Below, piece by piece: positions 1 to 64,000 of a stretch of 64,000 nucleotides of DNA. Position numbers and translations under genes: made by a program. The notes under the pieces were generated by a model that did no database searches, was not told the origin of the DNA, and saw only the letters and a program-made list of their open reading frames with translations. The stretch lies in assembly GCF_000381745.1 (NCBI RefSeq), contig NZ_KB906972.1:1-64000 (forward strand). Direction: 5' to 3'. This DNA is from Psychromonas ossibalaenae ATCC BAA-1528 (lineage in GTDB: Bacteria; Pseudomonadota; Gammaproteobacteria; Enterobacterales; Psychromonadaceae). Position 1 is the stretch's first letter. Every line of letters begins with the position of its first letter.

Positions 1-290
1 TTCAATATGCGAGTCATCAATATAGACGAATACTGCGGTTGCATGGATTTGTAGGCAGTATGAGTAAAAAAGGATGTTGCTGGGATAACGCAGTAGCAGA
101 AAGTTTTTTCGGCAGTTTGAAACAGGAGCGTGTTCATTGGCGCAATTATCAAACGCGCTATGCAGCTCAGCAAGATGTTATGAATTACATCACGATGTGG
201 TACAACTGCCAACGAATGCATTCATACCTTGATTATCGAAGCCCCAATGAATTTGAACGTATGGATAGACCGTTAAAAGAAGTAGCTTAA
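1..290 (+). CDS. IS3-family transposase OrfB, C-terminal fragment (runs off window start)
   Basis: The reading frame is open from the left edge and ends at a TAA at 288-290, so only the C-terminal ~95 residues are visible. It begins with a QYAS..YR stretch that normally follows the second catalytic Asp in IS3/IS150-type integrases. It continues through CCWDNAVAESFFGSLKQE, whose Glu (in NAVAESFF) is the final acid of the DDE triad, and then YN..R.HSYLDYRSPNEFE, the usual rve_3 tail. The product catalyses strand transfer during transposition. Whether the whole element is intact cannot be judged from this window. An internal ATG at 39 is just a methionine inside the domain. Confidence 0.9.
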   Translation, partial: QYASHQYRRILRLHGFVGSMSKKGCCWDNAVAESFFGSLKQERVHWRNYQTRYAAQQDVMNYITMWYNCQRMHSYLDYRSPNEFERMDRPLKEVA

Positions 291-330
291 CGAACTTAAC
301 TAGGGTGACCGAATTCAGTTGACCAGGTCA
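1..330 (+). mobile_element. IS3-family insertion sequence, right end
   Basis: The transposase fragment is followed by about 40 bp ending in GAATTCAGTTGACCAGGTCA at 311-330. A terminal CA after the transposase stop is what an IS3-family right inverted repeat looks like. The complementary left end should begin TGACCTGGTCAAC. If the element ends at 330, the next three bases (CTA, 331-333) would be the target duplication. The left end lies outside the window, so the boundary is inferred from one side only. Confidence 0.7.
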
Positions 331-389
331 CTAGATGATGGCTATCGCTCAGCCCTTTTAGAATCAGGGATTAAAATGCGCTAGCCGTG

Positions 390-598
390 CAGTAAACATC
401 AGATAGTGCTATTTATTAAAACTGTTTGAACGTTATTAAACTGTGACGGTGATGAATAAGTTTGCATCGTCAGTAAACATCAGATAGTGCTATTTATTAA
501 AACGGCTTGAGCGCTATTAATTTAGTGATGGTGATGAGGATATTTGTATCCTCTGTCAATAACTAACAGCGTTTTAAGAAAACTGTTTGAGCGCTATT
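390..598. repeat. Tandem repeat, three degenerate ~81-bp units
   Basis: A 33-bp stretch at 390-422 is repeated exactly at 471-503 (period 81). The sequence after it is similar in both copies: a ..TTGA.CG.TATT block, then GTGA(C/T)GGTGATGA. A third, more diverged unit keeps AAAACTGTTTGAGCGCTATT at 579-598 (compare 418-437 and 499-518) and then a GATG.TGAT tail. The array sits between the insertion sequence end and the 3' end of the minus-strand gene at 618-1265. I see no coding frame or strong hairpin in it, and with about three units it is not a CRISPR array. Confidence 0.75.
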
Positions 599-617
599 CA
601 GCTGCTGATGTTGATTG

Positions 618-1265
618 TTATTCCGGATTTTTAATTAATTTTAGAAATAACTTTGTAGCCTCTTTAAACTGAGGCTCCATTTTTATCATCTGACTTTTTT
701 TACTCATTTTTCCTACGGTTTTCATAGACGGGCGAAATATTAGCTTAAAGTGCTTGTCATCCTGCTCAACACAAAACTCATCTTCTGAAAATATTCCCTG
801 CTTTTCAGGTGCATAGGCTTTAAAAAACTCAACCAGTTTCGCCATGCTTGGTCCTGAAACCGTATGCTGCGCTAAAGTCATACCTGCCGCATTGGAGATG
901 ATTATTTCAAAGGGATTCGAGCGGTAAGCTAACACAGAATATATTTTACGTAACTGAATCGAAGTCGGCTTCACGGCGGTATGAATTTTCCCATCAATGC
1001 AGAAACGCACTAGCTGTTCCCTAGCCATAAACGCGACCATATCGGTATCAATGATTGAGTGTTCCTGACCAAGAAAATCCGGCAGCAGTTTCAGAACGTC
1101 GAGGTGATTTTTACGTTTGAAACAGTTACTGCGGTCCAGATGTAATAAACGTCCGTCCGGCAGTATATAACCAGCCTCATTAATGTTATTGGTTAAACCA
1201 AGTACTTCAATTAGTTTATCTGTATCGTTTTCCGGGATCTGCGTATTATTGGATGCTGTATTCAT
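618..1265 (-). CDS. Hypothetical protein, 215 aa
   Basis: I do not recognise this protein. It has no signal peptide or membrane segment and reads as a soluble, basic protein of mixed helix and strand. Near the N-terminus (about residues 30-45) is GYILPDGRLLHLDR, a turn-rich segment of the kind seen in some phage- and plasmid-associated domains, but that similarity is an impression only. The C-terminus is Lys-rich. The ATG is preceded by GGGAG at a good distance. It lies 17 bp downstream of ycbX on the same strand and is probably cotranscribed with mgsA and ycbX, but its position beside an insertion sequence and a repeat array suggests it may be a recent neighbour. Confidence 0.7.
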   Translation of the reverse strand: MNTASNNTQIPENDTDKLIEVLGLTNNINEAGYILPDGRLLHLDRSNCFKRKNHLDVLKLLPDFLGQEHSIIDTDMVAFMAREQLVRFCIDGKIHTAVKPTSIQLRKIYSVLAYRSNPFEIIISNAAGMTLAQHTVSGPSMAKLVEFFKAYAPEKQGIFSEDEFCVEQDDKHFKLIFRPSMKTVGKMSKKSQMIKMEPQFKEATKLFLKLIKNPE

Positions 1266-1282
1266 GGTTCTCCCATTATGTA

Positions 1283-2383
1283 TTAATGTGCAACGCTGAT
1301 ATCTGATAGCGGGATACAGCTGCAGGCAAGAATATAACCCTGCTCAATTTCTGAATCATTTAAACCTTCATTATTGAGGGTTATGACTTCACCTTCGAGC
1401 AGCTTGACTTTACAGCGTCCGCATTTACCGCCGCGGCAGGAATAGGGGATATCAATGCCGGCTTGTTCGGCCTGATCTAACAGCAGCTGCTGGTTATCAC
1501 CACTGATTGTTATATCGGCTCCCTGATAATGTATCTCTACCGATTTTTTACTGCTGCTCTGTTCTTCAAGCTGTGAGCTGTAAAAAGGAGCACTTTGAGC
1601 GGCTATGACCTGGATTTCATCACCCGTACGGATCAAACCTTGATTCAGCGGGATCAGATTCTGCCCGAAATCTACATTACCCTGGTGATAGCGGAACTTT
1701 GCCAGAGTTGCCAGTGGTTCATTACTTTCAGCAAGACCGGTTTTGGGATCAACATTGGTAAACAAGCAGCGTGAACAAGGCTTGCTGATCTCAAATTCAA
1801 CTTCTCCAATTTTTATGCGTGACCATGTATCTTCAACAAATGGAAAATCACCCTTGATAACAATGTTGGGACGAAAATGCAAAGCTGTTACCGGAGTTTC
1901 TAAGCGTGCGTTAAGCAGGTCAACGGAGGCCTGATTGATCAGCAGTAATGGATAACCGTCGGCGAATGAAACCTGTGTCTGTTTGTTTTTTATTAAACGT
2001 TTTGTTTGTTCTGCGAAATAGACTAACTGGCAGTCCAGTTTCAGATAGTCCGAAAACCATAAATCGTAATCACGATGGCAATGCAAAGCATTTACCTGAT
2101 CTGACCAGACTTGTGTTTTTTTTATCTCTTGGCCAAAGTTATCTGGATTGATAGTGAGTGTCGGCATATCGGGGGCGTTTACCAGTAGAGTATTTTGTGA
2201 AAACTGTACCTCGATCTGCGTTAACTGCGGCTGGGTACGGCCGGTAATAAATTTGCCCTGCTTATCAACCAGCATATAGCGGCGGTCAAAACTTAATCCC
2301 TTTTCTTCAACCTGAGCCGCCGGTTGATTGATCGCTTTAATCGATTTGATCGGGTAAATGTATATATCGCTAAGTGTCTGCAA
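1283..2383 (-). CDS. ycbX: YcbX-like MOSC domain and 2Fe-2S ferredoxin protein
   Basis: At 366 aa it matches the E. coli YcbX layout: MOSC N-terminal beta-barrel (about 1-115), MOSC molybdenum-cofactor domain (about 130-265), C-terminal plant-type ferredoxin (about 285-366). The MOSC part has KPCSRCLFTNVDP, which carries the Cys expected to ligate Mo. The ferredoxin has CRGGKCGRC and a later CSC, the four-Cys 2Fe-2S pattern. YcbX reduces N-hydroxylated bases such as 6-hydroxylaminopurine, using CysJ as electron donor in E. coli. The start is a TTG: its alignment with E. coli YcbX (MxTL...I.P.KS) and the upstream AGGAAGG support it. It lies 26 bp after mgsA. Confidence 0.9.
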   Translation of the reverse strand: MQTLSDIYIYPIKSIKAINQPAAQVEEKGLSFDRRYMLVDKQGKFITGRTQPQLTQIEVQFSQNTLLVNAPDMPTLTINPDNFGQEIKKTQVWSDQVNALHCHRDYDLWFSDYLKLDCQLVYFAEQTKRLIKNKQTQVSFADGYPLLLINQASVDLLNARLETPVTALHFRPNIVIKGDFPFVEDTWSRIKIGEVEFEISKPCSRCLFTNVDPKTGLAESNEPLATLAKFRYHQGNVDFGQNLIPLNQGLIRTGDEIQVIAAQSAPFYSSQLEEQSSSKKSVEIHYQGADITISGDNQQLLLDQAEQAGIDIPYSCRGGKCGRCKVKLLEGEVITLNNEGLNDSEIEQGYILACSCIPLSDISVAH

Positions 2384-2409
2384 ATCTTATTACCTTCCTG
2401 CTGTTATTC

Positions 2410-2868
2410 TTATTGAGTGCGTTCAGCTAAGTATCCTTGATAATCAGGAATACGGGTCTGGTAGCTGTTTTCCAGATGCACTGAATCCATAATGAAATCA
2501 GCGGTAGCAATATTAGTTGCCACAGGAATATTCCACACGGCGGCTAAGCGTAATAATGCTTTTACATCTGGATCATGCGGCACCGCGTTCATCGGATCCC
2601 AGAAAAAAATAAGTAAATCGATTTCACCTTCCGCTATTTTTGCTCCAAGCTGCTGATCACCTCCCATTGGACCTGAATACAGGCATTTGATAGGTAAACC
2701 TATTTTTTGAGATAATAATGAACCCGTTGTTCCGGTCGCATAAAGGTGATGTAGTTTTAAAATTTCACTGCGTCTTTCTGACCAGTTAAGCAGCTCTTGT
2801 TTCATATGATCGTGTGCAACGAGTGCAATACGTTTATGCTTAGGTAATTCTCGTGTTGTATAGTTCAT
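2410..2868 (-). CDS. mgsA: Methylglyoxal synthase
   Basis: MgsA converts dihydroxyacetone phosphate to methylglyoxal and phosphate, a bypass of lower glycolysis used when sugar phosphates accumulate. The 152-aa length equals that of the E. coli enzyme. H19, the GPMGGDQQ loop with catalytic D71, D91 and H98 all fall at the expected positions. The frame is open 17 codons further upstream, but the ATG at 2868 has AAGGGA just before it and gives the canonical N-terminus. It is the first gene of a minus-strand run with ycbX and the 618-1265 gene. GloA, which detoxifies methylglyoxal, is encoded at about 21.2 kb. Confidence 0.95.
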
Positions 2869-3224
2869 TCTTATCCCTTTAATAATCTCACAGCCTGTTC
2901 TGACGGCCATACGACACAATAATATGCATTATTGCAGTAATAAGTAATGTGACCAAACACAGGCTTTCTGCCAGAGCTTCATCGCAAGCAGTATTGTTGT
3001 CATAAAATTTGCATAAATCAGTACACGTTGAGTTATAAACTGGTCATTATTTCAGCTTGAACTCTAATATCTGTTTACAGATCGCCCTGCTTAGTTCGGC
3101 ATTTTCATATGCTTGACTTATAGTACTTGTAAAGTAAACAGTATCGGTTAAGCTTTACTGTCAGTAGTCTTTTATCTTGTTGTATTTGAGTGATAATCTC
3201 AAATATATTTTGTCCGGAGTTTTT
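2869..3224. other. Intergenic region between divergent mgsA and the 3225 gene
   Basis: This 356-bp stretch has no convincing gene. It should contain the promoters for both divergent genes. A TTGACT at about 3114 could be a -35 box for the rightward gene, but no clean -10 box follows at 17 bp. Short imperfect palindromes are present (for example ATCTG..CAGAT near 3069-3082), none strong enough to name. Confidence 0.4.
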
Positions 3225-3719
3225 ATGAAAAACAGTGACCAGTTATCTCTTTATTTTGCGGATCAATTACCAACATTATTGATTGCTCACCCTACTTTTA
3301 AGTTTATCGGCTTAAAAATCAATCGGGAAGAAAATCAAACTGCCCTGCATTCGATTTATATTGAAAAAGAAGATGTTTCGGATGAGCTGCCTTTTCGAGC
3401 TTTGATTACTATTGCCGAGTGGAACAGTAAAAGTGAAGAAGAAGAGTTTTTTCTAGAGGCATTAACAGCAGAGCGTTTAATTGAAAAATTACAGCGTTTT
3501 GATGACATCGGCTCTTTTGTATTTTTCAAGATTCCTCGTTCAGTGACCATGGATACGGTAAATATGTATCCGCAGCCTATGTTCTGTAAATTATTTCCGG
3601 AACTGGGCGAGTTTGACCGGGATGCTTCTGCTCAGGAGTTACAAGTGCTTGAAAATAAGTCAGTTACACTGCTTTCTGGTCTGGAGCTGCGTTTAAAAGT
3701 AGAACAACAGTCAGAATAG
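3225..3719 (+). CDS. Hypothetical protein, 164 aa
   Basis: I do not recognise the family. The product is an acidic soluble protein without signal peptide or membrane segment. It has an EEEEFFLEAL helix near the middle and an FFKIPRSVTMDTVNMYPQP segment about two thirds along. The ATG at 3225 is chosen over an upstream in-frame start at 3177 because CCGGAG lies just before it. It stands alone on the plus strand and ends in the shared terminator at 3767-3804, facing the minus-strand gene 3821-4180. Confidence 0.7.
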   Translation: MKNSDQLSLYFADQLPTLLIAHPTFKFIGLKINREENQTALHSIYIEKEDVSDELPFRALITIAEWNSKSEEEEFFLEALTAERLIEKLQRFDDIGSFVFFKIPRSVTMDTVNMYPQPMFCKLFPELGEFDRDASAQELQVLENKSVTLLSGLELRLKVEQQSE

Positions 3720-3766
3720 GTATCTAAGTGTTTACTGATATCTGTCTGCTATATCAAGCTTAATAA

Positions 3767-3804
3767 AAAGGGCGTATTAATAATAATTAATACGCCCTTT
3801 TTGT
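3767..3804. terminator. Bidirectional intrinsic terminator
   Basis: A perfect 14-bp stem (AAAGGGCGTATTAA, loop TAATAA, complement) at 3767-3800 is followed by TTTGTTT on the plus strand and preceded by AAAA. It can therefore serve both the 3225-3719 gene and the convergent 3821-4180 gene. Confidence 0.9.
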
Positions 3805-3820
3805 TTATAGCAGATACGCA

Positions 3821-4180
3821 TTAAGCGGAATAATGTTTATCACCGAACATCAGTTTGTACATTAACCAGATGCTTAGCAGCAGGGTTAATGTAATTGAAA
3901 TAATGTTGGAACCAAGCTCGGGGTATAACGCGCCGTTCACAGCCGTATAGGAGAATATCCCAATAAAGAAGGCTGCCCAGGCTGGACGAATACTTAGTTC
4001 ATTTTGCGTTTCTTTTATATAAATACTATAAAAATGGTTTACAGCAAAATACAGGGTAAGAAACGGAAAAATAGAAAACGGCAAAAGGGAGATTGTTAAT
4101 ATCGAAAAACAGGCGTTAACTGAAAGTCCGATCAAAAACGTATAAGCAAGCCATTTTAAAGAAATGCGGTTTTGATTCAT
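3821..4180 (-). CDS. Small hypothetical membrane protein, 119 aa
   Basis: I do not recognise a family. Hydrophobic stretches at about residues 10-30, 32-52, 67-86 and 92-111 suggest four membrane-spanning helices with short loops and a charged KETQNELSIRP loop between the two halves. The start ATG has AAGGAAG upstream. It is a single-gene unit ending at the shared terminator on its 3' side. Inner-membrane location is inferred from hydrophobicity only. Confidence 0.7.
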   Translation of the reverse strand: MNQNRISLKWLAYTFLIGLSVNACFSILTISLLPFSIFPFLTLYFAVNHFYSIYIKETQNELSIRPAWAAFFIGIFSYTAVNGALYPELGSNIISITLTLLLSIWLMYKLMFGDKHYSA

Positions 4181-4429
4181 GAAATGCTTCCTTAAAGAAT
4201 GTTAGAGGGTGAATTTTGTTAATATTTAACCTTAAAAATAACATGATAATTGATATTTTTCCTATTTTATTTATAACTTTACCCGAAGCTTAAATTACTG
4301 CTGTGAGATTAGTCTTGCCTAGCGCACGATTTGTTAGCAGGGTGTGTGACAAATGCTAATGTATTGTTACTATTTCTTTTGTTTTTATATTCCGGTAGTT
4401 GAGTGTATGTTTCTTCATTAGAGGTAGTC

Positions 4430-5860
4430 ATGTCCGAGCAGAAAAGTAAGAATATTAAACCTGAAACTTATGATTACGATGCGGTTGTTATCGGCTCCGG
4501 ACCGGGAGGGGAAGGGGCCGCAATGAAGCTGGCAAAAGGCGGCCTGCGTGTTGCAGTAGTCGAAAAATATCATGATATCGGCGGCGGCTGTACGCACTGG
4601 GGAACAATTCCCTCAAAAGCGCTTCGCCATAGTGTCAGCCAGCTTATCGAGCTTAAACACAATGCCCTGTTTACTAATAATTACCCGCAAAAACAGTCAT
4701 TCACTTTTGCTGATGTGCTGCGCCATACGGAGCAGGTTATCAGCAAGCAGGTAAGTATGCGCAGCGGTTTTTATAATCGTAATAACTGTTCATTACATTT
4801 TGGTGAAGCTTCTTTTGTCGATAATCACACTATAGCCGTTAAAAATAAAGACGGCAACACTGAGAAGTTTACTGCAGAAAATGTGATTATTGCAACCGGG
4901 TCCCGGCCTTATCATCCTGAGGATATTGATTTTTCAGATGCAAATATATACGACAGCGATACTATTCTGTCATTGGATTATCAGCCGCAGCATATTGTGA
5001 TTTATGGAGCCGGCGTTATCGGCTCTGAGTATGCTTCTATTTTTAGAGGCTTAGGCGTTAAAACTGATTTAATTAATACGCAGAACCGTCTGCTGTCATT
5101 TCTGGATGATGAAATGTCCGATGCGATATCTTATCATTTTAGAAATTCAGGCATCATTCTTCGTCATGACGAGGCTTATAAGAAAATTGAAGCCGTTAAA
5201 AACGGAGTTGTCATTCATTTTAAGTCGGGTAAAAAAATGAAAGCTGACTGCTTGTTATTTGCAAACGGGCGAACCGGAAATACCGATAAACTAAACCTGC
5301 AGTCTGTAGGTTTAAGTCCTGACGGGCGTGGACAGCTGGCGGTAAATCCGCATTATCAGACCGATGTAAAGAATATTTATGCTATTGGTGATGTTATTGG
5401 TTATCCAAGTCTTGCAAGTGCCGCTTATGATCAGGGACGAATTGCCGCGCATGTCATTCTAACCCGTGAAGGTAAGAAAAAATTAATCAAAGACATTCCA
5501 ACAGGGATTTTTACTATTCCAGAAATCAGTTCTGTGGGGAAAACTGAGCAGATGCTGACGCAGCAGCAGGTACCCTATGAGGTCGGGCGTGCGCAGTTTA
5601 AAGATCTGGCTCGTTCACAGATTTTAGGCTCTGAAGTAGGCAGTCTGAAGATTTTATTCCATAGAGAAACAAAAGAGATATTAGGTATTCACTGTTTTGG
5701 TGAGCGTGCGGCTGAAATTATTCATATCGGTCAGGCGATTATGGAGCAGAAGGGGCAGGCTAATACTATTGAGTATTTTGTAAATACCACTTTTAACTAT
5801 CCCACCATGGCTGAGGCTTATCGCGTGGCCGCCTTGAATGGTTTGAACCGTTTGTTTTAA
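4430..5860 (+). CDS. sthA: Soluble pyridine nucleotide transhydrogenase
   Basis: SthA (UdhA) is a cytoplasmic flavoprotein that moves hydride between NADPH and NAD+, so it balances the two cofactor pools. The 476-aa protein has the FAD site GSGPGG at about 22-28, a second dinucleotide fold with GAGVIGSE, and the GDVIG FAD motif near residue 325. The active-site segment reads [15 protein letters not shown]: the second Cys of the lipoamide-dehydrogenase CxxxxC pair is absent, which is diagnostic of SthA. An ATG with AGAGG before it at 4430 is preferred to the in-frame start nine codons upstream. It is transcribed alone, convergent with nudE. Confidence 0.95.
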
Positions 5861-5867
5861 ACCATCA

Positions 5868-5896
5868 GGCAGGGGATAAATTATTTATCCCCTGCC
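5868..5896. terminator. Strong hairpin between convergent sthA and nudE
   Basis: GGCAGGGGATAAA at 5868-5880 pairs perfectly with 5884-5896 across a 3-nt loop. It lies between the sthA stop (5860) and the nudE stop (5898), as expected for a shared terminator, but neither side has a clear U-tract, so it could instead be an mRNA-stabilising 3' hairpin. Confidence 0.65.
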
Positions 5897-5897
5897 G

Positions 5898-6461
5898 TTA
5901 AAGCTGTCCATTGTTTAATGCTTTAAGTGTTAATAATAATGCGGAAATTCCCCGTGCTTCCTGAAAATCTTCTCTTGCTAATAATTCATCAACCTTATTT
6001 AAAGGCCACTTTATAACCTCAAGAGGCTCCGGTTCATCACCTTCTAACTTTTCTGGATAAAGGTCAAAAGCCATAAACAGCGTCATTTCACTATTAAAAT
6101 AACTAGGGGCCATGCTTACTTTTTTCAGCTTGGTTAAGCGCTGTGCGCCAAACCCCACTTCTTCTTTCAATTCTCGGTTAGCGGCTGTCTCGGGTGTTTC
6201 GCCCGGGTCTATAAGACCTTTGGGAAAACCTAGTTCGTAGCTGTGTGTGCCGGCTGCATACTCGCGAATAAGCAGAAGGGTATCTTTATCGTAAAACGGA
6301 ACAATTAATACCGCTCCCGGATGGCTGCCCTGCATCCGTTCAAATTCGCGCTGCTGACCGTTGCTGAACTTCAGCTGAATAGCTTCAATACTAAAAAAGC
6401 GGCTGCTGGCAATCAGGCTGCGCTTTAAAATTTGCGGTAATGTTGGTGATGACTGGCTCAT
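5898..6461 (-). CDS. nudE: ADP compounds hydrolase NudE (Nudix)
   Basis: NudE hydrolyses ADP-ribose, Ap3A, NADH and related compounds to AMP plus a second product. The Nudix box GLIDPGETPETAANRELKEE plus VGF (about 82-104) fits GX5EX7REUXEEXGU exactly. The 187-aa length and flanking sequence match the E. coli protein. Start at 6461 is preferred to the longer frame because GGAG precedes it and the longer form would overlap the divergent gene's leader. It sits back to back with yrfG and near mrcA, as in the E. coli nudE-mrcA-yrfG neighbourhood. Confidence 0.93.
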   Translation of the reverse strand: MSQSSPTLPQILKRSLIASSRFFSIEAIQLKFSNGQQREFERMQGSHPGAVLIVPFYDKDTLLLIREYAAGTHSYELGFPKGLIDPGETPETAANRELKEEVGFGAQRLTKLKKVSMAPSYFNSEMTLFMAFDLYPEKLEGDEPEPLEVIKWPLNKVDELLAREDFQEARGISALLLTLKALNNGQL

Positions 6462-6573
6462 GAATTTTTCTCCACACTGAAACAACCAGAGAACTGAAGT
6501 ATCTCTTTCTAAGTTGTTTATCATGTTATCTTACAAGCAACTGTTCATTAATTATAATTTATCGAGGTTTTTT

Positions 6574-7221
6574 ATGCATCTGCTCAGTGAAGTTGATACT
6601 GTCCTGCTGGATATGGACGGCACCCTGCTGGATTTACATTACGACAATCATTTCTGGTTGGAGTTTGTTCCCAGTCAGTATGCTCAGAAATTACAGATCC
6701 CCTTAGCTGAAGCAGAGAGCCATGTATTCGCTCAGTATGCGAAGGTATCTGGGCAATTAGACTGGTACTGCTATGATCACTGGAGTAAGACTTTCGGCTT
6801 AGATATCCATGAGCTGCAGCATAAAACTAAGCATAAAATTCAGGTTCGCAGTGATACATTATGGTTTTTAGAGCGTCTTCGTCAGCTTAATAAACGGGTT
6901 GTGATACTAACTAATGCACACCGCAGCGGTATTGATGTAAAAATGCAGGAAACGGGTATAAGCCGTTACTTTGATGAAATAGTTTCCAGCCATGACTATC
7001 AGGCTGCAAAAGAAGCCCCGCATTTCTGGTCGTCGGTTGAATCCGAGCTTAAGCTGGATCTGTCACGCTGTCTATTTATTGATGACAGTGAAAAAATATT
7101 AAAAGCGGCAGAGCAGGCTGGTGTTGCTTACCTGTGCGGTATTGCCACACCAGACAGCACTAAGGCAGCACAGAATATGCGGGATTTTAAGGTTATTAAA
7201 CTGTTTTCCGAGCTGTTGTAG
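6574..7221 (+). CDS. yrfG: GMP/IMP nucleotidase YrfG (HAD superfamily)
   Basis: YrfG is a HAD phosphatase that in E. coli dephosphorylates GMP and IMP. The 215-aa protein starts MHLLSEVDTVLLDMDGTLLD, with nucleophile D13 and general acid D15. Motif II is ILTNAH and motif IV is LFIDDSE with the metal-binding Asp pair; WYCYDHWS in the cap is shared with E. coli YrfG. The ATG at 6574, preceded by GAGG, is chosen over an in-frame start 20 codons upstream. Divergent from nudE, convergent with mrcA. Confidence 0.92.
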   Translation: MHLLSEVDTVLLDMDGTLLDLHYDNHFWLEFVPSQYAQKLQIPLAEAESHVFAQYAKVSGQLDWYCYDHWSKTFGLDIHELQHKTKHKIQVRSDTLWFLERLRQLNKRVVILTNAHRSGIDVKMQETGISRYFDEIVSSHDYQAAKEAPHFWSSVESELKLDLSRCLFIDDSEKILKAAEQAGVAYLCGIATPDSTKAAQNMRDFKVIKLFSELL

Positions 7222-7239
7222 GGTATTAGGAAGAAAGAT

Positions 7240-7276
7240 AAACTACCACTGTAAAACGGCAGTAGTTTATTTTTGT
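7240..7276 (+). terminator. Intrinsic terminator after yrfG
   Basis: AAACTA and CTG (interrupted by CCA) pair with CAG-TAGTTT across TAAAACGG, followed by a T-rich run (TTATTTTTGT). It lies between yrfG and the convergent mrcA stop at 7297. The left-arm bulge makes it weaker than others in the window. Confidence 0.65.
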
Positions 7277-7296
7277 AAGATTACCTGCAGATATAG

Positions 7297-9864
7297 CTAA
7301 AAAATCTCGTCAGCTGAGGCGGGTTTATTATCTGTTTTTTCCTGGTCATCCAGTTCAAATAACGGTGGTTCAACGCTGCCTGCCTGATCGGTGTATTCAG
7401 TCGGTGTTGAGCCTGTATTAAAGTATTCAAAACGGGTTGTGTAATCTGTTTTGTAGGTTAATAAGCCCGTTGTACGGTCGATTCTGGCGGTAGAAATTTT
7501 ATTCGGTCTAGCTGGTTTCTGCACTGGTTGTGAGAGGGCTGTTTCTTTCATAAAGTCGATCCATCCAGGTAATGCAGTCCTTCCTCCAAATTCACCGCCG
7601 GAAACCTGTTCTTTACCCAGGTTTGAATTCCAGCTTGCTTTACCTAGATTACGGTTAAAATTGTCAAATCCAAGCCAGAATGTGGCCGCGGTATTGCCCA
7701 CATAACCCGAGAACCAAGCGTCTTTTGAATCATTAGTTGTTCCTGTTTTCCCTCCAATATCTCTTCGCTTCAGTGCATTGGCCGCACGCCAGCCGGTACC
7801 GTTCCAGCCTGTTTTATGCTGCCAGCTGCCGCCTCCCCAAACTGCAGTGTAGAGTAATTCTCGGGTTAAAAATGCGGTTTCTTCACTGATTGCAGGAACT
7901 GCAATCTGCTCTTCACTAATCGGTGAAATTGAACAGACTTCTCCCAGCCCGCTCTCCGCTGATGTCGATGGGATAAGCTGCTCGGATTGTGCCTGCTGCT
8001 CATAAAGTTTTTTACAGTCTCGACAGACAGTTTTCGGCGCCGCCTGATATATTACGGTTCCGTAGGAGTCTTCAATGCGTTCAATAAGATAAGGTTCTAT
8101 TTTATAACCGCCGTTAGCGATGACGGCATATCCAGTCGCTACTTCTAATGGTGAAGCTGATGCAGAGCCTAAGGCGATTGTATTATTTCTCGGTATATCC
8201 TCTTTATTAAAACCAAATTTTTCAAGCTGGTTGATAATTTTAGAGAAACCAAGATCCTGCACTAAACGCACTGATACAACATTTTTAGACTGCCCGAGTG
8301 CTCGTCTTAATCGGATTGGACCGTCATAGACCGGTGGTGAATTTTTGGGGCGCCATGCAGCACTGCCGCTCCATTGATTAATTGGTGCATCATTAACCAG
8401 TGTTGCCAGCGTGTAACCATTATCTAGTGCCGCTGAATAAATAAAGGGTTTAATATTTGATCCGACCTGCCGTTTTGCTTGAGTAACACGGTTAAATTTA
8501 CTCTGTACAAAACTAAAACCTCCAACCATTGATGTGATGGCTCCATCCTGCGGATTCAAGGACACGAATGCCGCGCTTGCATCAGGGTATTGAGATAATT
8601 CTAAAATTTGCTCGACCTGACGCACCCATATCTGCTCTCCTGCAGAAACAATTTCCGCGGCAGTCTTAGGCGGCTTTCCCTGCCTGGAATCTGTTTTGAA
8701 CGGGCGCGCCCATTTCAGGCCGTCCCAGCCGATGGTCTGTATTTCAGTGCCGGAATCTTTACTGATCACTTGAATCGATTTATCATCAACCTGCATAACA
8801 ACTGCCGGCTGCAGGTCGGAAAAACTAGGTTCCTTTTTCAGGCGCGCTGCAATATCTTCAACTGACCAGTTTTCATCCTGTGCCTGCCATAACACCTTTT
8901 TGGCACCTCGATAACCATGGCGTTTATCATATTCTAGCAGGTTTTTTATTACCGCTTGGTTGGCGGCTTCCTGAGTTTTTTTGTTAATGGTTGTGTAAAC
9001 GCGAAAGCCGTCGTTATAGCTTCGCTGCTCGCCGTATAGTTCTACCAGTTTATTACGCGCTACCTCTGCAACATAATGAGCAGACAGGGTGATCTTTGCA
9101 CCATGATATTTTCCTGTAATCGGGCTCTGCGCCGCTTGATCAAATTCTGCCTGGGTTATATATTTTTCATCGAGCATGCGCGACAAAACGATATTACGGC
9201 GTTTTCTGGCATTGTCAGGAGAATAGATCGGATTTAAGCGGGACGGGGCTTTTGGTAAACCAGCAAGTACTGCCATTTGCGGCAGGGTTAATTCCGATAC
9301 TGATTTTCCATAATAGACTTGAGCGGCTGCACCAACGCCGTATGAACGCTGTCCTAAGGATATTTTATTGAGATAAAGCATCAGAATTTCGTCTTTAGTC
9401 AGAATTTGTTCAATCTGAATTGCGATAAATATCTCTTTAATTTTGCGGATGAACGTTTTTTCCCGGGTTAAAAAGAAATTACGTGCCACCTGCTGTGTAA
9501 TAGTACTTGCTCCCTGTCTGGCCTGACCTGTTGAAGCGTAAACCATAGCTGCACGGACGATACCGATCGGATCAATACCGAAATGCTGATAATAGCGGCT
9601 GTCTTCGGTTGCTAAAAAGGCATGGATCAACTGCTCTGGTAGGTCTTTTCTGGTCAGGGGAATACGTTTCTTTTCACCGTACTGAGAGAGCAGTTCGCCG
9701 TCAAGGCTGAACACCTGCATTGGTACCTGCAGCTGGATATCCTGAATCGACGCAACATCCGGTAAGTCTGCTTTAACATGATAATAAATAACAACTATTG
9801 CTCCAATGCCCGTCAGGGTAAAAAAAGCAGAAACCAAGAAAAATCGTTTCATCCATTTTATCAT
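7297..9864 (-). CDS. mrcA: Penicillin-binding protein 1A (bifunctional glycosyltransferase/transpeptidase)
   Basis: PBP1A polymerises and cross-links peptidoglycan in the periplasm. The 855-aa protein has an N-terminal membrane anchor (about 8-28) and a family 51 glycosyltransferase domain with catalytic E87 in TEDSRYYQHFG. An OB-like insertion follows, then a transpeptidase with SNIK (S469, K472), SKN (526-528) and KTGT (K706). The length is close to E. coli PBP1A (850 aa). The ATG follows AAGG. It is divergent from pilM across 194 bp, the same arrangement as E. coli mrcA and the hofMNOPQ genes. Confidence 0.96.
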   Translation of the reverse strand: MIKWMKRFFLVSAFFTLTGIGAIVVIYYHVKADLPDVASIQDIQLQVPMQVFSLDGELLSQYGEKKRIPLTRKDLPEQLIHAFLATEDSRYYQHFGIDPIGIVRAAMVYASTGQARQGASTITQQVARNFFLTREKTFIRKIKEIFIAIQIEQILTKDEILMLYLNKISLGQRSYGVGAAAQVYYGKSVSELTLPQMAVLAGLPKAPSRLNPIYSPDNARKRRNIVLSRMLDEKYITQAEFDQAAQSPITGKYHGAKITLSAHYVAEVARNKLVELYGEQRSYNDGFRVYTTINKKTQEAANQAVIKNLLEYDKRHGYRGAKKVLWQAQDENWSVEDIAARLKKEPSFSDLQPAVVMQVDDKSIQVISKDSGTEIQTIGWDGLKWARPFKTDSRQGKPPKTAAEIVSAGEQIWVRQVEQILELSQYPDASAAFVSLNPQDGAITSMVGGFSFVQSKFNRVTQAKRQVGSNIKPFIYSAALDNGYTLATLVNDAPINQWSGSAAWRPKNSPPVYDGPIRLRRALGQSKNVVSVRLVQDLGFSKIINQLEKFGFNKEDIPRNNTIALGSASASPLEVATGYAVIANGGYKIEPYLIERIEDSYGTVIYQAAPKTVCRDCKKLYEQQAQSEQLIPSTSAESGLGEVCSISPISEEQIAVPAISEETAFLTRELLYTAVWGGGSWQHKTGWNGTGWRAANALKRRDIGGKTGTTNDSKDAWFSGYVGNTAATFWLGFDNFNRNLGKASWNSNLGKEQVSGGEFGGRTALPGWIDFMKETALSQPVQKPARPNKISTARIDRTTGLLTYKTDYTTRFEYFNTGSTPTEYTDQAGSVEPPLFELDDQEKTDNKPASADEIF

Positions 9865-10058
9865 TTTAGATATACCTTAAACATTTCTTACAAATAGTTG
9901 ATTTAAATTGATATTATTGTTTGTCATGCCATAGTATATAGTGATATTTAGGGAGTTAAAGAGGGAAGTGTGACTTATCGCCTTGTAGTTAGCGATTTTA
10001 GTCTTATTATTAATCCATAAAGTGTTCTCTCTTTTCAAATAATTATGGCAAGGATGTT

Positions 10059-11117
10059 ATGTTTTCAGGTCTTAAAAAAACAAATCAGAATGCGCTGATC
10101 GGCATTGATTTCGGTTCAAATTCAATTAAAGCGATTGCTCTTTCTAAGGGCAGGGGAACTTTTCAAATTGATGCTGTCGCTGAAGCGCCAATTGCAAAGG
10201 GTCTAATTGTTGATAATCACTTTGAAGATATTACAAAGTTAAGCCAGGTTATTAAGCAGTTACGGAAAAACTTCCCCACTTCATATCAAAATGTCGCCAT
10301 CGCGGTAACCGGCGCCGACGTTATTACTAAAGTTATGTCGATGAATGCTGATTTAAGTGAGATTGACTTAGAAGCCCAGGTTGAGCTTGAAGCTGAAAAC
10401 AGTATTCCGTTTCCGCTTGATGAAATCTTTCTAGATTTTGAAGTTTTGGGGCCGAATGCATCGAATAAAGAATTGAATGATGTGCTGGTAAGCGCTGCTC
10501 GTCGGGAAACGGTTATATCACAGGTTGATTGTGTGGAAGATGCCGGCTTAAAGGTAAAAGTTGTGGATGTGGCCAGCCATGCTCAGGCAAGAGCGTGCGA
10601 GCTTTTGTTTGAACGGGATGATTTTGATAAAGGCATTGCATTCATTGATATCGGTGCGTCACAAATGATGCTGAATATTATGCATCAGGGTAATGTTATT
10701 TTTTCTCGTTCTAAGAATCATGGCGGTGCTGTCTGTACGCAGATGATGGCGGATCATTACGGAATGAGTTTTAGTGAAGCTGAAAAAGTAAAAGTTGAGC
10801 ATAGCTGGCCTGTTGACTGCGATATTGATGTTGTTGCCCCGTTTATCAATATGACGGTTAATCATTTACGTTTTGATCTGCGCATGTTTACCAATACGCC
10901 CAACAATATTCAGATTGATAAAATTATACTGACCGGGGGCTGCCAGTTAATGCCGGAGCTGGTAAAGCAGTTAGAAGAAGAATTGGACTTAAAAGTTGAA
11001 ATAGCGAGTCCATTTCCTGGTTTTGAATATAAAAATGAATCGGATAAGGTGCTGCTTCAGAAAGCTGGTGCCAAATATATGCTGGCATTAGGTCTGGCAT
11101 TAAGAGGGGTTCAATAA
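10059..11117 (+). CDS. pilM: Type IV pilus assembly ATPase-like protein PilM
   Basis: PilM is an actin-fold cytoplasmic protein that binds the N-terminus of PilN and nucleates the inner-membrane alignment complex of type IV pili. The 352-aa product has the actin/FtsA phosphate-1 motif IGIDFGSNSIK at the N-terminus, FIDIGAS near residue 200 (phosphate 2) and ILTGGCQ near 290. AAGGATG precedes the start. It is the first gene of pilMNOPQ, with a 1-bp stop/start overlap (TAATG) into pilN. DNA uptake versus surface pilus function cannot be decided here because the pilin and PilBCD genes are not in the window. Confidence 0.93.
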   Translation: MFSGLKKTNQNALIGIDFGSNSIKAIALSKGRGTFQIDAVAEAPIAKGLIVDNHFEDITKLSQVIKQLRKNFPTSYQNVAIAVTGADVITKVMSMNADLSEIDLEAQVELEAENSIPFPLDEIFLDFEVLGPNASNKELNDVLVSAARRETVISQVDCVEDAGLKVKVVDVASHAQARACELLFERDDFDKGIAFIDIGASQMMLNIMHQGNVIFSRSKNHGGAVCTQMMADHYGMSFSEAEKVKVEHSWPVDCDIDVVAPFINMTVNHLRFDLRMFTNTPNNIQIDKIILTGGCQLMPELVKQLEEELDLKVEIASPFPGFEYKNESDKVLLQKAGAKYMLALGLALRGVQ

Positions 11118-11674
11118 TGTCTAATATTAACTTATTACCCTGGCGTGATGATTTTAAAAAGAAAAAGAAACATGCCTTTTTTGTCATTTTAATTATTACT
11201 TCGATTGTTGTACTGGCGCTTTCTTATGCCGGAAAAATGTATGTTGACGAATTAATCGGGGCACAAAATGAGCGTAACCAGTTTCTGCAGACTCAGACCA
11301 TTATTTTAGACCGCCGAATTGCTGAGATTAATAAAATAAAAAAAGAAAAAGCGGAACTGGAGAGCCGTATTAACGTCATTCAGAAATTAGAAGAAAAGCG
11401 TAATTCAGCAACTCGTCTGTTTAATACATTAGTGGATGTAGTTCCTGCGGGCATTTATTTAAAGTCCGCTTCATTTGCTAATGAACAGGTTGACGTAAAA
11501 GGCATGAGTGAATCAAATAACCGTTTAGCAAAAATGATGAGGAATATCGACGGTTCAGGGTGGCTGGGGGATTCATATATCAGCTCTATTGTTGCCGGGC
11601 CAAGCAAGCCGATTAAGTTAAGTAATTTTGCAATGAAATTTGTTGTTGTTCCTGAAACTAAAGGGGAAAAATAA
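11117..11674 (+). CDS. pilN: Type IV pilus inner-membrane protein PilN
   Basis: The 185-aa protein begins MSNINLLPWRD, the conserved INLLPWR peptide that docks onto PilM. A transmembrane helix follows (about 22-43), then a periplasmic coiled coil (about 50-100) and a ferredoxin-like domain. PilN pairs with PilO to link the cytoplasmic PilM to the periplasmic PilP-PilQ part of the machine. Start and stop both overlap the neighbouring genes by 1 bp, which indicates translational coupling. Confidence 0.92.
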   Translation: MSNINLLPWRDDFKKKKKHAFFVILIITSIVVLALSYAGKMYVDELIGAQNERNQFLQTQTIILDRRIAEINKIKKEKAELESRINVIQKLEEKRNSATRLFNTLVDVVPAGIYLKSASFANEQVDVKGMSESNNRLAKMMRNIDGSGWLGDSYISSIVAGPSKPIKLSNFAMKFVVVPETKGEK

Positions 11675-12243
11675 TGGATTTAAATGAGTTAGATTTTGAG
11701 AATTTAGGCAGCTGGCCGAAACTTTATCGCGGAATTTTTATTGTTATTGTTTGCGCAATAATAAGCGGCGCTTTCTTCTACTATGTGACTATCCCGCAGT
11801 TAGATAAATTAGAGGTTGTCAAAGCCAAGGAAGTTACCCTTAAAAATGAGTTTAAAGTGAAAGCCGCATTGTCTGCTAATTTAGAGGCATACCGTGCTCA
11901 AATGGTTGAAATAAATATCATTTTTGAAGGGTTGTTAAATAAACTGCCGAGTAAAAAAGAAGTTGCCAGCCTGCTTGATGATATTAGTTTTATCGGTGCT
12001 GATAATGGTTTGCAGTTTAAGAGTATTAACTGGGGAGTTGTAAAAAACCAGAAGCTTTCTGTTGAAGTACCCATCAGTATTCAGGTTGTAGGTTCTTATC
12101 AGGAACTTGGACGCTTTGCTGCTGATATTGCTGCTTTACCACGTATTGTAATACTGGACAATATGCGTTTAACAAAAGGCAATAATGACTCTTTAGTATT
12201 AAATGTTGTTGCTAAAACATATCGTTATAAGGGAGGCAAATAA
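11674..12243 (+). CDS. pilO: Type IV pilus inner-membrane protein PilO
   Basis: The 189-aa protein has a short cytoplasmic N-terminus rich in acids (MDLNELDFENLG), a transmembrane helix (about 21-42), a coiled-coil stalk, and a periplasmic domain containing LPSKKEVASLLDDIS and the PISIQVVGSYQELGRFAADIAALPRI segment typical of PilO. It forms a heterodimer with PilN and contacts PilP. It overlaps both neighbours by 1 bp. Confidence 0.92.
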   Translation: MDLNELDFENLGSWPKLYRGIFIVIVCAIISGAFFYYVTIPQLDKLEVVKAKEVTLKNEFKVKAALSANLEAYRAQMVEINIIFEGLLNKLPSKKEVASLLDDISFIGADNGLQFKSINWGVVKNQKLSVEVPISIQVVGSYQELGRFAADIAALPRIVILDNMRLTKGNNDSLVLNVVAKTYRYKGGK

Positions 12244-12761
12244 TGAGAATTGTTATTATCTTACTTATGAGTTTTCCTCTTTTATCATGCGTGGAAGCTG
12301 ATGTTAATGATTTAAGTGCCTTTGTTGTTGAGGCAAAATCAAAAGTGTATCCAATTAATGATAAAGTGCCGGCATTAAAGAAAATTGAAGCGTTAGAGTT
12401 TACCCAGGAAAAAGGGCGTAATCCGTTTGTTGAACCTAAAGCAGAAGTTGCCGCCCCAACCAAAAATGCTCCTAAAAGTTGTCCGCAGCCTAATTTTAAG
12501 CGCAAGAAACAAGCGCTGGAGATGTATTCACTTGGTAATTTAGTGATGCGCGGTACATTGTTTATGAATGATGAATTATGGGCTCTGGTACAGGTTTCCG
12601 GTGGTGAAATACATAAAGTCAGGCCTGGATATTACCTAGGGCTAAATCACGGTAAAGTGTTAAAAATAACCAAAAATGAAATTGAATTATTAGAGTTAGC
12701 CTCAGACAGAGACGGCTGTTGGCAGGAGCGGATTACACAGATTACGCTGCAGTCTGAATGA
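12243..12761 (+). CDS. pilP: Type IV pilus lipoprotein PilP
   Basis: PilP is an inner-membrane lipoprotein that bridges PilNO and the secretin PilQ. The 172-aa product opens with a lipoprotein signal (MRIVIILLMSFPLLSC, lipobox LLSC, Cys16). An unstructured linker with a GRNPFVEP motif follows, then the C-terminal beta-sandwich (MRGTLFMNDELWALVQVSGGE...PGYYLGLNHGKV), as in the PilP family. It overlaps pilO by 1 bp and is followed by pilQ after 26 bp. Confidence 0.9.
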   Translation: MRIVIILLMSFPLLSCVEADVNDLSAFVVEAKSKVYPINDKVPALKKIEALEFTQEKGRNPFVEPKAEVAAPTKNAPKSCPQPNFKRKKQALEMYSLGNLVMRGTLFMNDELWALVQVSGGEIHKVRPGYYLGLNHGKVLKITKNEIELLELASDRDGCWQERITQITLQSE

Positions 12762-12787
12762 TCTTAAAGCAGGGATGAAATAAAATC

Positions 12788-14923
12788 ATGAAAATACAAA
12801 ACTTAAAAGCATTACTAAGTCCACTTTGGTTGTTATTTATATTGTTAAGTGCACCAGTGGCGCAGGCTGAATCACAGCTCATTAAGTTGAATGTGAATCC
12901 ACTCATTGATGGAAAATTTGAACTGAAGTTTGAATTTAATGAAGCAGTCAGTCGCTATGAGGATAAGCTTCATTACCGGCCTAACCAGCTGGTTATCGAC
13001 GTTGAAGAGGCCAGCTCTGTTTTGAAGTTAAACCCGATTCAGATTGATAAAAATGGAGTTAACAATGTTGAGGCTAAGCGTACAACCGACGGCCTGCGGT
13101 TGATTATTGCACTGGATACCTTAATGCCCTACCGGGTTGTTCAGGAAGACAAGCACCTGTTAGTGCGTTTCGGTGATGCATCTTCACCAATTATGGATGA
13201 AAGCGACACTGAAACAGCTATTGCTGAGGCGTTGAAGCAGGATGGAGGCAGTCAGGCAGCCGCTGTCTCTCTAGTTAATCAGATAGCTGAACAGAAAGCT
13301 GCATCAGTGGTATCTGAAGAAACTCCGAAAGGTTATGTAAACAGTATTAAATCAATTGATTTTAAACGTGGCTCTGAAGGTCAGGGCAAGCTGCTTGTAT
13401 ATCTTGACAATTCCAGTGTTGCTGTCGATATCCGCCGTAGAGATCAACAGCTGATTGCTGAATTCCAAAGTACCCATATCCCTAGTGATTTCCTGTACAT
13501 TATGGATGTCGTTGATTTTGCTACAGTAGTGGAAAAAGTTGAAACCTTTAAAGAAGACGGAAAAACACGTTTTGTTTTTGATATAAAAGATGAATATAAC
13601 TATCGCTATGATCAGCTGGATACCCTGTTTATGATTGAGGTATCGGAGAAACCGCAAGATCAAAAAGAAAGTGTGTATCAGGGGAAAGCTATATCTTTAA
13701 ATTTTCAGGATATTCCTGTGCGTACTGTTCTACAGTTAATTGCTGATTTTAACGGTTTTAACCTGGTTATCACAGACTCTGTAAGCGGTAACATCACATT
13801 ACGTTTAGATGATGTTCCCTGGGAGCAGGCTCTGGATATTATCCTAAAGGTAAAAGGACTTGGTAAGCGCATGGATGGTAACGTTCTGATGATTGCTCCA
13901 GCGGTTGAATTAGCGGCCAAGGAACGAGAGCAGTTAGAAACAGAAAAAGAAGTTGCTGAATTGTCGCCGCTTTATGCTGAGTTTATTCAAATTAATTATG
14001 CCAAAGCAGCTGATATTTCTGCAATGTTATCAAGTGGTAACGCAAGTCTGTTGTCTGCACGAGGCTCGGTAAGCATAGACTCTAGAACAAATACCCTGCT
14101 GGTAAAAGATACCGTTAGTGTCATCGATGCGGTAAAAGATATGATTGAAGTCTTAGATATTCCGGTGCGCCAGGTTGTGATTGAAGCCCGTATGGTAACC
14201 GTGAATGACAGTGTTGGTGAAGAACTAGGGATCAAATGGGGTGTGACAAGATCAACTACTACTGATGGCGGCACTTCGATTGGAACTTCGGGTACTATTG
14301 ATGGTATCGGAAACAGCGGAACTGCTGCAGATCGCCTTAATGTAAATTTGCCGGTCGCAGGCGCTCCTTCGATTGCTTTCCAGGTTGCAAAATTAGCCAA
14401 CGGTCAAATACTGGACTTGGAGCTTTCAGCATTAGAGAAAGAGAATAAAGCTGAAATTATTGCTAGTCCGCGTATCACTACGGCAAACCAGCAGACCGCG
14501 TATATTGAACAGGGTACTGAAATTCCTTACGTAGAGTCTGCATCGTCAGGTGCGACTTCGGTGAGCTTTAAAAAAGCAGTATTAAGTTTAAATGTAACAC
14601 CGCAGATAACACCTGACAATAAAGTGATTCTGGATCTGGTTATTACTCAGGATTCAAAGGGCGAGGTTATTCCTACCGGAATCGGGCAGGCCGTTTCAAT
14701 TAATACCCAGGAGATTGGTACGCAGGTCTTAGTTGAAAATGGCGAAACACTAGTTTTAGGTGGTATTTATCAGCAGCGTATCACTAATACGGTCAGCAAA
14801 GTACCTGTTTTAGGTGATATTCCATATGTAGGATTTCTCTTCAGGAATACTCTTGAAGAAAATGCAAAATCCGAGCTGCTTATATTTGTAACACCACGGA
14901 TAGTGATGCAGACTAAATATTAA
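12788..14923 (+). CDS. pilQ: Type IV pilus secretin PilQ
   Basis: PilQ forms the outer-membrane channel through which the pilus passes. The 711-aa product has a Sec signal (cleavage probably after AQA, residue 27) and two AMIN peptidoglycan-binding segments (about 30-120 and 190-285). A secretin/TonB short N domain (about 298-370, SLNFQDIPVRTVLQLIADF), an N1 domain (about 390-460) and the secretin core (about 530-710) follow, with VPVLGDIPYVGFLFR and LLIFVTPRI near the end. AGGG lies before the ATG. It is the last gene of the pil operon and is followed by a strong terminator. Confidence 0.95.
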   Translation: MKIQNLKALLSPLWLLFILLSAPVAQAESQLIKLNVNPLIDGKFELKFEFNEAVSRYEDKLHYRPNQLVIDVEEASSVLKLNPIQIDKNGVNNVEAKRTTDGLRLIIALDTLMPYRVVQEDKHLLVRFGDASSPIMDESDTETAIAEALKQDGGSQAAAVSLVNQIAEQKAASVVSEETPKGYVNSIKSIDFKRGSEGQGKLLVYLDNSSVAVDIRRRDQQLIAEFQSTHIPSDFLYIMDVVDFATVVEKVETFKEDGKTRFVFDIKDEYNYRYDQLDTLFMIEVSEKPQDQKESVYQGKAISLNFQDIPVRTVLQLIADFNGFNLVITDSVSGNITLRLDDVPWEQALDIILKVKGLGKRMDGNVLMIAPAVELAAKEREQLETEKEVAELSPLYAEFIQINYAKAADISAMLSSGNASLLSARGSVSIDSRTNTLLVKDTVSVIDAVKDMIEVLDIPVRQVVIEARMVTVNDSVGEELGIKWGVTRSTTTDGGTSIGTSGTIDGIGNSGTAADRLNVNLPVAGAPSIAFQVAKLANGQILDLELSALEKENKAEIIASPRITTANQQTAYIEQGTEIPYVESASSGATSVSFKKAVLSLNVTPQITPDNKVILDLVITQDSKGEVIPTGIGQAVSINTQEIGTQVLVENGETLVLGGIYQQRITNTVSKVPVLGDIPYVGFLFRNTLEENAKSELLIFVTPRIVMQTKY

Positions 14924-14956
14924 TCAGCTTAAACTCAGCTGCTTATATACATAGGA

Positions 14957-14996
14957 AAATAAGCTCGAAGCTAATCTTCGGGCTTATTTTTTTTTA
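14957..14996 (+). terminator. Intrinsic terminator after pilQ
   Basis: AAAATAAGC-T-CGAAG at 14957-14971, loop CTAAT, and CTTCG-G-GCTTATTTT at 14977-14991 form a 14-bp stem with one mismatch, followed by a run of T. It separates pilMNOPQ from the aroK operon. Confidence 0.9.
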
Positions 14997-15095
14997 TACG
15001 CTTGCAATAACTTATTAACAATTGCGATAATGTACGGCACTTCTTTTTTTATAAAAGGGTTTTCCATTAATCAATCACTTGAGTAGTAATTCACC

Positions 15096-15611
15096 ATGGC
15101 AGAACAACGTAATATTTTCTTAATTGGCCCTATGGGGGCTGGTAAGAGCACAATCGGTCGTCATTTAGCACAAATGCTGCACCTTAACTTTCATGATTCA
15201 GATGCTGAAATAGAGAAAAAAACCGGTGCGGATATCGCATGGGTTTTTGATGTTGAAGGTGAAGAGGGGTTCCGTAATCGTGAACGGGATATGATTGACG
15301 AGTTAACACAGAATCACGGTATTGTTTTAGCTACCGGCGGCGGCGCGGTGCTGCGTTCCGAAAATAGAACACATTTGTCTGCACGAGGCATTGTTGTCTA
15401 CTTAAAAACAAGTGTTAACAAACAGTTAGCGCGTACTCTGAAAGACAAGCGTCGTCCGTTATTACAAACGGAAGATCCCCGAACTGTACTTGAAGCTTTA
15501 GCTGAAAAACGCAATGAGCTGTATGACGAAGTTGCAGATTATACTATCGAAACTGATGAGCAAAGTGCTAAAGTCGTTGCAAGTCAGATTATTGCACTAT
15601 TGGATTTCTAA
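15096..15611 (+). CDS. aroK: Shikimate kinase I
   Basis: AroK phosphorylates shikimate at the 3-position in aromatic amino-acid synthesis. The 171-aa product has the Walker A loop GPMGAGKST (11-19), the shikimate-binding DSD (DSDAEIE) and FRNRE segments, the GGGAV loop and the lid region with KRRPLL. Length and N-terminus match E. coli AroK. It is translationally coupled to aroB (TAATG overlap) and starts the aroK-aroB-damX-dam cluster. Confidence 0.96.
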
Positions 15612-16681
15612 TGGATAAATTAATTGTTGATTTAGGTGAGCGTAGTTACCCGATCTCTATCGGAGAAAACCTGCTTGAGCAGCCTGAGCTGTTTAGCAGT
15701 GCTATTAGCGGTAAAAAAGTAATGATTGTAAGCAATGATGTCGTTGCGCCGCTTTATCTGCAGGCATGTAAAGAGACATTAAAAGATTTCCAGATAGATG
15801 AAATAATTTTACCTGACGGTGAAAAGTTTAAGAATATAGAGACCTTTGAATCAATTTTAAGTGCTTTACTGGCTAAAAAACACGCTCGCGATACAACCAT
15901 TGTTGCGCTTGGTGGTGGTGTTATCGGAGATATGGCTGGGTTTGCAGCCGCCTGTTATCAGCGTGGAGTTCCGTTTATCCAGGTGCCTACAACTGTTTTA
16001 TCACAGGTTGATTCTTCGGTTGGTGGAAAAACAGCGGTCAACCACCCCCTTGGTAAAAATATGATCGGTGCCTTTTACCAGCCAAAAGCAGTTATTATTG
16101 ATATTAACTGTATTAAAACACTACCTGAGCGTGAGTTTGCCGCTGGTATGGCTGAAGTCATTAAATACGGCATTATCTACGATTCCGCCTTTTTTTCCTG
16201 GTTAGAAACAAATGTCGAAGCGATTAAAGCGCAGCAGCCGCAGGCTCTTATTTATATGATTAAACGCTGTTGTGAAATTAAAGCGGAAGTTGTTGCTCAG
16301 GATGAAAAAGAGCACGGTATTCGCGCGTTACTTAATCTTGGTCATACATTCGGTCATGCTATCGAAGCTGAGCAGGGGTATGGCAACTGGCTGCATGGCG
16401 AAGCGGTTGCTGCCGGTATGGTTTTGGCTGGCAAAACAGCATTAATACTTGGTCTAATTGATCGTCCCCAAGTTGAACAGATTATGCGCTTGATTAAGCA
16501 GTTTGATTTACCGTTAAGTGCACCAGAAAGCATGGACTACGAACATTTTGCTGAACATATGCAGCTGGATAAGAAAGTACAGGATGGAAAACTCCGCCTG
16601 GTATTACCAACTTCGATTGGCACAAGCGAATTAATTAGTAATGTCAGTGAAGCAGTGCTTCGTAGTGTTATAGAACACTAA
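15611..16681 (+). CDS. aroB: 3-dehydroquinate synthase
   Basis: AroB converts DAHP to 3-dehydroquinate with NAD+ and a divalent metal. The 356-aa protein has the nucleotide-binding [34 protein letters not shown], the metal ligand Glu in GMAEVIKYG, and the two metal-binding His residues in [11 protein letters not shown] and LHGEAV. Its product is processed by the pathway that includes AroK, encoded immediately upstream. Only 4 bp separate its stop from damX. Confidence 0.96.
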
Positions 16682-16685
16682 AGTC

Positions 16686-18404
16686 ATGGTCGAGCGCACA
16701 CAAATATCTATTATTTCTCAATTGCAGCTGCTCGACCGACTGCAGCATCTCATTTATTTGTCTTCTTCTTTAATCTTTGTTTCCGGAGAAAAAGGAAGCG
16801 GTAAAAGTACGCTTGCCCAACTGCTTTCAAATAAGCTTCCGAATAATATTCAGCAAGTTTATGTGCAGTTAGCTGAGTCACTGTCAGATTCACAAATCAG
16901 ACAGCAGATATTATCGCAATTATACGAACAGCCGCTATTTAATCCTTTGGATGACCTGTTCACCTCCATGTCGTTACTGCAGGAAAAACATAATAGTGAT
17001 GCTGCGCGTTTAATTATGCTGGACAATGCGCATTTAGTTTCTTTTGAACTGTTAACTGAGTTGTTACAGGTTATTTCACAAAAAGAGCAGTTTGGCGAAA
17101 ATGAGGTTAATATCTTATTTCTTGCTGATGCTTTTAGCAATCAGCAGATGATGACCTTAATCAACCAGGCTGAGCAGAAACAATTACAAAAGTCCGCCTG
17201 TCTGGAGTTTAAATTAGAGCCTCTAGGTAGAGGTGAGTCAACCGCCTTATTAAACCATATCTTTAAACAGTCCAGCTATAAACCGCAAATTGAACACCAG
17301 GATGCTTTATCAAAGCAGTTAGGCGCCTGTTTAGGCTCTCCTCAGAAAATAATTCAATTAGCGGAAAAAATAATTGCAGGGACATTAGAAAATAGTGAAC
17401 CCTCCTGGCTGAAAGCACGATTACCAGCTGTTTTATTAATGCTGTTGATGCTCCTTATTGTCGGCGCTCTTGGCACCTATCTATATCCGTCTTTTATAAC
17501 TTCAACCTCTCCGGAAGTTGATCTTGAAGTGGTTATCGAAATTGAGAGTGAGCTGCTGGATGAAATTACTGATTCAGGCATTACCGCTGGTCAGGAAGTA
17601 TCAGCACCAGCTGCTGAAGCTGAGGTGCTGGCAGGCAGCTGGCAGGGCTCTGAAAAAAAACAGATAGAAGGCAGTCGTCTGCTGGTGGGTGAGAGTGATC
17701 AAACAGATAAACGGGTGGTCATATCAGAGCAGCAGATATCAGCCCTGCCTGATGTTAAAGCCGCCTCTTCTGTAAATAAACAGGAGGATTTCAGCATAGA
17801 ACAGCTTGAAATAACTCAACAAAAGGAGCAGGCAGTTAGTGAAAACAACGGATTAAGCACGGTAGAACAAGATGCTGAGCTTATACTGCCAGTCGCCGCC
17901 CCTGTAGAAGAGCAAAGTGTTTTAAGCAGTGCAGTCGCCACGACCGATGCAAATGAGCCCATTGACATGCAGTTCAATAGTGAAGCTGTTGTAGAAGAAG
18001 CTATAAAGATTAAGGTGGAAGCGTTAGTTCCTGTGGCTGCCGAGACTGCTCCGGTAAAGAAACGTGATGCAGTCAAGAAGCCAGATGAACACTCGTTTTT
18101 TACTGCTAAAGAGATATTATTTGCTGTAAAGCCGTCTTTATACACCTTGCAGCTCTCAGGTATGAGCTCAGAATTAACTCTGCAGCGCTTTATATCTAAG
18201 CATCAGCTGCCGCTAGAAGGTGTTTATCTGTATCAGACGATACGTAATAAAAAGCCTTGGTATGTAGTGATTTTCGGACAGTATAAAAGCTTGGAAGCAG
18301 CTAGAACGGCAGGTAAAAAGCTGCCGGGGTCACTGGCTGATATGGACAGCTGGGCCAAAAAATATCAATCTGTACAACAGGATTTACGTTTAAATAATGA
18401 ATAA
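16686..18404 (+). CDS. damX: DamX-type cell-division protein with AAA and SPOR domains
   Basis: DamX localises to the septal ring through its SPOR domain, which binds glycan strands stripped of stem peptides. The 572-aa protein has an N-terminal AAA-type ATPase domain (Walker A GEKGSGKST near 35-43, Walker B-like LIMLDNAHL near 110). A single transmembrane helix follows (about 245-265), then an acidic, low-complexity periplasmic linker (about 270-470) and a C-terminal SPOR domain (about 485-570, TLQLSGMSSE...KPWYVVIFGQY). The ATPase half is present in Vibrio-type DamX but reduced in E. coli. It overlaps dam by 8 bp. Its SPOR domain closely resembles the C-terminus of the 26705-28423 product. 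Confidence 0.9.
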   Translation: MVERTQISIISQLQLLDRLQHLIYLSSSLIFVSGEKGSGKSTLAQLLSNKLPNNIQQVYVQLAESLSDSQIRQQILSQLYEQPLFNPLDDLFTSMSLLQEKHNSDAARLIMLDNAHLVSFELLTELLQVISQKEQFGENEVNILFLADAFSNQQMMTLINQAEQKQLQKSACLEFKLEPLGRGESTALLNHIFKQSSYKPQIEHQDALSKQLGACLGSPQKIIQLAEKIIAGTLENSEPSWLKARLPAVLLMLLMLLIVGALGTYLYPSFITSTSPEVDLEVVIEIESELLDEITDSGITAGQEVSAPAAEAEVLAGSWQGSEKKQIEGSRLLVGESDQTDKRVVISEQQISALPDVKAASSVNKQEDFSIEQLEITQQKEQAVSENNGLSTVEQDAELILPVAAPVEEQSVLSSAVATTDANEPIDMQFNSEAVVEEAIKIKVEALVPVAAETAPVKKRDAVKKPDEHSFFTAKEILFAVKPSLYTLQLSGMSSELTLQRFISKHQLPLEGVYLYQTIRNKKPWYVVIFGQYKSLEAARTAGKKLPGSLADMDSWAKKYQSVQQDLRLNNE

Positions 18405-19224
18405 AAAGAATAGAGCATTTCTGAAATGGGCTGGCGGAAAATTTACCCTGACAGAACAGATCAATCAGCGTTTACCTAAAGGAGGGCGTTTAATTGAACC
18501 TTTTGTCGGTGCGGGATCGGTTTTTTTAAATAGTGATTTTGATGAATATCTGCTTAATGATATTAACCCTGACTTGATTGAAATGTATAAAATTATCAAA
18601 CGTAAACCTAAACAGTTTATCCATGATGCTAAATACTATTTCCAAGATAAGTTTAATGATGAGGCTATCTATTATCAGCTGCGGACGGAGTTTAATGCCT
18701 GCAGTGATGTCTATCAGCGATCTTTATTGTTTTTGTATATGAACCGTCATGGTTATAACGGTTTATGCCGTTATAACAAAAGTGGTGGTTTTAATGTCCC
18801 GTTCGGACGTTATAAAAAACCTTACTTTCCAGAAAAGGAGCTGCTGTTTTTTGCTGAAAAAGCCAAAAAAGCGACTTTTATCTGCAAACCTTATCAGAAG
18901 TTATTCCAGTATTTACGTGATGATGATGTTTTGTATTGTGATCCCCCTTACGTACCGCTGAGTAAAAGTGCTTCATTCACCAGCTATGCAAGTAGTGGTT
19001 TTACTTTAGATGATCAGGCTAATCTTGCTAAATTAGCAAGGGAGTCAAAATGCAGTGTACTGTTGAGTAATCATGATACGACGCTGACTCAGGAGTTATA
19101 TCGGGATGCGCTTTGTGACAAAGTGCAGGTTTCGCGTACCATCAGCAGTAAATCATCCACTCGCCAGCCTGTCGGAGAGTTATTTGCGCTGTTTGCTGCG
19201 CAAACTCCTGAAAATAAAAAATAG
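18397..19224 (+). CDS. dam: DNA adenine methylase (GATC-specific)
   Basis: Dam methylates adenine in GATC and guides mismatch repair, replication timing and some promoters. The 275-aa protein has the AdoMet-binding FLKWAGGK and FVGAGSVFLN near the N-terminus and the catalytic DPPY (YCDPPYVPLS) near residue 185, in the order of alpha-class N6-adenine methyltransferases. NRHGYNGLCRYNKSGGFN is the conserved DNA-recognition region of Dam. It overlaps damX, as in the E. coli aroK-aroB-damX-dam-rpe operon. Confidence 0.96.
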   Translation: MNKKNRAFLKWAGGKFTLTEQINQRLPKGGRLIEPFVGAGSVFLNSDFDEYLLNDINPDLIEMYKIIKRKPKQFIHDAKYYFQDKFNDEAIYYQLRTEFNACSDVYQRSLLFLYMNRHGYNGLCRYNKSGGFNVPFGRYKKPYFPEKELLFFAEKAKKATFICKPYQKLFQYLRDDDVLYCDPPYVPLSKSASFTSYASSGFTLDDQANLAKLARESKCSVLLSNHDTTLTQELYRDALCDKVQVSRTISSKSSTRQPVGELFALFAAQTPENKK

Positions 19225-19281
19225 TCTGTTGGCTTTTGCTTCGGTAGAATAAGCACTCACTTTACATACTGGAAGCAAACC

Positions 19282-19956
19282 ATGACTGATTATTTAATTG
19301 CCCCTTCAATTCTTTCTGCTGATTTTGCCCGTTTAGGGGAAGATGTTGAACAAGTTCTGAACGATGGTGCCGATGTGGTGCATTTTGACGTAATGGATAA
19401 CCAATACGTACCAAACTTGACGATTGGTCCTATGGTTTGTAAAGCGCTGCGTGAATACGGTATTTCGGCACCTATCGATGTGCACTTAATGGTTAAGTCA
19501 GTTGATACTATGATTGTTGAATTTGCTAAAGCCGGTGCGTCAATTATCACCTTCCATCCCGAAGCCTGTGAACATATTGACCGTTCACTGCAGCTAATTA
19601 AAGACCATGGCTGTAAAGCAGGTCTGGTTTTAAATCCAGCTACGTCGCTTGAAGTATTAACACATGTGATGGATAAACTGGATGTCATTTTATTAATGTC
19701 TGTAAACCCTGGTTTCGGAGGGCAGTCATTTATTCCTCATACCTTGAAAAAACTGCGCCAAGTAAAAGCATTAATCAAAGCAAGCGGCCGTGATATCCGT
19801 TTACAAGTGGACGGCGGCGTTAAAGCTGACAATATTAAAGAGATTGCTGAAGCCGGTGCAGATATGTTTGTAGCAGGCTCTGCTATTTTCAGTCAGCCAG
19901 ACTACAAAACTGTTATTGATGAAATGCGTAGTGAATTAGCCGCGGCTGAAAGTTAG
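19282..19956 (+). CDS. rpe: Ribulose-phosphate 3-epimerase
   Basis: Rpe interconverts ribulose 5-phosphate and xylulose 5-phosphate in the pentose phosphate pathway. The 224-aa TIM barrel shows the metal and catalytic segments [35 protein letters not shown], the loop [12 protein letters not shown], and LQVDGGV with the second catalytic Asp. It lies 57 bp after dam. The gene usually next in line, gph, is absent, and trpS follows after 134 bp. Confidence 0.96.
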
Positions 19957-20090
19957 TCCTGATAGAAAGCTATCGTACTAATTTATGCTTATAACTATAT
20001 TGAGTCTGTATTAGGGCTCAATTCAGATTACATTATTGTTCAATTTAAGAATTATTAGAGCTGCTGTAAAAGTGCAGCAAGGAAAGATAA

Positions 20091-21092
20091 ATGACTAAAC
20101 CAATTGTATTAAGCGGCTGTCAGCCGTCGGGTTCACTGACCATTGGTAACTACATGGGCGCATTACGCCAGTGGGTAGAAATGCAGGAAAGCCATGACTG
20201 CCTGTACTGCTTAGTTGATTTACATGCTATTACGGTACGCCAGGATCCAAAAGCATTACGTAATGCAATTTATGACGGTTTAGCAATGTACCAGGCTGTG
20301 GGTATCGATCCGCAGAAAAGTACTATGTTTATCCAGTCTCAAGTACCTGAGCATGCTGAACTTTCGTGGATTTTAAACTGTTATACCCAGATGGGTGAGT
20401 TAAACCGCATGACGCAGTTTAAGGATAAATCGCAGAAGAATGTGACTAATATCAATGTCGGCCTGTTCAGCTACCCGGTACTGATGGCTTCTGACATTTT
20501 ACTTTACGGCCCGAACCGCGTGCCGGTAGGCAGCGATCAGAAGCAGCATCTTGAGCTGGCTCGTGATATTGCAACACGTTTTAATAATGCCTACGGCGAT
20601 ACATTTGTTGTTCCTGAACCGGCTATTCCGGAGCACGGTGCACGTATTATGAGCCTGCAGGAACCAACTAAAAAAATGTCGAAATCAGATGATAATGTTA
20701 AAAACTTTATCGGTTTGCTGGAAGACCCGAAAAAAATATTAAAGAAAATCAAAAGTGCGGAAACAGATTCAGACGAACAGGCGCGTATCTATTTTGACAC
20801 ACTTGAAAAACCGGGGGTTTCAAATTTATTAACCCTGCTTTCCTGTTCAACGGGTAAACCAATTGACAGCTTAATTCCTGAATACGAAGATAAAATGTAC
20901 GGGCATTTAAAGAAAGATACAGCTGAAGCCGTTGTATCTTTATTGGAGCCTATTCAGGCGCGTTATAAAGAGCTGCGCGAAGATGAAACTGCATTACAGG
21001 CGATTGCTCGTGTAGGGGCGACAAAAGCGCGTGAACGTGCTGCTGTGACTTTAGCTGAAGTGTACGACAAAATCGGTTTTCTGCCGAAATAG
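20091..21092 (+). CDS. trpS: Tryptophanyl-tRNA synthetase
   Basis: TrpS charges tRNA-Trp. The 333-aa class Ic synthetase has the HIGH-like TIGN ([11 protein letters not shown]) near residue 18, the [15 protein letters not shown] segment that recognises tryptophan and ATP, and the KMSKS loop (KKMSKSDDN) near 200. Length and sequence match E. coli TrpS. AAGGAAA precedes the ATG. The upstream 134 bp contain a small GCTGC/GCAGC hairpin next to the ribosome-binding site, whose meaning is unknown. It ends at an intrinsic terminator. Confidence 0.96.
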
Positions 21093-21109
21093 TCTATGTT
21101 TGTTTAATA

Positions 21110-21136
21110 AAAAGGCTGATTTTATTCAGCCTTTTT
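21110..21136. terminator. Terminator between convergent trpS and gloA
   Basis: AAAAGGCTGA (21110-21119), loop TTTTAT, TCAGCCTTTT (21126-21135) is a perfect 10-bp stem with A and T flanks, so it can act in both directions. Confidence 0.88.
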
Positions 21137-21149
21137 ATGTTGGTTGCTT

Positions 21150-21554
21150 TTAACCTAAGCCTTTACCTGCATCTTTTGCACTGATCAATTCAATCATATA
21201 ACCGTCCGGATCTTTTACAAAAGCAATAACCGTAGCTCCCCCTTTTACCGGGCCCGCTTCACGTGTTATCTCTCCACCCATGTTTTTTATTGTTTCACAG
21301 GCTGCATATATATCATTGCTTTCAATAGCAATATGACCGTAAGCATTACCTAAGTCATATTCATCGGTGTCCCAGTTATGGGTTAATTCAAGAACCGTTG
21401 TGTCTTTTTCATCACCATAACCTAAAAACGCCAGTGTATATCGGTATTCACTGTTTTCAGACTGACGGATTAAATTCATATTTAAAACGTTAGTGTAAAA
21501 ATCGATCGATTTTTGTAAGTCAGCAACACGTAACATGGTATGTAATAAGCGCAT
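21150..21554 (-). CDS. gloA: Lactoylglutathione lyase (glyoxalase I)
   Basis: GloA isomerises the methylglyoxal-glutathione hemithioacetal to S-lactoylglutathione, the first detoxification step. The 134-aa protein has the four metal ligands of the Ni-type bacterial enzyme at the expected positions: H5, E56, H74 and E122. AGAGG precedes the ATG. The substrate source, MgsA, is encoded at 2.4-2.9 kb in this window but not in the same operon. It appears to be transcribed alone. Confidence 0.95.
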
Positions 21555-21593
21555 ATTAACCTCTAGATATTATTAAAATTAAATAGTTCAGAA

Positions 21594-21620
21594 ACAAAAA
21601 AACCACCGCAAAGGTGGCTT
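21594..21620 (-). terminator. Intrinsic terminator after the cytochrome c5 gene
   Basis: On the minus strand AAGCCACC, loop TTTGC, GGTGGTT is followed directly by a run of seven T. It lies about 25 bp after the cytochrome gene stop at 21645. Confidence 0.85.
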
Positions 21621-21644
21621 GAAAATGCCGATAAGGGCTTTGTT

Positions 21645-22073
21645 TTAAAACAGGCCTTTAGTTAAGAATTCAACCGTAGCAGCCATTTCATCATCACTAC
21701 AGTCTGCACAGGTTCCTTTAGCCGGCATTGCGTTCAGACCTTCGAGTGAATGTTTTAATAAGGTTTCCTGACCCTGTGCTATGCGGGGCTCCCATGCCGC
21801 AGCATCACCTTTTTTCGGTGCGCCGGCTGCTCCCGTTGCGTGACAGGCAACGCAGTAAGTATTATAAATTTTTTCACCGTCACGCGGACCTGCAGGTTCG
21901 TCTGAATCTGAACTTTGACCTGCTACTGCAATTTCACCATCTAAATAAACATCACCTACCGGCGCAATGCGATCGGCAATGGCACCTTCAGAAAGATCCT
22001 GAGCAAAACTTGCTGTACTGAACAAACTGATTGTTAAGCCGATTAGCAGGGTAATACGTTTAATAAGATGCAC
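21645..22073 (-). CDS. Periplasmic cytochrome c5 family protein
   Basis: This is a small monohaem c-type cytochrome, probably an electron carrier in the periplasm. The 142-aa precursor has a Sec signal with likely cleavage after SFA (residue 24). An acidic linker follows, then the haem-binding CVACH (C74, C77, H78) and a probable axial Met at M116 (NAMPAKG). C122 and C125, just after the Met, form the extra CxxC pair typical of the c5/c555 group. Its redox partner cannot be read from the context. Confidence 0.88.
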   Translation of the reverse strand: MHLIKRITLLIGLTISLFSTASFAQDLSEGAIADRIAPVGDVYLDGEIAVAGQSSDSDEPAGPRDGEKIYNTYCVACHATGAAGAPKKGDAAAWEPRIAQGQETLLKHSLEGLNAMPAKGTCADCSDDEMAATVEFLTKGLF

Positions 22074-22165
22074 TAGAAACTCCAGTTTTATGTTGGTGAT
22101 TATCTATGTTGTAAAAATGTTAATTATAACGAGGTTGTTTATAACAACCAATCTCTTTGTGGGCA

Positions 22166-22762
22166 TTATTGTTTCCAGTTCACTATTTTTTTCTCTTTAC
22201 CTGTTAATAAGCGTCGAATGTTGCTGATATGACGAAGAATAATTAATACCGAAAGCATAATTACCGGGGTAGTAAACTCCGGTTTTATAAACTCAACAAA
22301 AACGGGGGCCAGAATTGCGGTAACAATCGCGGCTAATGAAGCATAACCGCTGACGGCGATGGTAAACAGCCAGGTTAAAAGCAGCAGGCCGGTCATATCC
22401 ATACCTAGAGGGAGAAGAGTACCGAGGCCGGTGGCGACAGCTTTACCGCCTTTAAACTGGAAATAGGGAGGGAAAATATGGCCAAGACAGGCGGCGATGC
22501 CTATTAAACCTATTGCAAACGGCGAATAGCCGATAAAATAAGCAAGGTATACGGGGATAGTGCCTTTTAACAGATCAAAAATAAGAACCGTGCTGGCAGC
22601 CTGTGCGTGGTGTAAGCGCAGAATATTAGTTGCGCCCGGATTTTTTGAGCCGCGTCCGCGGGGATCAGGCCAGCCTTTAACCCTGCACAGTAATATTGCA
22701 CCGTTAAGCCCGCCGATCAGATAAGCTGCGCTGATAAATAATAAAGTGGTCAGGATAATCAT
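22166..22762 (-). CDS. plsY: Acyl-phosphate:glycerol-3-phosphate acyltransferase PlsY
   Basis: PlsY transfers the acyl group from acyl phosphate to glycerol 3-phosphate in the inner membrane, the first committed phospholipid step beside PlsB (51.4 kb). The 198-aa protein has about five hydrophobic helices and the three conserved motifs: GGLNGAILLCR plus GSKNPGATN, then GHIFPPYFQFKGGKAVATGLG, and the C-terminal HISNIRRLLTGKEKK. It is divergent from folB across 137 bp, the same arrangement as E. coli ygiH/folB. Confidence 0.95.
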   Translation of the reverse strand: MIILTTLLFISAAYLIGGLNGAILLCRVKGWPDPRGRGSKNPGATNILRLHHAQAASTVLIFDLLKGTIPVYLAYFIGYSPFAIGLIGIAACLGHIFPPYFQFKGGKAVATGLGTLLPLGMDMTGLLLLTWLFTIAVSGYASLAAIVTAILAPVFVEFIKPEFTTPVIMLSVLIILRHISNIRRLLTGKEKKIVNWKQ

Positions 22763-22899
22763 TTGTATTTATTTCTTCTCGATCAGGTAAAATACCGCAC
22801 TTTAACAATCTACTGCAAAAAAGGTCATTGATTACAACCTGATAGTACGTGGATTTAGGTATAAGAGATAGCGTTTTAAAATAACAAATAGGTTCTTCG

Positions 22900-23253
22900 A
22901 TGGATATTGTTTTTATTAAACAGTTAGAAGTTATCAGCACCATTGGTGTTTATGACTGGGAAAAATCACTGCAGCAGAAACTCTACTTTGATTTAGAGAT
23001 GGCGTTTGATAACAGACCGGCAGCCGCTGATGATGATATAGATTTAGCGCTTAATTATTTCAGCGTATCTGAAACGGTAAATAAGTTTGCCCAGACCCAT
23101 CAGTTTGAACTGCTTGAAACGATGGCTGAGCGAGTCGCTTCACTTATTATGGAGCAGTATCCGGTACCCTGGATAAAAGTAACCCTGCATAAGCCGGGCG
23201 CACTGCCAAAGGCACAGTCATTAGGTGTGCAGATCGAGCGTGGTACCCGCTAG
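22900..23253 (+). CDS. folB: Dihydroneopterin aldolase
   Basis: FolB cleaves 7,8-dihydroneopterin to 6-hydroxymethyl-dihydropterin in folate synthesis. The 117-aa product has the family pattern: I.QLEV.ST.GVYDWEK near the N-terminus, D..LNY..VS in the middle, LLETMAER with the pterin-binding Glu, and the catalytic Lys in LHKPGALP. Its TAG stop overlaps the GTG start of folK, whose enzyme uses the FolB product. Confidence 0.93.
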   Translation: MDIVFIKQLEVISTIGVYDWEKSLQQKLYFDLEMAFDNRPAAADDDIDLALNYFSVSETVNKFAQTHQFELLETMAERVASLIMEQYPVPWIKVTLHKPGALPKAQSLGVQIERGTR

Positions 23254-23735
23254 TGGCACAGGTTTTTATCGGTATTGGCTCAAGCATTAATAAACGCATC
23301 AATGTCTGCTTAGGGCTGGAGTCTCTTCAGGCTGAGTTTGGTGATTTAAAGGTTTCGCCGCTTTATGAAAGTGAAGCCGTGGGTTTTTCCGGGGTTAATT
23401 TTTATAATCTGGTGGTTGAACTACAAAGCGATCTGGATGTTCATAGCTTGATTGTTAAATTAAAAGCAATCGAACGAAAACACGGCCGGATCGATAATGC
23501 GATCAAGTTTGCCCCTCGAACCTTAGATCTGGATCTGCTTTTATATGATCAGCAGATTGATGTTGAGATCGATTTACCGCGCGGTGAAATAACCCGCAAT
23601 GCATTTGTATTAAAACCGTTAGCAGAATTAGCACCGCTGCTGATACATCCCGCTTTAGGAAAAACTTACCAGAAACTTTGGCAGGATTACCCCAAAGACA
23701 AACAAAAATTATGGCGAGTTGAAGATATACTTTAA
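23253..23735 (+). CDS. folK: 2-amino-4-hydroxy-6-hydroxymethyldihydropteridine pyrophosphokinase
   Basis: FolK pyrophosphorylates 6-hydroxymethyl-dihydropterin with ATP. The 160-aa protein has the N-terminal FIGIGSSI, the E..E.K.GR segment (IERKHGR), and the signature RTLDLDLLLYD with the two Mg-binding Asp residues. The start is a GTG that overlaps the folB stop (TAGTG), so the two consecutive folate enzymes are translationally coupled. Confidence 0.93.
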   Translation: MAQVFIGIGSSINKRINVCLGLESLQAEFGDLKVSPLYESEAVGFSGVNFYNLVVELQSDLDVHSLIVKLKAIERKHGRIDNAIKFAPRTLDLDLLLYDQQIDVEIDLPRGEITRNAFVLKPLAELAPLLIHPALGKTYQKLWQDYPKDKQKLWRVEDIL

Positions 23736-23770
23736 CTTTTTACTGCCTGAAATAAGAAAAGAGAATAAAA

Positions 23771-24574
23771 ATGTCACTGCTTGAGATTGTAGTACTAGCC
23801 TTGATTCAAGGTTTAACTGAATTTTTACCCATTTCCAGCTCCGCGCACCTGATTCTACCGTCACAGCTGCTAGGCTGGCAGGACCAGGGGTTAGCCTTTG
23901 ATCTGATACTGAATATCGGCACATTATCCGCGGTATTAATTTACTTCCGTTATGAGGTAATAAAAATGCTGCGGGCCTGGGTTAATTCTCTGCGTACTAA
24001 GCAGCAGACCCGGGACAGTAAGCTGGCCTGGTGGATTATCTGGTCTACTATTCCAGCGGCTTTAGTGGGTTTTTTTGGTAAGTCACTGGTTGAAACCTAT
24101 CTGCGCAGCGGTTATGTGATTGCTGTGACCACTATTATTTTTGGTCTATTATTGTGGTGGGCGGATGCGAAGGCTAAGCAGGTAAAAACTGAATACCAGA
24201 CGGGCTTAAAAGGTGCGCTTATTATCGGCTTTGCTCAAGTACTGGCCCTGATCCCTGGAACATCCCGATCTGGCATCACGATAACCGCAGGTTTAATGCT
24301 GGGGTTAACACGTAATGCAGCCGCGCGTTTCTCATTTCTTATGTCAATTCCGATTATTGCAATGGCTTCTGGTTATGACATGCTTAAATTTATATTATCT
24401 GACGAGTATGTAGACTGGAGTGCTTTGTTTTTAGGAGCCGGCATCTCATTTATCAGTGCGATTTTATGTATCCATGCATTTTTGATACTGCTTAATAGAG
24501 TCGGCATGCTGCCCTTTGTTATTTATCGTTTAATTCTTGGCGCGACTCTGTTTTATGTACTTGCCGGAATCTAG
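23771..24574 (+). CDS. uppP: Undecaprenyl-diphosphate phosphatase
   Basis: UppP (BacA) dephosphorylates undecaprenyl diphosphate so that the lipid carrier can be reused for peptidoglycan, and it gives bacitracin resistance when overexpressed. The 267-aa membrane protein carries the two signature segments [15 protein letters not shown] and [13 protein letters not shown], and has about eight hydrophobic helices. It lies 35 bp after folK on the same strand, with cca nearby as in E. coli. Confidence 0.95.
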
Positions 24575-24596
24575 GTTTCTATTACCTGCTATGATT

Positions 24597-25313
24597 TTAT
24601 CTAGCGCTTTTGCTGCTATGTCTGCTCAGTATTAAAAATAAAGCTGATGCCATGCCTGCTGATGCAAATACCATACACATCACCACTATTTGATATCTGG
24701 CGGCAATAAACGGAGAGGTACCGGAGAGGATCTGTCCGGTCATCATGCCTGGCAGGGAAACTAAACCGACAGCAAACAAAGCATTGGTATTAGGAATAAT
24801 TGAGGCTTGAAAGGCTGTTTTCCGGGCGCTGATATAGTCACAACCCCGTTCTAACTCTGCATAAAAGCGCTCTCCAGAAAGGCTGACACTATTCATGCAG
24901 CTGGCGAAAATCATACCTGCCAGGGGAATTATTGACTGTGCCTGATACCAGGGGTCTAATCCAAGCACCCCCTGGCTGATCACCAGCAGGGTAAAGCAGC
25001 CGCCCAGCGTTATAGAAAACAGGGCTCGTTTTAATAATATCAACCGCAGTTCTTTGATATTACCCAGGGCTATCCAGCTGGAAAACAGCACCATGATCAG
25101 CAGCATGGTGACAACTATCCAAGCACTCGAATTATCAAAAATATAACTGAGAAAATAACCGACTAACAGCAGCTGAATGAGCATGCGCGACAATGCATAT
25201 AAGGCAAATTTCCCGTTTAATGACCATTTAAATAAAATAGCCAGCACGATTAAAACAGGAAGAAAAGCAATTGCCAGCTTATCCAGTGCGATGATTGAAA
25301 GTGTATTTTCCAT
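24597..25313 (-). CDS. fetB: FetB/YbbM-like iron export permease (UPF0014)
   Basis: The 238-aa protein has about seven hydrophobic helices and the UPF0014 signature block IIPLAGMIFASCMNSVSLS followed by ERGCDYISARKTAFQASIIPN and LPGMMTGQILSGTSP. In E. coli, FetB (YbbM) pairs with the ATPase FetA in an exporter linked to iron homeostasis. No ATPase gene is adjacent here, so the partner must be elsewhere or absent. It is convergent with uppP and lies 35 bp downstream of cca on the same strand. Confidence 0.85.
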   Translation of the reverse strand: MENTLSIIALDKLAIAFLPVLIVLAILFKWSLNGKFALYALSRMLIQLLLVGYFLSYIFDNSSAWIVVTMLLIMVLFSSWIALGNIKELRLILLKRALFSITLGGCFTLLVISQGVLGLDPWYQAQSIIPLAGMIFASCMNSVSLSGERFYAELERGCDYISARKTAFQASIIPNTNALFAVGLVSLPGMMTGQILSGTSPFIAARYQIVVMCMVFASAGMASALFLILSRHSSKSAR

Positions 25314-25348
25314 GAATATATATCTTCTAAAGTTTTATAAGATGAATA

Positions 25349-26581
25349 TTAAGGGGTTAATATTTTCTGTTTATAAAGGTTAACTGCATCAATACGCGCC
25401 TGCTGGAGCTGCATTTTAATCTGCGCTCCGGCATAACCTTTTTTGATTATATCTTGTACATTTACAGTTGTTGCGGTTTGGAAAGCCTGCCAGATATAGT
25501 GCGCATTGGGGTAATCTTTATCTTCAAAACCAGTACGGCCTTTGGTATCTGCAATACAGCATTCCAGCATTTGTAAAAACCGCTGCGGTTTTCTCCAGGC
25601 ATCACTTTTATCCATTAACTTAACCAGTGTTGACGCTTTTAACTCAAATGCACTGTGTACCAGGGTATGGTGCTCACTCACTAATAATGCTAAATCACGA
25701 CATTCATTGGGAATTTTGAGGCGCAGACATAAATCTCTAATTGTCTGCAGACCTAAAACACCATGGCCCTTATGACTTGGCCAGTTTTCTTTAGGGGTCA
25801 GTGCTTTTCCAAGGTCGTGCACTAAACAGGCAAAACGAAAAGCCAAGCAGTCTGAAAGTTTTACTGACTGCTCAACAACCATTAGTGTATGGATACCGGT
25901 ATCAATTTCAGGATGCCACTGTTTCGGTGCTGGAACGCCGAATAAACAATCCAGTTCAGGAAATAATACACCCAGCGCACCGCAGTCACGTAAGACCTGA
26001 AAATAGATCTGCGGGCTGTCTGTCTGCAGTGCTTTTGCTGTTTCAAGCCAGGTGCGCTCGGCCGTTAAATGATCCAGTTCACCGCTGCTGCTTAGTGTCT
26101 GCATCAGCAGTAGTGTTTCCGGGGCGATTTTAAATCCAAGTTTAAAAAAGCGGGCTGCAAAACGTGCGACCCGTAGAACCCTGAGTGGATCTTCGCTGAA
26201 TGCAGGGGATATATGACGTAATGTTTTTGTCTGTAAATCTTCTAAGCCCTGGTAGGGGTCAAACAACTCATCTTGTTCGGATAAAGCTATGGCATTAATG
26301 GTTAGATCCCGGCGCAATAAATCATCTTCAAGTGAGACATCCTGCCCGGCGTAACACTCAAAACCGGTATAACCACAACCCTGCTTGCGCTCAGTACGGG
26401 CAAGGGCGTATTCTTCACCGGTCTGCGGGTGTAAAAATACCGGAAAGTCTTTACCAACCTGTTGGTAGCCCTGCTGCAGCATGTTTTCCGGGGTAGTGCC
26501 GATTACCACATAATCGCGGTCTTTAACTGTAAGTTGTAATAGTTTATCCCGAACTGCGCCGCCGACTAAAAATACCTGCAT
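25349..26581 (-). CDS. cca: Multifunctional CCA-adding enzyme
   Basis: Cca adds or repairs the CCA tail of tRNAs without a nucleic acid template. The 410-aa protein has the class II nucleotidyltransferase head ([10 protein letters not shown] near the start, then DRDYVVIG with the DxD metal site), [10 protein letters not shown], and the [12 protein letters not shown] nucleotide-recognition helix. A C-terminal HD phosphohydrolase domain ([11 protein letters not shown], then GHGVLG) is typical of the gammaproteobacterial long form. The neighbouring genes uppP and ygiM match the E. coli locus. Confidence 0.96.
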
Positions 26582-26704
26582 TGTTTTCCCTCTTTATTAT
26601 TTCTTTAGCTATTATATACGCAAGGCGCTGCAAGATGCAGGAATCTTCAACTGGTTTGGCTATCTATAATTAACTGTGTTGTCACTATTTTTTGGGACTT
26701 TGCT

Positions 26705-28423
26705 ATGTACCAGGAATTTTTTTCATTACAAACACCCCCTTTTTTGCTCTCTCCAGACCCATTTTTTTTGTTTTTGAGTGAGCGCCACAAAGAAGCGCTT
26801 GCACATTTAAGGCATGGGTTAGAAGGCAGGGGCGGGCTAGTTCTGCTTACGGGAGAGGTAGGTACCGGAAAAACAACAGTCTGCCGCTCGCTATTGCAGG
26901 ATCATGCAGAAAATATAGATATTGCTTTTATTTTAAACCCGGCATTAACTGAAGTTGAGTTAATAGAATCTGTCTGTGATCAGTTTAAAATTGCCTATGA
27001 TTCTAACAATATCTGTTTGAAAACATTGTTAGAGCTACTAACAGCATGGCTGCTCGAGAATCATCAGCAGGGGCATCGAGCTATTATTTTAATTGATGAA
27101 GCGCAGCATTTGAGTTTTCTTGATTTACAGCTGTTATCTGTATTAGCAAATATTGAAGCAGATAATAAAAAGGTATTACAGGTCATTTTGATTGGTCAGA
27201 CTGAACTGCAGCAGCTGCTGAAACGGAGTGAATTTAGCCAGTTAGCACAACAGATTACTGCTCGTTATCATCTATTAGCTTTGACCCGCCAAGAAAGCGA
27301 GGACTATATTCGACACCGCTTAAATGTGGCTGGTGTATACGGCCCCGTTTTTGATAAGCAGGCTTTGTCACTTGTTTTTGAAGTCAGCGGGGGGATCCCG
27401 CGAATAATTAACCTGCTGTGTGATCGCAGTCTGCTATGTGCATATGTACAAAACTGCTCAGCAGTAACCGCGGCTCTGGTAAAAAAAGCGGGATTTGAGA
27501 CTGAATTATTAATTAAGCAGCCTTTTCTTCTTCCTTCTCTTAAATATGTGCCTACGGTCATTATATTAGGTTGTATATGTCTATTGACGGTAATGCTGGC
27601 CCCAAAAGTTTTTGCCCGCTTCGAAGCCGCTGCAGTAAAGACTGAATCAAGCCCTGTACCTGCACCTGAGCATATCGAAAATTTTGAAAAAAGTACGAGC
27701 AGTGAAATCTTGTCCTTGAGGCGATTGAATGCTGCACAGCTGGTTTATATCATGAATTACTTTAGCGTAGAGACTGCCGCGACTGCTGATAAAGCAGAAT
27801 TCTATACTCTCCAGCCGGAAATTGAGATCAATAAAACAGAGTTACTTAGTGTGCCGCCGCTAGTTGAGGGAAATACAGCTGAGCCGTTTAGTGCCAAGTC
27901 GACAGCTGTCATAAATAACAGTGAGCCGGCAGATATCCCGCCGCCAGTAATAAATAAAACGAAAGCCCCGCCGGTATCAAAGCAGGTTAATGCTGTGGAA
28001 GCCATTAAAACAGTAGACAGTGAAATAAAACTGCGGCCTGAACCGAGCCTAGAACAGAAGACACAAGATATTGTTCAGCTGCAGAAACCAGCTGAAAACC
28101 AATCAGTAGAGCAGATGTTTACGCCAAGTGAGCAGTTGTTGGCTGTATCCCCTGCAGCATATACTGTGCAGTTGTCTGGTTTTGCCTCTCCAGTTGTTCT
28201 GCGTCGTTTTTTTGTACAGCATAACCTGCCTCGGCAGGACATTTATATTTATCAGACACTGCGCAATAATAAACCCTGGTATGTTGTTATTTCCGGTCAG
28301 TATCATGGTTTTAAAGTAGCTAAAGAGGCTGCTGAGCACTTACCGGGATCGCTGTTTGGTATGCCTTTCTGGATAAAAACATACCGGGATGTTCACAAGC
28401 AGGTGCATTTAAATGAACAATAA
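26705..28423 (+). CDS. ExeA/GspA-like AAA ATPase with C-terminal DamX-type SPOR domain
   Basis: Residues 1-270 are very close to the ExeA product of the next gene: MYQEFFSL, SPDP.FLFLSERHKEALAHL, Walker A GEVGTGKTT, Walker B ILIDEAQHLS, QVILIGQTELQQ and the GIPRIINLLCDR sensor segment are shared. A transmembrane helix follows (about 280-300) and then a Glu/Pro-rich periplasmic linker (about 300-470). The last ~90 residues are not the peptidoglycan-binding module of ExeA but a SPOR domain (YTVQLSGFASP...KPWYVVISGQY...LPGSL) nearly colinear with the end of DamX at 16686-18404. Binding of denuded septal glycan is inferred from SPOR biology. No clear ribosome-binding site precedes the ATG. Confidence 0.85.
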   Translation: MYQEFFSLQTPPFLLSPDPFFLFLSERHKEALAHLRHGLEGRGGLVLLTGEVGTGKTTVCRSLLQDHAENIDIAFILNPALTEVELIESVCDQFKIAYDSNNICLKTLLELLTAWLLENHQQGHRAIILIDEAQHLSFLDLQLLSVLANIEADNKKVLQVILIGQTELQQLLKRSEFSQLAQQITARYHLLALTRQESEDYIRHRLNVAGVYGPVFDKQALSLVFEVSGGIPRIINLLCDRSLLCAYVQNCSAVTAALVKKAGFETELLIKQPFLLPSLKYVPTVIILGCICLLTVMLAPKVFARFEAAAVKTESSPVPAPEHIENFEKSTSSEILSLRRLNAAQLVYIMNYFSVETAATADKAEFYTLQPEIEINKTELLSVPPLVEGNTAEPFSAKSTAVINNSEPADIPPPVINKTKAPPVSKQVNAVEAIKTVDSEIKLRPEPSLEQKTQDIVQLQKPAENQSVEQMFTPSEQLLAVSPAAYTVQLSGFASPVVLRRFFVQHNLPRQDIYIYQTLRNNKPWYVVISGQYHGFKVAKEAAEHLPGSLFGMPFWIKTYRDVHKQVHLNEQ

Positions 28424-28449
28424 GATAATAACAACAGCTTTGATTAGTT

Positions 28450-28485
28450 AAGGAAGGGAGTTCCTTCTTGAGCTATCTCCCTTCC
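28450..28485 (+). promoter_or_regulatory. Possible alternative-hairpin leader before exeA
   Basis: GGAAGGGAG (28452-28460) can pair with CTCCCTTCC (28477-28485), or AAGGAA can instead pair with TTCCTT (28461-28466). The two folds share bases and exclude each other. No U-tract follows. It lies between the SPOR-type ATPase gene and exeA. A regulatory role is inference only. Confidence 0.35.
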
Positions 28486-28622
28486 CTGGTTGATTATTGA
28501 CTGAATAAATTGCTCTTGAACTGTATTGTCGACTAAAATAGCTGCATTGTTTTCCTGCGCTATTAGTGTCAGGGGCTGACAGGCAGTTAATTTCGTTGCC
28601 GCTATTTTCTTTAGGCTTTGTA

Positions 28623-30251
28623 ATGTATCAAGAATTTTTCTCTTTAAAAGAACAACCCTTTTCGATTTCTCCAGATCCTGATTTTCTGTTTTTAAGCGAA
28701 CGTCACAAAGAAGCGCTTGCACATTTACAGTACGGCCTGCAGGGTAATGGTGGTTTTGTATTATTAACCGGTGAAGTTGGAACCGGCAAAACAACTGTAT
28801 GCCGTTCTTTACTGCAGAACCTGTCTATAGATACGGATATTGCATTTATTCTTAATCCGGCATTAACTGAAATAGAGTTATTAGCGACGGTTTGTGATGA
28901 ATTTAAGATTGAATACGACCAAGACAAAATCAGCTTAAAACTGCTATTTGATGCACTAACCGTCTGGATGATGAATAATCATCTGCAGGGACGAAGTGCC
29001 ATTGTATTAATCGATGAAGCACAGCATTTAAGCTTTTCTGTATTAGAGCAGCTGCGTTTATTAACTAATATCGAATCTAATAATAAAAAACCCCTGCAGG
29101 TTATTTTAATCGGCCAGACTGAACTGCAGCAGAAGTTAAAACAAACAGAACTTCGTCAGCTTGCACAGCGAATTACTGCTCGTTATCACCTGCTGCCTTT
29201 AAGCCGTCAGGAAAGTGAGTATTATATTCTGCACCGCCTCAATGTCGCAGGTGCGTGTTTCCCTATTTTTGAGCGTAATGCTTTGAAGCACATCTATAAA
29301 GCTAGCCAGGGCATTCCGCGTTTAATTAACCTGCTCTGTGACCGCTGCTTATTATGTGCCTATACGCAGAACGTGCCGAAAGTAACCGTAGCTGTGGTGA
29401 AGAAAGCCGGTGTTGAAATGGAATTAAGCGAAAATAACGGCTCTTTTATCATCAATAACTGGCGAATAACCACGCTGATTGTTTTATGTATGTTAACTGG
29501 AATACAGGCACCACAAATACTTGCTCGTTTTAACGATGCACAGCCAGGAGCCGCAGTACTGCAGGAAGTTCCGCAGTTAGAAGAGGTAAAGCAGGTGAGT
29601 GAACCGGTAATTCAGGCGCCGTCCGTTGAAGAGGCGCCGCAGTGGTTTGATGCTTATCCTGATTTACAATTATCCAACGCATCTTTTGATAATGCGCTGC
29701 TGAATTTATATGCGGTGTGGGGGTATCAGGCTGATATTGACAATGTGGACTGCGGGCAGGGTGAAGGGGCGTTGTTGTCCTGTTACTCGATAAACAGTAG
29801 TTTAAAAAAACTAAAAAAATTAAATTATCCCAGTATCATTAAGTTAGAAAACAATGCTCAGGATAGCTTGTATGCAGTTCTTTATAAAGTCAGTGATAAA
29901 TATCAGCTTTTGATTGACGGGCAGGTGATAAGGGTTTCTGAAACCTGGTTTAATCAATATTGGACAGGTAATTTAACTATTCTATGGCAGGCTCCGTTTG
30001 CAGAGCAGAAAGTACTTAAATTTGGTCAGCAGAATGAGCAGGTGGCCTGGTTAGTAACACAACTTAATAAGGTGCAGGGACTGGCTAGAGAGGATAAAGA
30101 TCGTTTTGATTTACAACTACTGCAGCAGGTCAGCGCTTTTCAAAGAGCGCAGGGGTTATCAGATGATGGTCTCGTTGGTTTTCGGACTATGATGCCGTTG
30201 ATGCAGTTAGCTAACCCTGAGCTGCCTCGTTTGATGGAGAGCAGTAACTAA
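28623..30251 (+). CDS. exeA: Type II secretion-associated ATPase ExeA (GspA)
   Basis: ExeA with ExeB helps the secretin ExeD/GspD assemble through the peptidoglycan layer. The 542-aa protein has an AAA ATPase domain (about 1-270, Walker A GEVGTGKTT, Walker B VLIDEAQHLS), a membrane helix (about 285-305) and a periplasmic half. That half has a cysteine-peptidase-like fold region (about 340-450, DCGQGEGALLSC) and a C-terminal PG_binding_1 domain (about 460-535). The ATG at 28623 aligns with the start of the paralog upstream; the frame is open 19 codons further, but that extension is unsupported. The stop overlaps exeB by 1 bp. Confidence 0.9.
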   Translation: MYQEFFSLKEQPFSISPDPDFLFLSERHKEALAHLQYGLQGNGGFVLLTGEVGTGKTTVCRSLLQNLSIDTDIAFILNPALTEIELLATVCDEFKIEYDQDKISLKLLFDALTVWMMNNHLQGRSAIVLIDEAQHLSFSVLEQLRLLTNIESNNKKPLQVILIGQTELQQKLKQTELRQLAQRITARYHLLPLSRQESEYYILHRLNVAGACFPIFERNALKHIYKASQGIPRLINLLCDRCLLCAYTQNVPKVTVAVVKKAGVEMELSENNGSFIINNWRITTLIVLCMLTGIQAPQILARFNDAQPGAAVLQEVPQLEEVKQVSEPVIQAPSVEEAPQWFDAYPDLQLSNASFDNALLNLYAVWGYQADIDNVDCGQGEGALLSCYSINSSLKKLKKLNYPSIIKLENNAQDSLYAVLYKVSDKYQLLIDGQVIRVSETWFNQYWTGNLTILWQAPFAEQKVLKFGQQNEQVAWLVTQLNKVQGLAREDKDRFDLQLLQQVSAFQRAQGLSDDGLVGFRTMMPLMQLANPELPRLMESSN

Positions 30252-31069
30252 TGTCGACAATTTTACAAGCATTACAGAAACAGCAGGCGAGTCAGAATAC
30301 TCAAATTCACGATAACATGCTCTTAGAAAACGATAATTTAAAATGGAAAGCCGCATTATTAACGGCATTGTTAGTCATTATCTGCTTATTAGGCGTATTG
30401 ATTTACATGCAGTTTCATCCGTTTAGCGGGGTAAACAGCCAGCAGCCTGTTATTGTTCAAAATAACAGCGTGCAGAAAACAGAGAAAGTAACTGCTGAGC
30501 AGCCTGTCAGCAGAAGTGAAAAACCAGCTGTCGGGACGGTTGAAAAATTAACTTTTGTTACAAAACCGCTGCCTGAGGTCAAAGTGCAGGAGCCTGAGCA
30601 AATCCTAGTGTCGGCACTGCCGAAATCAAAAAAACAAGTAACAGCGGAACAGAAAAACAGTAGTAATGTAGCGCCGGCAGAACCTGGGTCTGAAAAAATA
30701 CCGCAGGAACTGGATTACAGTGAGGTATCCGATGATTTACAGAAGCGTTTTAAACTGGCCGTATTAGAGAGCCAAGCCGCTGCTAAGAGTCCTGCAATTG
30801 AGGAAGAGGAAACAGGAGACGGGAGTGATATCAATCAGATGGGTTATGCATTTCAGGAGAAAGTTCCAGCCATGAGCTATGACTTCCATGTGTACTCTAC
30901 GATTGTTGAAGATCGCTGGATCCGCATTAATGGTGAAGATTTACGTGAAGGGCAGTTTGACGCCGCCGGGAAAATTAAACTTATTGAAATCCAGCCGCAG
31001 CGCAGTATATTCCGTATAGGAAGACAGAGCTTCAGCCTTGAGTCATTGACGGACTGGAAAGGTTATTAG
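30251..31069 (+). CDS. exeB: Type II secretion assembly protein ExeB (GspB)
   Basis: The 272-aa protein starts MSTILQALQKQQ, the cytoplasmic tail typical of GspB. One transmembrane helix follows (about 32-52), then a long Pro/Glu/Lys-rich periplasmic linker and a C-terminal GspB domain (about 205-272, YDFHVYSTIVEDRWIRING...IEIQPQRSIFRI). GspB partners GspA in secretin insertion. It is coupled to exeA by a TAATG-type overlap. The core gsp genes are not in the window. A perfect hairpin follows its stop. Confidence 0.9.
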   Translation: MSTILQALQKQQASQNTQIHDNMLLENDNLKWKAALLTALLVIICLLGVLIYMQFHPFSGVNSQQPVIVQNNSVQKTEKVTAEQPVSRSEKPAVGTVEKLTFVTKPLPEVKVQEPEQILVSALPKSKKQVTAEQKNSSNVAPAEPGSEKIPQELDYSEVSDDLQKRFKLAVLESQAAAKSPAIEEEETGDGSDINQMGYAFQEKVPAMSYDFHVYSTIVEDRWIRINGEDLREGQFDAAGKIKLIEIQPQRSIFRIGRQSFSLESLTDWKGY

Positions 31070-31077
31070 CTTATTAA

Positions 31078-31108
31078 GTCAAACGCACTGCTGTGTGCGT
31101 TTGACTTT
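31078..31108. terminator. Terminator between convergent exeB and ygiM
   Basis: GTCAAACGCAC (31078-31088), loop TGCTGT and GTGCGTTTGAC (31095-31105) form a perfect 11-bp stem, followed by only a short TTTAA. It lies between two stop codons, so it is likely shared. Confidence 0.75.
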
Positions 31109-31120
31109 AAGGCCCTAATT

Positions 31121-31729
31121 TTACCAGTTATTCTGACGCTTTTTACGACGAGGTATAAAAGGAATAAGTAAACCAAGTAATAAGCCAAATAACAGTACAC
31201 CGCCGCCGTTCAGCAGCCATTCCATTTTTACTCGTTCATCTTTAGTATCCTGGAGCAGGTCCAGCTCTAAGTTGCGCGCTTTTAGCTCGTCAATTGTCTT
31301 TTGAAGCACAATTTTTTCACTCTCCAGTGCTGTGATTAAGCCTTCTTTGTCTGAAATTGATTGTATTTTGTCAGCGAGAGTTTTGTCATTTTCTGCTGCA
31401 ATACTGCTTAATTTAGCTTGTGCTTGTTTAAGTTCTTTCTGTACAGCCGGCAGCATCGTTTTGGCAGGTAATGACTTTTGTAATTCTTTATTATTAACCC
31501 AGCCGGTTTTTCCGGCTTGCGTTTTTACCTGCATAAATTTAGTGCTGTCATCGTATTTTAAAGTCGTAACAGATGCGCCGACTTTGATAGTACCGATAAT
31601 ACGGTAATCTAAGCTTGGCCCTGAATGCAGGTAAATAAATACATCGTCGCTGACATAACGTGTTGCTGCCGATACATTCAAAGAAAGCGTTAGAGAAAGC
31701 AGTGTTATCGCAAATTTTATTATTTTCAA
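31121..31729 (-). CDS. ygiM: YgiM-like SH3-domain membrane-anchored protein
   Basis: The 202-aa protein has a Sec signal (cleavage likely after NVSA, residue 21) and a bacterial SH3 domain (about 24-85, VFIYLHSGPSLDYRIIGTIKVG and KTGWVNNKEL). A coiled coil follows (about 95-165), then a C-terminal transmembrane helix (about 172-193) with a basic tail. This is the SH3-plus-anchor architecture of E. coli YgiM (HtrG). Its function is unknown. The start is a TTG with AGGA eight bases upstream; no ATG fits. It lies between the cca and ygiF/glnE blocks, as in E. coli. Confidence 0.88.
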   Translation of the reverse strand: MKIIKFAITLLSLTLSLNVSAATRYVSDDVFIYLHSGPSLDYRIIGTIKVGASVTTLKYDDSTKFMQVKTQAGKTGWVNNKELQKSLPAKTMLPAVQKELKQAQAKLSSIAAENDKTLADKIQSISDKEGLITALESEKIVLQKTIDELKARNLELDLLQDTKDERVKMEWLLNGGGVLLFGLLLGLLIPFIPRRKKRQNNW

Positions 31730-31805
31730 GGAAAAAATCCTGTTAGCTGGAGTGAATGAAGGTTTATTCTAAAAGTAATTTCCGGCAAGGAAAAGCATTT
31801 GATAC

Positions 31806-31833
31806 AAAAAAGAGAGCCGAAGCTCTCTTTTTC
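31806..31833 (-). terminator. Intrinsic terminator after pit
   Basis: On the minus strand AAAAAGAGAGC, a TTCG tetraloop and GCTCTCTTTTTT form a stable stem with a U-tract, about 25 bp after the pit stop at 31856. Confidence 0.9.
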
Positions 31834-31855
31834 TATTATCAGGGTAGACTTCCGC

Positions 31856-33121
31856 TTAGCTGAAAACTGCTTTTAAAATATAGAAGAATACAATAGACAG
31901 GCAGGCGCCGATCGGTAGTGTTACTACCCATGAAATAACGATATTACGGACAACTCCAAGGTTAAGAGCTGCGATTCCTCGTGCCATACCGACACCTAAT
32001 ACCGCACCAACAAGAGTTTGTGTTGTTGAAATAGGTAAACCGGTGCCCGATGCAATTACCACCGTTGATGCAGCTGCCAGCTCAGCGGCAAAACCACGGC
32101 TCGGTGTTAAATGAGTAATACCAGTCCCTATGGTTGCCATTACACGTTTACCGAAAATAGCTAGACCGAGTACGATACCAACGGCACCAAGTGGTAAAAT
32201 CCACCATGCCAGAGTTGCTTTGGCGGCAATTTCTCCATTGCTTTCAACGATACTAACAACAGCTGCCAGCGGACCTATTGCATTGGCTACATCGTTTGAA
32301 CCATGTGCAAATGCCATTGCACAGGCTGTTACTATCATTAATATCGCAAAGATCTTTTCAACATTGGCAAAGTGCATATCTTTGTCAGCTTTAGGATCGA
32401 TTTTAACACGGTTAATGAATACCTTACCGATAACGGCAACAGCTATACCGATAAGTGCTGCTAGCATAAATGCCTGACCGGTAGAGAAGTGCAGCCCAAC
32501 GTGTTTTAAACCTTTGGTAATGGTCACTAAAGAGAGCATAAAACCAGCTAAAAACATGTAGCCTGGAACATAGCGTTTAGCGTTATTGATCGGATCGCTG
32601 GTATCAAAGATTAACTTCTGCGAGCTCATGAAGATCATATAGGCAATAATACCGGATATCAGCGGGGTAACAATCCAGCTGCCGACAATGCCGCCGACCT
32701 GACTCCAGGTAACACTGTCAACACCAACGCCGACAGCGGAGAAACCAACAATAGCACCAACAATTGAATGCGTTGTTGATACCGGCCAGCCGAAATATGA
32801 AGCAATAATTAACCAGCAGCCGGCTGCCAGTAGCGCCGCCGTCATGCCAAATGCTAATAATTCCGGTTGGTCAACATAAAAACTGGCGTCGATAATACCT
32901 TTACGTATAGTAGAGGTTACTTCTCCACCCGCTAAATATGCACCGGCAAATTCGAAAATCATTGCAATAATGATCGCCTGTTTAATAGTTAAGGCTTTTG
33001 AACCTACAGAGGTACCCATTGCATTGGCAACATCATTTGCACCAATGCCCCAGGCCATAAGAAAACCCACTGCCGCTGCAAATATTACCAGCGTGCTGCC
33101 ATATGTAGTTAAAATATCCAT
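31856..33121 (-). CDS. pit: Low-affinity inorganic phosphate transporter (Pit family)
   Basis: Pit carriers import metal-phosphate with protons or sodium. The 421-aa membrane protein has the duplicated PHO4 signature: GANDVANAMGTSVG near residue 27, and HGSNDVANAIGPLAAVV near 275. STTHSIVGAIVG and STTQTLVGAVLG are the second repeated motif. About ten hydrophobic helices are visible. It lies 18 bp after a DUF47 gene on the same strand, the usual Pit accessory pairing. AGGA precedes the start. Confidence 0.95.
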   Translation of the reverse strand: MDILTTYGSTLVIFAAAVGFLMAWGIGANDVANAMGTSVGSKALTIKQAIIIAMIFEFAGAYLAGGEVTSTIRKGIIDASFYVDQPELLAFGMTAALLAAGCWLIIASYFGWPVSTTHSIVGAIVGFSAVGVGVDSVTWSQVGGIVGSWIVTPLISGIIAYMIFMSSQKLIFDTSDPINNAKRYVPGYMFLAGFMLSLVTITKGLKHVGLHFSTGQAFMLAALIGIAVAVIGKVFINRVKIDPKADKDMHFANVEKIFAILMIVTACAMAFAHGSNDVANAIGPLAAVVSIVESNGEIAAKATLAWWILPLGAVGIVLGLAIFGKRVMATIGTGITHLTPSRGFAAELAAASTVVIASGTGLPISTTQTLVGAVLGVGMARGIAALNLGVVRNIVISWVVTLPIGACLSIVFFYILKAVFS

Positions 33122-33139
33122 GATAAATCCTAATGAACG

Positions 33140-33820
33140 TTACGAGCGAGCAAGAATAAGTTCAAGCTGTGTGCCGATTAATTCTGAGTGATCGGCAAGG
33201 CCGCCCACCCATTCTAAAATTTGGTAAAGGAACATTACATCCACAGGATTGTAATGCTGTTCTACGGCTAACAGGCCGCGGCGTAGTTTGATCTGCAATG
33301 AATCAGTATCATCTTCAATCATTTCAAGTTCTGATATCATTTTAGTCACGACATCAACTTCGCGACCTTTAAAGCCTGTTTCTAATAATTCATCAAGCTC
33401 ATTGATTGCTTTTCTGGCTTGTTGAACAGCATCTAAACAGCGCTGCAGATAAGTCATAAAGTCACCGGATATTTCACTCGGCAGCTGCAGCTGTCGACCG
33501 AAAACACGGCCTGCAATATCTTTAGCTGCATTGGCGATTTTATCCTGACGATTTACAAGTTCGAGTAAATCACCACGCGCGATAGGCATAAACAGCCCCT
33601 TCGGCAGCGTTAAACGTAATTCACGCTTTAGTTCATCAGCTTGCTTTTCAAGTTTTGATATCTTTTTTCTTACTTTGTCTGCTTCTGCCCAGTTCTGGTC
33701 ATGACTAGCTTTAAAAAAAGGTACTAATAATTCACTGCAGGCAGCAACTTTGTCAATATGCGCCTGAATGGGTTTAATTGGAGACTTTGCAAAGACTCCA
33801 AATATTGAGTTAACTGGCAT
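33140..33820 (-). CDS. DUF47 (PhoU-like) Pit accessory protein
   Basis: The 226-aa, helix-rich soluble protein matches the TIGR00153/DUF47 family: it begins with a FGVFAKSPIKPIQAHIDKV region and has the E..AD..K..LR..LPKG.F.PI.R.D segment in the middle and R.GL...E....PVDVMFLYQI near the end. These proteins are distant PhoU relatives almost always encoded with a Pit transporter, and they probably modulate it. It is the first gene of the two-gene operon; AGGATG precedes the ATG. Confidence 0.9.
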   Translation of the reverse strand: MPVNSIFGVFAKSPIKPIQAHIDKVAACSELLVPFFKASHDQNWAEADKVRKKISKLEKQADELKRELRLTLPKGLFMPIARGDLLELVNRQDKIANAAKDIAGRVFGRQLQLPSEISGDFMTYLQRCLDAVQQARKAINELDELLETGFKGREVDVVTKMISELEMIEDDTDSLQIKLRRGLLAVEQHYNPVDVMFLYQILEWVGGLADHSELIGTQLELILARS

Positions 33821-33857
33821 GATTCATCCTATTTTTGAGGTTTGATACCGTATAAAT

Positions 33858-33960
33858 GATCAAAATGAACAACAAATATGCGGCGCATGTTATCTTTCTT
33901 TTGCACACAATTGAACATGAATTTAGTATAATTCATAAATTATTACGATCTAAATTGATC
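33858..33960. promoter_or_regulatory. Three GATC (Dam) sites in the divergent pit/ygiF promoter region
   Basis: GATC occurs at 33858-33861, 33947-33950 and 33957-33960. The last two start 10 bp apart, one DNA turn, about 40-50 bp before the ygiF start. Dam is encoded in this window. Whether methylation matters here is speculative. Confidence 0.35.
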
Positions 33961-33998
33961 GCAGCATCCACTTTGTATAGGTTTTTGGTAAATAAAAT

Positions 33999-35510
33999 AT
34001 GGAAACAGAGATAGAGATTAAGTTTTTTTTCAGCACTGAATTTGAGCTTGAACTATATGAAGCGATTAATACCCATCGTTATATCGCCAATAAAAAACAG
34101 CTTCTGCATAATGTTTATTTTGATACTGCAGGGCGCTCGTTACGTAAAATGGCGATGTGTCTGCGTGTCCGCACCTGTGATGATAAATCGGTACAAACTG
34201 TGAAAACCGCCGGTCGAGTAATAGGCGGATTACATCAGCGACCGGAATATAATGAAGTGATCGAGGGGCTTCGTCCTGAGCTTGCTCGTTTTAACAGTAA
34301 AATATGGCCGGAAAACTGCAGTATTAAAGAATTAGAGAATGAGTTAATTCCTATTTTTAGTACTGATTTTGAACGTCAGACCTGGCTGGTGGAAATGCCG
34401 GATGATACCTTAATTGAAGTTGCCTATGATAAAGGTTTTATTGAAACCAATCAGGGCAAGATAGAAATCTGCGAAATTGAACTTGAATTAGTTAAAGGTG
34501 ATGAAAAACAACTGTTTATATTAGGTGGTGATATTGCTTTATTACCTCAGGCGCGCTTAGGAAATGTCAGTAAAGCACAGCGTGGCTACATGCTTGCAGA
34601 TGGGAGCCGCTTTGAAATAAAGCCGCTTGTACACTCGCCGTTAACCCCGTCAATGTCGGTTGAACAAGCTCTGCTTACTAATATGCAGCACGGCTTACGT
34701 CATATCCAGTACCATGAACATAGTTACTGTGAGCAGTTTAATGATGATGCTTTAAAAGAGCTTCTGCACGGTATTAAATTTCTGCATCAAAACTTAAAAC
34801 TGTTTAAAAATGCACAGCCTGTTTTACTTGAAGCAAACTGGATTGAAGACCTGCACTGGTTAGCCCGTACTTTTTCCTGGCTGGATGAACGTTTTATTAA
34901 TCAAAGTCTTTTGGAAGATAAAGGTTTTTACCTGCGCAAACTTCCGAAATACAAATCACTGGTAAAAAAACTGCAGGCTCAGAATGAACAGCTGCCGAGT
35001 CAGCAGTCTGTCGTAGAGTTACTTTGTTCAACAAGATATTGTCAATTCGTTCTTAAGTTTACCAACTGGTTAATTCAGTTTGAAAAAAGTACTTTTTCAA
35101 ATGACAATGCAAATACTATAAAAGCCTTTTCCAGTAATTGCTTAGATACAGTCTGGGGAGAATTAATGCTTGCTCTGAATGAACAGGAAGTCAGCTCAAC
35201 CTCTCATATATTATCCTGTCAGGGGCTGTTAGAAGGTACTTTATTGACTGGTTTAAGCGTCGGTAATGTTTTTTCACGGGAAAGAAGCATGGTCTTCCGC
35301 TCTCCCTGGCTGGATATAAAACAGGGCATAGAGGGGTTAGCAATGCTCAATGTTATTGTGGATATTGCCGAGCAGGAAGATAGCAGTGAGCTGCAGAGTG
35401 AATATTTCAAATGGATAAAACGCAAAGAAGAATCTTTACTGCACGCCGTAGAACAGTCTAAACAGCAGGCTGTCTTGAAAGAGATCTACTGGCATAGTAC
35501 TGAGGAATAA
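33999..35510 (+). CDS. ygiF: YgiF-like inorganic triphosphatase (CYTH-CHAD)
   Basis: E. coli YgiF hydrolyses inorganic triphosphate. The 503-aa protein opens with the CYTH signature ExExK (E4, E6, K8) and has further tunnel residues such as LRVRTC and EIELELVKG (to about residue 200). It then has a His-rich CHAD domain (about 215-500; HGLRHIQYHEHSY, LHQNLKLFK). CHAD domains bind polyphosphate. At 503 aa it is longer than the E. coli protein (433 aa), mainly in the CHAD half. It lies upstream of glnE on the same strand, separated by an MCP gene and the yjf cluster, whereas the two are adjacent in E. coli. Confidence 0.88.
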   Translation: METEIEIKFFFSTEFELELYEAINTHRYIANKKQLLHNVYFDTAGRSLRKMAMCLRVRTCDDKSVQTVKTAGRVIGGLHQRPEYNEVIEGLRPELARFNSKIWPENCSIKELENELIPIFSTDFERQTWLVEMPDDTLIEVAYDKGFIETNQGKIEICEIELELVKGDEKQLFILGGDIALLPQARLGNVSKAQRGYMLADGSRFEIKPLVHSPLTPSMSVEQALLTNMQHGLRHIQYHEHSYCEQFNDDALKELLHGIKFLHQNLKLFKNAQPVLLEANWIEDLHWLARTFSWLDERFINQSLLEDKGFYLRKLPKYKSLVKKLQAQNEQLPSQQSVVELLCSTRYCQFVLKFTNWLIQFEKSTFSNDNANTIKAFSSNCLDTVWGELMLALNEQEVSSTSHILSCQGLLEGTLLTGLSVGNVFSRERSMVFRSPWLDIKQGIEGLAMLNVIVDIAEQEDSSELQSEYFKWIKRKEESLLHAVEQSKQQAVLKEIYWHSTEE

Positions 35511-35656
35511 CAGTTGTATTGTTTTTCCTGATTTTATGAAGATAATTAACTGATCTAACTGAAGATCACAGAACGGAGGTATTTATTGTTTTGTAATACG
35601 GTTTTTGGATATTAGCTCTAAACTTTGTTGATATTCAGCCGACCAAATCTACAGCA

Positions 35657-35681
35657 GCTTAGCTGATCTTTCAGCCTAAGC
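35657..35681 (+). promoter_or_regulatory. Hairpin in the leader of the chemotaxis receptor gene
   Basis: GCTTAG-CTGA, loop TCTT, TCAG-C-CTAAGC forms a 10-bp stem with one bulged C, about 40 bp before the ATG at 35722. No U-tract follows, so it is not a terminator of ygiF. Its role is unknown. Confidence 0.4.
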
Positions 35682-35721
35682 CTGGATCCGGGTAAAAATA
35701 AATCACTATGTGGGTATAAAA

Positions 35722-36954
35722 ATGGCAATCTTAAAATTAAATGGAATTGAAAACCGATTTGCGAATATTTCTCTGACCAGGAAATGGCTTATTATGCTGC
35801 TGATCGGCGGTTTCTTATTTATCACAAAAAGTTTAACTGCCGGCCTGATATTAAGTGACCAGGCGATTTCTAAGGCACAGGATCCTGTCGCACTTGTTAA
35901 TACCTACAACTTCTGGTCAGGTCTGATTTTTAGTTTGATTTTCCTCGGGGTTTTATATTGGATGGTAATGATAATAAAAAAACAGATTGAAGTGATGAAG
36001 CAGAACCTGTCCCTCGCTATCGAGCAGGGGACTCTGGACAATTATGCTCAACAGCTTCCAAAAGATGAAATCGGCAGTGTTGCGGCACTAGTCTGTCAGG
36101 AATCTGGAAAGTTACAGGCTGTTTTTCAAACTCATGCAAAAGGTGCCGGTGAGCTGACCGAAGTTAGTGAACAACTATCAATCTGTATGGAAATCATTAA
36201 TGATTCGATGGAGGAGGAGTTTGCTCAGATAGAGCAGCTTGCCACCGCAATGAATGAAATGACCGCGACGGTTAAAGAAGTGGCGGCTAATGCCGGCAGT
36301 GCATCATCTTCTACAGCAGAAGCCTCGGAAGTGGCTCAGGAAGGTAATCAGTTTGTTGATGCCACTATTTCTACCATTAATTCATTATCGGGCAATATCG
36401 GTGCCTCAGCAGATGCAGTGAATAATGTAGAATTAAAAGTTGAAGGGATCGGCAGTGTTGTTGATACGATCCGCAGTATTTCAGAACAGACCAATCTATT
36501 AGCATTAAATGCGGCTATTGAAGCTGCCCGTGCAGGTGAGGCTGGACGCGGTTTTGCTGTTGTTGCCGATGAAGTTCGTAACTTGGCCAAACGTACGCAG
36601 GATGCGACGGTTGAAATTCAAAGTATGATTGAACAGCTGCAGACTAGCGCTCAGGATGCAGTTGGTCTGATGGGGAAAAGTGTCCATGAAGCGGATGTCG
36701 GCGTGGATCAGGTTACTCAGGCCGGCACAAAATTATCTGGTATTGTTGATAAGATCCACCATATATCTGATATGAATTATCAGATTGCATCGGCTGCCGA
36801 CGAGCAGACTACAGTGGCGGCGAATATTAACGAAAGCCTAGATCAGGTAAAAGAGGTGGTTGAAGGTTCGGTGACCGTACTGAAAGAGGTGACTGAAATG
36901 ACGGAAACAATTACTAAGCATGCGCAGGATTTAAATAACGGGGTAAACGGATAA
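35722..36954 (+). CDS. Methyl-accepting chemotaxis protein with almost no periplasmic domain
   Basis: The ~410-aa receptor has two membrane helices near the N-terminus (about 23-43 and 66-88) with only some 20 periplasmic residues between them. It continues with a short HAMP-like linker and a long cytoplasmic signalling coiled coil. The tip motif EQTNLLALNAAIEAARAGE plus GRGFAVVADEVRNLA that binds CheA/CheW is complete. With no room for a periplasmic ligand domain it may sense an internal signal or work with another receptor. A GTG at 35710 could start the protein four codons earlier. It ends at a perfect terminator. Confidence 0.9.
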   Translation: MAILKLNGIENRFANISLTRKWLIMLLIGGFLFITKSLTAGLILSDQAISKAQDPVALVNTYNFWSGLIFSLIFLGVLYWMVMIIKKQIEVMKQNLSLAIEQGTLDNYAQQLPKDEIGSVAALVCQESGKLQAVFQTHAKGAGELTEVSEQLSICMEIINDSMEEEFAQIEQLATAMNEMTATVKEVAANAGSASSSTAEASEVAQEGNQFVDATISTINSLSGNIGASADAVNNVELKVEGIGSVVDTIRSISEQTNLLALNAAIEAARAGEAGRGFAVVADEVRNLAKRTQDATVEIQSMIEQLQTSAQDAVGLMGKSVHEADVGVDQVTQAGTKLSGIVDKIHHISDMNYQIASAADEQTTVAANINESLDQVKEVVEGSVTVLKEVTEMTETITKHAQDLNNGVNG

Positions 36955-36980
36955 CAGTACAGAGTTTATCGGCGATAAAA

Positions 36981-37009
36981 AAGCACTTCAATTGAAGTGC
37001 TTTTTTTTT
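36981..37009. terminator. Intrinsic terminator between MCP gene and convergent yjf cluster
   Basis: AAGCACTTCAATTGAAGTGCTT at 36981-37002 is a fully palindromic 22-mer followed by seven more T and preceded by AAAA on the other side, so it can work in both directions. The palindrome has no separate loop; the central bases unpair to form it. Confidence 0.9.
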
Positions 37010-37024
37010 GAGGGCTACTAAAAA

Positions 37025-37366
37025 CTATTCTGATTTATTAAATTCACTTTTTAGTGCAAACTGAGTTAACTCTTCAATCACAGATTTTTTTATTTCCAGC
37101 TGCTGATCTGCCGGTATCTGGTAACGTTCACCTAACTGTTGATAGTCATCACTGCTTAAACTGACTGTTAAACGCGGACGTTTAGGTTTTTTATGAGTTG
37201 GTAATTCTAATAAATGACGAATCTGCTCTGACGGGCTGATGCCTTTGTCTAATGCACTGCGCCTAATGCTGTACTGCAGTTTAGTATCCATATCAAATGC
37301 AATTTGTACTGCTTTAATGACCTTTGCTGACTGCTGCCACTTTTCAGGCAGTTCTTTCTTAGACAT
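37025..37366 (-). CDS. Small hypothetical protein downstream of yjfK, 113 aa
   Basis: I do not recognise a named family. The protein is soluble and basic with a KKPKRPRLTVSLS stretch in the middle. The N-terminal half (..VIKAVQIAFDMDTKLQYSIRRSALDKGISPSEQIRHLL) resembles a ribbon-helix-helix-like arrangement, which could mean DNA binding or merely a helical adaptor. The ATG at 37366 has AGGAGAG before it, lying within the last codons of yjfK, and starts 2 bp after the yjfK stop, so the two are coupled. It is the last gene of the four-gene minus-strand cluster. Confidence 0.75.
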   Translation of the reverse strand: MSKKELPEKWQQSAKVIKAVQIAFDMDTKLQYSIRRSALDKGISPSEQIRHLLELPTHKKPKRPRLTVSLSSDDYQQLGERYQIPADQQLEIKKSVIEELTQFALKSEFNKSE

Positions 37367-37368
37367 GT

Positions 37369-38016
37369 TTACTCTCCTTTTATCCATAACTCAGCAATTT
37401 CATTGGCCGACCTTAAAAAAGACAAATATACATCGGTATCACCATTTTCGAAAATAAATATGTCAATAAAGCGCTGCCCCTGACCACCTTCCAGGGAATA
37501 AAACTCAAACTCCTGGCCGTGTTTATCTTCATTATACTGTGGCGGAACTGTAGTACGGTAGTCTTCCTGATGTAGATAACCTGTGGTCATAAAGTCCTGC
37601 TGTATATACTCATCAGCAACCATATCAGCGTAATCATGTTTTGTAATGATGGGTTTTAAGCGAGCATTGCCCGGCTGTTCAAAAATTTCAGAAAAATCAT
37701 CTAAATCAAACAGGGTTTCGACGTCATTTCTATTTAGAAGCAGGCTGAATTTTACCAGTTTTTGCGGGTTTCTCGGAAAGCTTAAGTAAATTTGCTGCGG
37801 GCCGCCGCCTTGCGCTGTTATTTTCGCATAGTGCTCATGTTTGAACTCAATGGTCTGAATGTCCGTTACCTGAAGCTGTTGTTTTCGCATTGCCAGGGGT
37901 AAAGAAAAGCTGTCACCAAAAGTGAAAATATCATTTTCCTGTAGTTCATTCGGGTGTGTTAATACTCGAGTTGGTACAGGCTGTTTTTTTGCAAACAGTG
38001 ATTTAAAAAAGCTCAT
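37369..38016 (-). CDS. yjfK: YjfK-like protein (DUF2491)
   Basis: The 215-aa product resembles E. coli YjfK, which has no known biochemical function. Visible marks are the N-terminal MSFFKSLFAKKQP, the middle GGPQQIYLSFPR segment and the C-terminal FENGDTDVYLSFLR, the best conserved part of DUF2491. No signal peptide or membrane segment is seen. GAGGG precedes the ATG. It is downstream of the PspA-like gene, separated by 76 bp containing a strong hairpin. Confidence 0.82.
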   Translation of the reverse strand: MSFFKSLFAKKQPVPTRVLTHPNELQENDIFTFGDSFSLPLAMRKQQLQVTDIQTIEFKHEHYAKITAQGGGPQQIYLSFPRNPQKLVKFSLLLNRNDVETLFDLDDFSEIFEQPGNARLKPIITKHDYADMVADEYIQQDFMTTGYLHQEDYRTTVPPQYNEDKHGQEFEFYSLEGGQGQRFIDIFIFENGDTDVYLSFLRSANEIAELWIKGE

Positions 38017-38039
38017 AATTTTACCCTCGTTAAATGCAG

Positions 38040-38072
38040 ATAACCCGGAGCACTAGCAGTGCCCCGGGTTAT
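38040..38072 (-). promoter_or_regulatory. Strong hairpin between yjfJ and yjfK
   Basis: ATAACCCGG-A-GCACT, loop AGC, AGTGC-C-CCGGGTTAT forms a 14-bp GC-rich stem with one mismatch inside an otherwise apparently cotranscribed cluster. Neither side has a U-tract. It could be a partial terminator or an mRNA processing and stability element that lowers yjfK expression relative to yjfJ. Confidence 0.55.
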
Positions 38073-38092
38073 TAATTTCGTGTTAGTCTTTG

Positions 38093-38776
38093 TTATTTAC
38101 TTTTCAGGCGGTCTAAGATTGACTGGGCACTTGACTGCTGTGCACCGATCCCGGCTTCCTGTAATTTGCTCTGCAGTGAACTGTCGCCGTTTTCTGACTC
38201 AAGTACTTCGGCTGCTTTTAATTTATCATCAAACATCGCCTGCTTCTGTTTAATGCGTTCTAAAGAGTCTTTTGCATTTAACAGCTTAGAGTTGCTTGCT
38301 GTGAAGTTGTCGGTAATTGCTGATGTTGCTTTCTGCACACTCTCAGTTGTTTTTACCATGCTTAACTGGCGTTTATAATCAGTTAATTGACGTTCACTCT
38401 TTTTAATAAGTTCTTTCAGGCGATCTGCACTTTTAAGGTAGCTTTCGTTAGCCTGCTGCTGATCTGCCGCGCTGCTTTCGAGCTCTGCAATTTTTTCTGC
38501 TACTTCAATCGCCAGTGCTTCATTATTCTGGTTAAGGGCCTGCATTGCATAACCTTCATGCTCTTTAATGCTTGCCTGAAGCTGGCCTAACTCACGTGCC
38601 GCCTGCATCTGTTTCGCCATCACTTCTGTTAAGTCGCGCTTAGCAATAGTGATATGTTTTTCTGAGTCACGAATTTCCTGTTCGAAAATACGTGTTGAAT
38701 TTGCATCTACAACCGCTTCGCCAGCTTCTCTTGCTCCACCGCGTACTGCCGTAATAATTTTTCTAAATATGCTCAT
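38093..38776 (-). CDS. yjfJ: PspA/IM30-family protein (YjfJ-like)
   Basis: PspA/IM30 proteins are ESCRT-III relatives that bind and stabilise membranes. The 227-aa product starts with an amphipathic helix (MSIFRKIITAVRGGAREAGE) and is then helical almost throughout, with long coiled coils (about 30-180). It keeps the ..IRDSEKHITIAKRDLTEVMAKQ.. pattern of the family. GGAG precedes the ATG. It lies between the DUF2170 gene and yjfK, the same order as E. coli yjfIJK, whose role is unknown but suspected to be in envelope stress. Confidence 0.88.
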   Translation of the reverse strand: MSIFRKIITAVRGGAREAGEAVVDANSTRIFEQEIRDSEKHITIAKRDLTEVMAKQMQAARELGQLQASIKEHEGYAMQALNQNNEALAIEVAEKIAELESSAADQQQANESYLKSADRLKELIKKSERQLTDYKRQLSMVKTTESVQKATSAITDNFTASNSKLLNAKDSLERIKQKQAMFDDKLKAAEVLESENGDSSLQSKLQEAGIGAQQSSAQSILDRLKSK

Positions 38777-38788
38777 AATAACTCCAAA

Positions 38789-39202
38789 TTAGTTTAGGTA
38801 ACTGTCCATTTCATTGATCACTTCAAGGCTGTTATCACTTAAAGTCACAATCTCCAGCTCAATATCATCAAGGCTTGAGTTGACCGATAAGGCGCCGTAT
38901 ACCACATATTTGTCTTCTACTTTTGCAAATGAAGAAAGAGGCATAGGAACATTCATTTCCAGCATCGCTTCCATCATATTGCTTCTCAGGTCTGTTATTA
39001 CCTCATCTTCGCCCCATAAATAAGCAATACACAGTATCTGGTTATCGCTTAAAGAAAGGAAAATAGGAATTTCTTCGCGCCCTATAATTTCAACCTGCAG
39101 TACATCAATGTCACCATTAATAGGGGTACAGTCAAAGTTAAAACCTGTTTCAGTATCATCAGCAAGCTGATTTAAATGAGTCGCAATTTTATGAATATTC
39201 AT
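38789..39202 (-). CDS. yjfI: YjfI-like protein (DUF2170)
   Basis: This 137-aa acidic protein matches the DUF2170 group (YjfI): IHKIATHLNQLAD at the N-terminus, GREEIPIFLSLSDNQILCIAYLWGEDEV in the middle, and LPLSSFAKVEDKYVVYGALS later. No function is known. The ATG at 39202 is preferred to one six codons upstream because AAGGAG lies directly before it. It is the first gene of the cluster and probably carries the promoter in the 247 bp before it; 12 bp separate it from yjfJ. Confidence 0.82.
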   Translation of the reverse strand: MNIHKIATHLNQLADDTETGFNFDCTPINGDIDVLQVEIIGREEIPIFLSLSDNQILCIAYLWGEDEVITDLRSNMMEAMLEMNVPMPLSSFAKVEDKYVVYGALSVNSSLDDIELEIVTLSDNSLEVINEMDSYLN

Positions 39203-39449
39203 AACACTCCTTAATAGCATAAGACATTTAATGTCTTGTTGCCTGTTAATTTAGTTCTCTTGTCATTATATGTCAAGTGATTTGGTTTTATTTCTTTTAC
39301 CTGTTCATTTTATTTATTTGTGCTTATATATATATTGCGGATGAGGCGCTGTTTTTCAATACCTAATTTGATTTATTACTGATCATCCTTCACACAACTG
39401 ATAAGTTTAAGCACCCTTTCTATTTTTTGTATTATGCAGGTATTTTTTT

Positions 39450-42290
39450 ATGTCTTTGTTAAGTGATAACGCATTGTCTCATTTTGAGAATATCAGGCAG
39501 CAGCTTGATTTAACGTCTTTGAACGATCTGCAGATTAGTGATTTAAAAACTGTATTAGGTCTTAGTGATTTTATTGTTGATGCATTCTCCCGGCAGCCTG
39601 AATTACTTCTGGAACTATTAAACAGCGGCCAGCTTGAGCTTGATCAGCGCTGTGCGCAGATCAAGGCGGAACTACGAGAGGCCCTGTTTAATAGTGCTGA
39701 TGAAACTGCCTTACATAAAACACTGCGTGTATTCCGGCGCAGGCATATGGTGATTATTGCCTGGCGGGAACTGCTTGGCAAAGCGAGTTTAGAGGAAAGT
39801 TTTGAACATACCTCTTATCTTGCGGATCAGCTGATTTTGCAGTGTATGAACTGGTTATATGAAAAACAGTGCAGTGAGCAGGGGACTCCAATGAACGCTG
39901 ATGGAGTAAGGCAGACTCTGTATATTTTTGCGATGGGCAAACTAGGCGGGCGGGAGTTAAACTTTTCATCGGATATTGATTTGATCTTTGCTTATCCTGA
40001 TCGCGGACAAACACTGGGCGGTCGGCGCAGTATTGATAATCAGGTCTTTTTTATCAAGCTGGGCCAGCGGATCATTGCTGCACTGCATCAGATAACGGTT
40101 GATGGTTTTGTTTATCGGGTAGATATGCGCTTAAGGCCCTTTGGTGATTCCGGGCCTCTGGTCAGCAGCTTTAATGCAATTGAAGATTACTATCAGAGCC
40201 ACGGCCGTGAATGGGAACGTTATGCCATGGTCAAAGCACGTGTAATAGGCGAAGAGGGCCCCTATAAAAAAGCGCTGCAGGATCTGCTTAAACCTTTTGT
40301 TTATCGTCGCTATATCGATTTCAGTGCGGTTGAATCATTACGTAAAATGAAAGCTATGATCAGTGCTGAAGTACGCCGTAAAGGTCTTAAAGATAATATT
40401 AAATTAGGCATGGGCGGGATTCGAGAAATAGAATTTGTTGCGCAGGCATTTCAGCTGATACGCGGCGGGCGAACGGTTGAACTGCAGTGCCGCGGGCTGC
40501 AGCAGACGCTTAAAGTGATTGGTGAGATTGGCGCCCTGCCGCCGGAGCGGGTAAAAAAACTGCTTGATTCCTATCATTTTTTACGTTCAGTGGAAAATGT
40601 ACTGCAGCAGATTGGAGATAAACAGACGCAGACCCTGCCGGAAAATGAACTGGACAAATTACGTTTAATTTCTGTACTGGGTTTTGCTGACTGGCAGAGT
40701 TTTTACCAGAAATTAAAGCAGGTGATGTTTGATGTGCATCAGGAATTTAACTGGGTAGCAGGAGACAAAAGAGATGAAAATGAGGCTCCTGAACAAGATT
40801 TATGTGAATTATGGGCATTAAACCTAGACCAGCAGGAAGCTGTGCGTCTGCTGCAGGAAAAAGGTCTAGAAGTACCTGCTGCGGAGAAGTTTGCCCGGGA
40901 GCTGCTGGGTTTTAAAGAAGATCTCAACAAGAGGCCGATCGGTCCTCGTGGTCAGGAAACACTGGATAAATTAGTACCGCGGATCATTAAATTAATCTGT
41001 GCTTATCCAGATCCAGGCGCTCTGATGAACAGAGTCAGTAATCTGTTATTAAATATTATGCGCCGAACCGCCTACTTAGAGCTGTTGAATGAGAATCTGG
41101 GCGCGCTTAAGCAGTTATTAAAGTTATGCAGCGCCAGTCCGCGTGTTGCCTCACAGCTTGCCCGACACCCGATTTTGTTAGATGAATTGATCGATCCGCA
41201 GCATCTTTATAACCCGACTGAGCTGCATAATTACAAACGTGATTTACGCCAGTTTATGCTGCGTGTTCCGGAAGAGGATATGGAACAGCAGATGGAAGCA
41301 CTGCGTCAGTTTCAGCAGATGCAGTTTTTGTATATTGCTGCTGCTGATATTGCCGGGGGTATTCAGCTGCCGCAGGTAAGCGATCACCTGACCTGTTTGA
41401 GTGAAGCATTAATGGATTATGTGGTGCAGACTGCATGGCATCATATGGTTGAAAAGTACGGATTGCCGAGCAATGTCGCAGGTCAGGAGCGCAAAGGTTT
41501 TGCGGTTATTGGTTATGGAAAAATGGGTGGTTTTGAGCTTAGCTACAGTTCTGACCTTGATGTTGTATTCCTGCATGACCAGGATATTCAAGGCGAAACA
41601 AATGGTCCAAGAGTGATTAATAATCAGCTCTTTTATTTTCGTCTAGCACAGCGGATTATTCACCTGTTCAGTGCGCGTACTAATTCCGGTACTTTATATG
41701 AAATTGATATGCGTTTACGGCCGTCGGGAGAGTCTGGACTGCTGGTGGCAAGTATCGACGGCTATAAGAGGTATTTAGAAAAGGATGCATGGACTTGGGA
41801 GCATCAGGCGCTGGTTCGTTCCCGAGCGGTATTTTCTGATCAGAAACTGCTGACTGAATTTAATCAGGTTCGTCAGTCAGTGCTTTCTCAGATTCGAAAT
41901 AATACCGAGCTGGCAACTGAGGTCAGTGATATGCGGGCAAAAATGCGCAGACATTTAAACCGGGCAGACGAGAATCAGTTTGATTTAAAACAGTCGCCTG
42001 GCGGCATGGTTGATATCGAGTTTATTGCTCAGTATTTAGTGTTGGCAAATGCATACCATTTTCCACAGGAGTTATGTAAGTGGTCGGATAATCTGCGAAT
42101 TTTTGAAACCTGTAAAGAGCTGGGACTATTAAGCGAAGCCCAGGAAAAACTATTAACAGAAGCCTACTGTCATATTCGTGATGCAGCCCATAGGTTATCG
42201 CTTAATAAACAGACCCGTATCGTGGATGGTAAATTATTTAAGCAGGAAAGGCGGGATATCGTGCATATCTGGGATAAGTTTTTTGCTTAA
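39450..42290 (+). CDS. glnE: Glutamine synthetase adenylyltransferase/adenylyl-removing enzyme
   Basis: GlnE adenylylates glutamine synthetase to switch it off and removes AMP to switch it on, in response to PII and glutamine. The 946-aa length equals that of E. coli. Two nucleotidyltransferase domains are seen: the removase half has GKLGGRELNFSSDIDLIF (near residue 170) and the transferase half GKMGGFELSYSSDLDVVF (near 690), both GS..D.D type. Helical linkers with MGGIREIEF and PGGMVDIEF follow each. It appears monocistronic and convergent with the acyltransferase gene. Confidence 0.96.
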   Translation: MSLLSDNALSHFENIRQQLDLTSLNDLQISDLKTVLGLSDFIVDAFSRQPELLLELLNSGQLELDQRCAQIKAELREALFNSADETALHKTLRVFRRRHMVIIAWRELLGKASLEESFEHTSYLADQLILQCMNWLYEKQCSEQGTPMNADGVRQTLYIFAMGKLGGRELNFSSDIDLIFAYPDRGQTLGGRRSIDNQVFFIKLGQRIIAALHQITVDGFVYRVDMRLRPFGDSGPLVSSFNAIEDYYQSHGREWERYAMVKARVIGEEGPYKKALQDLLKPFVYRRYIDFSAVESLRKMKAMISAEVRRKGLKDNIKLGMGGIREIEFVAQAFQLIRGGRTVELQCRGLQQTLKVIGEIGALPPERVKKLLDSYHFLRSVENVLQQIGDKQTQTLPENELDKLRLISVLGFADWQSFYQKLKQVMFDVHQEFNWVAGDKRDENEAPEQDLCELWALNLDQQEAVRLLQEKGLEVPAAEKFARELLGFKEDLNKRPIGPRGQETLDKLVPRIIKLICAYPDPGALMNRVSNLLLNIMRRTAYLELLNENLGALKQLLKLCSASPRVASQLARHPILLDELIDPQHLYNPTELHNYKRDLRQFMLRVPEEDMEQQMEALRQFQQMQFLYIAAADIAGGIQLPQVSDHLTCLSEALMDYVVQTAWHHMVEKYGLPSNVAGQERKGFAVIGYGKMGGFELSYSSDLDVVFLHDQDIQGETNGPRVINNQLFYFRLAQRIIHLFSARTNSGTLYEIDMRLRPSGESGLLVASIDGYKRYLEKDAWTWEHQALVRSRAVFSDQKLLTEFNQVRQSVLSQIRNNTELATEVSDMRAKMRRHLNRADENQFDLKQSPGGMVDIEFIAQYLVLANAYHFPQELCKWSDNLRIFETCKELGLLSEAQEKLLTEAYCHIRDAAHRLSLNKQTRIVDGKLFKQERRDIVHIWDKFFA

Positions 42291-42297
42291 TTAATTG

Positions 42298-42326
42298 AGC
42301 AGAAAGGTGCTTATCACCTTTCTGCT
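42298..42326. terminator. Terminator between convergent glnE and lpxL
   Basis: AGCAGAAAGGTG (42298-42309), loop CTTAT, CACCTTTCTGCT (42315-42326): a perfect 12-bp stem between two stop codons, followed by a TATATTTATT run rather than pure T. Confidence 0.75.
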
Positions 42327-42333
42327 GATATAT

Positions 42334-43257
42334 TTATTGATAAAGCGACGGCTCGCCCTGTGGGCGGGTTTTAAAGCGGCTGTGCATCCACATATACTGA
42401 TCGTCACACTCACTGACCATTTTTTCAATCTGCTGGTTGGTTCGTTTGGTATCCTGTTCAAGATCTTTACTTGGAAAATCCTGGAGCTGCGGATAGAAAA
42501 TAAGCTCATATCCCGCTTCTCCCGGCAGGCGCTTTAAGAATACCGGGATCACGCAGCTGTTTTTTGTGCGTGCGAGGTTACTGGTTCCTGCGACGGTATT
42601 GGTATTTTCTACGGCAAAGAAAGGTGCAAATACACAGCTTTTATGCGGGCCGTAATCATGATCCGGTGCATACCATAATGCTTCGCCTTTTTTCAGCGTA
42701 CGCAGCATAGATTTAAAATCAGTACGGTCTAACATCGCGTTATGCTCACGCATTCTTCCCCAGTAAAACCAGAAATCTAACACCGGGTTGCTGTGTTTGC
42801 GATAAACCGCAGAGCAGGGCTGTGCTAGACCGAGAGCGCGGGCACCTATCTCTAATGTCAAAAAATGTGCGCCAAGAAAAATAATGCCCTTGCCGTTACT
42901 ATTTGCCTGTTCGACATGCTCTAAACCTGTTACTTTCAGTAGACCTTTAACACGCCAGGAAGGCCAGAACCAGGCCATGCCCATCTCCAGTAATGCGATA
43001 CCGGTATTTTCAAAGTTAAGGCGTACTTTTTGTTCAACTTCAGCTTCTGACAGTTCAGGAAAACATAACTGAATATTCCGACGTGCTATTTTCCCTCTAG
43101 ATTTGACGATAAAAGAGGAGAGCCTGCCAAGTTGTCTGCCTAGCCAGAGTATAGCGCTATAGGGTAGTAGAGAGCTCAAAAATAGTGCCAGAATACCTGA
43201 CCAGGCAAGCCAGTATTTTGGATGACAGAAGCTAATTTTCAGTTTGTAAGGATTCAT
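42334..43257 (-). CDS. lpxL: Lipid A late acyltransferase, LpxL/LpxP family
   Basis: These inner-membrane enzymes add a secondary acyl chain (laurate by LpxL, palmitoleate by LpxP in the cold) to Kdo2-lipid IVA. The 307-aa length matches. A membrane anchor lies near residues 17-38. The catalytic HX4E is in GAHFLTLEIGAR, and Y.PDHDYG and S..AR..N.CVIPVFLKR are family segments. LpxL and LpxP cannot be separated reliably by eye, so the symbol is approximate. It is transcribed alone, convergent with glnE. Confidence 0.85.
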   Translation of the reverse strand: MNPYKLKISFCHPKYWLAWSGILALFLSSLLPYSAILWLGRQLGRLSSFIVKSRGKIARRNIQLCFPELSEAEVEQKVRLNFENTGIALLEMGMAWFWPSWRVKGLLKVTGLEHVEQANSNGKGIIFLGAHFLTLEIGARALGLAQPCSAVYRKHSNPVLDFWFYWGRMREHNAMLDRTDFKSMLRTLKKGEALWYAPDHDYGPHKSCVFAPFFAVENTNTVAGTSNLARTKNSCVIPVFLKRLPGEAGYELIFYPQLQDFPSKDLEQDTKRTNQQIEKMVSECDDQYMWMHSRFKTRPQGEPSLYQ

Positions 43258-43433
43258 AAAGGTAAAACCTGCAGATAAACAATGAATTATTCTACCGAAT
43301 TATCGAATAAATGCCTATTTTGTCGCGGATTCTTTTTTTGATTTAACTACACTTAGCGGGTAAAGTTTTTTTGATCCCGCATTTCAACAAATTAAATACA
43401 ACCATTACTTTTTGATTTTCATAGGTGTCATTT

Positions 43434-45707
43434 ATGGTAAATGCTGAACGGTCTGCTGTTTTTGATTATATTAGCGGTTTTTTTGGGCTGATTTTGTTAT
43501 TCAGCTTAGCTGTTTTAATACTTGATAAGAATGGTAAGGCAGTACAGATAAAGCAGAATCAGAAACAGATCAGCAGCTCATATGCAACGATTCTGCAGCA
43601 GAGCAAAAAGGATGCAGTGTTGTTATTTGAGCTTCAATATAACAATCCTGAAGTGATTCTTTTACTGGAAAAGATTGAGTTCTCATTAAATGATCCGAAG
43701 ATGCTGAAACATTATCGCCAGCAGCTGCGCAATATTCTACATTTAAAGTTTCAAACAAGCCGTCAGTATTTTCCCAATCAGCACCTTTACCTGCCCGATG
43801 GACGCTCTCTGTTAAGCTTGGATTCACCTTCTAAAGCGATGCTCAGCGATCCTGAGTATAATGCTGGTCTGCAGAAAGTAATAACGGAAAAAAGTGCTTA
43901 TTTCGGACTTGCACTGCTGGATGGTGTTTATGTTTATCGTTTCTTCTTTCCTGTTTTTAATGATTATCATGATCTGATAGCCGTCGCTGAAGTTAGCCTG
44001 CCGTTAAAGAGTGTACAAAGTTTTCTTCTGGCTGAGCACGGGAGCCGCAGCCGCTATCTTTTTGCAAAACGGCCGCTGTCCGATGTGAGTAACAAATGGA
44101 GCCTGTATCAGGAATCAATCTTATCTGCTGACTATTATGTGCACAAACAAACACGTAAAACCAAAAAATATAATATGTATTTAGATAAGCAGCAGTCTTT
44201 GCAGATAAAAAGTGTTTTTACAGACAGCCAGTTAATTTCTTTATTTAAAATGCAGGCATTGTCTTTTGAAGCTGAAATAAACAGTACAGACGGTTTTGTC
44301 AGTTTTTTACCGCTAAAAAATATTAACGGCGATCTTGTCGGGCTGCTGCTGATTTATACTCCGAACTTAGTGACGACTTCTATTAATAACAATCGTATTC
44401 TATTATTTATCACCTTGTTTCTATCCCTGCTCCTGAGTGCTGTTTTTTATTATCGAAAGTCAGGACATGATCAGTATATTGCTTCTTTTTATAAAGGCAT
44501 GATTGATACACTGCCTTTTCCTGTTTTCTCTAAAGATAAAAAAAATCATTACCAGTATGTTAACAGCGCTTTTCTGCAGCACTTTAATCTGCCGCCTGAT
44601 ACAAATTTTTATGATGGCGGTGATGCTTTTGAAAAAGAGCCTGAGTGTATACAGATATCTGCACAGGAACTGATGGAAACCGGTGGAAGCAGTAAAACTG
44701 AGAATGAAGTTATAGAAGGGCTGCATACTTCTAATTTTGTTACCTCATTATTTGTTTTACAAAATCAGCACCAGAGTATTACCGGGCTGCTAGGTTTTAT
44801 TAACGAGAATACAGAGAAAAAGTCGCTTAAAAATACGCTGACTGAGTCACTTTTTTTCCAGCAGCAGTTATTAAACCTTGTGCCGATGGGGGTACGTTTA
44901 TTTAATGCAGAGAAACAAATTTCAGAGGTTAATCAGGCTTTTGAACTGCTTAGTGGATTTAGTCAAAAACAGATGTCGGGCGCCGATTGTGAAAGTATGT
45001 TTACCTGTCTGCAGTGTAATCCTGAAGAATGCCCGCTGCGGAAAACCAAAAATGATAGACTTCATCACCAGATTGAGACGATTAAATATAAAGCTAACGG
45101 CGAAGTGGGTACTTTTGTTGTTTCTTACGCGCCGCTTCTGCTTAAGTCAGGAGAATTTAACGGGATTATCGAAATAACCACAGATATCAGTGATAAAAAA
45201 AGTTTATTAGATAAAACTCGTGAATTAATTATTAACGATGAATTAACCGGTTTATTGAATATGCGCGGCCTTTTGAATATAGGTGCAAATTACTTTCGCT
45301 TATCAGAGCGTACTAAAAAACCATTTTTTGCTCTTTATTTTGATATCTTCGGCATGAAAAAGTTAAATTACCAGTATGGCGAGAGAGCTGGTGATCAGCT
45401 TTTAAGGGATGTAACAACTATTCTTAAGGATACCTTCCGCGATACGGATTTAATTGCGCGTGTCGGAGGGGATGAATTTGCGGTGTTGTTAAATGAAAGT
45501 GATTATCGGATTAGTGATCGCGGACACTTTGCCCGACTGGATCATAATGTGCAGAAATACAATCAGCACAGCAGTAATGAATATAAACTGATTTTGGATA
45601 CCGGCATTATTGAATATTCACCAATGCTGCATGTTGATCTGCAGGAGTTAATCAGCGCAAGTGAAAAATTGGTTTACGAAAAAAAACTGAAACGAAGTCT
45701 TAGTTGA
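43434..45707 (+). CDS. Membrane diguanylate cyclase with two PAS domains
   Basis: This protein probably makes cyclic di-GMP. The ~757-aa protein has a transmembrane helix (about 10-32) and a periplasmic sensor domain (about 35-318). A second helix (about 322-341), two PAS domains (about 350-460 and 475-595) and a C-terminal GGDEF domain (about 600-755) follow. The active-site motif is intact (RVGGDEFAV near 678-682). PAS2 contains C519, C525, C528 and C533 in a C-x5-C-x2-C-x4-C pattern that could hold a metal or act as a redox switch. The ATG at 43434 is favoured over a GTG three codons upstream because AGGTG lies in front of it. Confidence 0.9.
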   Translation: MVNAERSAVFDYISGFFGLILLFSLAVLILDKNGKAVQIKQNQKQISSSYATILQQSKKDAVLLFELQYNNPEVILLLEKIEFSLNDPKMLKHYRQQLRNILHLKFQTSRQYFPNQHLYLPDGRSLLSLDSPSKAMLSDPEYNAGLQKVITEKSAYFGLALLDGVYVYRFFFPVFNDYHDLIAVAEVSLPLKSVQSFLLAEHGSRSRYLFAKRPLSDVSNKWSLYQESILSADYYVHKQTRKTKKYNMYLDKQQSLQIKSVFTDSQLISLFKMQALSFEAEINSTDGFVSFLPLKNINGDLVGLLLIYTPNLVTTSINNNRILLFITLFLSLLLSAVFYYRKSGHDQYIASFYKGMIDTLPFPVFSKDKKNHYQYVNSAFLQHFNLPPDTNFYDGGDAFEKEPECIQISAQELMETGGSSKTENEVIEGLHTSNFVTSLFVLQNQHQSITGLLGFINENTEKKSLKNTLTESLFFQQQLLNLVPMGVRLFNAEKQISEVNQAFELLSGFSQKQMSGADCESMFTCLQCNPEECPLRKTKNDRLHHQIETIKYKANGEVGTFVVSYAPLLLKSGEFNGIIEITTDISDKKSLLDKTRELIINDELTGLLNMRGLLNIGANYFRLSERTKKPFFALYFDIFGMKKLNYQYGERAGDQLLRDVTTILKDTFRDTDLIARVGGDEFAVLLNESDYRISDRGHFARLDHNVQKYNQHSSNEYKLILDTGIIEYSPMLHVDLQELISASEKLVYEKKLKRSLS

Positions 45708-45709
45708 GC

Positions 45710-47101
45710 CTAAGGCTGTAGCGATGCTTCGGCAGTCTTTTGTAACTCTTTTAAGGATACCTTAAGGCCGTTGTGCTGAGTTAACAGGAAGTAATGAACG
45801 GGGCGTTTAAATGCACTTAATTTGTTTTTAATGTAATTATTCAGCTGTTCTTCCTGCTGGTGATCATTAACCCAGTCGATAAATGCCACGGGGCGCTGAC
45901 CGAATAACGGATCTTCAACAGCAACAATATAAGCCTGTCTGACTCCCTGAAAGCTTAATAAGAGACTTTCAATCTCCTCCGGCTGGATATTTTCACCGCC
46001 GGAGATAAATAAACGATCTTTACGGCCGGTTATCTGCAGGGTGTTATCTCTAAGAATGCCTAAATCTCGACTGGCAAACCACTGTTCTTCAGGTATCAGG
46101 CTGTCAGTTAAGGTGTTATTAAAATAACCTAAAAAACGACTTTTACCACGCAGGTTAATTTCCCCATTGATTATCTTTATCTGCTTATCTGCTAATATTT
46201 TTAGGCTCTGGCTGTTTGTTGAAGTCGCGACTTGAGAGCTCATTTCGCTCAAACCATAACTTAAATGATAGGTAAAACCCCGTTCTCTGGTCTGATTTAA
46301 TAGACGTTCTGGAAAAGCGCTTCCACCAAGCAGCAGGTGTTTTATATTCAGCTTGTTCTGCCTGAATTGTGCTGTTTCTAATAAACGAAAAAGCTGGGCC
46401 GCCACTAATGAAAGGTGGGTGATCTGCTGCTTCTGAAGTAAATCAAGAGTTAATTTTTCTGCGCTGATAACTAAAGTCCCGCCGGCCAGCATAGTGCGCA
46501 TAACCGCAGCATAGCCGCTGATATGAAAGAGCGGTAATGACAGTAAGTTTCTGTCGCCTTTGTGCAGCGGTATGACCTGTTGTGAAGCAGCTGCGCTGTA
46601 ATAATGATTACTGAAACTGTGCATAACCGCTTTTGCCAGGCCGCTGCTGCCGGAAGTAAAAATGATATTGCAGACTTGCGATGCTTCTATACTGAGTGGT
46701 TTTAAAGTACTAGACTGCTGTTCATCTGCTGAAAAACTAAGAGTCAGGCCGGTTAAAGTACAGGAATCAGGCCTTTGATCCACCCAGACATATTCAGTGT
46801 TAAGCACCTTAAGGCGTGATTCTATTTCCTGCTTGCTGAAGCGTGGATTGATCGGACTGAAAATAACACCATTACGGATACAGGCCAGCTGCAGTAAAAT
46901 AAGCTTAAGTGAATTTGGGGCAATGCAGGCTAAACGATCACCTCTCTGCAGTTTTAATAAAACCAGCTGCTTTACTATGCTCGAGACCCGTATATCCAGA
47001 TCCCTGAAGCTCACTGTTTGACTGTCTAACTGTATGGCTGTATTTTCAGGCTGTGCAATAGCCTGTAAACGAAGTGGACAATAATTTAACTGCTGGTCCA
47101 T
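45710..47101 (-). CDS. menE: o-Succinylbenzoate-CoA ligase
   Basis: MenE activates o-succinylbenzoate with ATP and CoA in menaquinone synthesis. The 463-aa acyl-adenylate-forming enzyme has the P-loop FTSGSSGLAKAVMHS (near residue 150), LLLGGSAFP, YGLSEMSS and the hinge TGRKDRLFISGGENIQPEEIE, the last characteristic of MenE-type ligases. It lies 64 bp downstream of menC, and GGAG precedes the ATG. Other men genes are not in the window. Confidence 0.93.
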   Translation of the reverse strand: MDQQLNYCPLRLQAIAQPENTAIQLDSQTVSFRDLDIRVSSIVKQLVLLKLQRGDRLACIAPNSLKLILLQLACIRNGVIFSPINPRFSKQEIESRLKVLNTEYVWVDQRPDSCTLTGLTLSFSADEQQSSTLKPLSIEASQVCNIIFTSGSSGLAKAVMHSFSNHYYSAAASQQVIPLHKGDRNLLSLPLFHISGYAAVMRTMLAGGTLVISAEKLTLDLLQKQQITHLSLVAAQLFRLLETAQFRQNKLNIKHLLLGGSAFPERLLNQTRERGFTYHLSYGLSEMSSQVATSTNSQSLKILADKQIKIINGEINLRGKSRFLGYFNNTLTDSLIPEEQWFASRDLGILRDNTLQITGRKDRLFISGGENIQPEEIESLLLSFQGVRQAYIVAVEDPLFGQRPVAFIDWVNDHQQEEQLNNYIKNKLSAFKRPVHYFLLTQHNGLKVSLKELQKTAEASLQP

Positions 47102-47165
47102 AAATACTCCGGCTGTATGGTGATATTTTCTGGCTGTGCCGTATGTAAGTGAAACGGGTTGGAAT

Positions 47166-48143
47166 TCAAAGACTGCTCCATAAACACTTCAGCTGAGAGA
47201 TATCTTCAAACAGATTTTCCTGTTTAGTTAGCGGCCCGGCAGCAAAATATTTAAGTGTATCTAAGCCTAATGAAATATCTGCACTTTTCTGCCAATATAA
47301 ACCTAAACAAGCCAGCTGCTGCAGACCTACGACTGACTCAAAAGAGGAGCTGATACTCACCTTTAGCTGATCCTGCTGAGCATTATTTATTAAGGCCTGC
47401 ATGCGCTGTAATGATCCGATCAAGCTTGGTTTGATAACTAAGGCTTTAATACAGCTTTTATACTGGTAGCAAAAATCAGGGTTCTGCAGGGTTTCATCAA
47501 GCGCCAGGCCCACCTGGTAATGTCCTGCTAATTGTAAATTCTTGTCATAATCAGCCGTTGGTTCTTCTATATAATCCAGCTGTGCCCTGTTTATTTTGCT
47601 GAGAAAAAGGTCTGCCTGATCGATTGTCCAGGCTTGATTGGCATCACAGCGGATCAATAACAGCGGATTAAGAGCAGTTAATTCATTGAATAATAGAATA
47701 TCTACTTCAGGGGTCTGCCTTGCTGTTTTGAGTTTAATCAGATTAGGAGACTTTAGAGCAATATACTGTGTGATAACTGCCTGATTATCCCCCTGCAGTA
47801 ATGGAACCTTATCCATATTTACAGCCTGCTGTGAACAGGGGATTTTCTGTGTCACACAATCTAAAGCAAACTGCACACTCGGGTATAACTCACTCTCTTC
47901 GCTTAAGTTTTCTAATCCTCGCTCAAGCAGGGCGATAATCTGCTCTTTAGCCTGCGTTAGAGTTTCGCGGCTGAAACCAGGCAGTGGCGCTATTTCAGCA
48001 AGGCTGAACTTTCCATTTTCATACAACTGTAAAATGAGGCCTTCACGATATTCCAGTTTAAAACCTTTAAAGTTTAAAGGTTTTAAGAAAGGGATTTTAT
48101 AAGTAAAGAGTCTAATGGCTTCAGGATACAGGTGAGTCTCCAT
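47166..48143 (-). CDS. menC: o-Succinylbenzoate synthase
   Basis: MenC dehydrates SHCHC to o-succinylbenzoate, the substrate of MenE. The 325-aa enolase-superfamily protein has the KxK base pair in LIKLKTA, the three metal ligands in RCDANQAW, DYIEEP and ALDETL, and the second Lys in ALVIKPSLIGS. It lies 11 bp after alr and before menE on the same strand, giving an apparent dnaB-alr-menC-menE transcript. Confidence 0.93.
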   Translation of the reverse strand: METHLYPEAIRLFTYKIPFLKPLNFKGFKLEYREGLILQLYENGKFSLAEIAPLPGFSRETLTQAKEQIIALLERGLENLSEESELYPSVQFALDCVTQKIPCSQQAVNMDKVPLLQGDNQAVITQYIALKSPNLIKLKTARQTPEVDILLFNELTALNPLLLIRCDANQAWTIDQADLFLSKINRAQLDYIEEPTADYDKNLQLAGHYQVGLALDETLQNPDFCYQYKSCIKALVIKPSLIGSLQRMQALINNAQQDQLKVSISSSFESVVGLQQLACLGLYWQKSADISLGLDTLKYFAAGPLTKQENLFEDISQLKCLWSSL

Positions 48144-48154
48144 CTGTTTGTCTC

Positions 48155-49231
48155 TTAGTTGATGTACTGCAGTGCAACACGTGAAGTTAATTTAGTGACT
48201 AGCTCATAAGCAATGGTGCCGATATGCAAAGCAACCTGCTCAGCCGGCAGGCCTTCGCCCCACAGAGTAACATCATCACCTACCTGGTCCAGTGCATCAG
48301 CCCCTAAATCAACGGTTAACATATCCATAGAGACCCGGCCGACAATCGGTACCTGCCGTCCATTTACCAGTACTGGTGTTCCTTCAGGCGCCATACGCGG
48401 GTAACCATCACCATAACCTACGGCAACGACTCCCAGCATAGTGTCTTTTGAAGCTGTCCAGTTTGCTCCGTAACCGACACTTTCTCCCGCCTGGTGCCTG
48501 CGCACTGCGATTAACTGCGATTTCAAGGTCATAACCGCTGTTAACTGAAAATCCTGTGCGCTTTGATTTTCAAAGGGAGATACCCCGTATAAAGCGATCC
48601 CTGGGCGAATAACATCCTGGCGGGCTTCCGGCCAGGCAAGCGCGGCCGCTGAATTTGCTAAAGAGTTTAAACCGCTATGCGGTTTTATATGTTTTTTAAA
48701 CAGTGCTATCTGTGTTGTGGTTATCGGGTTATCTAGTTCATCGGCACAGTTAAAATGGGTGATCAGGTTGATCGGCTTCAGGACGTTTTTACTCTGCAGC
48801 AGCTGCTGATAAATATCGTCAAACTGCTCACTATGAAAACCTAAACGATGCATGCCGCAGTCAAGCTTCAGCCAGACCGGCAGCGGTTTGTCCAGATCCG
48901 CTTGTATAATCGCATCAACCTGCTCCTGCGAATGCACCACACAGTGCAGATCTTTTTCTATCAGAATCGGCAGGTCAGCTCTCTGGAAAAAACCCTCCAG
49001 TAATACCACCGGTTTTTTAAAACCCGATTCACGCAGAATTAATGCCTCATTGAGACGCGCAACACCACAGGCAAAAATACCCGGAAGACTTTGTGCAACT
49101 CTGACCATGCCGTGCCCGTAGGCATCCGCCTTTACCACTGCCAGTACTTTGCTGTGAGGAGCTGTCTTCTGTAATACTTGAAGGTTCTGCTGCAGCGCTT
49201 TCAGGTTAATAACCGCACGTGTGATATCCAT
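48155..49231 (-). CDS. alr: Alanine racemase
   Basis: Alr makes D-alanine for peptidoglycan using PLP. The 358-aa protein has the PLP lysine K34 in VVKADAYGHG, the second catalytic base Y254 in SVGYGANW, and the RPGIALYG and GRVSMDMLTVDLG segments. It sits 39 bp downstream of dnaB on the same strand, the same neighbour as in E. coli dnaB-alr. Confidence 0.96.
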   Translation of the reverse strand: MDITRAVINLKALQQNLQVLQKTAPHSKVLAVVKADAYGHGMVRVAQSLPGIFACGVARLNEALILRESGFKKPVVLLEGFFQRADLPILIEKDLHCVVHSQEQVDAIIQADLDKPLPVWLKLDCGMHRLGFHSEQFDDIYQQLLQSKNVLKPINLITHFNCADELDNPITTTQIALFKKHIKPHSGLNSLANSAAALAWPEARQDVIRPGIALYGVSPFENQSAQDFQLTAVMTLKSQLIAVRRHQAGESVGYGANWTASKDTMLGVVAVGYGDGYPRMAPEGTPVLVNGRQVPIVGRVSMDMLTVDLGADALDQVGDDVTLWGEGLPAEQVALHIGTIAYELVTKLTSRVALQYIN

Positions 49232-49270
49232 TAGCAGACTCTATTTATTTTTATTAAGTTGTGTCTCATT

Positions 49271-50671
49271 TTACTCATCACCGTGATATGCAGCACCGGT
49301 ATAGTCATCAAAGCGCGAGTAACGCCCCTGGAAGGTTAAACGTACCTTACCAATTGGACCATTACGCTGTTTACCGATAATTATTTCCGCAATACCTTTA
49401 TCGTTACTGTCTTCGTTATAAACTTCATCTCGATAGATAAACATAATTAGATCGGCATCCTGCTCAATCGCGCCTGATTCACGTAAATCCGAGTTAATCG
49501 GGCGTTTATCGGCACGCTGCTCAAGACCACGGTTTAACTGAGAAAGTGCAATCACCGGGCAGCGAAGCTCTTTTGCTAATGCTTTTAATGAGCGCGATAT
49601 TTCCGAGATTTCCAGAGTACGGTTTTCACTTAATGAAGGTACGCGCATCAGCTGCAGGTAATCGACCATGATCATGCTGATACCGCCGTTATCCCGGGCG
49701 ATACGACGGGCTCGGGAACGTAATTCCGTCGGTGTAAGACCCGAGCTGTCATCGATAAACATCTTACCCTGGTTTAATAGAATCGACATAGTTGACGATA
49801 GAGAAGCCCAGTCGTTCTCATCAAGCTGACCGGTACGGATTTTACCCTGATCAATTCGCCCAAGTGATGCCAGCATACGGTTCATGATCTGATCGGCAGG
49901 CATCTCCAGAGAAAATATAATCGTTGGTTTATCTGAATTTAATGCTGCATGCTCGGCAAGATTCATGGCAAAGGTTGTTTTACCCATGGACGGACGTGCA
50001 GCGACGATGATTAAATCACCCGGCTGGAAACCGGTAGTCATCTGGTCTAAATCGTTATAACCCGAAGATAAACCGGTAATACCATCGCGCGGGTTTTTAC
50101 ATAAATCATCAATTCTGGCGACAGTTTCTTTTAAAATATCTTTAATCGCCTGCGGGCCTTCGCTTTTATCACTGCGTGCTTCAGCTATTTGGAATACTTT
50201 AGTTTCTGCAAAATCGAGCAGCTCGGAACTGTCACGACCTTCTGTTTCATAACCTGCTTCAGCAATTTCATTGGCAACACCGATCAATTCGCGGACAATG
50301 GCGCGTTCACGCACGATATCCGAGTAGTTATTGATATTAGCGGCACTTGGGGTATTTTGTAAAAGCTCTGCAAGGTAAGCAATACCGCCAACCCCTTCCA
50401 GCTCTTGATTATTTTCCAGATGCTCTGAAAGGGTAACTAAATCAACCGGTATATCTTCACTGCTGAGGTGTTCAATGGTTGAGAATATCTGACGATGGGC
50501 ACGATGATAAAAGTCACGTTCAACCACCCGTTCTGCAACATCGTTCCAGGCTTCGTTATTAAGTAATAAACCACCGATTATCGCCTGCTCGGCTTCAAAT
50601 GAGTGCGGGACACTTTTAATCGGAGATATCGTTTTATTTTTTTTAGCTGGGAAAGGTGCTTTATCTGCCAT
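49271..50671 (-). CDS. dnaB: Replicative DNA helicase DnaB
   Basis: DnaB is the hexameric 5'-3' helicase of the replication fork. The 466-aa protein has the N-terminal primase-interaction domain (about 20-170) and a RecA-like C-terminal domain. The latter has Walker A ARPSMGKTT (near residue 225), FSLEMPADQIMNR, Walker B MIMVDYLQLM, ISRSLKALAKEL, ALSQLNRGLEQR and DLRESGAIEQDADLIMFI. No intein interrupts it. It lies upstream of alr, menC and menE on the same strand. Confidence 0.97.
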   Translation of the reverse strand: MADKAPFPAKKNKTISPIKSVPHSFEAEQAIIGGLLLNNEAWNDVAERVVERDFYHRAHRQIFSTIEHLSSEDIPVDLVTLSEHLENNQELEGVGGIAYLAELLQNTPSAANINNYSDIVRERAIVRELIGVANEIAEAGYETEGRDSSELLDFAETKVFQIAEARSDKSEGPQAIKDILKETVARIDDLCKNPRDGITGLSSGYNDLDQMTTGFQPGDLIIVAARPSMGKTTFAMNLAEHAALNSDKPTIIFSLEMPADQIMNRMLASLGRIDQGKIRTGQLDENDWASLSSTMSILLNQGKMFIDDSSGLTPTELRSRARRIARDNGGISMIMVDYLQLMRVPSLSENRTLEISEISRSLKALAKELRCPVIALSQLNRGLEQRADKRPINSDLRESGAIEQDADLIMFIYRDEVYNEDSNDKGIAEIIIGKQRNGPIGKVRLTFQGRYSRFDDYTGAAYHGDE

Positions 50672-50699
50672 ATTTAAATCCAGAATTTGTTAATTGAAC

Positions 50700-51056
50700 T
50701 TATAAAAAGAGGATTTCAAGCCAAATATACGCGGTTAAAAGCAGAGCTATTAATACAGCCGCTGACCCCATATCTTTTGCCCTGCCTGAAAGTTCATGAT
50801 GCTCACTGCCGATGCGATCAACAACAGCTTCAACTGCAGAATTAATGATTTCAATGATCATCACCAGTACAACCGGGGCGATTAATAAAATGCGTTCAAT
50901 TTGAGAAACATCCAGGATCCAGGCCAGCGGAATTAAAACTAAAGCGAGAAATGTTTCCTGACGAAATGCCGCTTCATGTTTAAAGGCGCTTTTCAGCCCT
51001 TGAAGCGAAAAACCGCCTGCTAAAATAATGCGTTTTAATCCGGTGTTTTTTTTCAT
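50700..51056 (-). CDS. dgkA: Diacylglycerol kinase (prokaryotic)
   Basis: DgkA phosphorylates diacylglycerol made during membrane-derived oligosaccharide synthesis. The 118-aa membrane protein has an N-terminal amphipathic part with KSAFKHEAAFRQE (catalytic region) and the signature EIINSAVEAVVDRIG, three hydrophobic helices, and a short C-terminus. Start at 51056 (ATG) is preferred to an upstream GTG at 51077. It ends 28 bp before the dnaB start on the same strand. It is divergent from plsB, as in E. coli, but lexA is not between them. Confidence 0.94.
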   Translation of the reverse strand: MKKNTGLKRIILAGGFSLQGLKSAFKHEAAFRQETFLALVLIPLAWILDVSQIERILLIAPVVLVMIIEIINSAVEAVVDRIGSEHHELSGRAKDMGSAAVLIALLLTAYIWLEILFL

Positions 51057-51352
51057 GAAATGACAAACCTGCTGCACTGTATCGGAGGGCTATTTTAGCA
51101 AAAGGCAGGAGCAAGGTCACTTGCTCTTTAACAGCAAGTGACCTGAATTTTGATAATAAAGTCGTTTCGCTATGAGTGCCTGCTTATAATCACCCTGTAA
51201 GAAAGAGCATCCTTCGCGCCGTACAGCCAGTTTATGTGCTTTTTGCCTGGTTAAATTGACACTGCTGTTTGCATAAGTCTATTCATGCTAATATTACTGC
51301 TTCTAAAACACTTCCCATTTTAGTGTCTCTGGTTTTTATTTAAGGGGTTTCT
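51057..51352. other. Intergenic region between divergent dgkA and plsB with a perfect inverted repeat
   Basis: No gene is seen in these ~296 bp. AGGTCACTTGCT (51114-51125) is followed after CTTTAAC by its exact complement AGCAAGTGACCT (51133-51144), with no U-tract. It sits about 60 bp upstream of dgkA and 210 bp upstream of plsB, so it could be an operator for a dimeric regulator or an RNA hairpin. Which regulator is unknown. Confidence 0.6.
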
Positions 51353-53713
51353 GTGTTAGCAAAAGGCTCTGCTTTTTCTCATTTTATTAATAGATACTGG
51401 GTCTGCAGTGCTTATGTGCCTCTACACCCGATTTCTGAATTACAGCTGGATCTGCATCGCCCGATTATTTATGTTGTGGAGCAGAATAGTGCGAGTGATC
51501 TGCTTGGTCTACAGACGGCCTGTCTGCAGGCTGGTTTGCCGGATCCTTTTCTGCCGATAGAGGCCGCAGGACAAAGTTTAAACGCGATTATATTTATTCA
51601 TAACTGGTCCTGGTTTTCACCTCGGCTACCGCAGCTTCAGGAAACGCCTTATTTAGCGCAGTACCAGCAGTTATTAAATCTGCATAAGAGAAACAGTGAG
51701 TTAGATATTCAGCTGCTTCCAGTGTCTTTTTACTGGGGGAGAAATCCGGGAAAAAAGGGAAAAACAGCAAAGTTTGATCTGTCTGAACAGCGTCAGATCG
51801 GCATCCTGCATAAATCTTTAGTTGTATTGAAAAACGGCAAAGATCACCTGGTTCGATTTAACCGCCCGATTTCAATTGCCTCTCTTTGTGAAAGGGAAAA
51901 AAATCAGACAGGCGGAGACAGTCATTTTGACTCGCAGTTAGCGCATAAGCTTGCAAAAATTGCGATGACCTATTTCAGTCAGCAGAAGCGCACCAGTATC
52001 GGGCCTAAGCTGCCGGGCCGAAAAGAGATGGTTGAAACTGTGCTCCAGCAGCCGGCTTTGCGCAAAGTTATACAGCAGACTGCGGAACAGAGACAGTCAA
52101 GTGAATCACAAATTGAGCAGCAGTGCCGCGAATACCTGCAGGAGATCAGTGCTGATTTTTCCTATCCTTTTTTACGTGTTTTTCGCTGTGTATTAGGCTG
52201 GGTATGGAATTATATTTATCAGGGCATTGAAGTGAATCATGCGCAGGCAGTCCGGCAGGCCTGCCAAAGCGGAGCTGAAATTATCTATATGCCCTGTCAC
52301 CGAAGTCATATGGATTATCTGCTGCTTTCCTATCTGTTATTTGAACAGGGGCTTGTTCCTCCTCATGTTGCCGCCGGAGTAAATCTTAACTTTTTTCCTG
52401 CTGGAGGTGTTTTTAGGCGCAGCGGCGCTTTCTTCTTACGACGTACTTTTAAAGACTCGCCGCTTTATGCCGAGGTTTTTAAAGCCTACTTTGCGATGCT
52501 TTTTAAACAGGGTTACCCCATTGAATTTTTTAGCGAAGGCGGACGAAGCCGGACAGGGCGTTTATTACCGCCAAAAACGGGTTTACTTGCCATGTCTTTA
52601 CAAACTTATATAAATCAGCCTGAACGTAATGTTTTAATTATACCTGTCTATATTGGTTATGATCATATTATGGAAGTGAGCACTTACACAAAAGAGCTGA
52701 CGGGGCAGAAAAAAGAGAAAGAGAGTATCTGGCAGGTATTAGGCATAGTTAAAAAGCTCGGTAATTTCGGCCGGGCCTTTGTTAATTTTGGTGAGCCTGT
52801 CAATATTAAGCAGCACTTTGATCAACAGATTCCAAACTGGAGAGACATGGGTATTGATCAGCAGCAGTTTAAAGAACAGGTAGATCAAGTTGCGCAGAAA
52901 GTGATGGCCGGCATTAATCAGGCTGCCTCTGTTAATGCTCTGCCTCTGTGTGCATCAATTTTATTGACCTGTAATAACTACCAGGTAGAGAAACCGCAGT
53001 TGTTTGAATATATAAACAAACATCTGCAGCTGCTGACTTTAAACAATTCAGGTAGTCTGGTGACCTATAAACAGCAGAGTGCTGCTGATGTCTATCAGCA
53101 GGCCCTAATCATGAATAAATTCGAGCAGTGCGGCACTTCAGTGTTGTGTTCTTTGCCGCAGGCTGCAGAGTTGACCTATTACCGTAATAATATTGTTCAC
53201 CTGTTTGCTCTTCCAAGCCTGTTATGTAATACGGTTTGTTATCTGCGGCGACAGAACAAGCTGTTAACAGCTGCAGAGATTGTTTTTTATGCATCAAAGG
53301 TTTATCCGTTTGTGCAGGCTGAATATTTTTTGAATGAACCTCAGGATATAAAAGCCCTGTTAGAACAAGGACTGGACGAGTTACAAAGCCTGGCTGTTTT
53401 AACAAAGCACCAGGAAATCTATATCGTTGCTGACGATGCTTTGCTGAGTGTTTTTGTTGGACATATGCAGGAAAGCTACTGCCGCTATTATCACTTTCTG
53501 TTGTTAGTGAGCAGTAATAACAGTGCCTGGCAGGATGTGGATTTTGAAGAAACTGCGCTGCAGACCAAAGCTGATTTACAAAACCATAGTATTGAACCCT
53601 TTGATATGAAAGTTATTAAGGTTTATCGCGATACACTGCAGAGATTGTATCCGGATTTTATAAAAACTGATCAGGCACAAACACTGCTGGTTCTGTTTGA
53701 ACATTCGCTCTGA
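51353..53713 (+). CDS. plsB: Glycerol-3-phosphate acyltransferase PlsB
   Basis: PlsB acylates glycerol 3-phosphate at position 1 from acyl-CoA or acyl-ACP at the inner membrane. The 786-aa protein (E. coli 807) has the catalytic HX4D in MPCHRSHMDYLLL (about H316/D321), GGVFRRSGAFFLRR, the FFSEGGRSRTGRL block and the IIPVYIGYD block in the classic order of the acyltransferase motifs. The start is a GTG preceded by AAGGGG. It is divergent from dgkA. PlsY at 22 kb provides the parallel acyl-phosphate route. Confidence 0.95.
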   Translation: MLAKGSAFSHFINRYWVCSAYVPLHPISELQLDLHRPIIYVVEQNSASDLLGLQTACLQAGLPDPFLPIEAAGQSLNAIIFIHNWSWFSPRLPQLQETPYLAQYQQLLNLHKRNSELDIQLLPVSFYWGRNPGKKGKTAKFDLSEQRQIGILHKSLVVLKNGKDHLVRFNRPISIASLCEREKNQTGGDSHFDSQLAHKLAKIAMTYFSQQKRTSIGPKLPGRKEMVETVLQQPALRKVIQQTAEQRQSSESQIEQQCREYLQEISADFSYPFLRVFRCVLGWVWNYIYQGIEVNHAQAVRQACQSGAEIIYMPCHRSHMDYLLLSYLLFEQGLVPPHVAAGVNLNFFPAGGVFRRSGAFFLRRTFKDSPLYAEVFKAYFAMLFKQGYPIEFFSEGGRSRTGRLLPPKTGLLAMSLQTYINQPERNVLIIPVYIGYDHIMEVSTYTKELTGQKKEKESIWQVLGIVKKLGNFGRAFVNFGEPVNIKQHFDQQIPNWRDMGIDQQQFKEQVDQVAQKVMAGINQAASVNALPLCASILLTCNNYQVEKPQLFEYINKHLQLLTLNNSGSLVTYKQQSAADVYQQALIMNKFEQCGTSVLCSLPQAAELTYYRNNIVHLFALPSLLCNTVCYLRRQNKLLTAAEIVFYASKVYPFVQAEYFLNEPQDIKALLEQGLDELQSLAVLTKHQEIYIVADDALLSVFVGHMQESYCRYYHFLLLVSSNNSAWQDVDFEETALQTKADLQNHSIEPFDMKVIKVYRDTLQRLYPDFIKTDQAQTLLVLFEHSL

Positions 53714-53841
53714 TAACGGTTATATTTGACTGCTGGTGGATTTTAACCTGACAGGCAGCCTGGTTTGCCTGCACTAAATGGTATAATAAAACGATATGCG
53801 AGAATTTATTTTGCTACACTCTTTTTTTTATTGTTTGTGGA

Positions 53842-54474
53842 ATGTGTGTGACTGAACCTTACCCTGTTTTACAGGAAGCGCTGATCTTTCAAGAAGATAT
53901 TAAAAAAAGCCGTTTTATTACCTATCTGCAGCCGGTCACAGGAAAAGAGCAGGCACTGGCTTATCTGCACAGAATTCGAGAGCAGCATAAAGAAGCTCGG
54001 CATCATTGCTGGGCTTATATAGGCGGCAGCCCGAAAGATAGTGTTAACATAGGCTGCAGTGATGATGGTGAACCGAAAGGTACTGCGGGGAAACCTATGC
54101 TGGCTGTTTTACAAGGCTGCGGTGCTGGGGAAATTATGGCTGTGGTGGTGCGTTATTCCGGCGGCATTAAACTTGGAACCGGCGGATTAGTACGTGCTTA
54201 TTCAAACGGCATACAGCAGCTGGTTAAACAGATGCAGACAATTGAAAAGCGTTTTTATCAACACTATCAGCTGCACTGTGACTATGCTCAAATGGCGCTG
54301 ATAGAAAGCTTGTTAGTAAGATTATCTGGACGTATTGTGCAGATTGATTATCTACAGTTTATATCTGCAGTCGTTGAAGTCGATCTGCAGCTAACCGAAG
54401 AATTTACTCAGCAGCTGGAATCGCTGACACAAGGAAAAGTTTTTGCGAAAAAAATCCCTAACAAAGCCGGTTAA
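53842..54474 (+). CDS. yigZ: IMPACT-family protein YigZ
   Basis: The 210-aa product belongs to the UPF0029/IMPACT family; the bacterial member's role is uncertain. It has the conserved KKSRFITYLQPV near residue 20, then HHCWAYIGG, SDDGEPKGTAGKPML, and VVRYSGGIKLGTGGLVRAYS, together the family signature, followed by a C-terminal domain of alpha-beta type. It is 14 bp upstream of trkH in the same operon, matching the E. coli yigZ-trkH-hemG order. Confidence 0.92.
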   Translation: MCVTEPYPVLQEALIFQEDIKKSRFITYLQPVTGKEQALAYLHRIREQHKEARHHCWAYIGGSPKDSVNIGCSDDGEPKGTAGKPMLAVLQGCGAGEIMAVVVRYSGGIKLGTGGLVRAYSNGIQQLVKQMQTIEKRFYQHYQLHCDYAQMALIESLLVRLSGRIVQIDYLQFISAVVEVDLQLTEEFTQQLESLTQGKVFAKKIPNKAG

Positions 54475-54488
54475 AGTGAGATAAACAG

Positions 54489-55946
54489 GTGGCTTTTCGT
54501 TCAATAATTAGAATTGTTGGTATGTTAATCGGGTTATTCAGCCTGACTATGCTGCCGCCTGTGCTGATCGCGTCATTTTATAACGACAGCGGCGGTAATG
54601 ATTTTCTCGCCGCCTTCTCGGTTACCCTGTTAATCGGATTTGTTTTATGGATGCCCAACAGGCATATAAAAAAAGATTTAAAAGCCAGAGAGGGGTTTTT
54701 AATTGTTGTGCTGTTCTGGGCCGCCCTGGGCAGCGTTGGAGCGATCCCGTTTCTGATGAGCTCCAGTATTGAAATGAACAGTGCTTCCGCATTTTTTGAA
54801 TCATTCTCAGGGCTGACTACTACCGGCGCGACGGTTATTCAAAATCTGGACACTCTGCCGAAATCTATTCTCTTCTACCGGCAGATGCTGCAGTGGTTCG
54901 GCGGCATGGGGATCATTGTTTTAGCTGTTGCTGTGCTGCCTATGCTGGGTATAGGTGGTATGCAGTTATATAGAGCAGAAACTCCCGGCCCGGTAAAAGA
55001 CTCTAAAATGACCCCGAGAATAGCGGAAACAGCAAAAGCGCTGTGGTATGTTTATTTGTGTCTGACGGTCGCCTGTATGATGGCATTCTGGCTGGCCGGT
55101 ATGAGTTTGTTTGATGCACTGGGGCATAGTTTTTCGACCGTTTCTATCGGCGGTTTCTCAACCCATGATGCCAGCATGGGGTACTTTGACAGTAATGTTA
55201 TTAATCTGATAACCGTAGTTTTTCTGATTATTTCCGGAGTGAATTACGCACTGCACTTCAGTGCATTTTCAGCGAGAAAATTTTCTTTTAATATCTACCG
55301 GCAGGATCCGGAAGTACGTGCATTTATTTTTATTCAACTGCTGTTAACAGCGGTTTGCTTTCTCGGGCTGATCGGTAATGATGTTTACGATTCGATTGAA
55401 CAGTCGTTTTCCCAGGCGCTGTTTCAAGCGGTTTCCATTTCTACGACTGCCGGTTTTACTACTACCTCTTTCTCTGACTGGCCTCTGTTTTTACCTGTTT
55501 TGTTAGTTATATCTAGTTTTATCGGGGGCTGTGCGGGCTCCACCGGAGGCGGTTTAAAGGTGATCCGGGTGTTATTACTGAATTTACAGGGCATGCGGGA
55601 ATTAAAACGTCTGGTGCACCCGAAAGCCGTATATAAAATTAAATTAGGTAATAAAGCGCTGCCGGATCGTGTGATTGAAGCGGTGTGGGGCTTCTTTTCA
55701 ACTTATGCTCTGGTCTTTATTGTCTGTATGCTGGCACTGTTAATGACAGGTATGGATGAATTAAGCGCTTTTTCGGCTGTTGTTGCTATGCTGAATAATC
55801 TTGGTCCCGGGCTTGGAGAGGTTGCACTGCACTTTGATGAAGTGAGTGATGCATCGAAGTGGATTATGATTATCGCCATGCTGTTCGGGCGTCTGGAGAT
55901 ATTTACGCTATTAGTACTGTTTACGCCTGTATTTTGGAAAAATTGA
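54489..55946 (+). CDS. trkH: Potassium uptake protein TrkH
   Basis: TrkH is the K+-translocating subunit of the Trk system and works with the cytoplasmic TrkA. The 485-aa protein (E. coli 483) has about ten hydrophobic helices plus four P-loops: SGLTTTGATV, TVSIGGFSTHD, SISTTAGFTTT and NNLGPGLG. The start is a GTG with AACAGG upstream. trkA is not in the window. It lies between yigZ and hemG. Confidence 0.95.
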   Translation: MAFRSIIRIVGMLIGLFSLTMLPPVLIASFYNDSGGNDFLAAFSVTLLIGFVLWMPNRHIKKDLKAREGFLIVVLFWAALGSVGAIPFLMSSSIEMNSASAFFESFSGLTTTGATVIQNLDTLPKSILFYRQMLQWFGGMGIIVLAVAVLPMLGIGGMQLYRAETPGPVKDSKMTPRIAETAKALWYVYLCLTVACMMAFWLAGMSLFDALGHSFSTVSIGGFSTHDASMGYFDSNVINLITVVFLIISGVNYALHFSAFSARKFSFNIYRQDPEVRAFIFIQLLLTAVCFLGLIGNDVYDSIEQSFSQALFQAVSISTTAGFTTTSFSDWPLFLPVLLVISSFIGGCAGSTGGGLKVIRVLLLNLQGMRELKRLVHPKAVYKIKLGNKALPDRVIEAVWGFFSTYALVFIVCMLALLMTGMDELSAFSAVVAMLNNLGPGLGEVALHFDEVSDASKWIMIIAMLFGRLEIFTLLVLFTPVFWKN

Positions 55947-56037
55947 CATAACACACAGCTTTTATTCTATAAAAATCAAATTGTTAATAATAATTAAAAC
56001 AGTCCTATATTCAGACTGGCATGTTGGGAAAAATTAA

Positions 56038-56559
56038 ATGGCAAGCAAAACCCTGGTTATCTATTCGTCTGTTGACGGGCAGACGCTGAAAATAATCGAA
56101 CGGATCACTAACTTAATTGAGGGTGATATTACTTTATGCAATGTGGATGAAAATCCGCAGGTTGATTTCAGTCGGTATGACAAAGTACTGGTTGGAGCCT
56201 CGGTCCGCTATGGCAATTTTCGCAAAAATTTACTTAATTTTGTCAATGCACACAAAGCTCATCTAGATTTGTTACCGAATGCTTTTTTTCTGGTTTGTTT
56301 GACTGCGCGTAAACCTGAAAAAGCGAATCCGGCAAATAATGCTTATATGGCTAAATTTGACCAGTTATCTTTATGGCATCCGAGATTAAAAGGGGTCTTT
56401 GCGGGAGCATTATTATATTCCCGTTACAACTGGTGGCAGACGCTGCTTATCCAGCTGATTATGAAAATAACCGGCGGCAGTACAGATAAAAGCCGGGATA
56501 TTGAGTTAACAGACTGGGAGAAGGTGGAAGTGTTCAGCAAAGATTTTTCTGCTTTATAA
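56038..56559 (+). CDS. hemG: Protoporphyrinogen IX dehydrogenase (quinone-dependent), HemG
   Basis: HemG oxidises protoporphyrinogen IX and passes electrons to ubiquinone or menaquinone. The 173-aa flavodoxin-like protein has the FMN phosphate loop LVIYSSVDGQT at the N-terminus, VGASVRYGN in the middle, and the HemG-specific insertion around FAGALLYSRYNWWQTLLIQLIMKITGG, which is hydrophobic and may touch the membrane. The dependence on menaquinone under anaerobic conditions fits the presence of menC and menE. It is the third gene of the yigZ operon, 91 bp after trkH. Confidence 0.94.
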   Translation: MASKTLVIYSSVDGQTLKIIERITNLIEGDITLCNVDENPQVDFSRYDKVLVGASVRYGNFRKNLLNFVNAHKAHLDLLPNAFFLVCLTARKPEKANPANNAYMAKFDQLSLWHPRLKGVFAGALLYSRYNWWQTLLIQLIMKITGGSTDKSRDIELTDWEKVEVFSKDFSAL

Positions 56560-56665
56560 GCGAAAGTGGCAGGACGCAGCCAGATTGCTTATTAAGCTGA
56601 TTTTTTTAACCGTCTGACATACAATGCATGCTTTCAATATTTGTATTAATGCAGGCAGAAGTATC

Positions 56666-58474
56666 GTGAATCAACAATCTTGCCCCAACGCGAAACAGAT
56701 CCTGTTTGATGTGTTTGGTTACAATACCTTTCGAGAAGGCCAGGAAGATATTATCAGCCGGCTGTGTGCTGGAGATGATGCTCTGGTAGTGATGCCGACG
56801 GGCGGCGGAAAAAGTCTGTGCTTTCAGATACCGGCTCTGGTCCGTCCCGGTATATGTTTTGTTATCTCACCGCTTATTTCATTAATGAAAGATCAGGTTG
56901 ATACGCTGCGTTCCTGTGGTGTGGCCGCCGCATATCTGAACTCCAGTCTTTCTTATCAGGAACAAAATCAGATACTCAATGATATGCATAACGGACAACT
57001 GAAAATTGTCTATGTTGCCCCTGAACGTCTGCTTCGTCCAGATTTTATGAACCGTCTGGAAAACCTCGAGATTAATCTGTTTGCTATTGATGAAGCGCAC
57101 TGTATTTCTCAGTGGGGGCATGATTTCCGCCCTGAATATGCGCTGCTCGGACAGTTAAAAGAACGTTTTCCTGATATTCCGCTGGCAGCATTAACTGCAA
57201 CTGCGGATCATGCTACCCAGAAAGATATTCTCGCGCGTCTGCAGCTCCGCGATCCTCTGGTTGCGGTGCACAGTTTTGATCGACCGAATATTGAATATCT
57301 ATTGATTGAAAAGTACCGGCCGTTGACTCAGCTGTTTAATTATTTGTCTGAGCACAAAAATGAAAGCGGCATTATTTACTGTACCAGCCGCCGCCGTACT
57401 GAAGAATTAAGTGAAAAGTTAAGCGCTAAAGGTTTAAAAGCACGTTGTTATCACGCCGGTTTACCTCTGCAGGAACGCCAGTCGGTACAGGATCTGTTTA
57501 TCAAGGATGAAGTGGATATTGTCGTTGCCACGGTGGCCTTTGGTATGGGTATTGATAAACCTAATGTGCGCTTTGTGGTGCATTATGAGATCCCTAAAAA
57601 TATCGAATCTTATTACCAGGAAACAGGGCGGGCAGGGCGCGACGGTTTACCGGCACAGGCGATGTTATTTTATGATCCTGCTGATCCGGCGCGGATCCGA
57701 GGCATGCTGGAAAAAAATGATAATGAGGAACAGCTTCGTATTGAACTGCATAAATTAAATACTATGGTTGCATTCGCGGAAGCGCAAATCTGCCGGCGTC
57801 AGGTTTTATTAAATTACTTTGGTGAATACAGCCATCAGGCTTGCGGCAACTGTGATGTCTGTCTGGATCCGCCTAAAAGTTATGATGCAACTGAAGATGC
57901 GCAGAAAATACTTTCCTGTGTTTACCGTACCGGACAGCATTTCGGCATGGGGCATGTTGTTGAGGTATTAAAAGGAGCACAAACTGCACGCATTAAAAGC
58001 TTGGGACACGATAAACTGTCAACCTATGGTTTAGGTAAAGAGCAGTCGACAGAACACTGGTTAAGTATTTTAAGACAGTTAATTCACTGTGGTTTACTGA
58101 TGCAGAACTTAACCCGAGGATCTGCACTGCAGCTGACTCAGGCTGCTCGTCCTGTTTTAAAAGCACAGCAGGTGCTGCACTTAGCTGTGCCGCGTGTGAA
58201 AATGGTTAAGGCGAAAAAGAAACGCGGTGTACTGGCTGATCTGGCGGACAATAAATTGTTTGCCCGACTGCGTCAGCTGCGTAAACAGATTGCTGATCGT
58301 GAAGATCTGCCGCCGTATATTATTTTCAGTGATGTGTCTCTTTCTGAAATGAGTGAATTAATGCCGCTGACGGATGCTGAGTTTTTGAATATCAGTGGTG
58401 TCGGTCACATTAAACTGGATAAATATGGTGCTGAATTTATGCAGATAATTAATGAATATTCACAGTCGCTCTAG
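56666..58474 (+). CDS. recQ: ATP-dependent DNA helicase RecQ
   Basis: RecQ unwinds 3'-tailed DNA and acts in the RecF repair pathway. The 602-aa protein has Walker A MPTGGGKSL, DEAH (IDEAHCISQWGHDFR), TATA, VATVAFGMGIDKPNVR and TGRAGRDG, then the RQC zinc-binding Cys residues (CRRQ...CGNCDVC) and a C-terminal HRDC domain (about 525-600). A GTG at 56666 with AGGCAG before it aligns with the E. coli N-terminus; an ATG 14 codons upstream has no ribosome-binding site. It starts about 107 bp after hemG. Confidence 0.95.
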   Translation: MNQQSCPNAKQILFDVFGYNTFREGQEDIISRLCAGDDALVVMPTGGGKSLCFQIPALVRPGICFVISPLISLMKDQVDTLRSCGVAAAYLNSSLSYQEQNQILNDMHNGQLKIVYVAPERLLRPDFMNRLENLEINLFAIDEAHCISQWGHDFRPEYALLGQLKERFPDIPLAALTATADHATQKDILARLQLRDPLVAVHSFDRPNIEYLLIEKYRPLTQLFNYLSEHKNESGIIYCTSRRRTEELSEKLSAKGLKARCYHAGLPLQERQSVQDLFIKDEVDIVVATVAFGMGIDKPNVRFVVHYEIPKNIESYYQETGRAGRDGLPAQAMLFYDPADPARIRGMLEKNDNEEQLRIELHKLNTMVAFAEAQICRRQVLLNYFGEYSHQACGNCDVCLDPPKSYDATEDAQKILSCVYRTGQHFGMGHVVEVLKGAQTARIKSLGHDKLSTYGLGKEQSTEHWLSILRQLIHCGLLMQNLTRGSALQLTQAARPVLKAQQVLHLAVPRVKMVKAKKKRGVLADLADNKLFARLRQLRKQIADREDLPPYIIFSDVSLSEMSELMPLTDAEFLNISGVGHIKLDKYGAEFMQIINEYSQSL

Positions 58475-58505
58475 AAACTGCGCTTATGTAAAGTTGACTT
58501 TTAAA

Positions 58506-58543
58506 GGGCGGGAAGGTTAATCATATATGACTTTCCAGCGCCC
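58506..58543. terminator. Possible hairpin terminator between convergent recQ and the 58550 gene
   Basis: GGGCG-GGAAG-GT and ACTTTCC-AGCGCCC can pair with a small bulge. There is no U-tract. It sits between two stop codons, 31 bp after the recQ stop. Confidence 0.45.
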
Positions 58544-58549
58544 GAAAAA

Positions 58550-58912
58550 CTAAGCGTTTAATTTAAAGTCATTTAAACGCTTTAAAGCATGCTCAATAAC
58601 ATTGGGAGAGATTTTTTCCTGAATCTCGGCCACTTCCGCATTATTAAATAACTCCCCTAAAAAAACACAAATATAAGTTAACGGTGCACTGGCAAACAGT
58701 TTCGGATTTGCTAGAAAATCCTGTCCACGAGTTGCCATCCAAGTCGCGTTATTGTGCTTATTCATAAACTCTGAGTCTAAAATAGTTTTTTTCAATTTGC
58801 TTAATACTGTTGTGAAATCAAAATGCTGAGAATTGAACTCATTACTGAATGCCGCTAGTAAATTAATAGACTGTTGATTTGGTAAAATTGCCAGCTTGTG
58901 GATATTGGTCAT
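58550..58912 (-). CDS. Small hypothetical protein A (paralog of 59358-59717), 120 aa
   Basis: I do not recognise a confirmed family. The protein is soluble and helix-rich, with no signal peptide. It shares the full length with the next gene on the same strand: both have NIHxLxILP near the start, an FMxKHxNAxWMxxRGxDxLxNPKLFAxAPLTYICxFxGELF core and a RLNxFKL end. The C-terminal RL..FKL tail is reminiscent of DUF6508-type proteins, but that is only an impression. An AAACGTTT-containing site lies about 33-45 bp before its start. Confidence 0.75.
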   Translation of the reverse strand: MTNIHKLAILPNQQSINLLAAFSNEFNSQHFDFTTVLSKLKKTILDSEFMNKHNNATWMATRGQDFLANPKLFASAPLTYICVFLGELFNNAEVAEIQEKISPNVIEHALKRLNDFKLNA

Positions 58913-59357
58913 TTGAAGTGCCCTGTGATGAAAAACTCTAAACAGTGAAACGTTTACATCCTTGTTCTGATCGCCTTATTAGATTAGTTTGCTGTTAGTG
59001 TGGTTTAAAGATGACTTGTTTTATTTCATTGCAATAAAAGTCATGAACTATGATAAAAAAGTCATGGTGAAGGGTACAGCTTAAGGCATAAGTGCATCAA
59101 TATAATTAATCTCTATTTATTGTAAAATTTGAGTTGCTTAACAATTTATAAATAATGATTTTGTCTGTCACTATTATTTGCTTATTTTACAAGCACAAAA
59201 GCAGTGCCCCTCGGAACTTTCAGAGGCTAAATAAAATTTAGCGGGTAGATTTTTGTTAAAATTTGCTGCTGTTGATAATAGGTAGATAAAACAGTTTGAA
59301 AAAACAGGTATAAAAAAGGCTAATGGGAATTAGCCTGAAAGGCGGTGTTATTTAGTC
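58913..59357. other. AT-rich intergenic region between the two paralogs
   Basis: This ~445-bp stretch is very AT-rich and I see no gene. It holds a GTGAAACGTTTAC site at 58945-58957 upstream of paralog A, several ATG and TTA-rich tracts, a small CCTC/GAGG hairpin near 59205-59227, and the terminator of the 59358-59717 gene at 59312-59336. Confidence 0.6.
59312..59336 (-). terminator. Intrinsic terminator after the 59358-59717 gene
   Basis: On the minus strand AGGCTAAT, loop TCCC, ATTAGCCT is followed by a run of T. It lies about 22 bp after the stop codon at 59358. Confidence 0.85.
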
Positions 59358-59717
59358 TTAATGCAGCTTAAATTCATTAAGTCGGGCTAATACACTCTTT
59401 AATATTTGTGGAGTTAGTGTGTCTTGTAATTCTTCCAGGCTGTATTTTTTAAACAGCTCGCCGATAAAAGCGCAAATATAAGTCAGTGGTGCATGTGCAA
59501 ATAGCTTCGGGTTAGTTAAATAATCGGAACCTCGTCTCTGCATCCAGTCGGCATTATCATGCTTGGCCATAAAGTTAAGTTTAGAAATCTCATTTTTCAA
59601 CTTGATTAACAGCTGGGTATAATCGAATGAAATATTATCAAATTCAGCATGATAATTTGCAATTGAATTAATAACTTCTTGGCTTGGTAAAATATTTAGT
59701 GCATGAATATTAGACAT
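59358..59717 (-). CDS. Small hypothetical protein B (paralog of 58550-58912), 119 aa
   Basis: This is the second copy of the same unrecognised family, of equal length and colinear with the first. Shared blocks are NIHALNILPS, FMAKHDNADWMQRRGSDYL, NPKLFAHAPLTYICAFIGELF and a closing RLNEFKLH. Identity looks close to half. Both genes have the same orientation, separated by 445 bp, and each seems to have its own promoter, so this looks like an older duplication. No membrane segment is present. Biological role is unknown. Confidence 0.75.
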   Translation of the reverse strand: MSNIHALNILPSQEVINSIANYHAEFDNISFDYTQLLIKLKNEISKLNFMAKHDNADWMQRRGSDYLTNPKLFAHAPLTYICAFIGELFKKYSLEELQDTLTPQILKSVLARLNEFKLH

Positions 59718-60048
59718 TTACAGGTTCCTTCGAATAAATGAATGACCATGCAGCTCTTTGAAAAGAGGTGCATAAATTAATTATCAGTTAGCCCATTGTG
59801 TGTTCAATAGTTTTTCTGCGCTGTTGCTTCTGTGTTAATCATTAGTCCACTTTTTTATTGTGGATTTGCTTTGGTAAAATGAATTGTAGTAAAGGAATGC
59901 TGTTTGTCGATGACATTATTTTAATAAAAAGGTAAAGATCTGCAGAGTTTGCACTGGATCATATTTTGTGTAAACGTTTTACATAACTTGTCTTCTAACT
60001 TACTTCTGATACTTTTAATAGTAGGACATTCTTTTTTAAGGAGAGCCT
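59718..60048. other. Divergent intergenic region before the YbjD-like gene
   Basis: No gene is seen in 331 bp. ATGCA-G-CTCTT, loop TGAA, AAGAG-G-TGCAT (59748-59773) is a hairpin just beyond the start of paralog B. TGTAAACGTTTTACA at 59969-59983 is an inverted repeat with an AAACGTTT core, about 66-80 bp before the YbjD-like ATG. AGGAGAG precedes that ATG. Confidence 0.6.
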
Positions 60049-61725
60049 ATGCTTCTAGATCAGATTGAGATCGTAGGATTTAGGGGCATTAATCGTTTAT
60101 CGATTAATGTGAAGGAATTGAATGCTTTTCTTGGTGAAAACAGTTGGGGAAAGTCGAGTTTATTTGATGCACTATCGTTATTTTTATCCGGCACACACAA
60201 AAACTACAAGTTTGTGGGCGATGATTTTCATCAGCCCCCTAATCCTGAAATCAGTACGACTAAACTTATTCATCTTGTTTTCACTTTCAAAGAGCAGTTA
60301 ATCGGGGAGGCTGGTCTGCGTCAGTATGCCAGTATATTGGAAGCCTGGAATGTTCCTCAGAATGAATTAAGACATATCTATTTCCAAATCGACGGCGAGG
60401 TGACAGATGCTGGAAATATTAAAACCCGTCGTTACTTTTTAGATAATGACGGTATTGAAAAGATATACAGCAGGGAAAAATTAGCCGAACTGGTTAACGA
60501 GTTTGTTTCTTTTGTGCCGGTTTTACGTATGGGTAGTGAAGCTCCGTTGATTATGGATTCGGAAGAACAGGAGGCTAAAGAGTTATCCAGTAAAAGAGAG
60601 CTTTGTGAAGAGCGCATTAAACGTGTATTTAGACGTCTAGTAGGTTCTTCGCAGCAGTTATCTGAACACGAAATGGGGCGCGGATATGAAGCGCTTGCTT
60701 ATCTGTTTGACCACTATCTGTTTAAGCGTTACGGCGGATTTGATTACCACAAGGTTGATTTTGAACATGATATTCATAGTCAGAGGCCGTTTTCATTTCT
60801 GGCTTTAACCCACTTCAACGATCTGTTTAAAACCGGGCATAAAAGAGACCGGGCGATGCTGCTGCTGATCCTTGGAGAATTTCTACAAGCTAGAGGAGAG
60901 CACCTGCTGCGTAGGGGAGCGACTCCTATTTTATTACTGGAAGAGCCGGAAAATAATTTACATCCAGTTAACTTAGCGATTACCTGGCGGTTTTTCTCTT
61001 TGCTGCCCATGCAGAAACTGGTCAGTACTAACTCTAGTCAGCTTTTATCATTTTTCCCTTTAAGCCGTATTCAACGTTTAGTCAGGCAGGCGGATCTAAT
61101 TAAAAGTTATTCTTTAAATCCAGCCCATTTTTCCGAAAATGATTTACGCAGAATTGCTTTTCATCTGCGTATGACCCGCCCGCAAAGTCTTTTTGCACGT
61201 TCCTGGTTATTAGTTGAAGGGGAAACTGAAACCTGGCTGTTAACTGAACTGGCCCGTTTATGCGGTTACCATCTGGTGGTTGAAGGAGTACAGATTATTG
61301 AGTTTGCTCAGTGCGGTGTTGCCCCTTTAATTAAACTTGCTCAGGATCTGCATATCGAATGGCATGTGTTAACAGACGGGGACGCTGCGGGACAAAAATA
61401 CGCCGGCCGGGTTGAGGATATGTTGTCAGCAAAAGACTTTTTAGCGAATCGTCTTTCTATATTACCGGCACAGGATATCGAACATTTGTTTTTTAACGGT
61501 GGTTTTTCGGATATTTACCTTGAAGCTGCTAATTATACCGAGAAGGATTTAGCGCGGCTTGCTGTGAGTAAAATTATTGATAAAGCGGTGCATAAATACT
61601 CTAAACCAGGGTTAGGTCTGGCAATTGCAACGGCTGTTGAGGAACGCGGAGCAGATTCTATTCCACCGCTGTTAAAACGCTTGTTTGCCCGTCTGGTTGG
61701 TTTAGCAAGAACGCAGTCCGGTTAA
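60049..61725 (+). CDS. ybjD: YbjD-like OLD-family ATPase with TOPRIM nuclease domain (DUF2813)
   Basis: The 558-aa protein matches E. coli YbjD (552 aa) along its length. Walker A is in LGENSWGKSSLFDAL (near residue 30), the ABC Walker B is in ILLLEEPENNLHPV (near 305), and a TOPRIM domain follows with LVEGETETW (near 390) and TDGDAAGQKYA (near 445). OLD-family proteins couple an SMC-like ATPase to metal-dependent DNA cleavage, and some act in phage defence or repair; the role of YbjD itself is not established. AGGAGAG precedes the ATG. The stop codon lies inside a perfect inverted repeat. Confidence 0.9.
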   Translation: MLLDQIEIVGFRGINRLSINVKELNAFLGENSWGKSSLFDALSLFLSGTHKNYKFVGDDFHQPPNPEISTTKLIHLVFTFKEQLIGEAGLRQYASILEAWNVPQNELRHIYFQIDGEVTDAGNIKTRRYFLDNDGIEKIYSREKLAELVNEFVSFVPVLRMGSEAPLIMDSEEQEAKELSSKRELCEERIKRVFRRLVGSSQQLSEHEMGRGYEALAYLFDHYLFKRYGGFDYHKVDFEHDIHSQRPFSFLALTHFNDLFKTGHKRDRAMLLLILGEFLQARGEHLLRRGATPILLLEEPENNLHPVNLAITWRFFSLLPMQKLVSTNSSQLLSFFPLSRIQRLVRQADLIKSYSLNPAHFSENDLRRIAFHLRMTRPQSLFARSWLLVEGETETWLLTELARLCGYHLVVEGVQIIEFAQCGVAPLIKLAQDLHIEWHVLTDGDAAGQKYAGRVEDMLSAKDFLANRLSILPAQDIEHLFFNGGFSDIYLEAANYTEKDLARLAVSKIIDKAVHKYSKPGLGLAIATAVEERGADSIPPLLKRLFARLVGLARTQSG

Positions 61726-61742
61726 ATTGACTGCGTTCTTGC
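61705..61742. terminator. Perfect 14-bp inverted repeat spanning the ybjD stop
   Basis: GCAAGAACGCAGTC (61705-61718) pairs exactly with GACTGCGTTCTTGC (61729-61742). The TAA stop of ybjD lies in the 10-nt loop. Neither side has a clear U-tract; it is probably a shared terminator for the convergent genes, with the left arm encoding the last residues of YbjD. Confidence 0.7.
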
Positions 61743-61751
61743 TGCATTCGA

Positions 61752-62183
61752 TCATTTAGCCTGGTAAGTTAGCTTATGCTCTTTACCCGTTAGTATTAAT
61801 GTCTGTCCGTCTAATTGAATATCGGACCAGTCTGCTAATACAGAAGCTACAACCATTTCTACTTCATTAGCTGGTTCGCGGCATATTTTGCGCGTACTGC
61901 CCATTTTTTCAATGCGCAGCTGGTTATTATGGAGCTCAAGCGCGCCGAAAAAGTTATTGCAGGCTAGATTACCGGTTGCTTTAGATTTAGTGTCAATAGT
62001 GATTGTACTGCTGATTTCAGTATTTATAGTCTGCTGATCAATATTAATTAACTGCCATTCATTTTGAAGCTGCGTTAGTTCAATAGTCGCTGGTGAAACA
62101 TCCGTATTGTTGACCGCCGCTGTGCTGCAGGAGAATAAAAATAATGATGTTGATAAAACTGCCGCTGTTTTAAACAGGTCCAT
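61752..62183 (-). CDS. META-domain lipoprotein (HslJ-like)
   Basis: The 143-aa precursor begins MDLFKTAAVLSTSLFLFSC, with a lipobox (LFSC, C19), so it is probably a lipoprotein. The rest is a META domain (about 35-140): L...W.L..ID, ATGNLACNNFFGAL and MGSTRKICREPAN, the HslJ-type pattern. HslJ is a heat-inducible outer-membrane lipoprotein in E. coli, linked to novobiocin resistance. The ATG at 62183, with GAAGGA before it, overlaps the end of spoT by 14 bp, so the two may be cotranscribed. Confidence 0.85.
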   Translation of the reverse strand: MDLFKTAAVLSTSLFLFSCSTAAVNNTDVSPATIELTQLQNEWQLINIDQQTINTEISSTITIDTKSKATGNLACNNFFGALELHNNQLRIEKMGSTRKICREPANEVEMVVASVLADWSDIQLDGQTLILTGKEHKLTYQAK

Positions 62184-64000
62184 TTGGCTTTCCTTCGGTT
62201 TTATTTTTTTTATTGCTTCGTTTGACACTGGTTACGCTGGAAAGTTTCTTAATCTGGCGCATTACTCGTGATAAATGAATTCGATTGATAACAGTTAAGG
62301 TTAAATTGATTGAATAGATATGTTCCGGTAATTCAGTGGTTTGAAGATCCACCACATTAGCATTGCTTTTAGCAATGATATTAAACAGTTGAGCCAGACC
62401 TGCTTTGTGATTAATCATCATGATATTGAGATCGCTGGAATATTCATACTGATTCATGAAGTCCATATCCCATTCAACGGGAATATATTTATCTAATTCA
62501 TTTTCATAACCGGTAACATTATGGCAGTTCTGCAGATGCACCACCAAACCTTTACCCGGGCTGGCATGAGCAACAATAGTATCGCCGGGCAGTGGTTTAC
62601 AGCAGTTCGCGTAAGATATCATCATATCTTCAGTACCTTTGATTGCACTTTGACGGGTCTGCTGTTTTAATTCCGACTCGGTTAACTCTGCTGTGTTACC
62701 ACGCAGGCGACGGGCAATAATAATACTCATAAGCTTACCGCTGCCGATTTCGTGCAGCAGGCTGTTAAAATCATCAAGATGGTGATCTGCAATAACTCTA
62801 TCGATATTTTCCTGCGGAATATCAGATAGATTGGTACGGTTAAGTGCCTGTTTTAATAAACGTCGACCTTCAGGAATGGTGAGCTCTTTTGGCAGCAGCT
62901 TCAGGTACTGGCGAATATTGTTGCGTGCTTTATGAGTTGCAACAAAGTTTAACCAGTCTGCGCAGGGCTGTGGTTTACTTGCAGTGATAATCTGAATTGT
63001 CTGGCCGCTTTCAAGTTTATCACTGAGCAGTGCAAACTCTTTATCAATTTTGGCGCCCGTGCAGCGGTGGCCGATTTTGGTATGCAGTGCATAGGCAAAA
63101 TCAACAGGTGTTGCATGAGCAGGTAATACAATTATTTTACCCTGTGGTGTTAATACGTGAATTTCGTTATTACCCAGTTCCTGTTTAATATTTTCCAGCA
63201 TGACCAGTGAGTTGGTTGTATTGTCTTCCTGATCAGAGAGTCCCTGGAACCAGTTACGCGTCTGCAGCTGTGCTGTCATATTCGAGTTGCCGCTGCCTTC
63301 TTTGTAGCTCCAGTGCGCGGCTATGCCTTGTTTAGCTACTGCATCCATATCTTCGGTACGGATCTGAATTTCAATATTCACACCATGATGGGTGATTAAA
63401 GTTGTATGCAGCGATTGATAGCTGTTTGATTTTGGAATCGCAATATAATCTTCAAAATGCTCGAGTTTAGGCTGATAGAGGTGATGCATCTGGCCTAATA
63501 CTCGGTAACAGGTATCAAGATCTTTAACTATGATACGGAAAGCGTAAACATCCATTACATCATGGAACTGGCAGCCTTTTTTACGCATTTTTCGGTATAA
63601 ACTGTACAGGTGTTTTTCACGCCCGATAACTTCAGCTTCAATTGACATGCCGTTTAGTTTTGCTGAAATCTCATCACAGATGCTTTGAATAAAATCTTTT
63701 CGATTGCCGCGTGCTTTGGTGATGGCATCTTTTAATACATAATATCGGGCGGAATTTTGTGCTTTGAAGGCAAGCTGTTCTAGTTCATTTTTAAGGTGGT
63801 GAAGACCAAGCCGGTCCGCAATAGGAGTGAATATCTCGAAGGTTTCACGAGCAATGCGCCTGCGTTTATCAAGACGTAATGAGTCTAAGGTGCGCATGTT
63901 GTGGACACGATCGGCAAGTTTAATCAGCATAACCCGGAAGTCTTTAGACATTGCTATCAGCATTTTGCGGATATTTTCTGCCTGCGCCTGCTCGCGGTCT
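62170..64000 (-). CDS. spoT: Bifunctional (p)ppGpp synthetase/hydrolase SpoT, C-terminal part (runs off window)
   Basis: The frame is open to the window end, so the N-terminal part is missing. From the N-terminal end it shows the end of the HD hydrolase domain (VMLIKLADRVHNMRTL) and the synthetase domain (GREKHLYSLYRKM, YAFRIIVKD, DYIAIPKSNSYQSLHT). It then has a TGS domain (EIHVLTPQGKIIVLPAHATPVDF starts it), the conserved-Cys region (YANCCKPLPGD) and a C-terminal ACT domain. The intact HD helix and overall similarity to E. coli SpoT favour SpoT over RelA. It controls the stringent response and overlaps the lipoprotein gene by 14 bp. Confidence 0.93.
   Translation of the reverse strand, partial: DREQAQAENIRKMLIAMSKDFRVMLIKLADRVHNMRTLDSLRLDKRRRIARETFEIFTPIADRLGLHHLKNELEQLAFKAQNSARYYVLKDAITKARGNRKDFIQSICDEISAKLNGMSIEAEVIGREKHLYSLYRKMRKKGCQFHDVMDVYAFRIIVKDLDTCYRVLGQMHHLYQPKLEHFEDYIAIPKSNSYQSLHTTLITHHGVNIEIQIRTEDMDAVAKQGIAAHWSYKEGSGNSNMTAQLQTRNWFQGLSDQEDNTTNSLVMLENIKQELGNNEIHVLTPQGKIIVLPAHATPVDFAYALHTKIGHRCTGAKIDKEFALLSDKLESGQTIQIITASKPQPCADWLNFVATHKARNNIRQYLKLLPKELTIPEGRRLLKQALNRTNLSDIPQENIDRVIADHHLDDFNSLLHEIGSGKLMSIIIARRLRGNTAELTESELKQQTRQSAIKGTEDMMISYANCCKPLPGDTIVAHASPGKGLVVHLQNCHNVTGYENELDKYIPVEWDMDFMNQYEYSSDLNIMMINHKAGLAQLFNIIAKSNANVVDLQTTELPEHIYSINLTLTVINRIHLSRVMRQIKKLSSVTSVKRSNKKNKTEGKPNGPV

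Follow-up and report, generated by a model that had tools for sequence, protein, structure and literature searches.

An ExeA-type ATPase with a DamX-type SPOR domain in Psychromonas: a hint of secretion-pore building tied to cell division

Introduction

SPOR domains are modules that hold division proteins at the division site. In one of their carriers, DamX, as found in the Enterobacterales, the SPOR domain is preceded by an AAA domain and a transmembrane segment, and Q351, S354 and W416 have been named as key residues for septal localisation of this protein (PMC6895207). A different end is found in GspA (ExeA), the assembly ATPase of type II secretion, which is composed of AAA_22, a transmembrane segment, a GspA_C39-like part and PG_binding_1. 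In excerpts of two reports, GspA and GspB are described as acting in the insertion of secretins through peptidoglycan (PMC9239104, PMC6617341). The same excerpts present LspD of Legionella, for which a SPOR domain is predicted as well; there, the domain is located on the T2SS secretin itself and GspA and GspB are absent, whereas in the locus reported here an ATPase paralogue next to exeAB bears it. Pseudoalteromonas, too, has ExeA-type ATPases without the canonical periplasmic half, namely short GspA proteins (PMC9239104); in the loci compared here their frames have 304-383 aa, with no replacement domain found and no second ExeA-type frame.

In this work, we describe a gene of Psychromonas ossibalaenae ATCC BAA-1528, called here ExeA-SPOR, in a window of 64,000 nucleotides (contig NZ_KB906972.1, positions 1 to 64,000). 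Here, a septum-type end has naturally taken the place of one that binds peptidoglycan in general, and the unchanged parent gene is kept alongside. The gene bears on the unsettled question of how and where large secretin rings cross peptidoglycan, and it is a ready-made test case for asking whether secretin insertion is linked to division.

Architecture of ExeA-SPOR

The features of the locus are collected in Table 1, in which the best placement of the exeA start (ATG) is used. A promoter scan gave 12 sites against a shuffle mean of 9.3, which is not above shuffles; terminator-like sites numbered 11 versus 4.0 in shuffles.

Table 1. Features of the ExeA-SPOR locus and comparator genes, in window coordinates
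Feature	Position	Strand	Basis or remark
damX (AAA_22 + SPOR)	16686..18404	+	comparator; nearest SPOR relative type
cca (presumed name)	25349..26581	-	divergent neighbour, source of the scar; gene position
ExeA-SPOR gene (P0001, 572 aa)	26705..28423	+	AAA ATPase, membrane segment, linker, SPOR
ExeA-type AAA part, residues 1-270	26705..27514	+	Walker A and Walker B (DEAQ) intact
One membrane-like hydrophobic segment, residues 285-303	27557..27613	+	hydropathy window 2.43
E/A/P-rich linker, residues 306-478	27620..28138	+	composition; fast evolving
DamX-type SPOR domain, residues 483-554	28151..28366	+	Pfam SPOR, DamX alignment, 2LFV match
Decayed copy of cca 5' end (spacer)	28483..28547	-	tandem-duplication scar
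Diverged second copy of exeA upstream region	28548..28618	+	spacer comparison
exeA/gspA, canonical (P0002)	28623..30251	+	AAA_22, GspA_C39-like, PG_binding_1
exeB/gspB (T2SSB)	30251..31069	+	one-base overlap with exeA

A preliminary description of this DNA had reported two adjacent genes with nearly identical AAA halves and shared membrane topology. Both genes were found in place, and the membrane segment occupies the same position in the two proteins. Their ATPase halves are indeed paralogous, but 'nearly identical' overstates an identity of 64% (residues 1-309) or 69% (residues 1-268). The downstream protein has the normal ExeA periplasmic half that was ascribed to it, with matches to the three families given in Table 1. 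In ExeA-SPOR, AAA_22 is matched with 79.4 bits (residues 42-172), while GspA_C39-like and PG_binding_1 do not occur among the 25 best of its 28 family matches (E up to 1), nor among those listed for the five other ExeA-SPOR proteins. Instead, it has a linker rich in Glu, Ala and Pro (12, 10 and 10 percent), followed by SPOR (PF05036, 24.7 bits; gathering cut-off 21); a Glu/Pro-rich linker and SPOR had been proposed. The suggested alignment to the end of DamX is also borne out, with 46% identity over 121 aligned columns, 6 gaps that are confined to the linker part, and 49-50% identity in the last ~100 aa. The SPOR structure of E. coli DamX, 2LFV, was matched by phmmer (E=1.3e-8). A chance SPOR call is ruled out by the Pfam scores, the 2LFV match and recurrence in five other Psychromonas genomes. 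Judged by these matches, ExeA-SPOR is an ExeA-type ATPase in which a linker and a DamX-type SPOR domain stand in place of the periplasmic half, and by the same sequence criteria it is paralogous to GspA/ExeA, the assembly ATPase of type II secretion.

Since an AAA part, a membrane segment and SPOR constitute the ordinary DamX layout in the order Enterobacterales, what is new is the ATPase half of ExeA type. It shares only 24% identity with DamX (229 columns), and the NCBIfam DamX model gives ExeA-SPOR 35.7 bits against a cut-off of 256; no NCBIfam model reaches its cut-off. Walker A (GEVGTGKT) and Walker B (DEAQ) are kept in all six known ExeA-SPOR proteins, whereas none of the 20 DamX rows from Psychromonas has the Walker B glutamate. 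Activity as an ATPase is therefore not just a feature shared with DamX in this genus.

Occurrence

The gene was found in 6 of the 24 Psychromonas genomes examined and is missing from 16 of the 22 that have an exeAB-type ATPase. All six carriers have cca adjoining it and retain a separate damX (AAA + SPOR). In five, exeA is directly downstream, and the sixth has a contig end in between. Two subtypes can be distinguished, with a long linker (2 genomes) or a short one (4 genomes). SPOR scores of the five other carriers range from 21.3 to 33.0 bits, all above the Pfam cut-off of 21, although those of the short subtype (21.3, 22.8, 22.9 and 25.9 bits) are barely over it. In one genome, G019, a tandem copy stops right after the membrane segment.

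Beyond the genus, searches were performed at the level of the order (matches in 277 of 394 genomes) and of the class (matches in 234 of 369 genomes), with up to 3 candidates scored per genome in each. Among the matches listed, only the six Psychromonas genes reached profile position 450 in the former and only the window's gene in the latter. In a search for DamX-type SPOR domains (394 genomes, up to 13 candidates each), two frames of at least 400 aa occurred only in the six carriers, among the matches listed. No SPOR was detected with a custom profile in 33 regions whose ExeA-type frames were distant or of unusual length, and 80 named loci, 66 of them from other genera, included SPOR in 4, all from Psychromonas. 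A contig scan with a single protein as the query found no relative. The possibility of a common annotated subfamily, raised in the preliminary description, is not borne out: no NCBIfam model applies at its cut-off, and the layout is confined to those six Psychromonas genomes among the matches listed. Rare cases outside Psychromonas may nevertheless exist. No description of such a protein was found in the literature, in line with the earlier remark that no example was known.

Origin of the gene

In trees, the AAA part of ExeA-SPOR is placed within Psychromonas ExeA sequences and the SPOR part is closest to Psychromonas DamX. The decayed cca 5' end in the spacer before exeA is a scar of tandem exeA duplication. 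For the window genome, 0 of 500 shuffles reached the score of this scar for 4 of 5 references, and for P. aquimarina (G002) the same was true for 3 of 4; when the reference was the upstream region of the window genome itself, in which there is an insert, 4/500 and 26/500 shuffles did so. Thus, the scar is clear in both long-subtype genomes. The three short-subtype spacers gave no clear scar in nine comparisons (3, 15, 50, 69, 102, 307, 333, 341 and 423 of 500 shuffles). In the window's lineage, the gene arose through a tandem duplication of exeA and exchange of the C39-like/PG_binding_1 half for a linker and DamX-type SPOR.

The two carrier clades lie apart on a tree of neighbouring proteins covering 21 of the 24 genomes (G015, G019 and G020 are missing). 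An AU test of a single ExeA-SPOR clade gave p 0.353 for the AAA tree and 0.41 for the SPOR tree; a second AAA tree comprised 36 of 40 rows, leaving out both G019 rows, G151 and G347. Within Psychromonas, the layout may have two origins, one for the long and one for the short subtype. If so, it would be a repeatable route for getting secretins through the wall. The replacement of the ExeA end by SPOR would also show that domain exchange can lead GspA and DamX, two distantly related AAA proteins, to the same layout.

Predicted role in secretin assembly

Equivalents of DamX Q351, W416 and K418 are present in 6/6 ExeA-SPOR proteins and that of R380 in 2/6, while S354 is substituted in all six; the short subtype has neither R380 nor W385 (0/4 each). 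With these conserved residues, septal targeting is plausible. Binding of peptidoglycan through SPOR is very probable, and enrichment at septa is a reasonably likely outcome.

The preliminary description offered ExeD, PilQ or MSHA as the secretin served. The T2SS cluster has GspC-H and GspJ-L above NCBIfam cut-offs, GspN above its Pfam cut-off and GspM as a match below cut-off. As this cluster is present, while PilQ carries an AMIN domain of its own and the gene of the MSHA secretin adjoins a separate ExeA-like ATPase gene, GspD is the likelier client, and the other two proposals lose ground. For a part of ExeA-SPOR in GspD assembly, the sequence evidence leaves the chances about even, and the combination of SPOR-mediated peptidoglycan binding, septal enrichment and GspD assembly is possible, though somewhat short of even. 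With the C39-like and PG_binding_1 parts gone, the protein may no longer pair with ExeB or GspD. Other points that weigh against such a role are the missing R380, W385 and S354 equivalents described above, faster evolution than in ExeA, a replaced arginine in the AAA part of the long subtype and the absence of the gene from most Psychromonas genomes.

In the most probable explanation, the SPOR end would bind glycan at the division site that is peptide-free (denuded), and concentrate the ATPase there; the ExeA-like AAA part would cooperate with ExeA and ExeB, perhaps as part of one mixed ring, and assist the insertion of GspD secretins into the wall of septa and new poles, leaving the remaining wall to ordinary ExeA. 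Division-coupled assembly in this complete form, with an active GspA paralogue reading denuded septal glycan, is proposed tentatively. The locus thus hints that the building of secretion pores could be tied to cell division.

Alternative explanations and selection

ExeA-SPOR could instead be a second DamX that has left secretion and works in division or peptidoglycan synthesis, its ExeA head being merely a cytoplasmic part. The shared layout and the SPOR part nearest to Psychromonas DamX fit this explanation, which is nevertheless doubtful: every carrier has a separate damX with AAA and SPOR, the ExeA Walker B glutamate missing from Psychromonas DamX is kept, and the gene remains at the exeAB locus, not at aroB-dam.

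An unlikely explanation is that of a regulatory subunit that joins, tunes or sequesters ExeA rings, with SPOR as a general wall anchor and not a septal address. It would agree with the high similarity of the AAA halves and with the long branch (0.50) on which canonical ExeA of short-linker genomes also lies, as if the copies had changed together, but most SPOR residues for denuded glycan are retained in the long subtype.

Service to the MSHA pilus secretin rather than GspD is improbable. An MSHA-type secretin with an adjoining ExeA-like ATPase gene occurs in 6/6 carriers versus 5/18 non-carriers (Fisher p 0.0034), but this count ignores relatedness and the carriers form two clades only. Furthermore, the MSHA cluster has an ATPase of its own and lies on a different contig in the window genome, whereas ExeA-SPOR sits with exeAB.

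Between the window genome and P. aquimarina, dN/dS is 0.148 for the AAA part and 0.171 for the SPOR part, and both parts are under purifying selection, in favour of the role in GspD assembly; a pseudogene was judged unlikely from dN/dS. A decaying, functionless duplicate is very improbable, since faster evolution than in ExeA (0.300 versus 0.065 for whole proteins), weak constraint on the linker (0.548) and membrane region (0.70) and the curtailed G019 copy are set against open frames and retained Walker motifs in 6/6 genomes and the low values of the folded parts. In the long subtype, the arginine of ExeA LAQRITARYHL is replaced by Q.

Architecture and Genomic Context of ExeA-SPOR

ExeA-SPOR is a real and conserved variant of GspA, undescribed as far as our searches reach, whose novel element is the joining of an ExeA head to a DamX-type tail next to an intact exeA gene. 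The protein contains an AAA_22 domain (residues 42-172), a single hydrophobic segment starting at residue 285, and a SPOR domain (residues 483-554), with both domains scoring above Pfam cut-offs. Over residues 1-309 it shares 64% identity with the neighbouring ExeA, and over its last 121 residues 46% with the DamX encoded in the same genome. In a search of solved structures, ExeA-SPOR matched the SPOR domain of E. coli DamX (2LFV, E=1.3e-8), and the neighbouring ExeA matched the periplasmic GspA structure (4G54, E=5.2e-16). The DamX-type SPOR ending proposed in the preliminary description is borne out.

Gene order at the ExeA-SPOR locus
Gene	Position in the window	Remark
cca	minus strand	first in gene order cca, ExeA-SPOR, exeA, exeB
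ExeA-SPOR	26705-28423	between cca and exeA
exeA	28623-30251	after ExeA-SPOR
exeB	30251-31069	after exeA

A long hairpin lies directly 3' of the ExeA-SPOR stop codon (window 28424-28495) and may serve to end or tune transcription ahead of exeA; in folding, the whole spacer between the two genes surpasses 199 of its 200 shuffles (z -2.84).

The same layout of AAA part, membrane segment, and SPOR domain is known from DamX proteins of the order, and ExeA-type ATPases vary in their C-termini across the class-level regions. By eye, some of these C-termini (L211-L222 and other class-level loci) resemble FHA or receiver-like modules. No protein of this kind was found in the literature on ExeA/GspA, DamX, SPOR, and T2SS (mostly open-access papers), in that on type II secretion in Psychromonas, or in passages of PMC9239104, PMC6617341, PMC6895207, and PMC7642682, in line with the preliminary description, which knew of no described example.

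Distribution among Genomes

The exeAB-type ATPase was found in 22 of the 24 Psychromonas genomes searched; G015 had none, and G020 (51% complete) carried only the MSHA-type ATPase. A second, tandem copy occurs in seven genomes (G000, the window genome; G002, P. aquimarina ATCC BAA-1526; G004, P. hadalis ATCC BAA-638; G006, P. marina NBRC 103166; G010; G011, Psychromonas sp. Urea-02u-13; and G019) and ends in SPOR in all except G019. The long subtype (571-572 aa) is present in G000 and G002, and the short one (433-450 aa) in G004, G006, G010, and G011. ExeA-SPOR adjoins cca in all six carriers and is directly followed by exeA in five, a contig end intervening in G004. In G019, the diverged tandem exeA copy (L055:3200-4123) stops just past the membrane segment; its Walker B reads D-D.

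Among the matches listed, ExeA-SPOR is restricted to Psychromonas: none was found outside this genus in 394 genomes of the order, where a search for DamX-type SPOR domains gave the same result, or in 369 genomes of the class. The layout was also not found in 33 inspected regions and 66 named loci of other genera.

Origin of ExeA-SPOR

In the spacer between ExeA-SPOR and exeA, the cca 5' end and the exeA upstream region recur as a decayed copy (28483-28618), and therefore the unit spanning the cca 5' end to exeA was tandemly duplicated. The copy adjoining cca is the present ExeA-SPOR. Significance was assessed with 500 dinucleotide shuffles per comparison against reference upstream regions. No shuffle reached the score for four of five references with the window-genome spacer and for three of four with that of P. 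aquimarina; with the window genome's own upstream region as reference, 4/500 and 26/500 shuffles did so. Spacers of the short subtype gave no clear scar (3/500 shuffles in the best of nine comparisons).

In separate trees, as the preliminary description had recommended, the AAA parts of both ExeA-SPOR groups fall among Psychromonas ExeA and their SPOR parts group with Psychromonas DamX, with weak support (71/73). AU tests gave p 0.353 (AAA tree) and 0.41 (SPOR tree), compatible with one origin as well as two. In a tree built from six neighbouring proteins the carrier clades stand apart, as would be expected either from a single ancient origin followed by losses or from two separate origins.

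Selection and Conserved Residues

When the window genome is compared with P. aquimarina, ExeA-SPOR has a dN/dS of 0.148 in the AAA part, 0.171 in SPOR, 0.548 in the linker, and 0.70 in the 35 codons around the membrane segment; overall values were 0.300 for ExeA-SPOR, 0.065 for ExeA, 0.188 for DamX, and 0.224 for ExeB.

Walker A and Walker B (DEAQ) are intact in all six ExeA-SPOR proteins. The Walker B glutamate is present in 0/20 Psychromonas DamX rows, of which 19 have D-N and one D-G in place of D-E, and in 1/13 DamX rows from other genera, so Psychromonas DamX, that of the window (16686-18404) included, may bind ATP yet not hydrolyse it.

According to PMC6895207, residues Q351, S354, and W416 are key for septal localisation of DamX, the serine hydroxyl is dispensable, and R380 and K418 form a basic patch. 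Equivalents of Q351, W416, and K418 are retained in 6/6 ExeA-SPOR proteins, that of R380 in 2/6, and that of S354 in 0/6.

Proposed Role in Secretion

SPOR domains bind peptide-stripped glycan, which is enriched in the septal ring (PMC6895207). The genome carries a T2SS cluster in which GspC, D, E, F, G, H, J, K, and L exceed NCBIfam cut-offs and GspN the Pfam cut-off, with GspM matching below cut-off only. PilQ in the window carries an AMIN domain, and an ExeA-like ATPase gene adjoins the MSHA secretin gene. The simplest reading is that ExeA-SPOR is a GspA paralogue bringing GspD assembly to the septum: its SPOR domain would target it there, and the protein would then act in assembling the secretin. 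A rival lead links ExeA-SPOR to the MSHA-type secretin, present in 6/6 carriers versus 5/18 non-carriers (p 0.0034, uncorrected for relatedness).

Other DamX and SPOR Variants

No DamX match was found in the genome of Psychromonas sp. RZ22 (G014), where damX is seemingly missing; at its locus L045, about 150 bases separate aroB from dam. Short DamX frames of 289 aa (L105, G012) and 314 aa (L106, G005) have no detected AAA part and show altered equivalents of Q351, W416, and K418. Psychromonas sp. CD1 (G009, L110) has a damX broken up into two frames, one of 268 and one of 112 aa. In the genus with code g35, a second protein ends in a DamX-type SPOR; its frames span 285-321 aa, less than the ExeA-SPOR layout requires, and lie on contigs G191:C5, G210:C10, G133:C7, G087:C1, G228:C160, and G157:C1.
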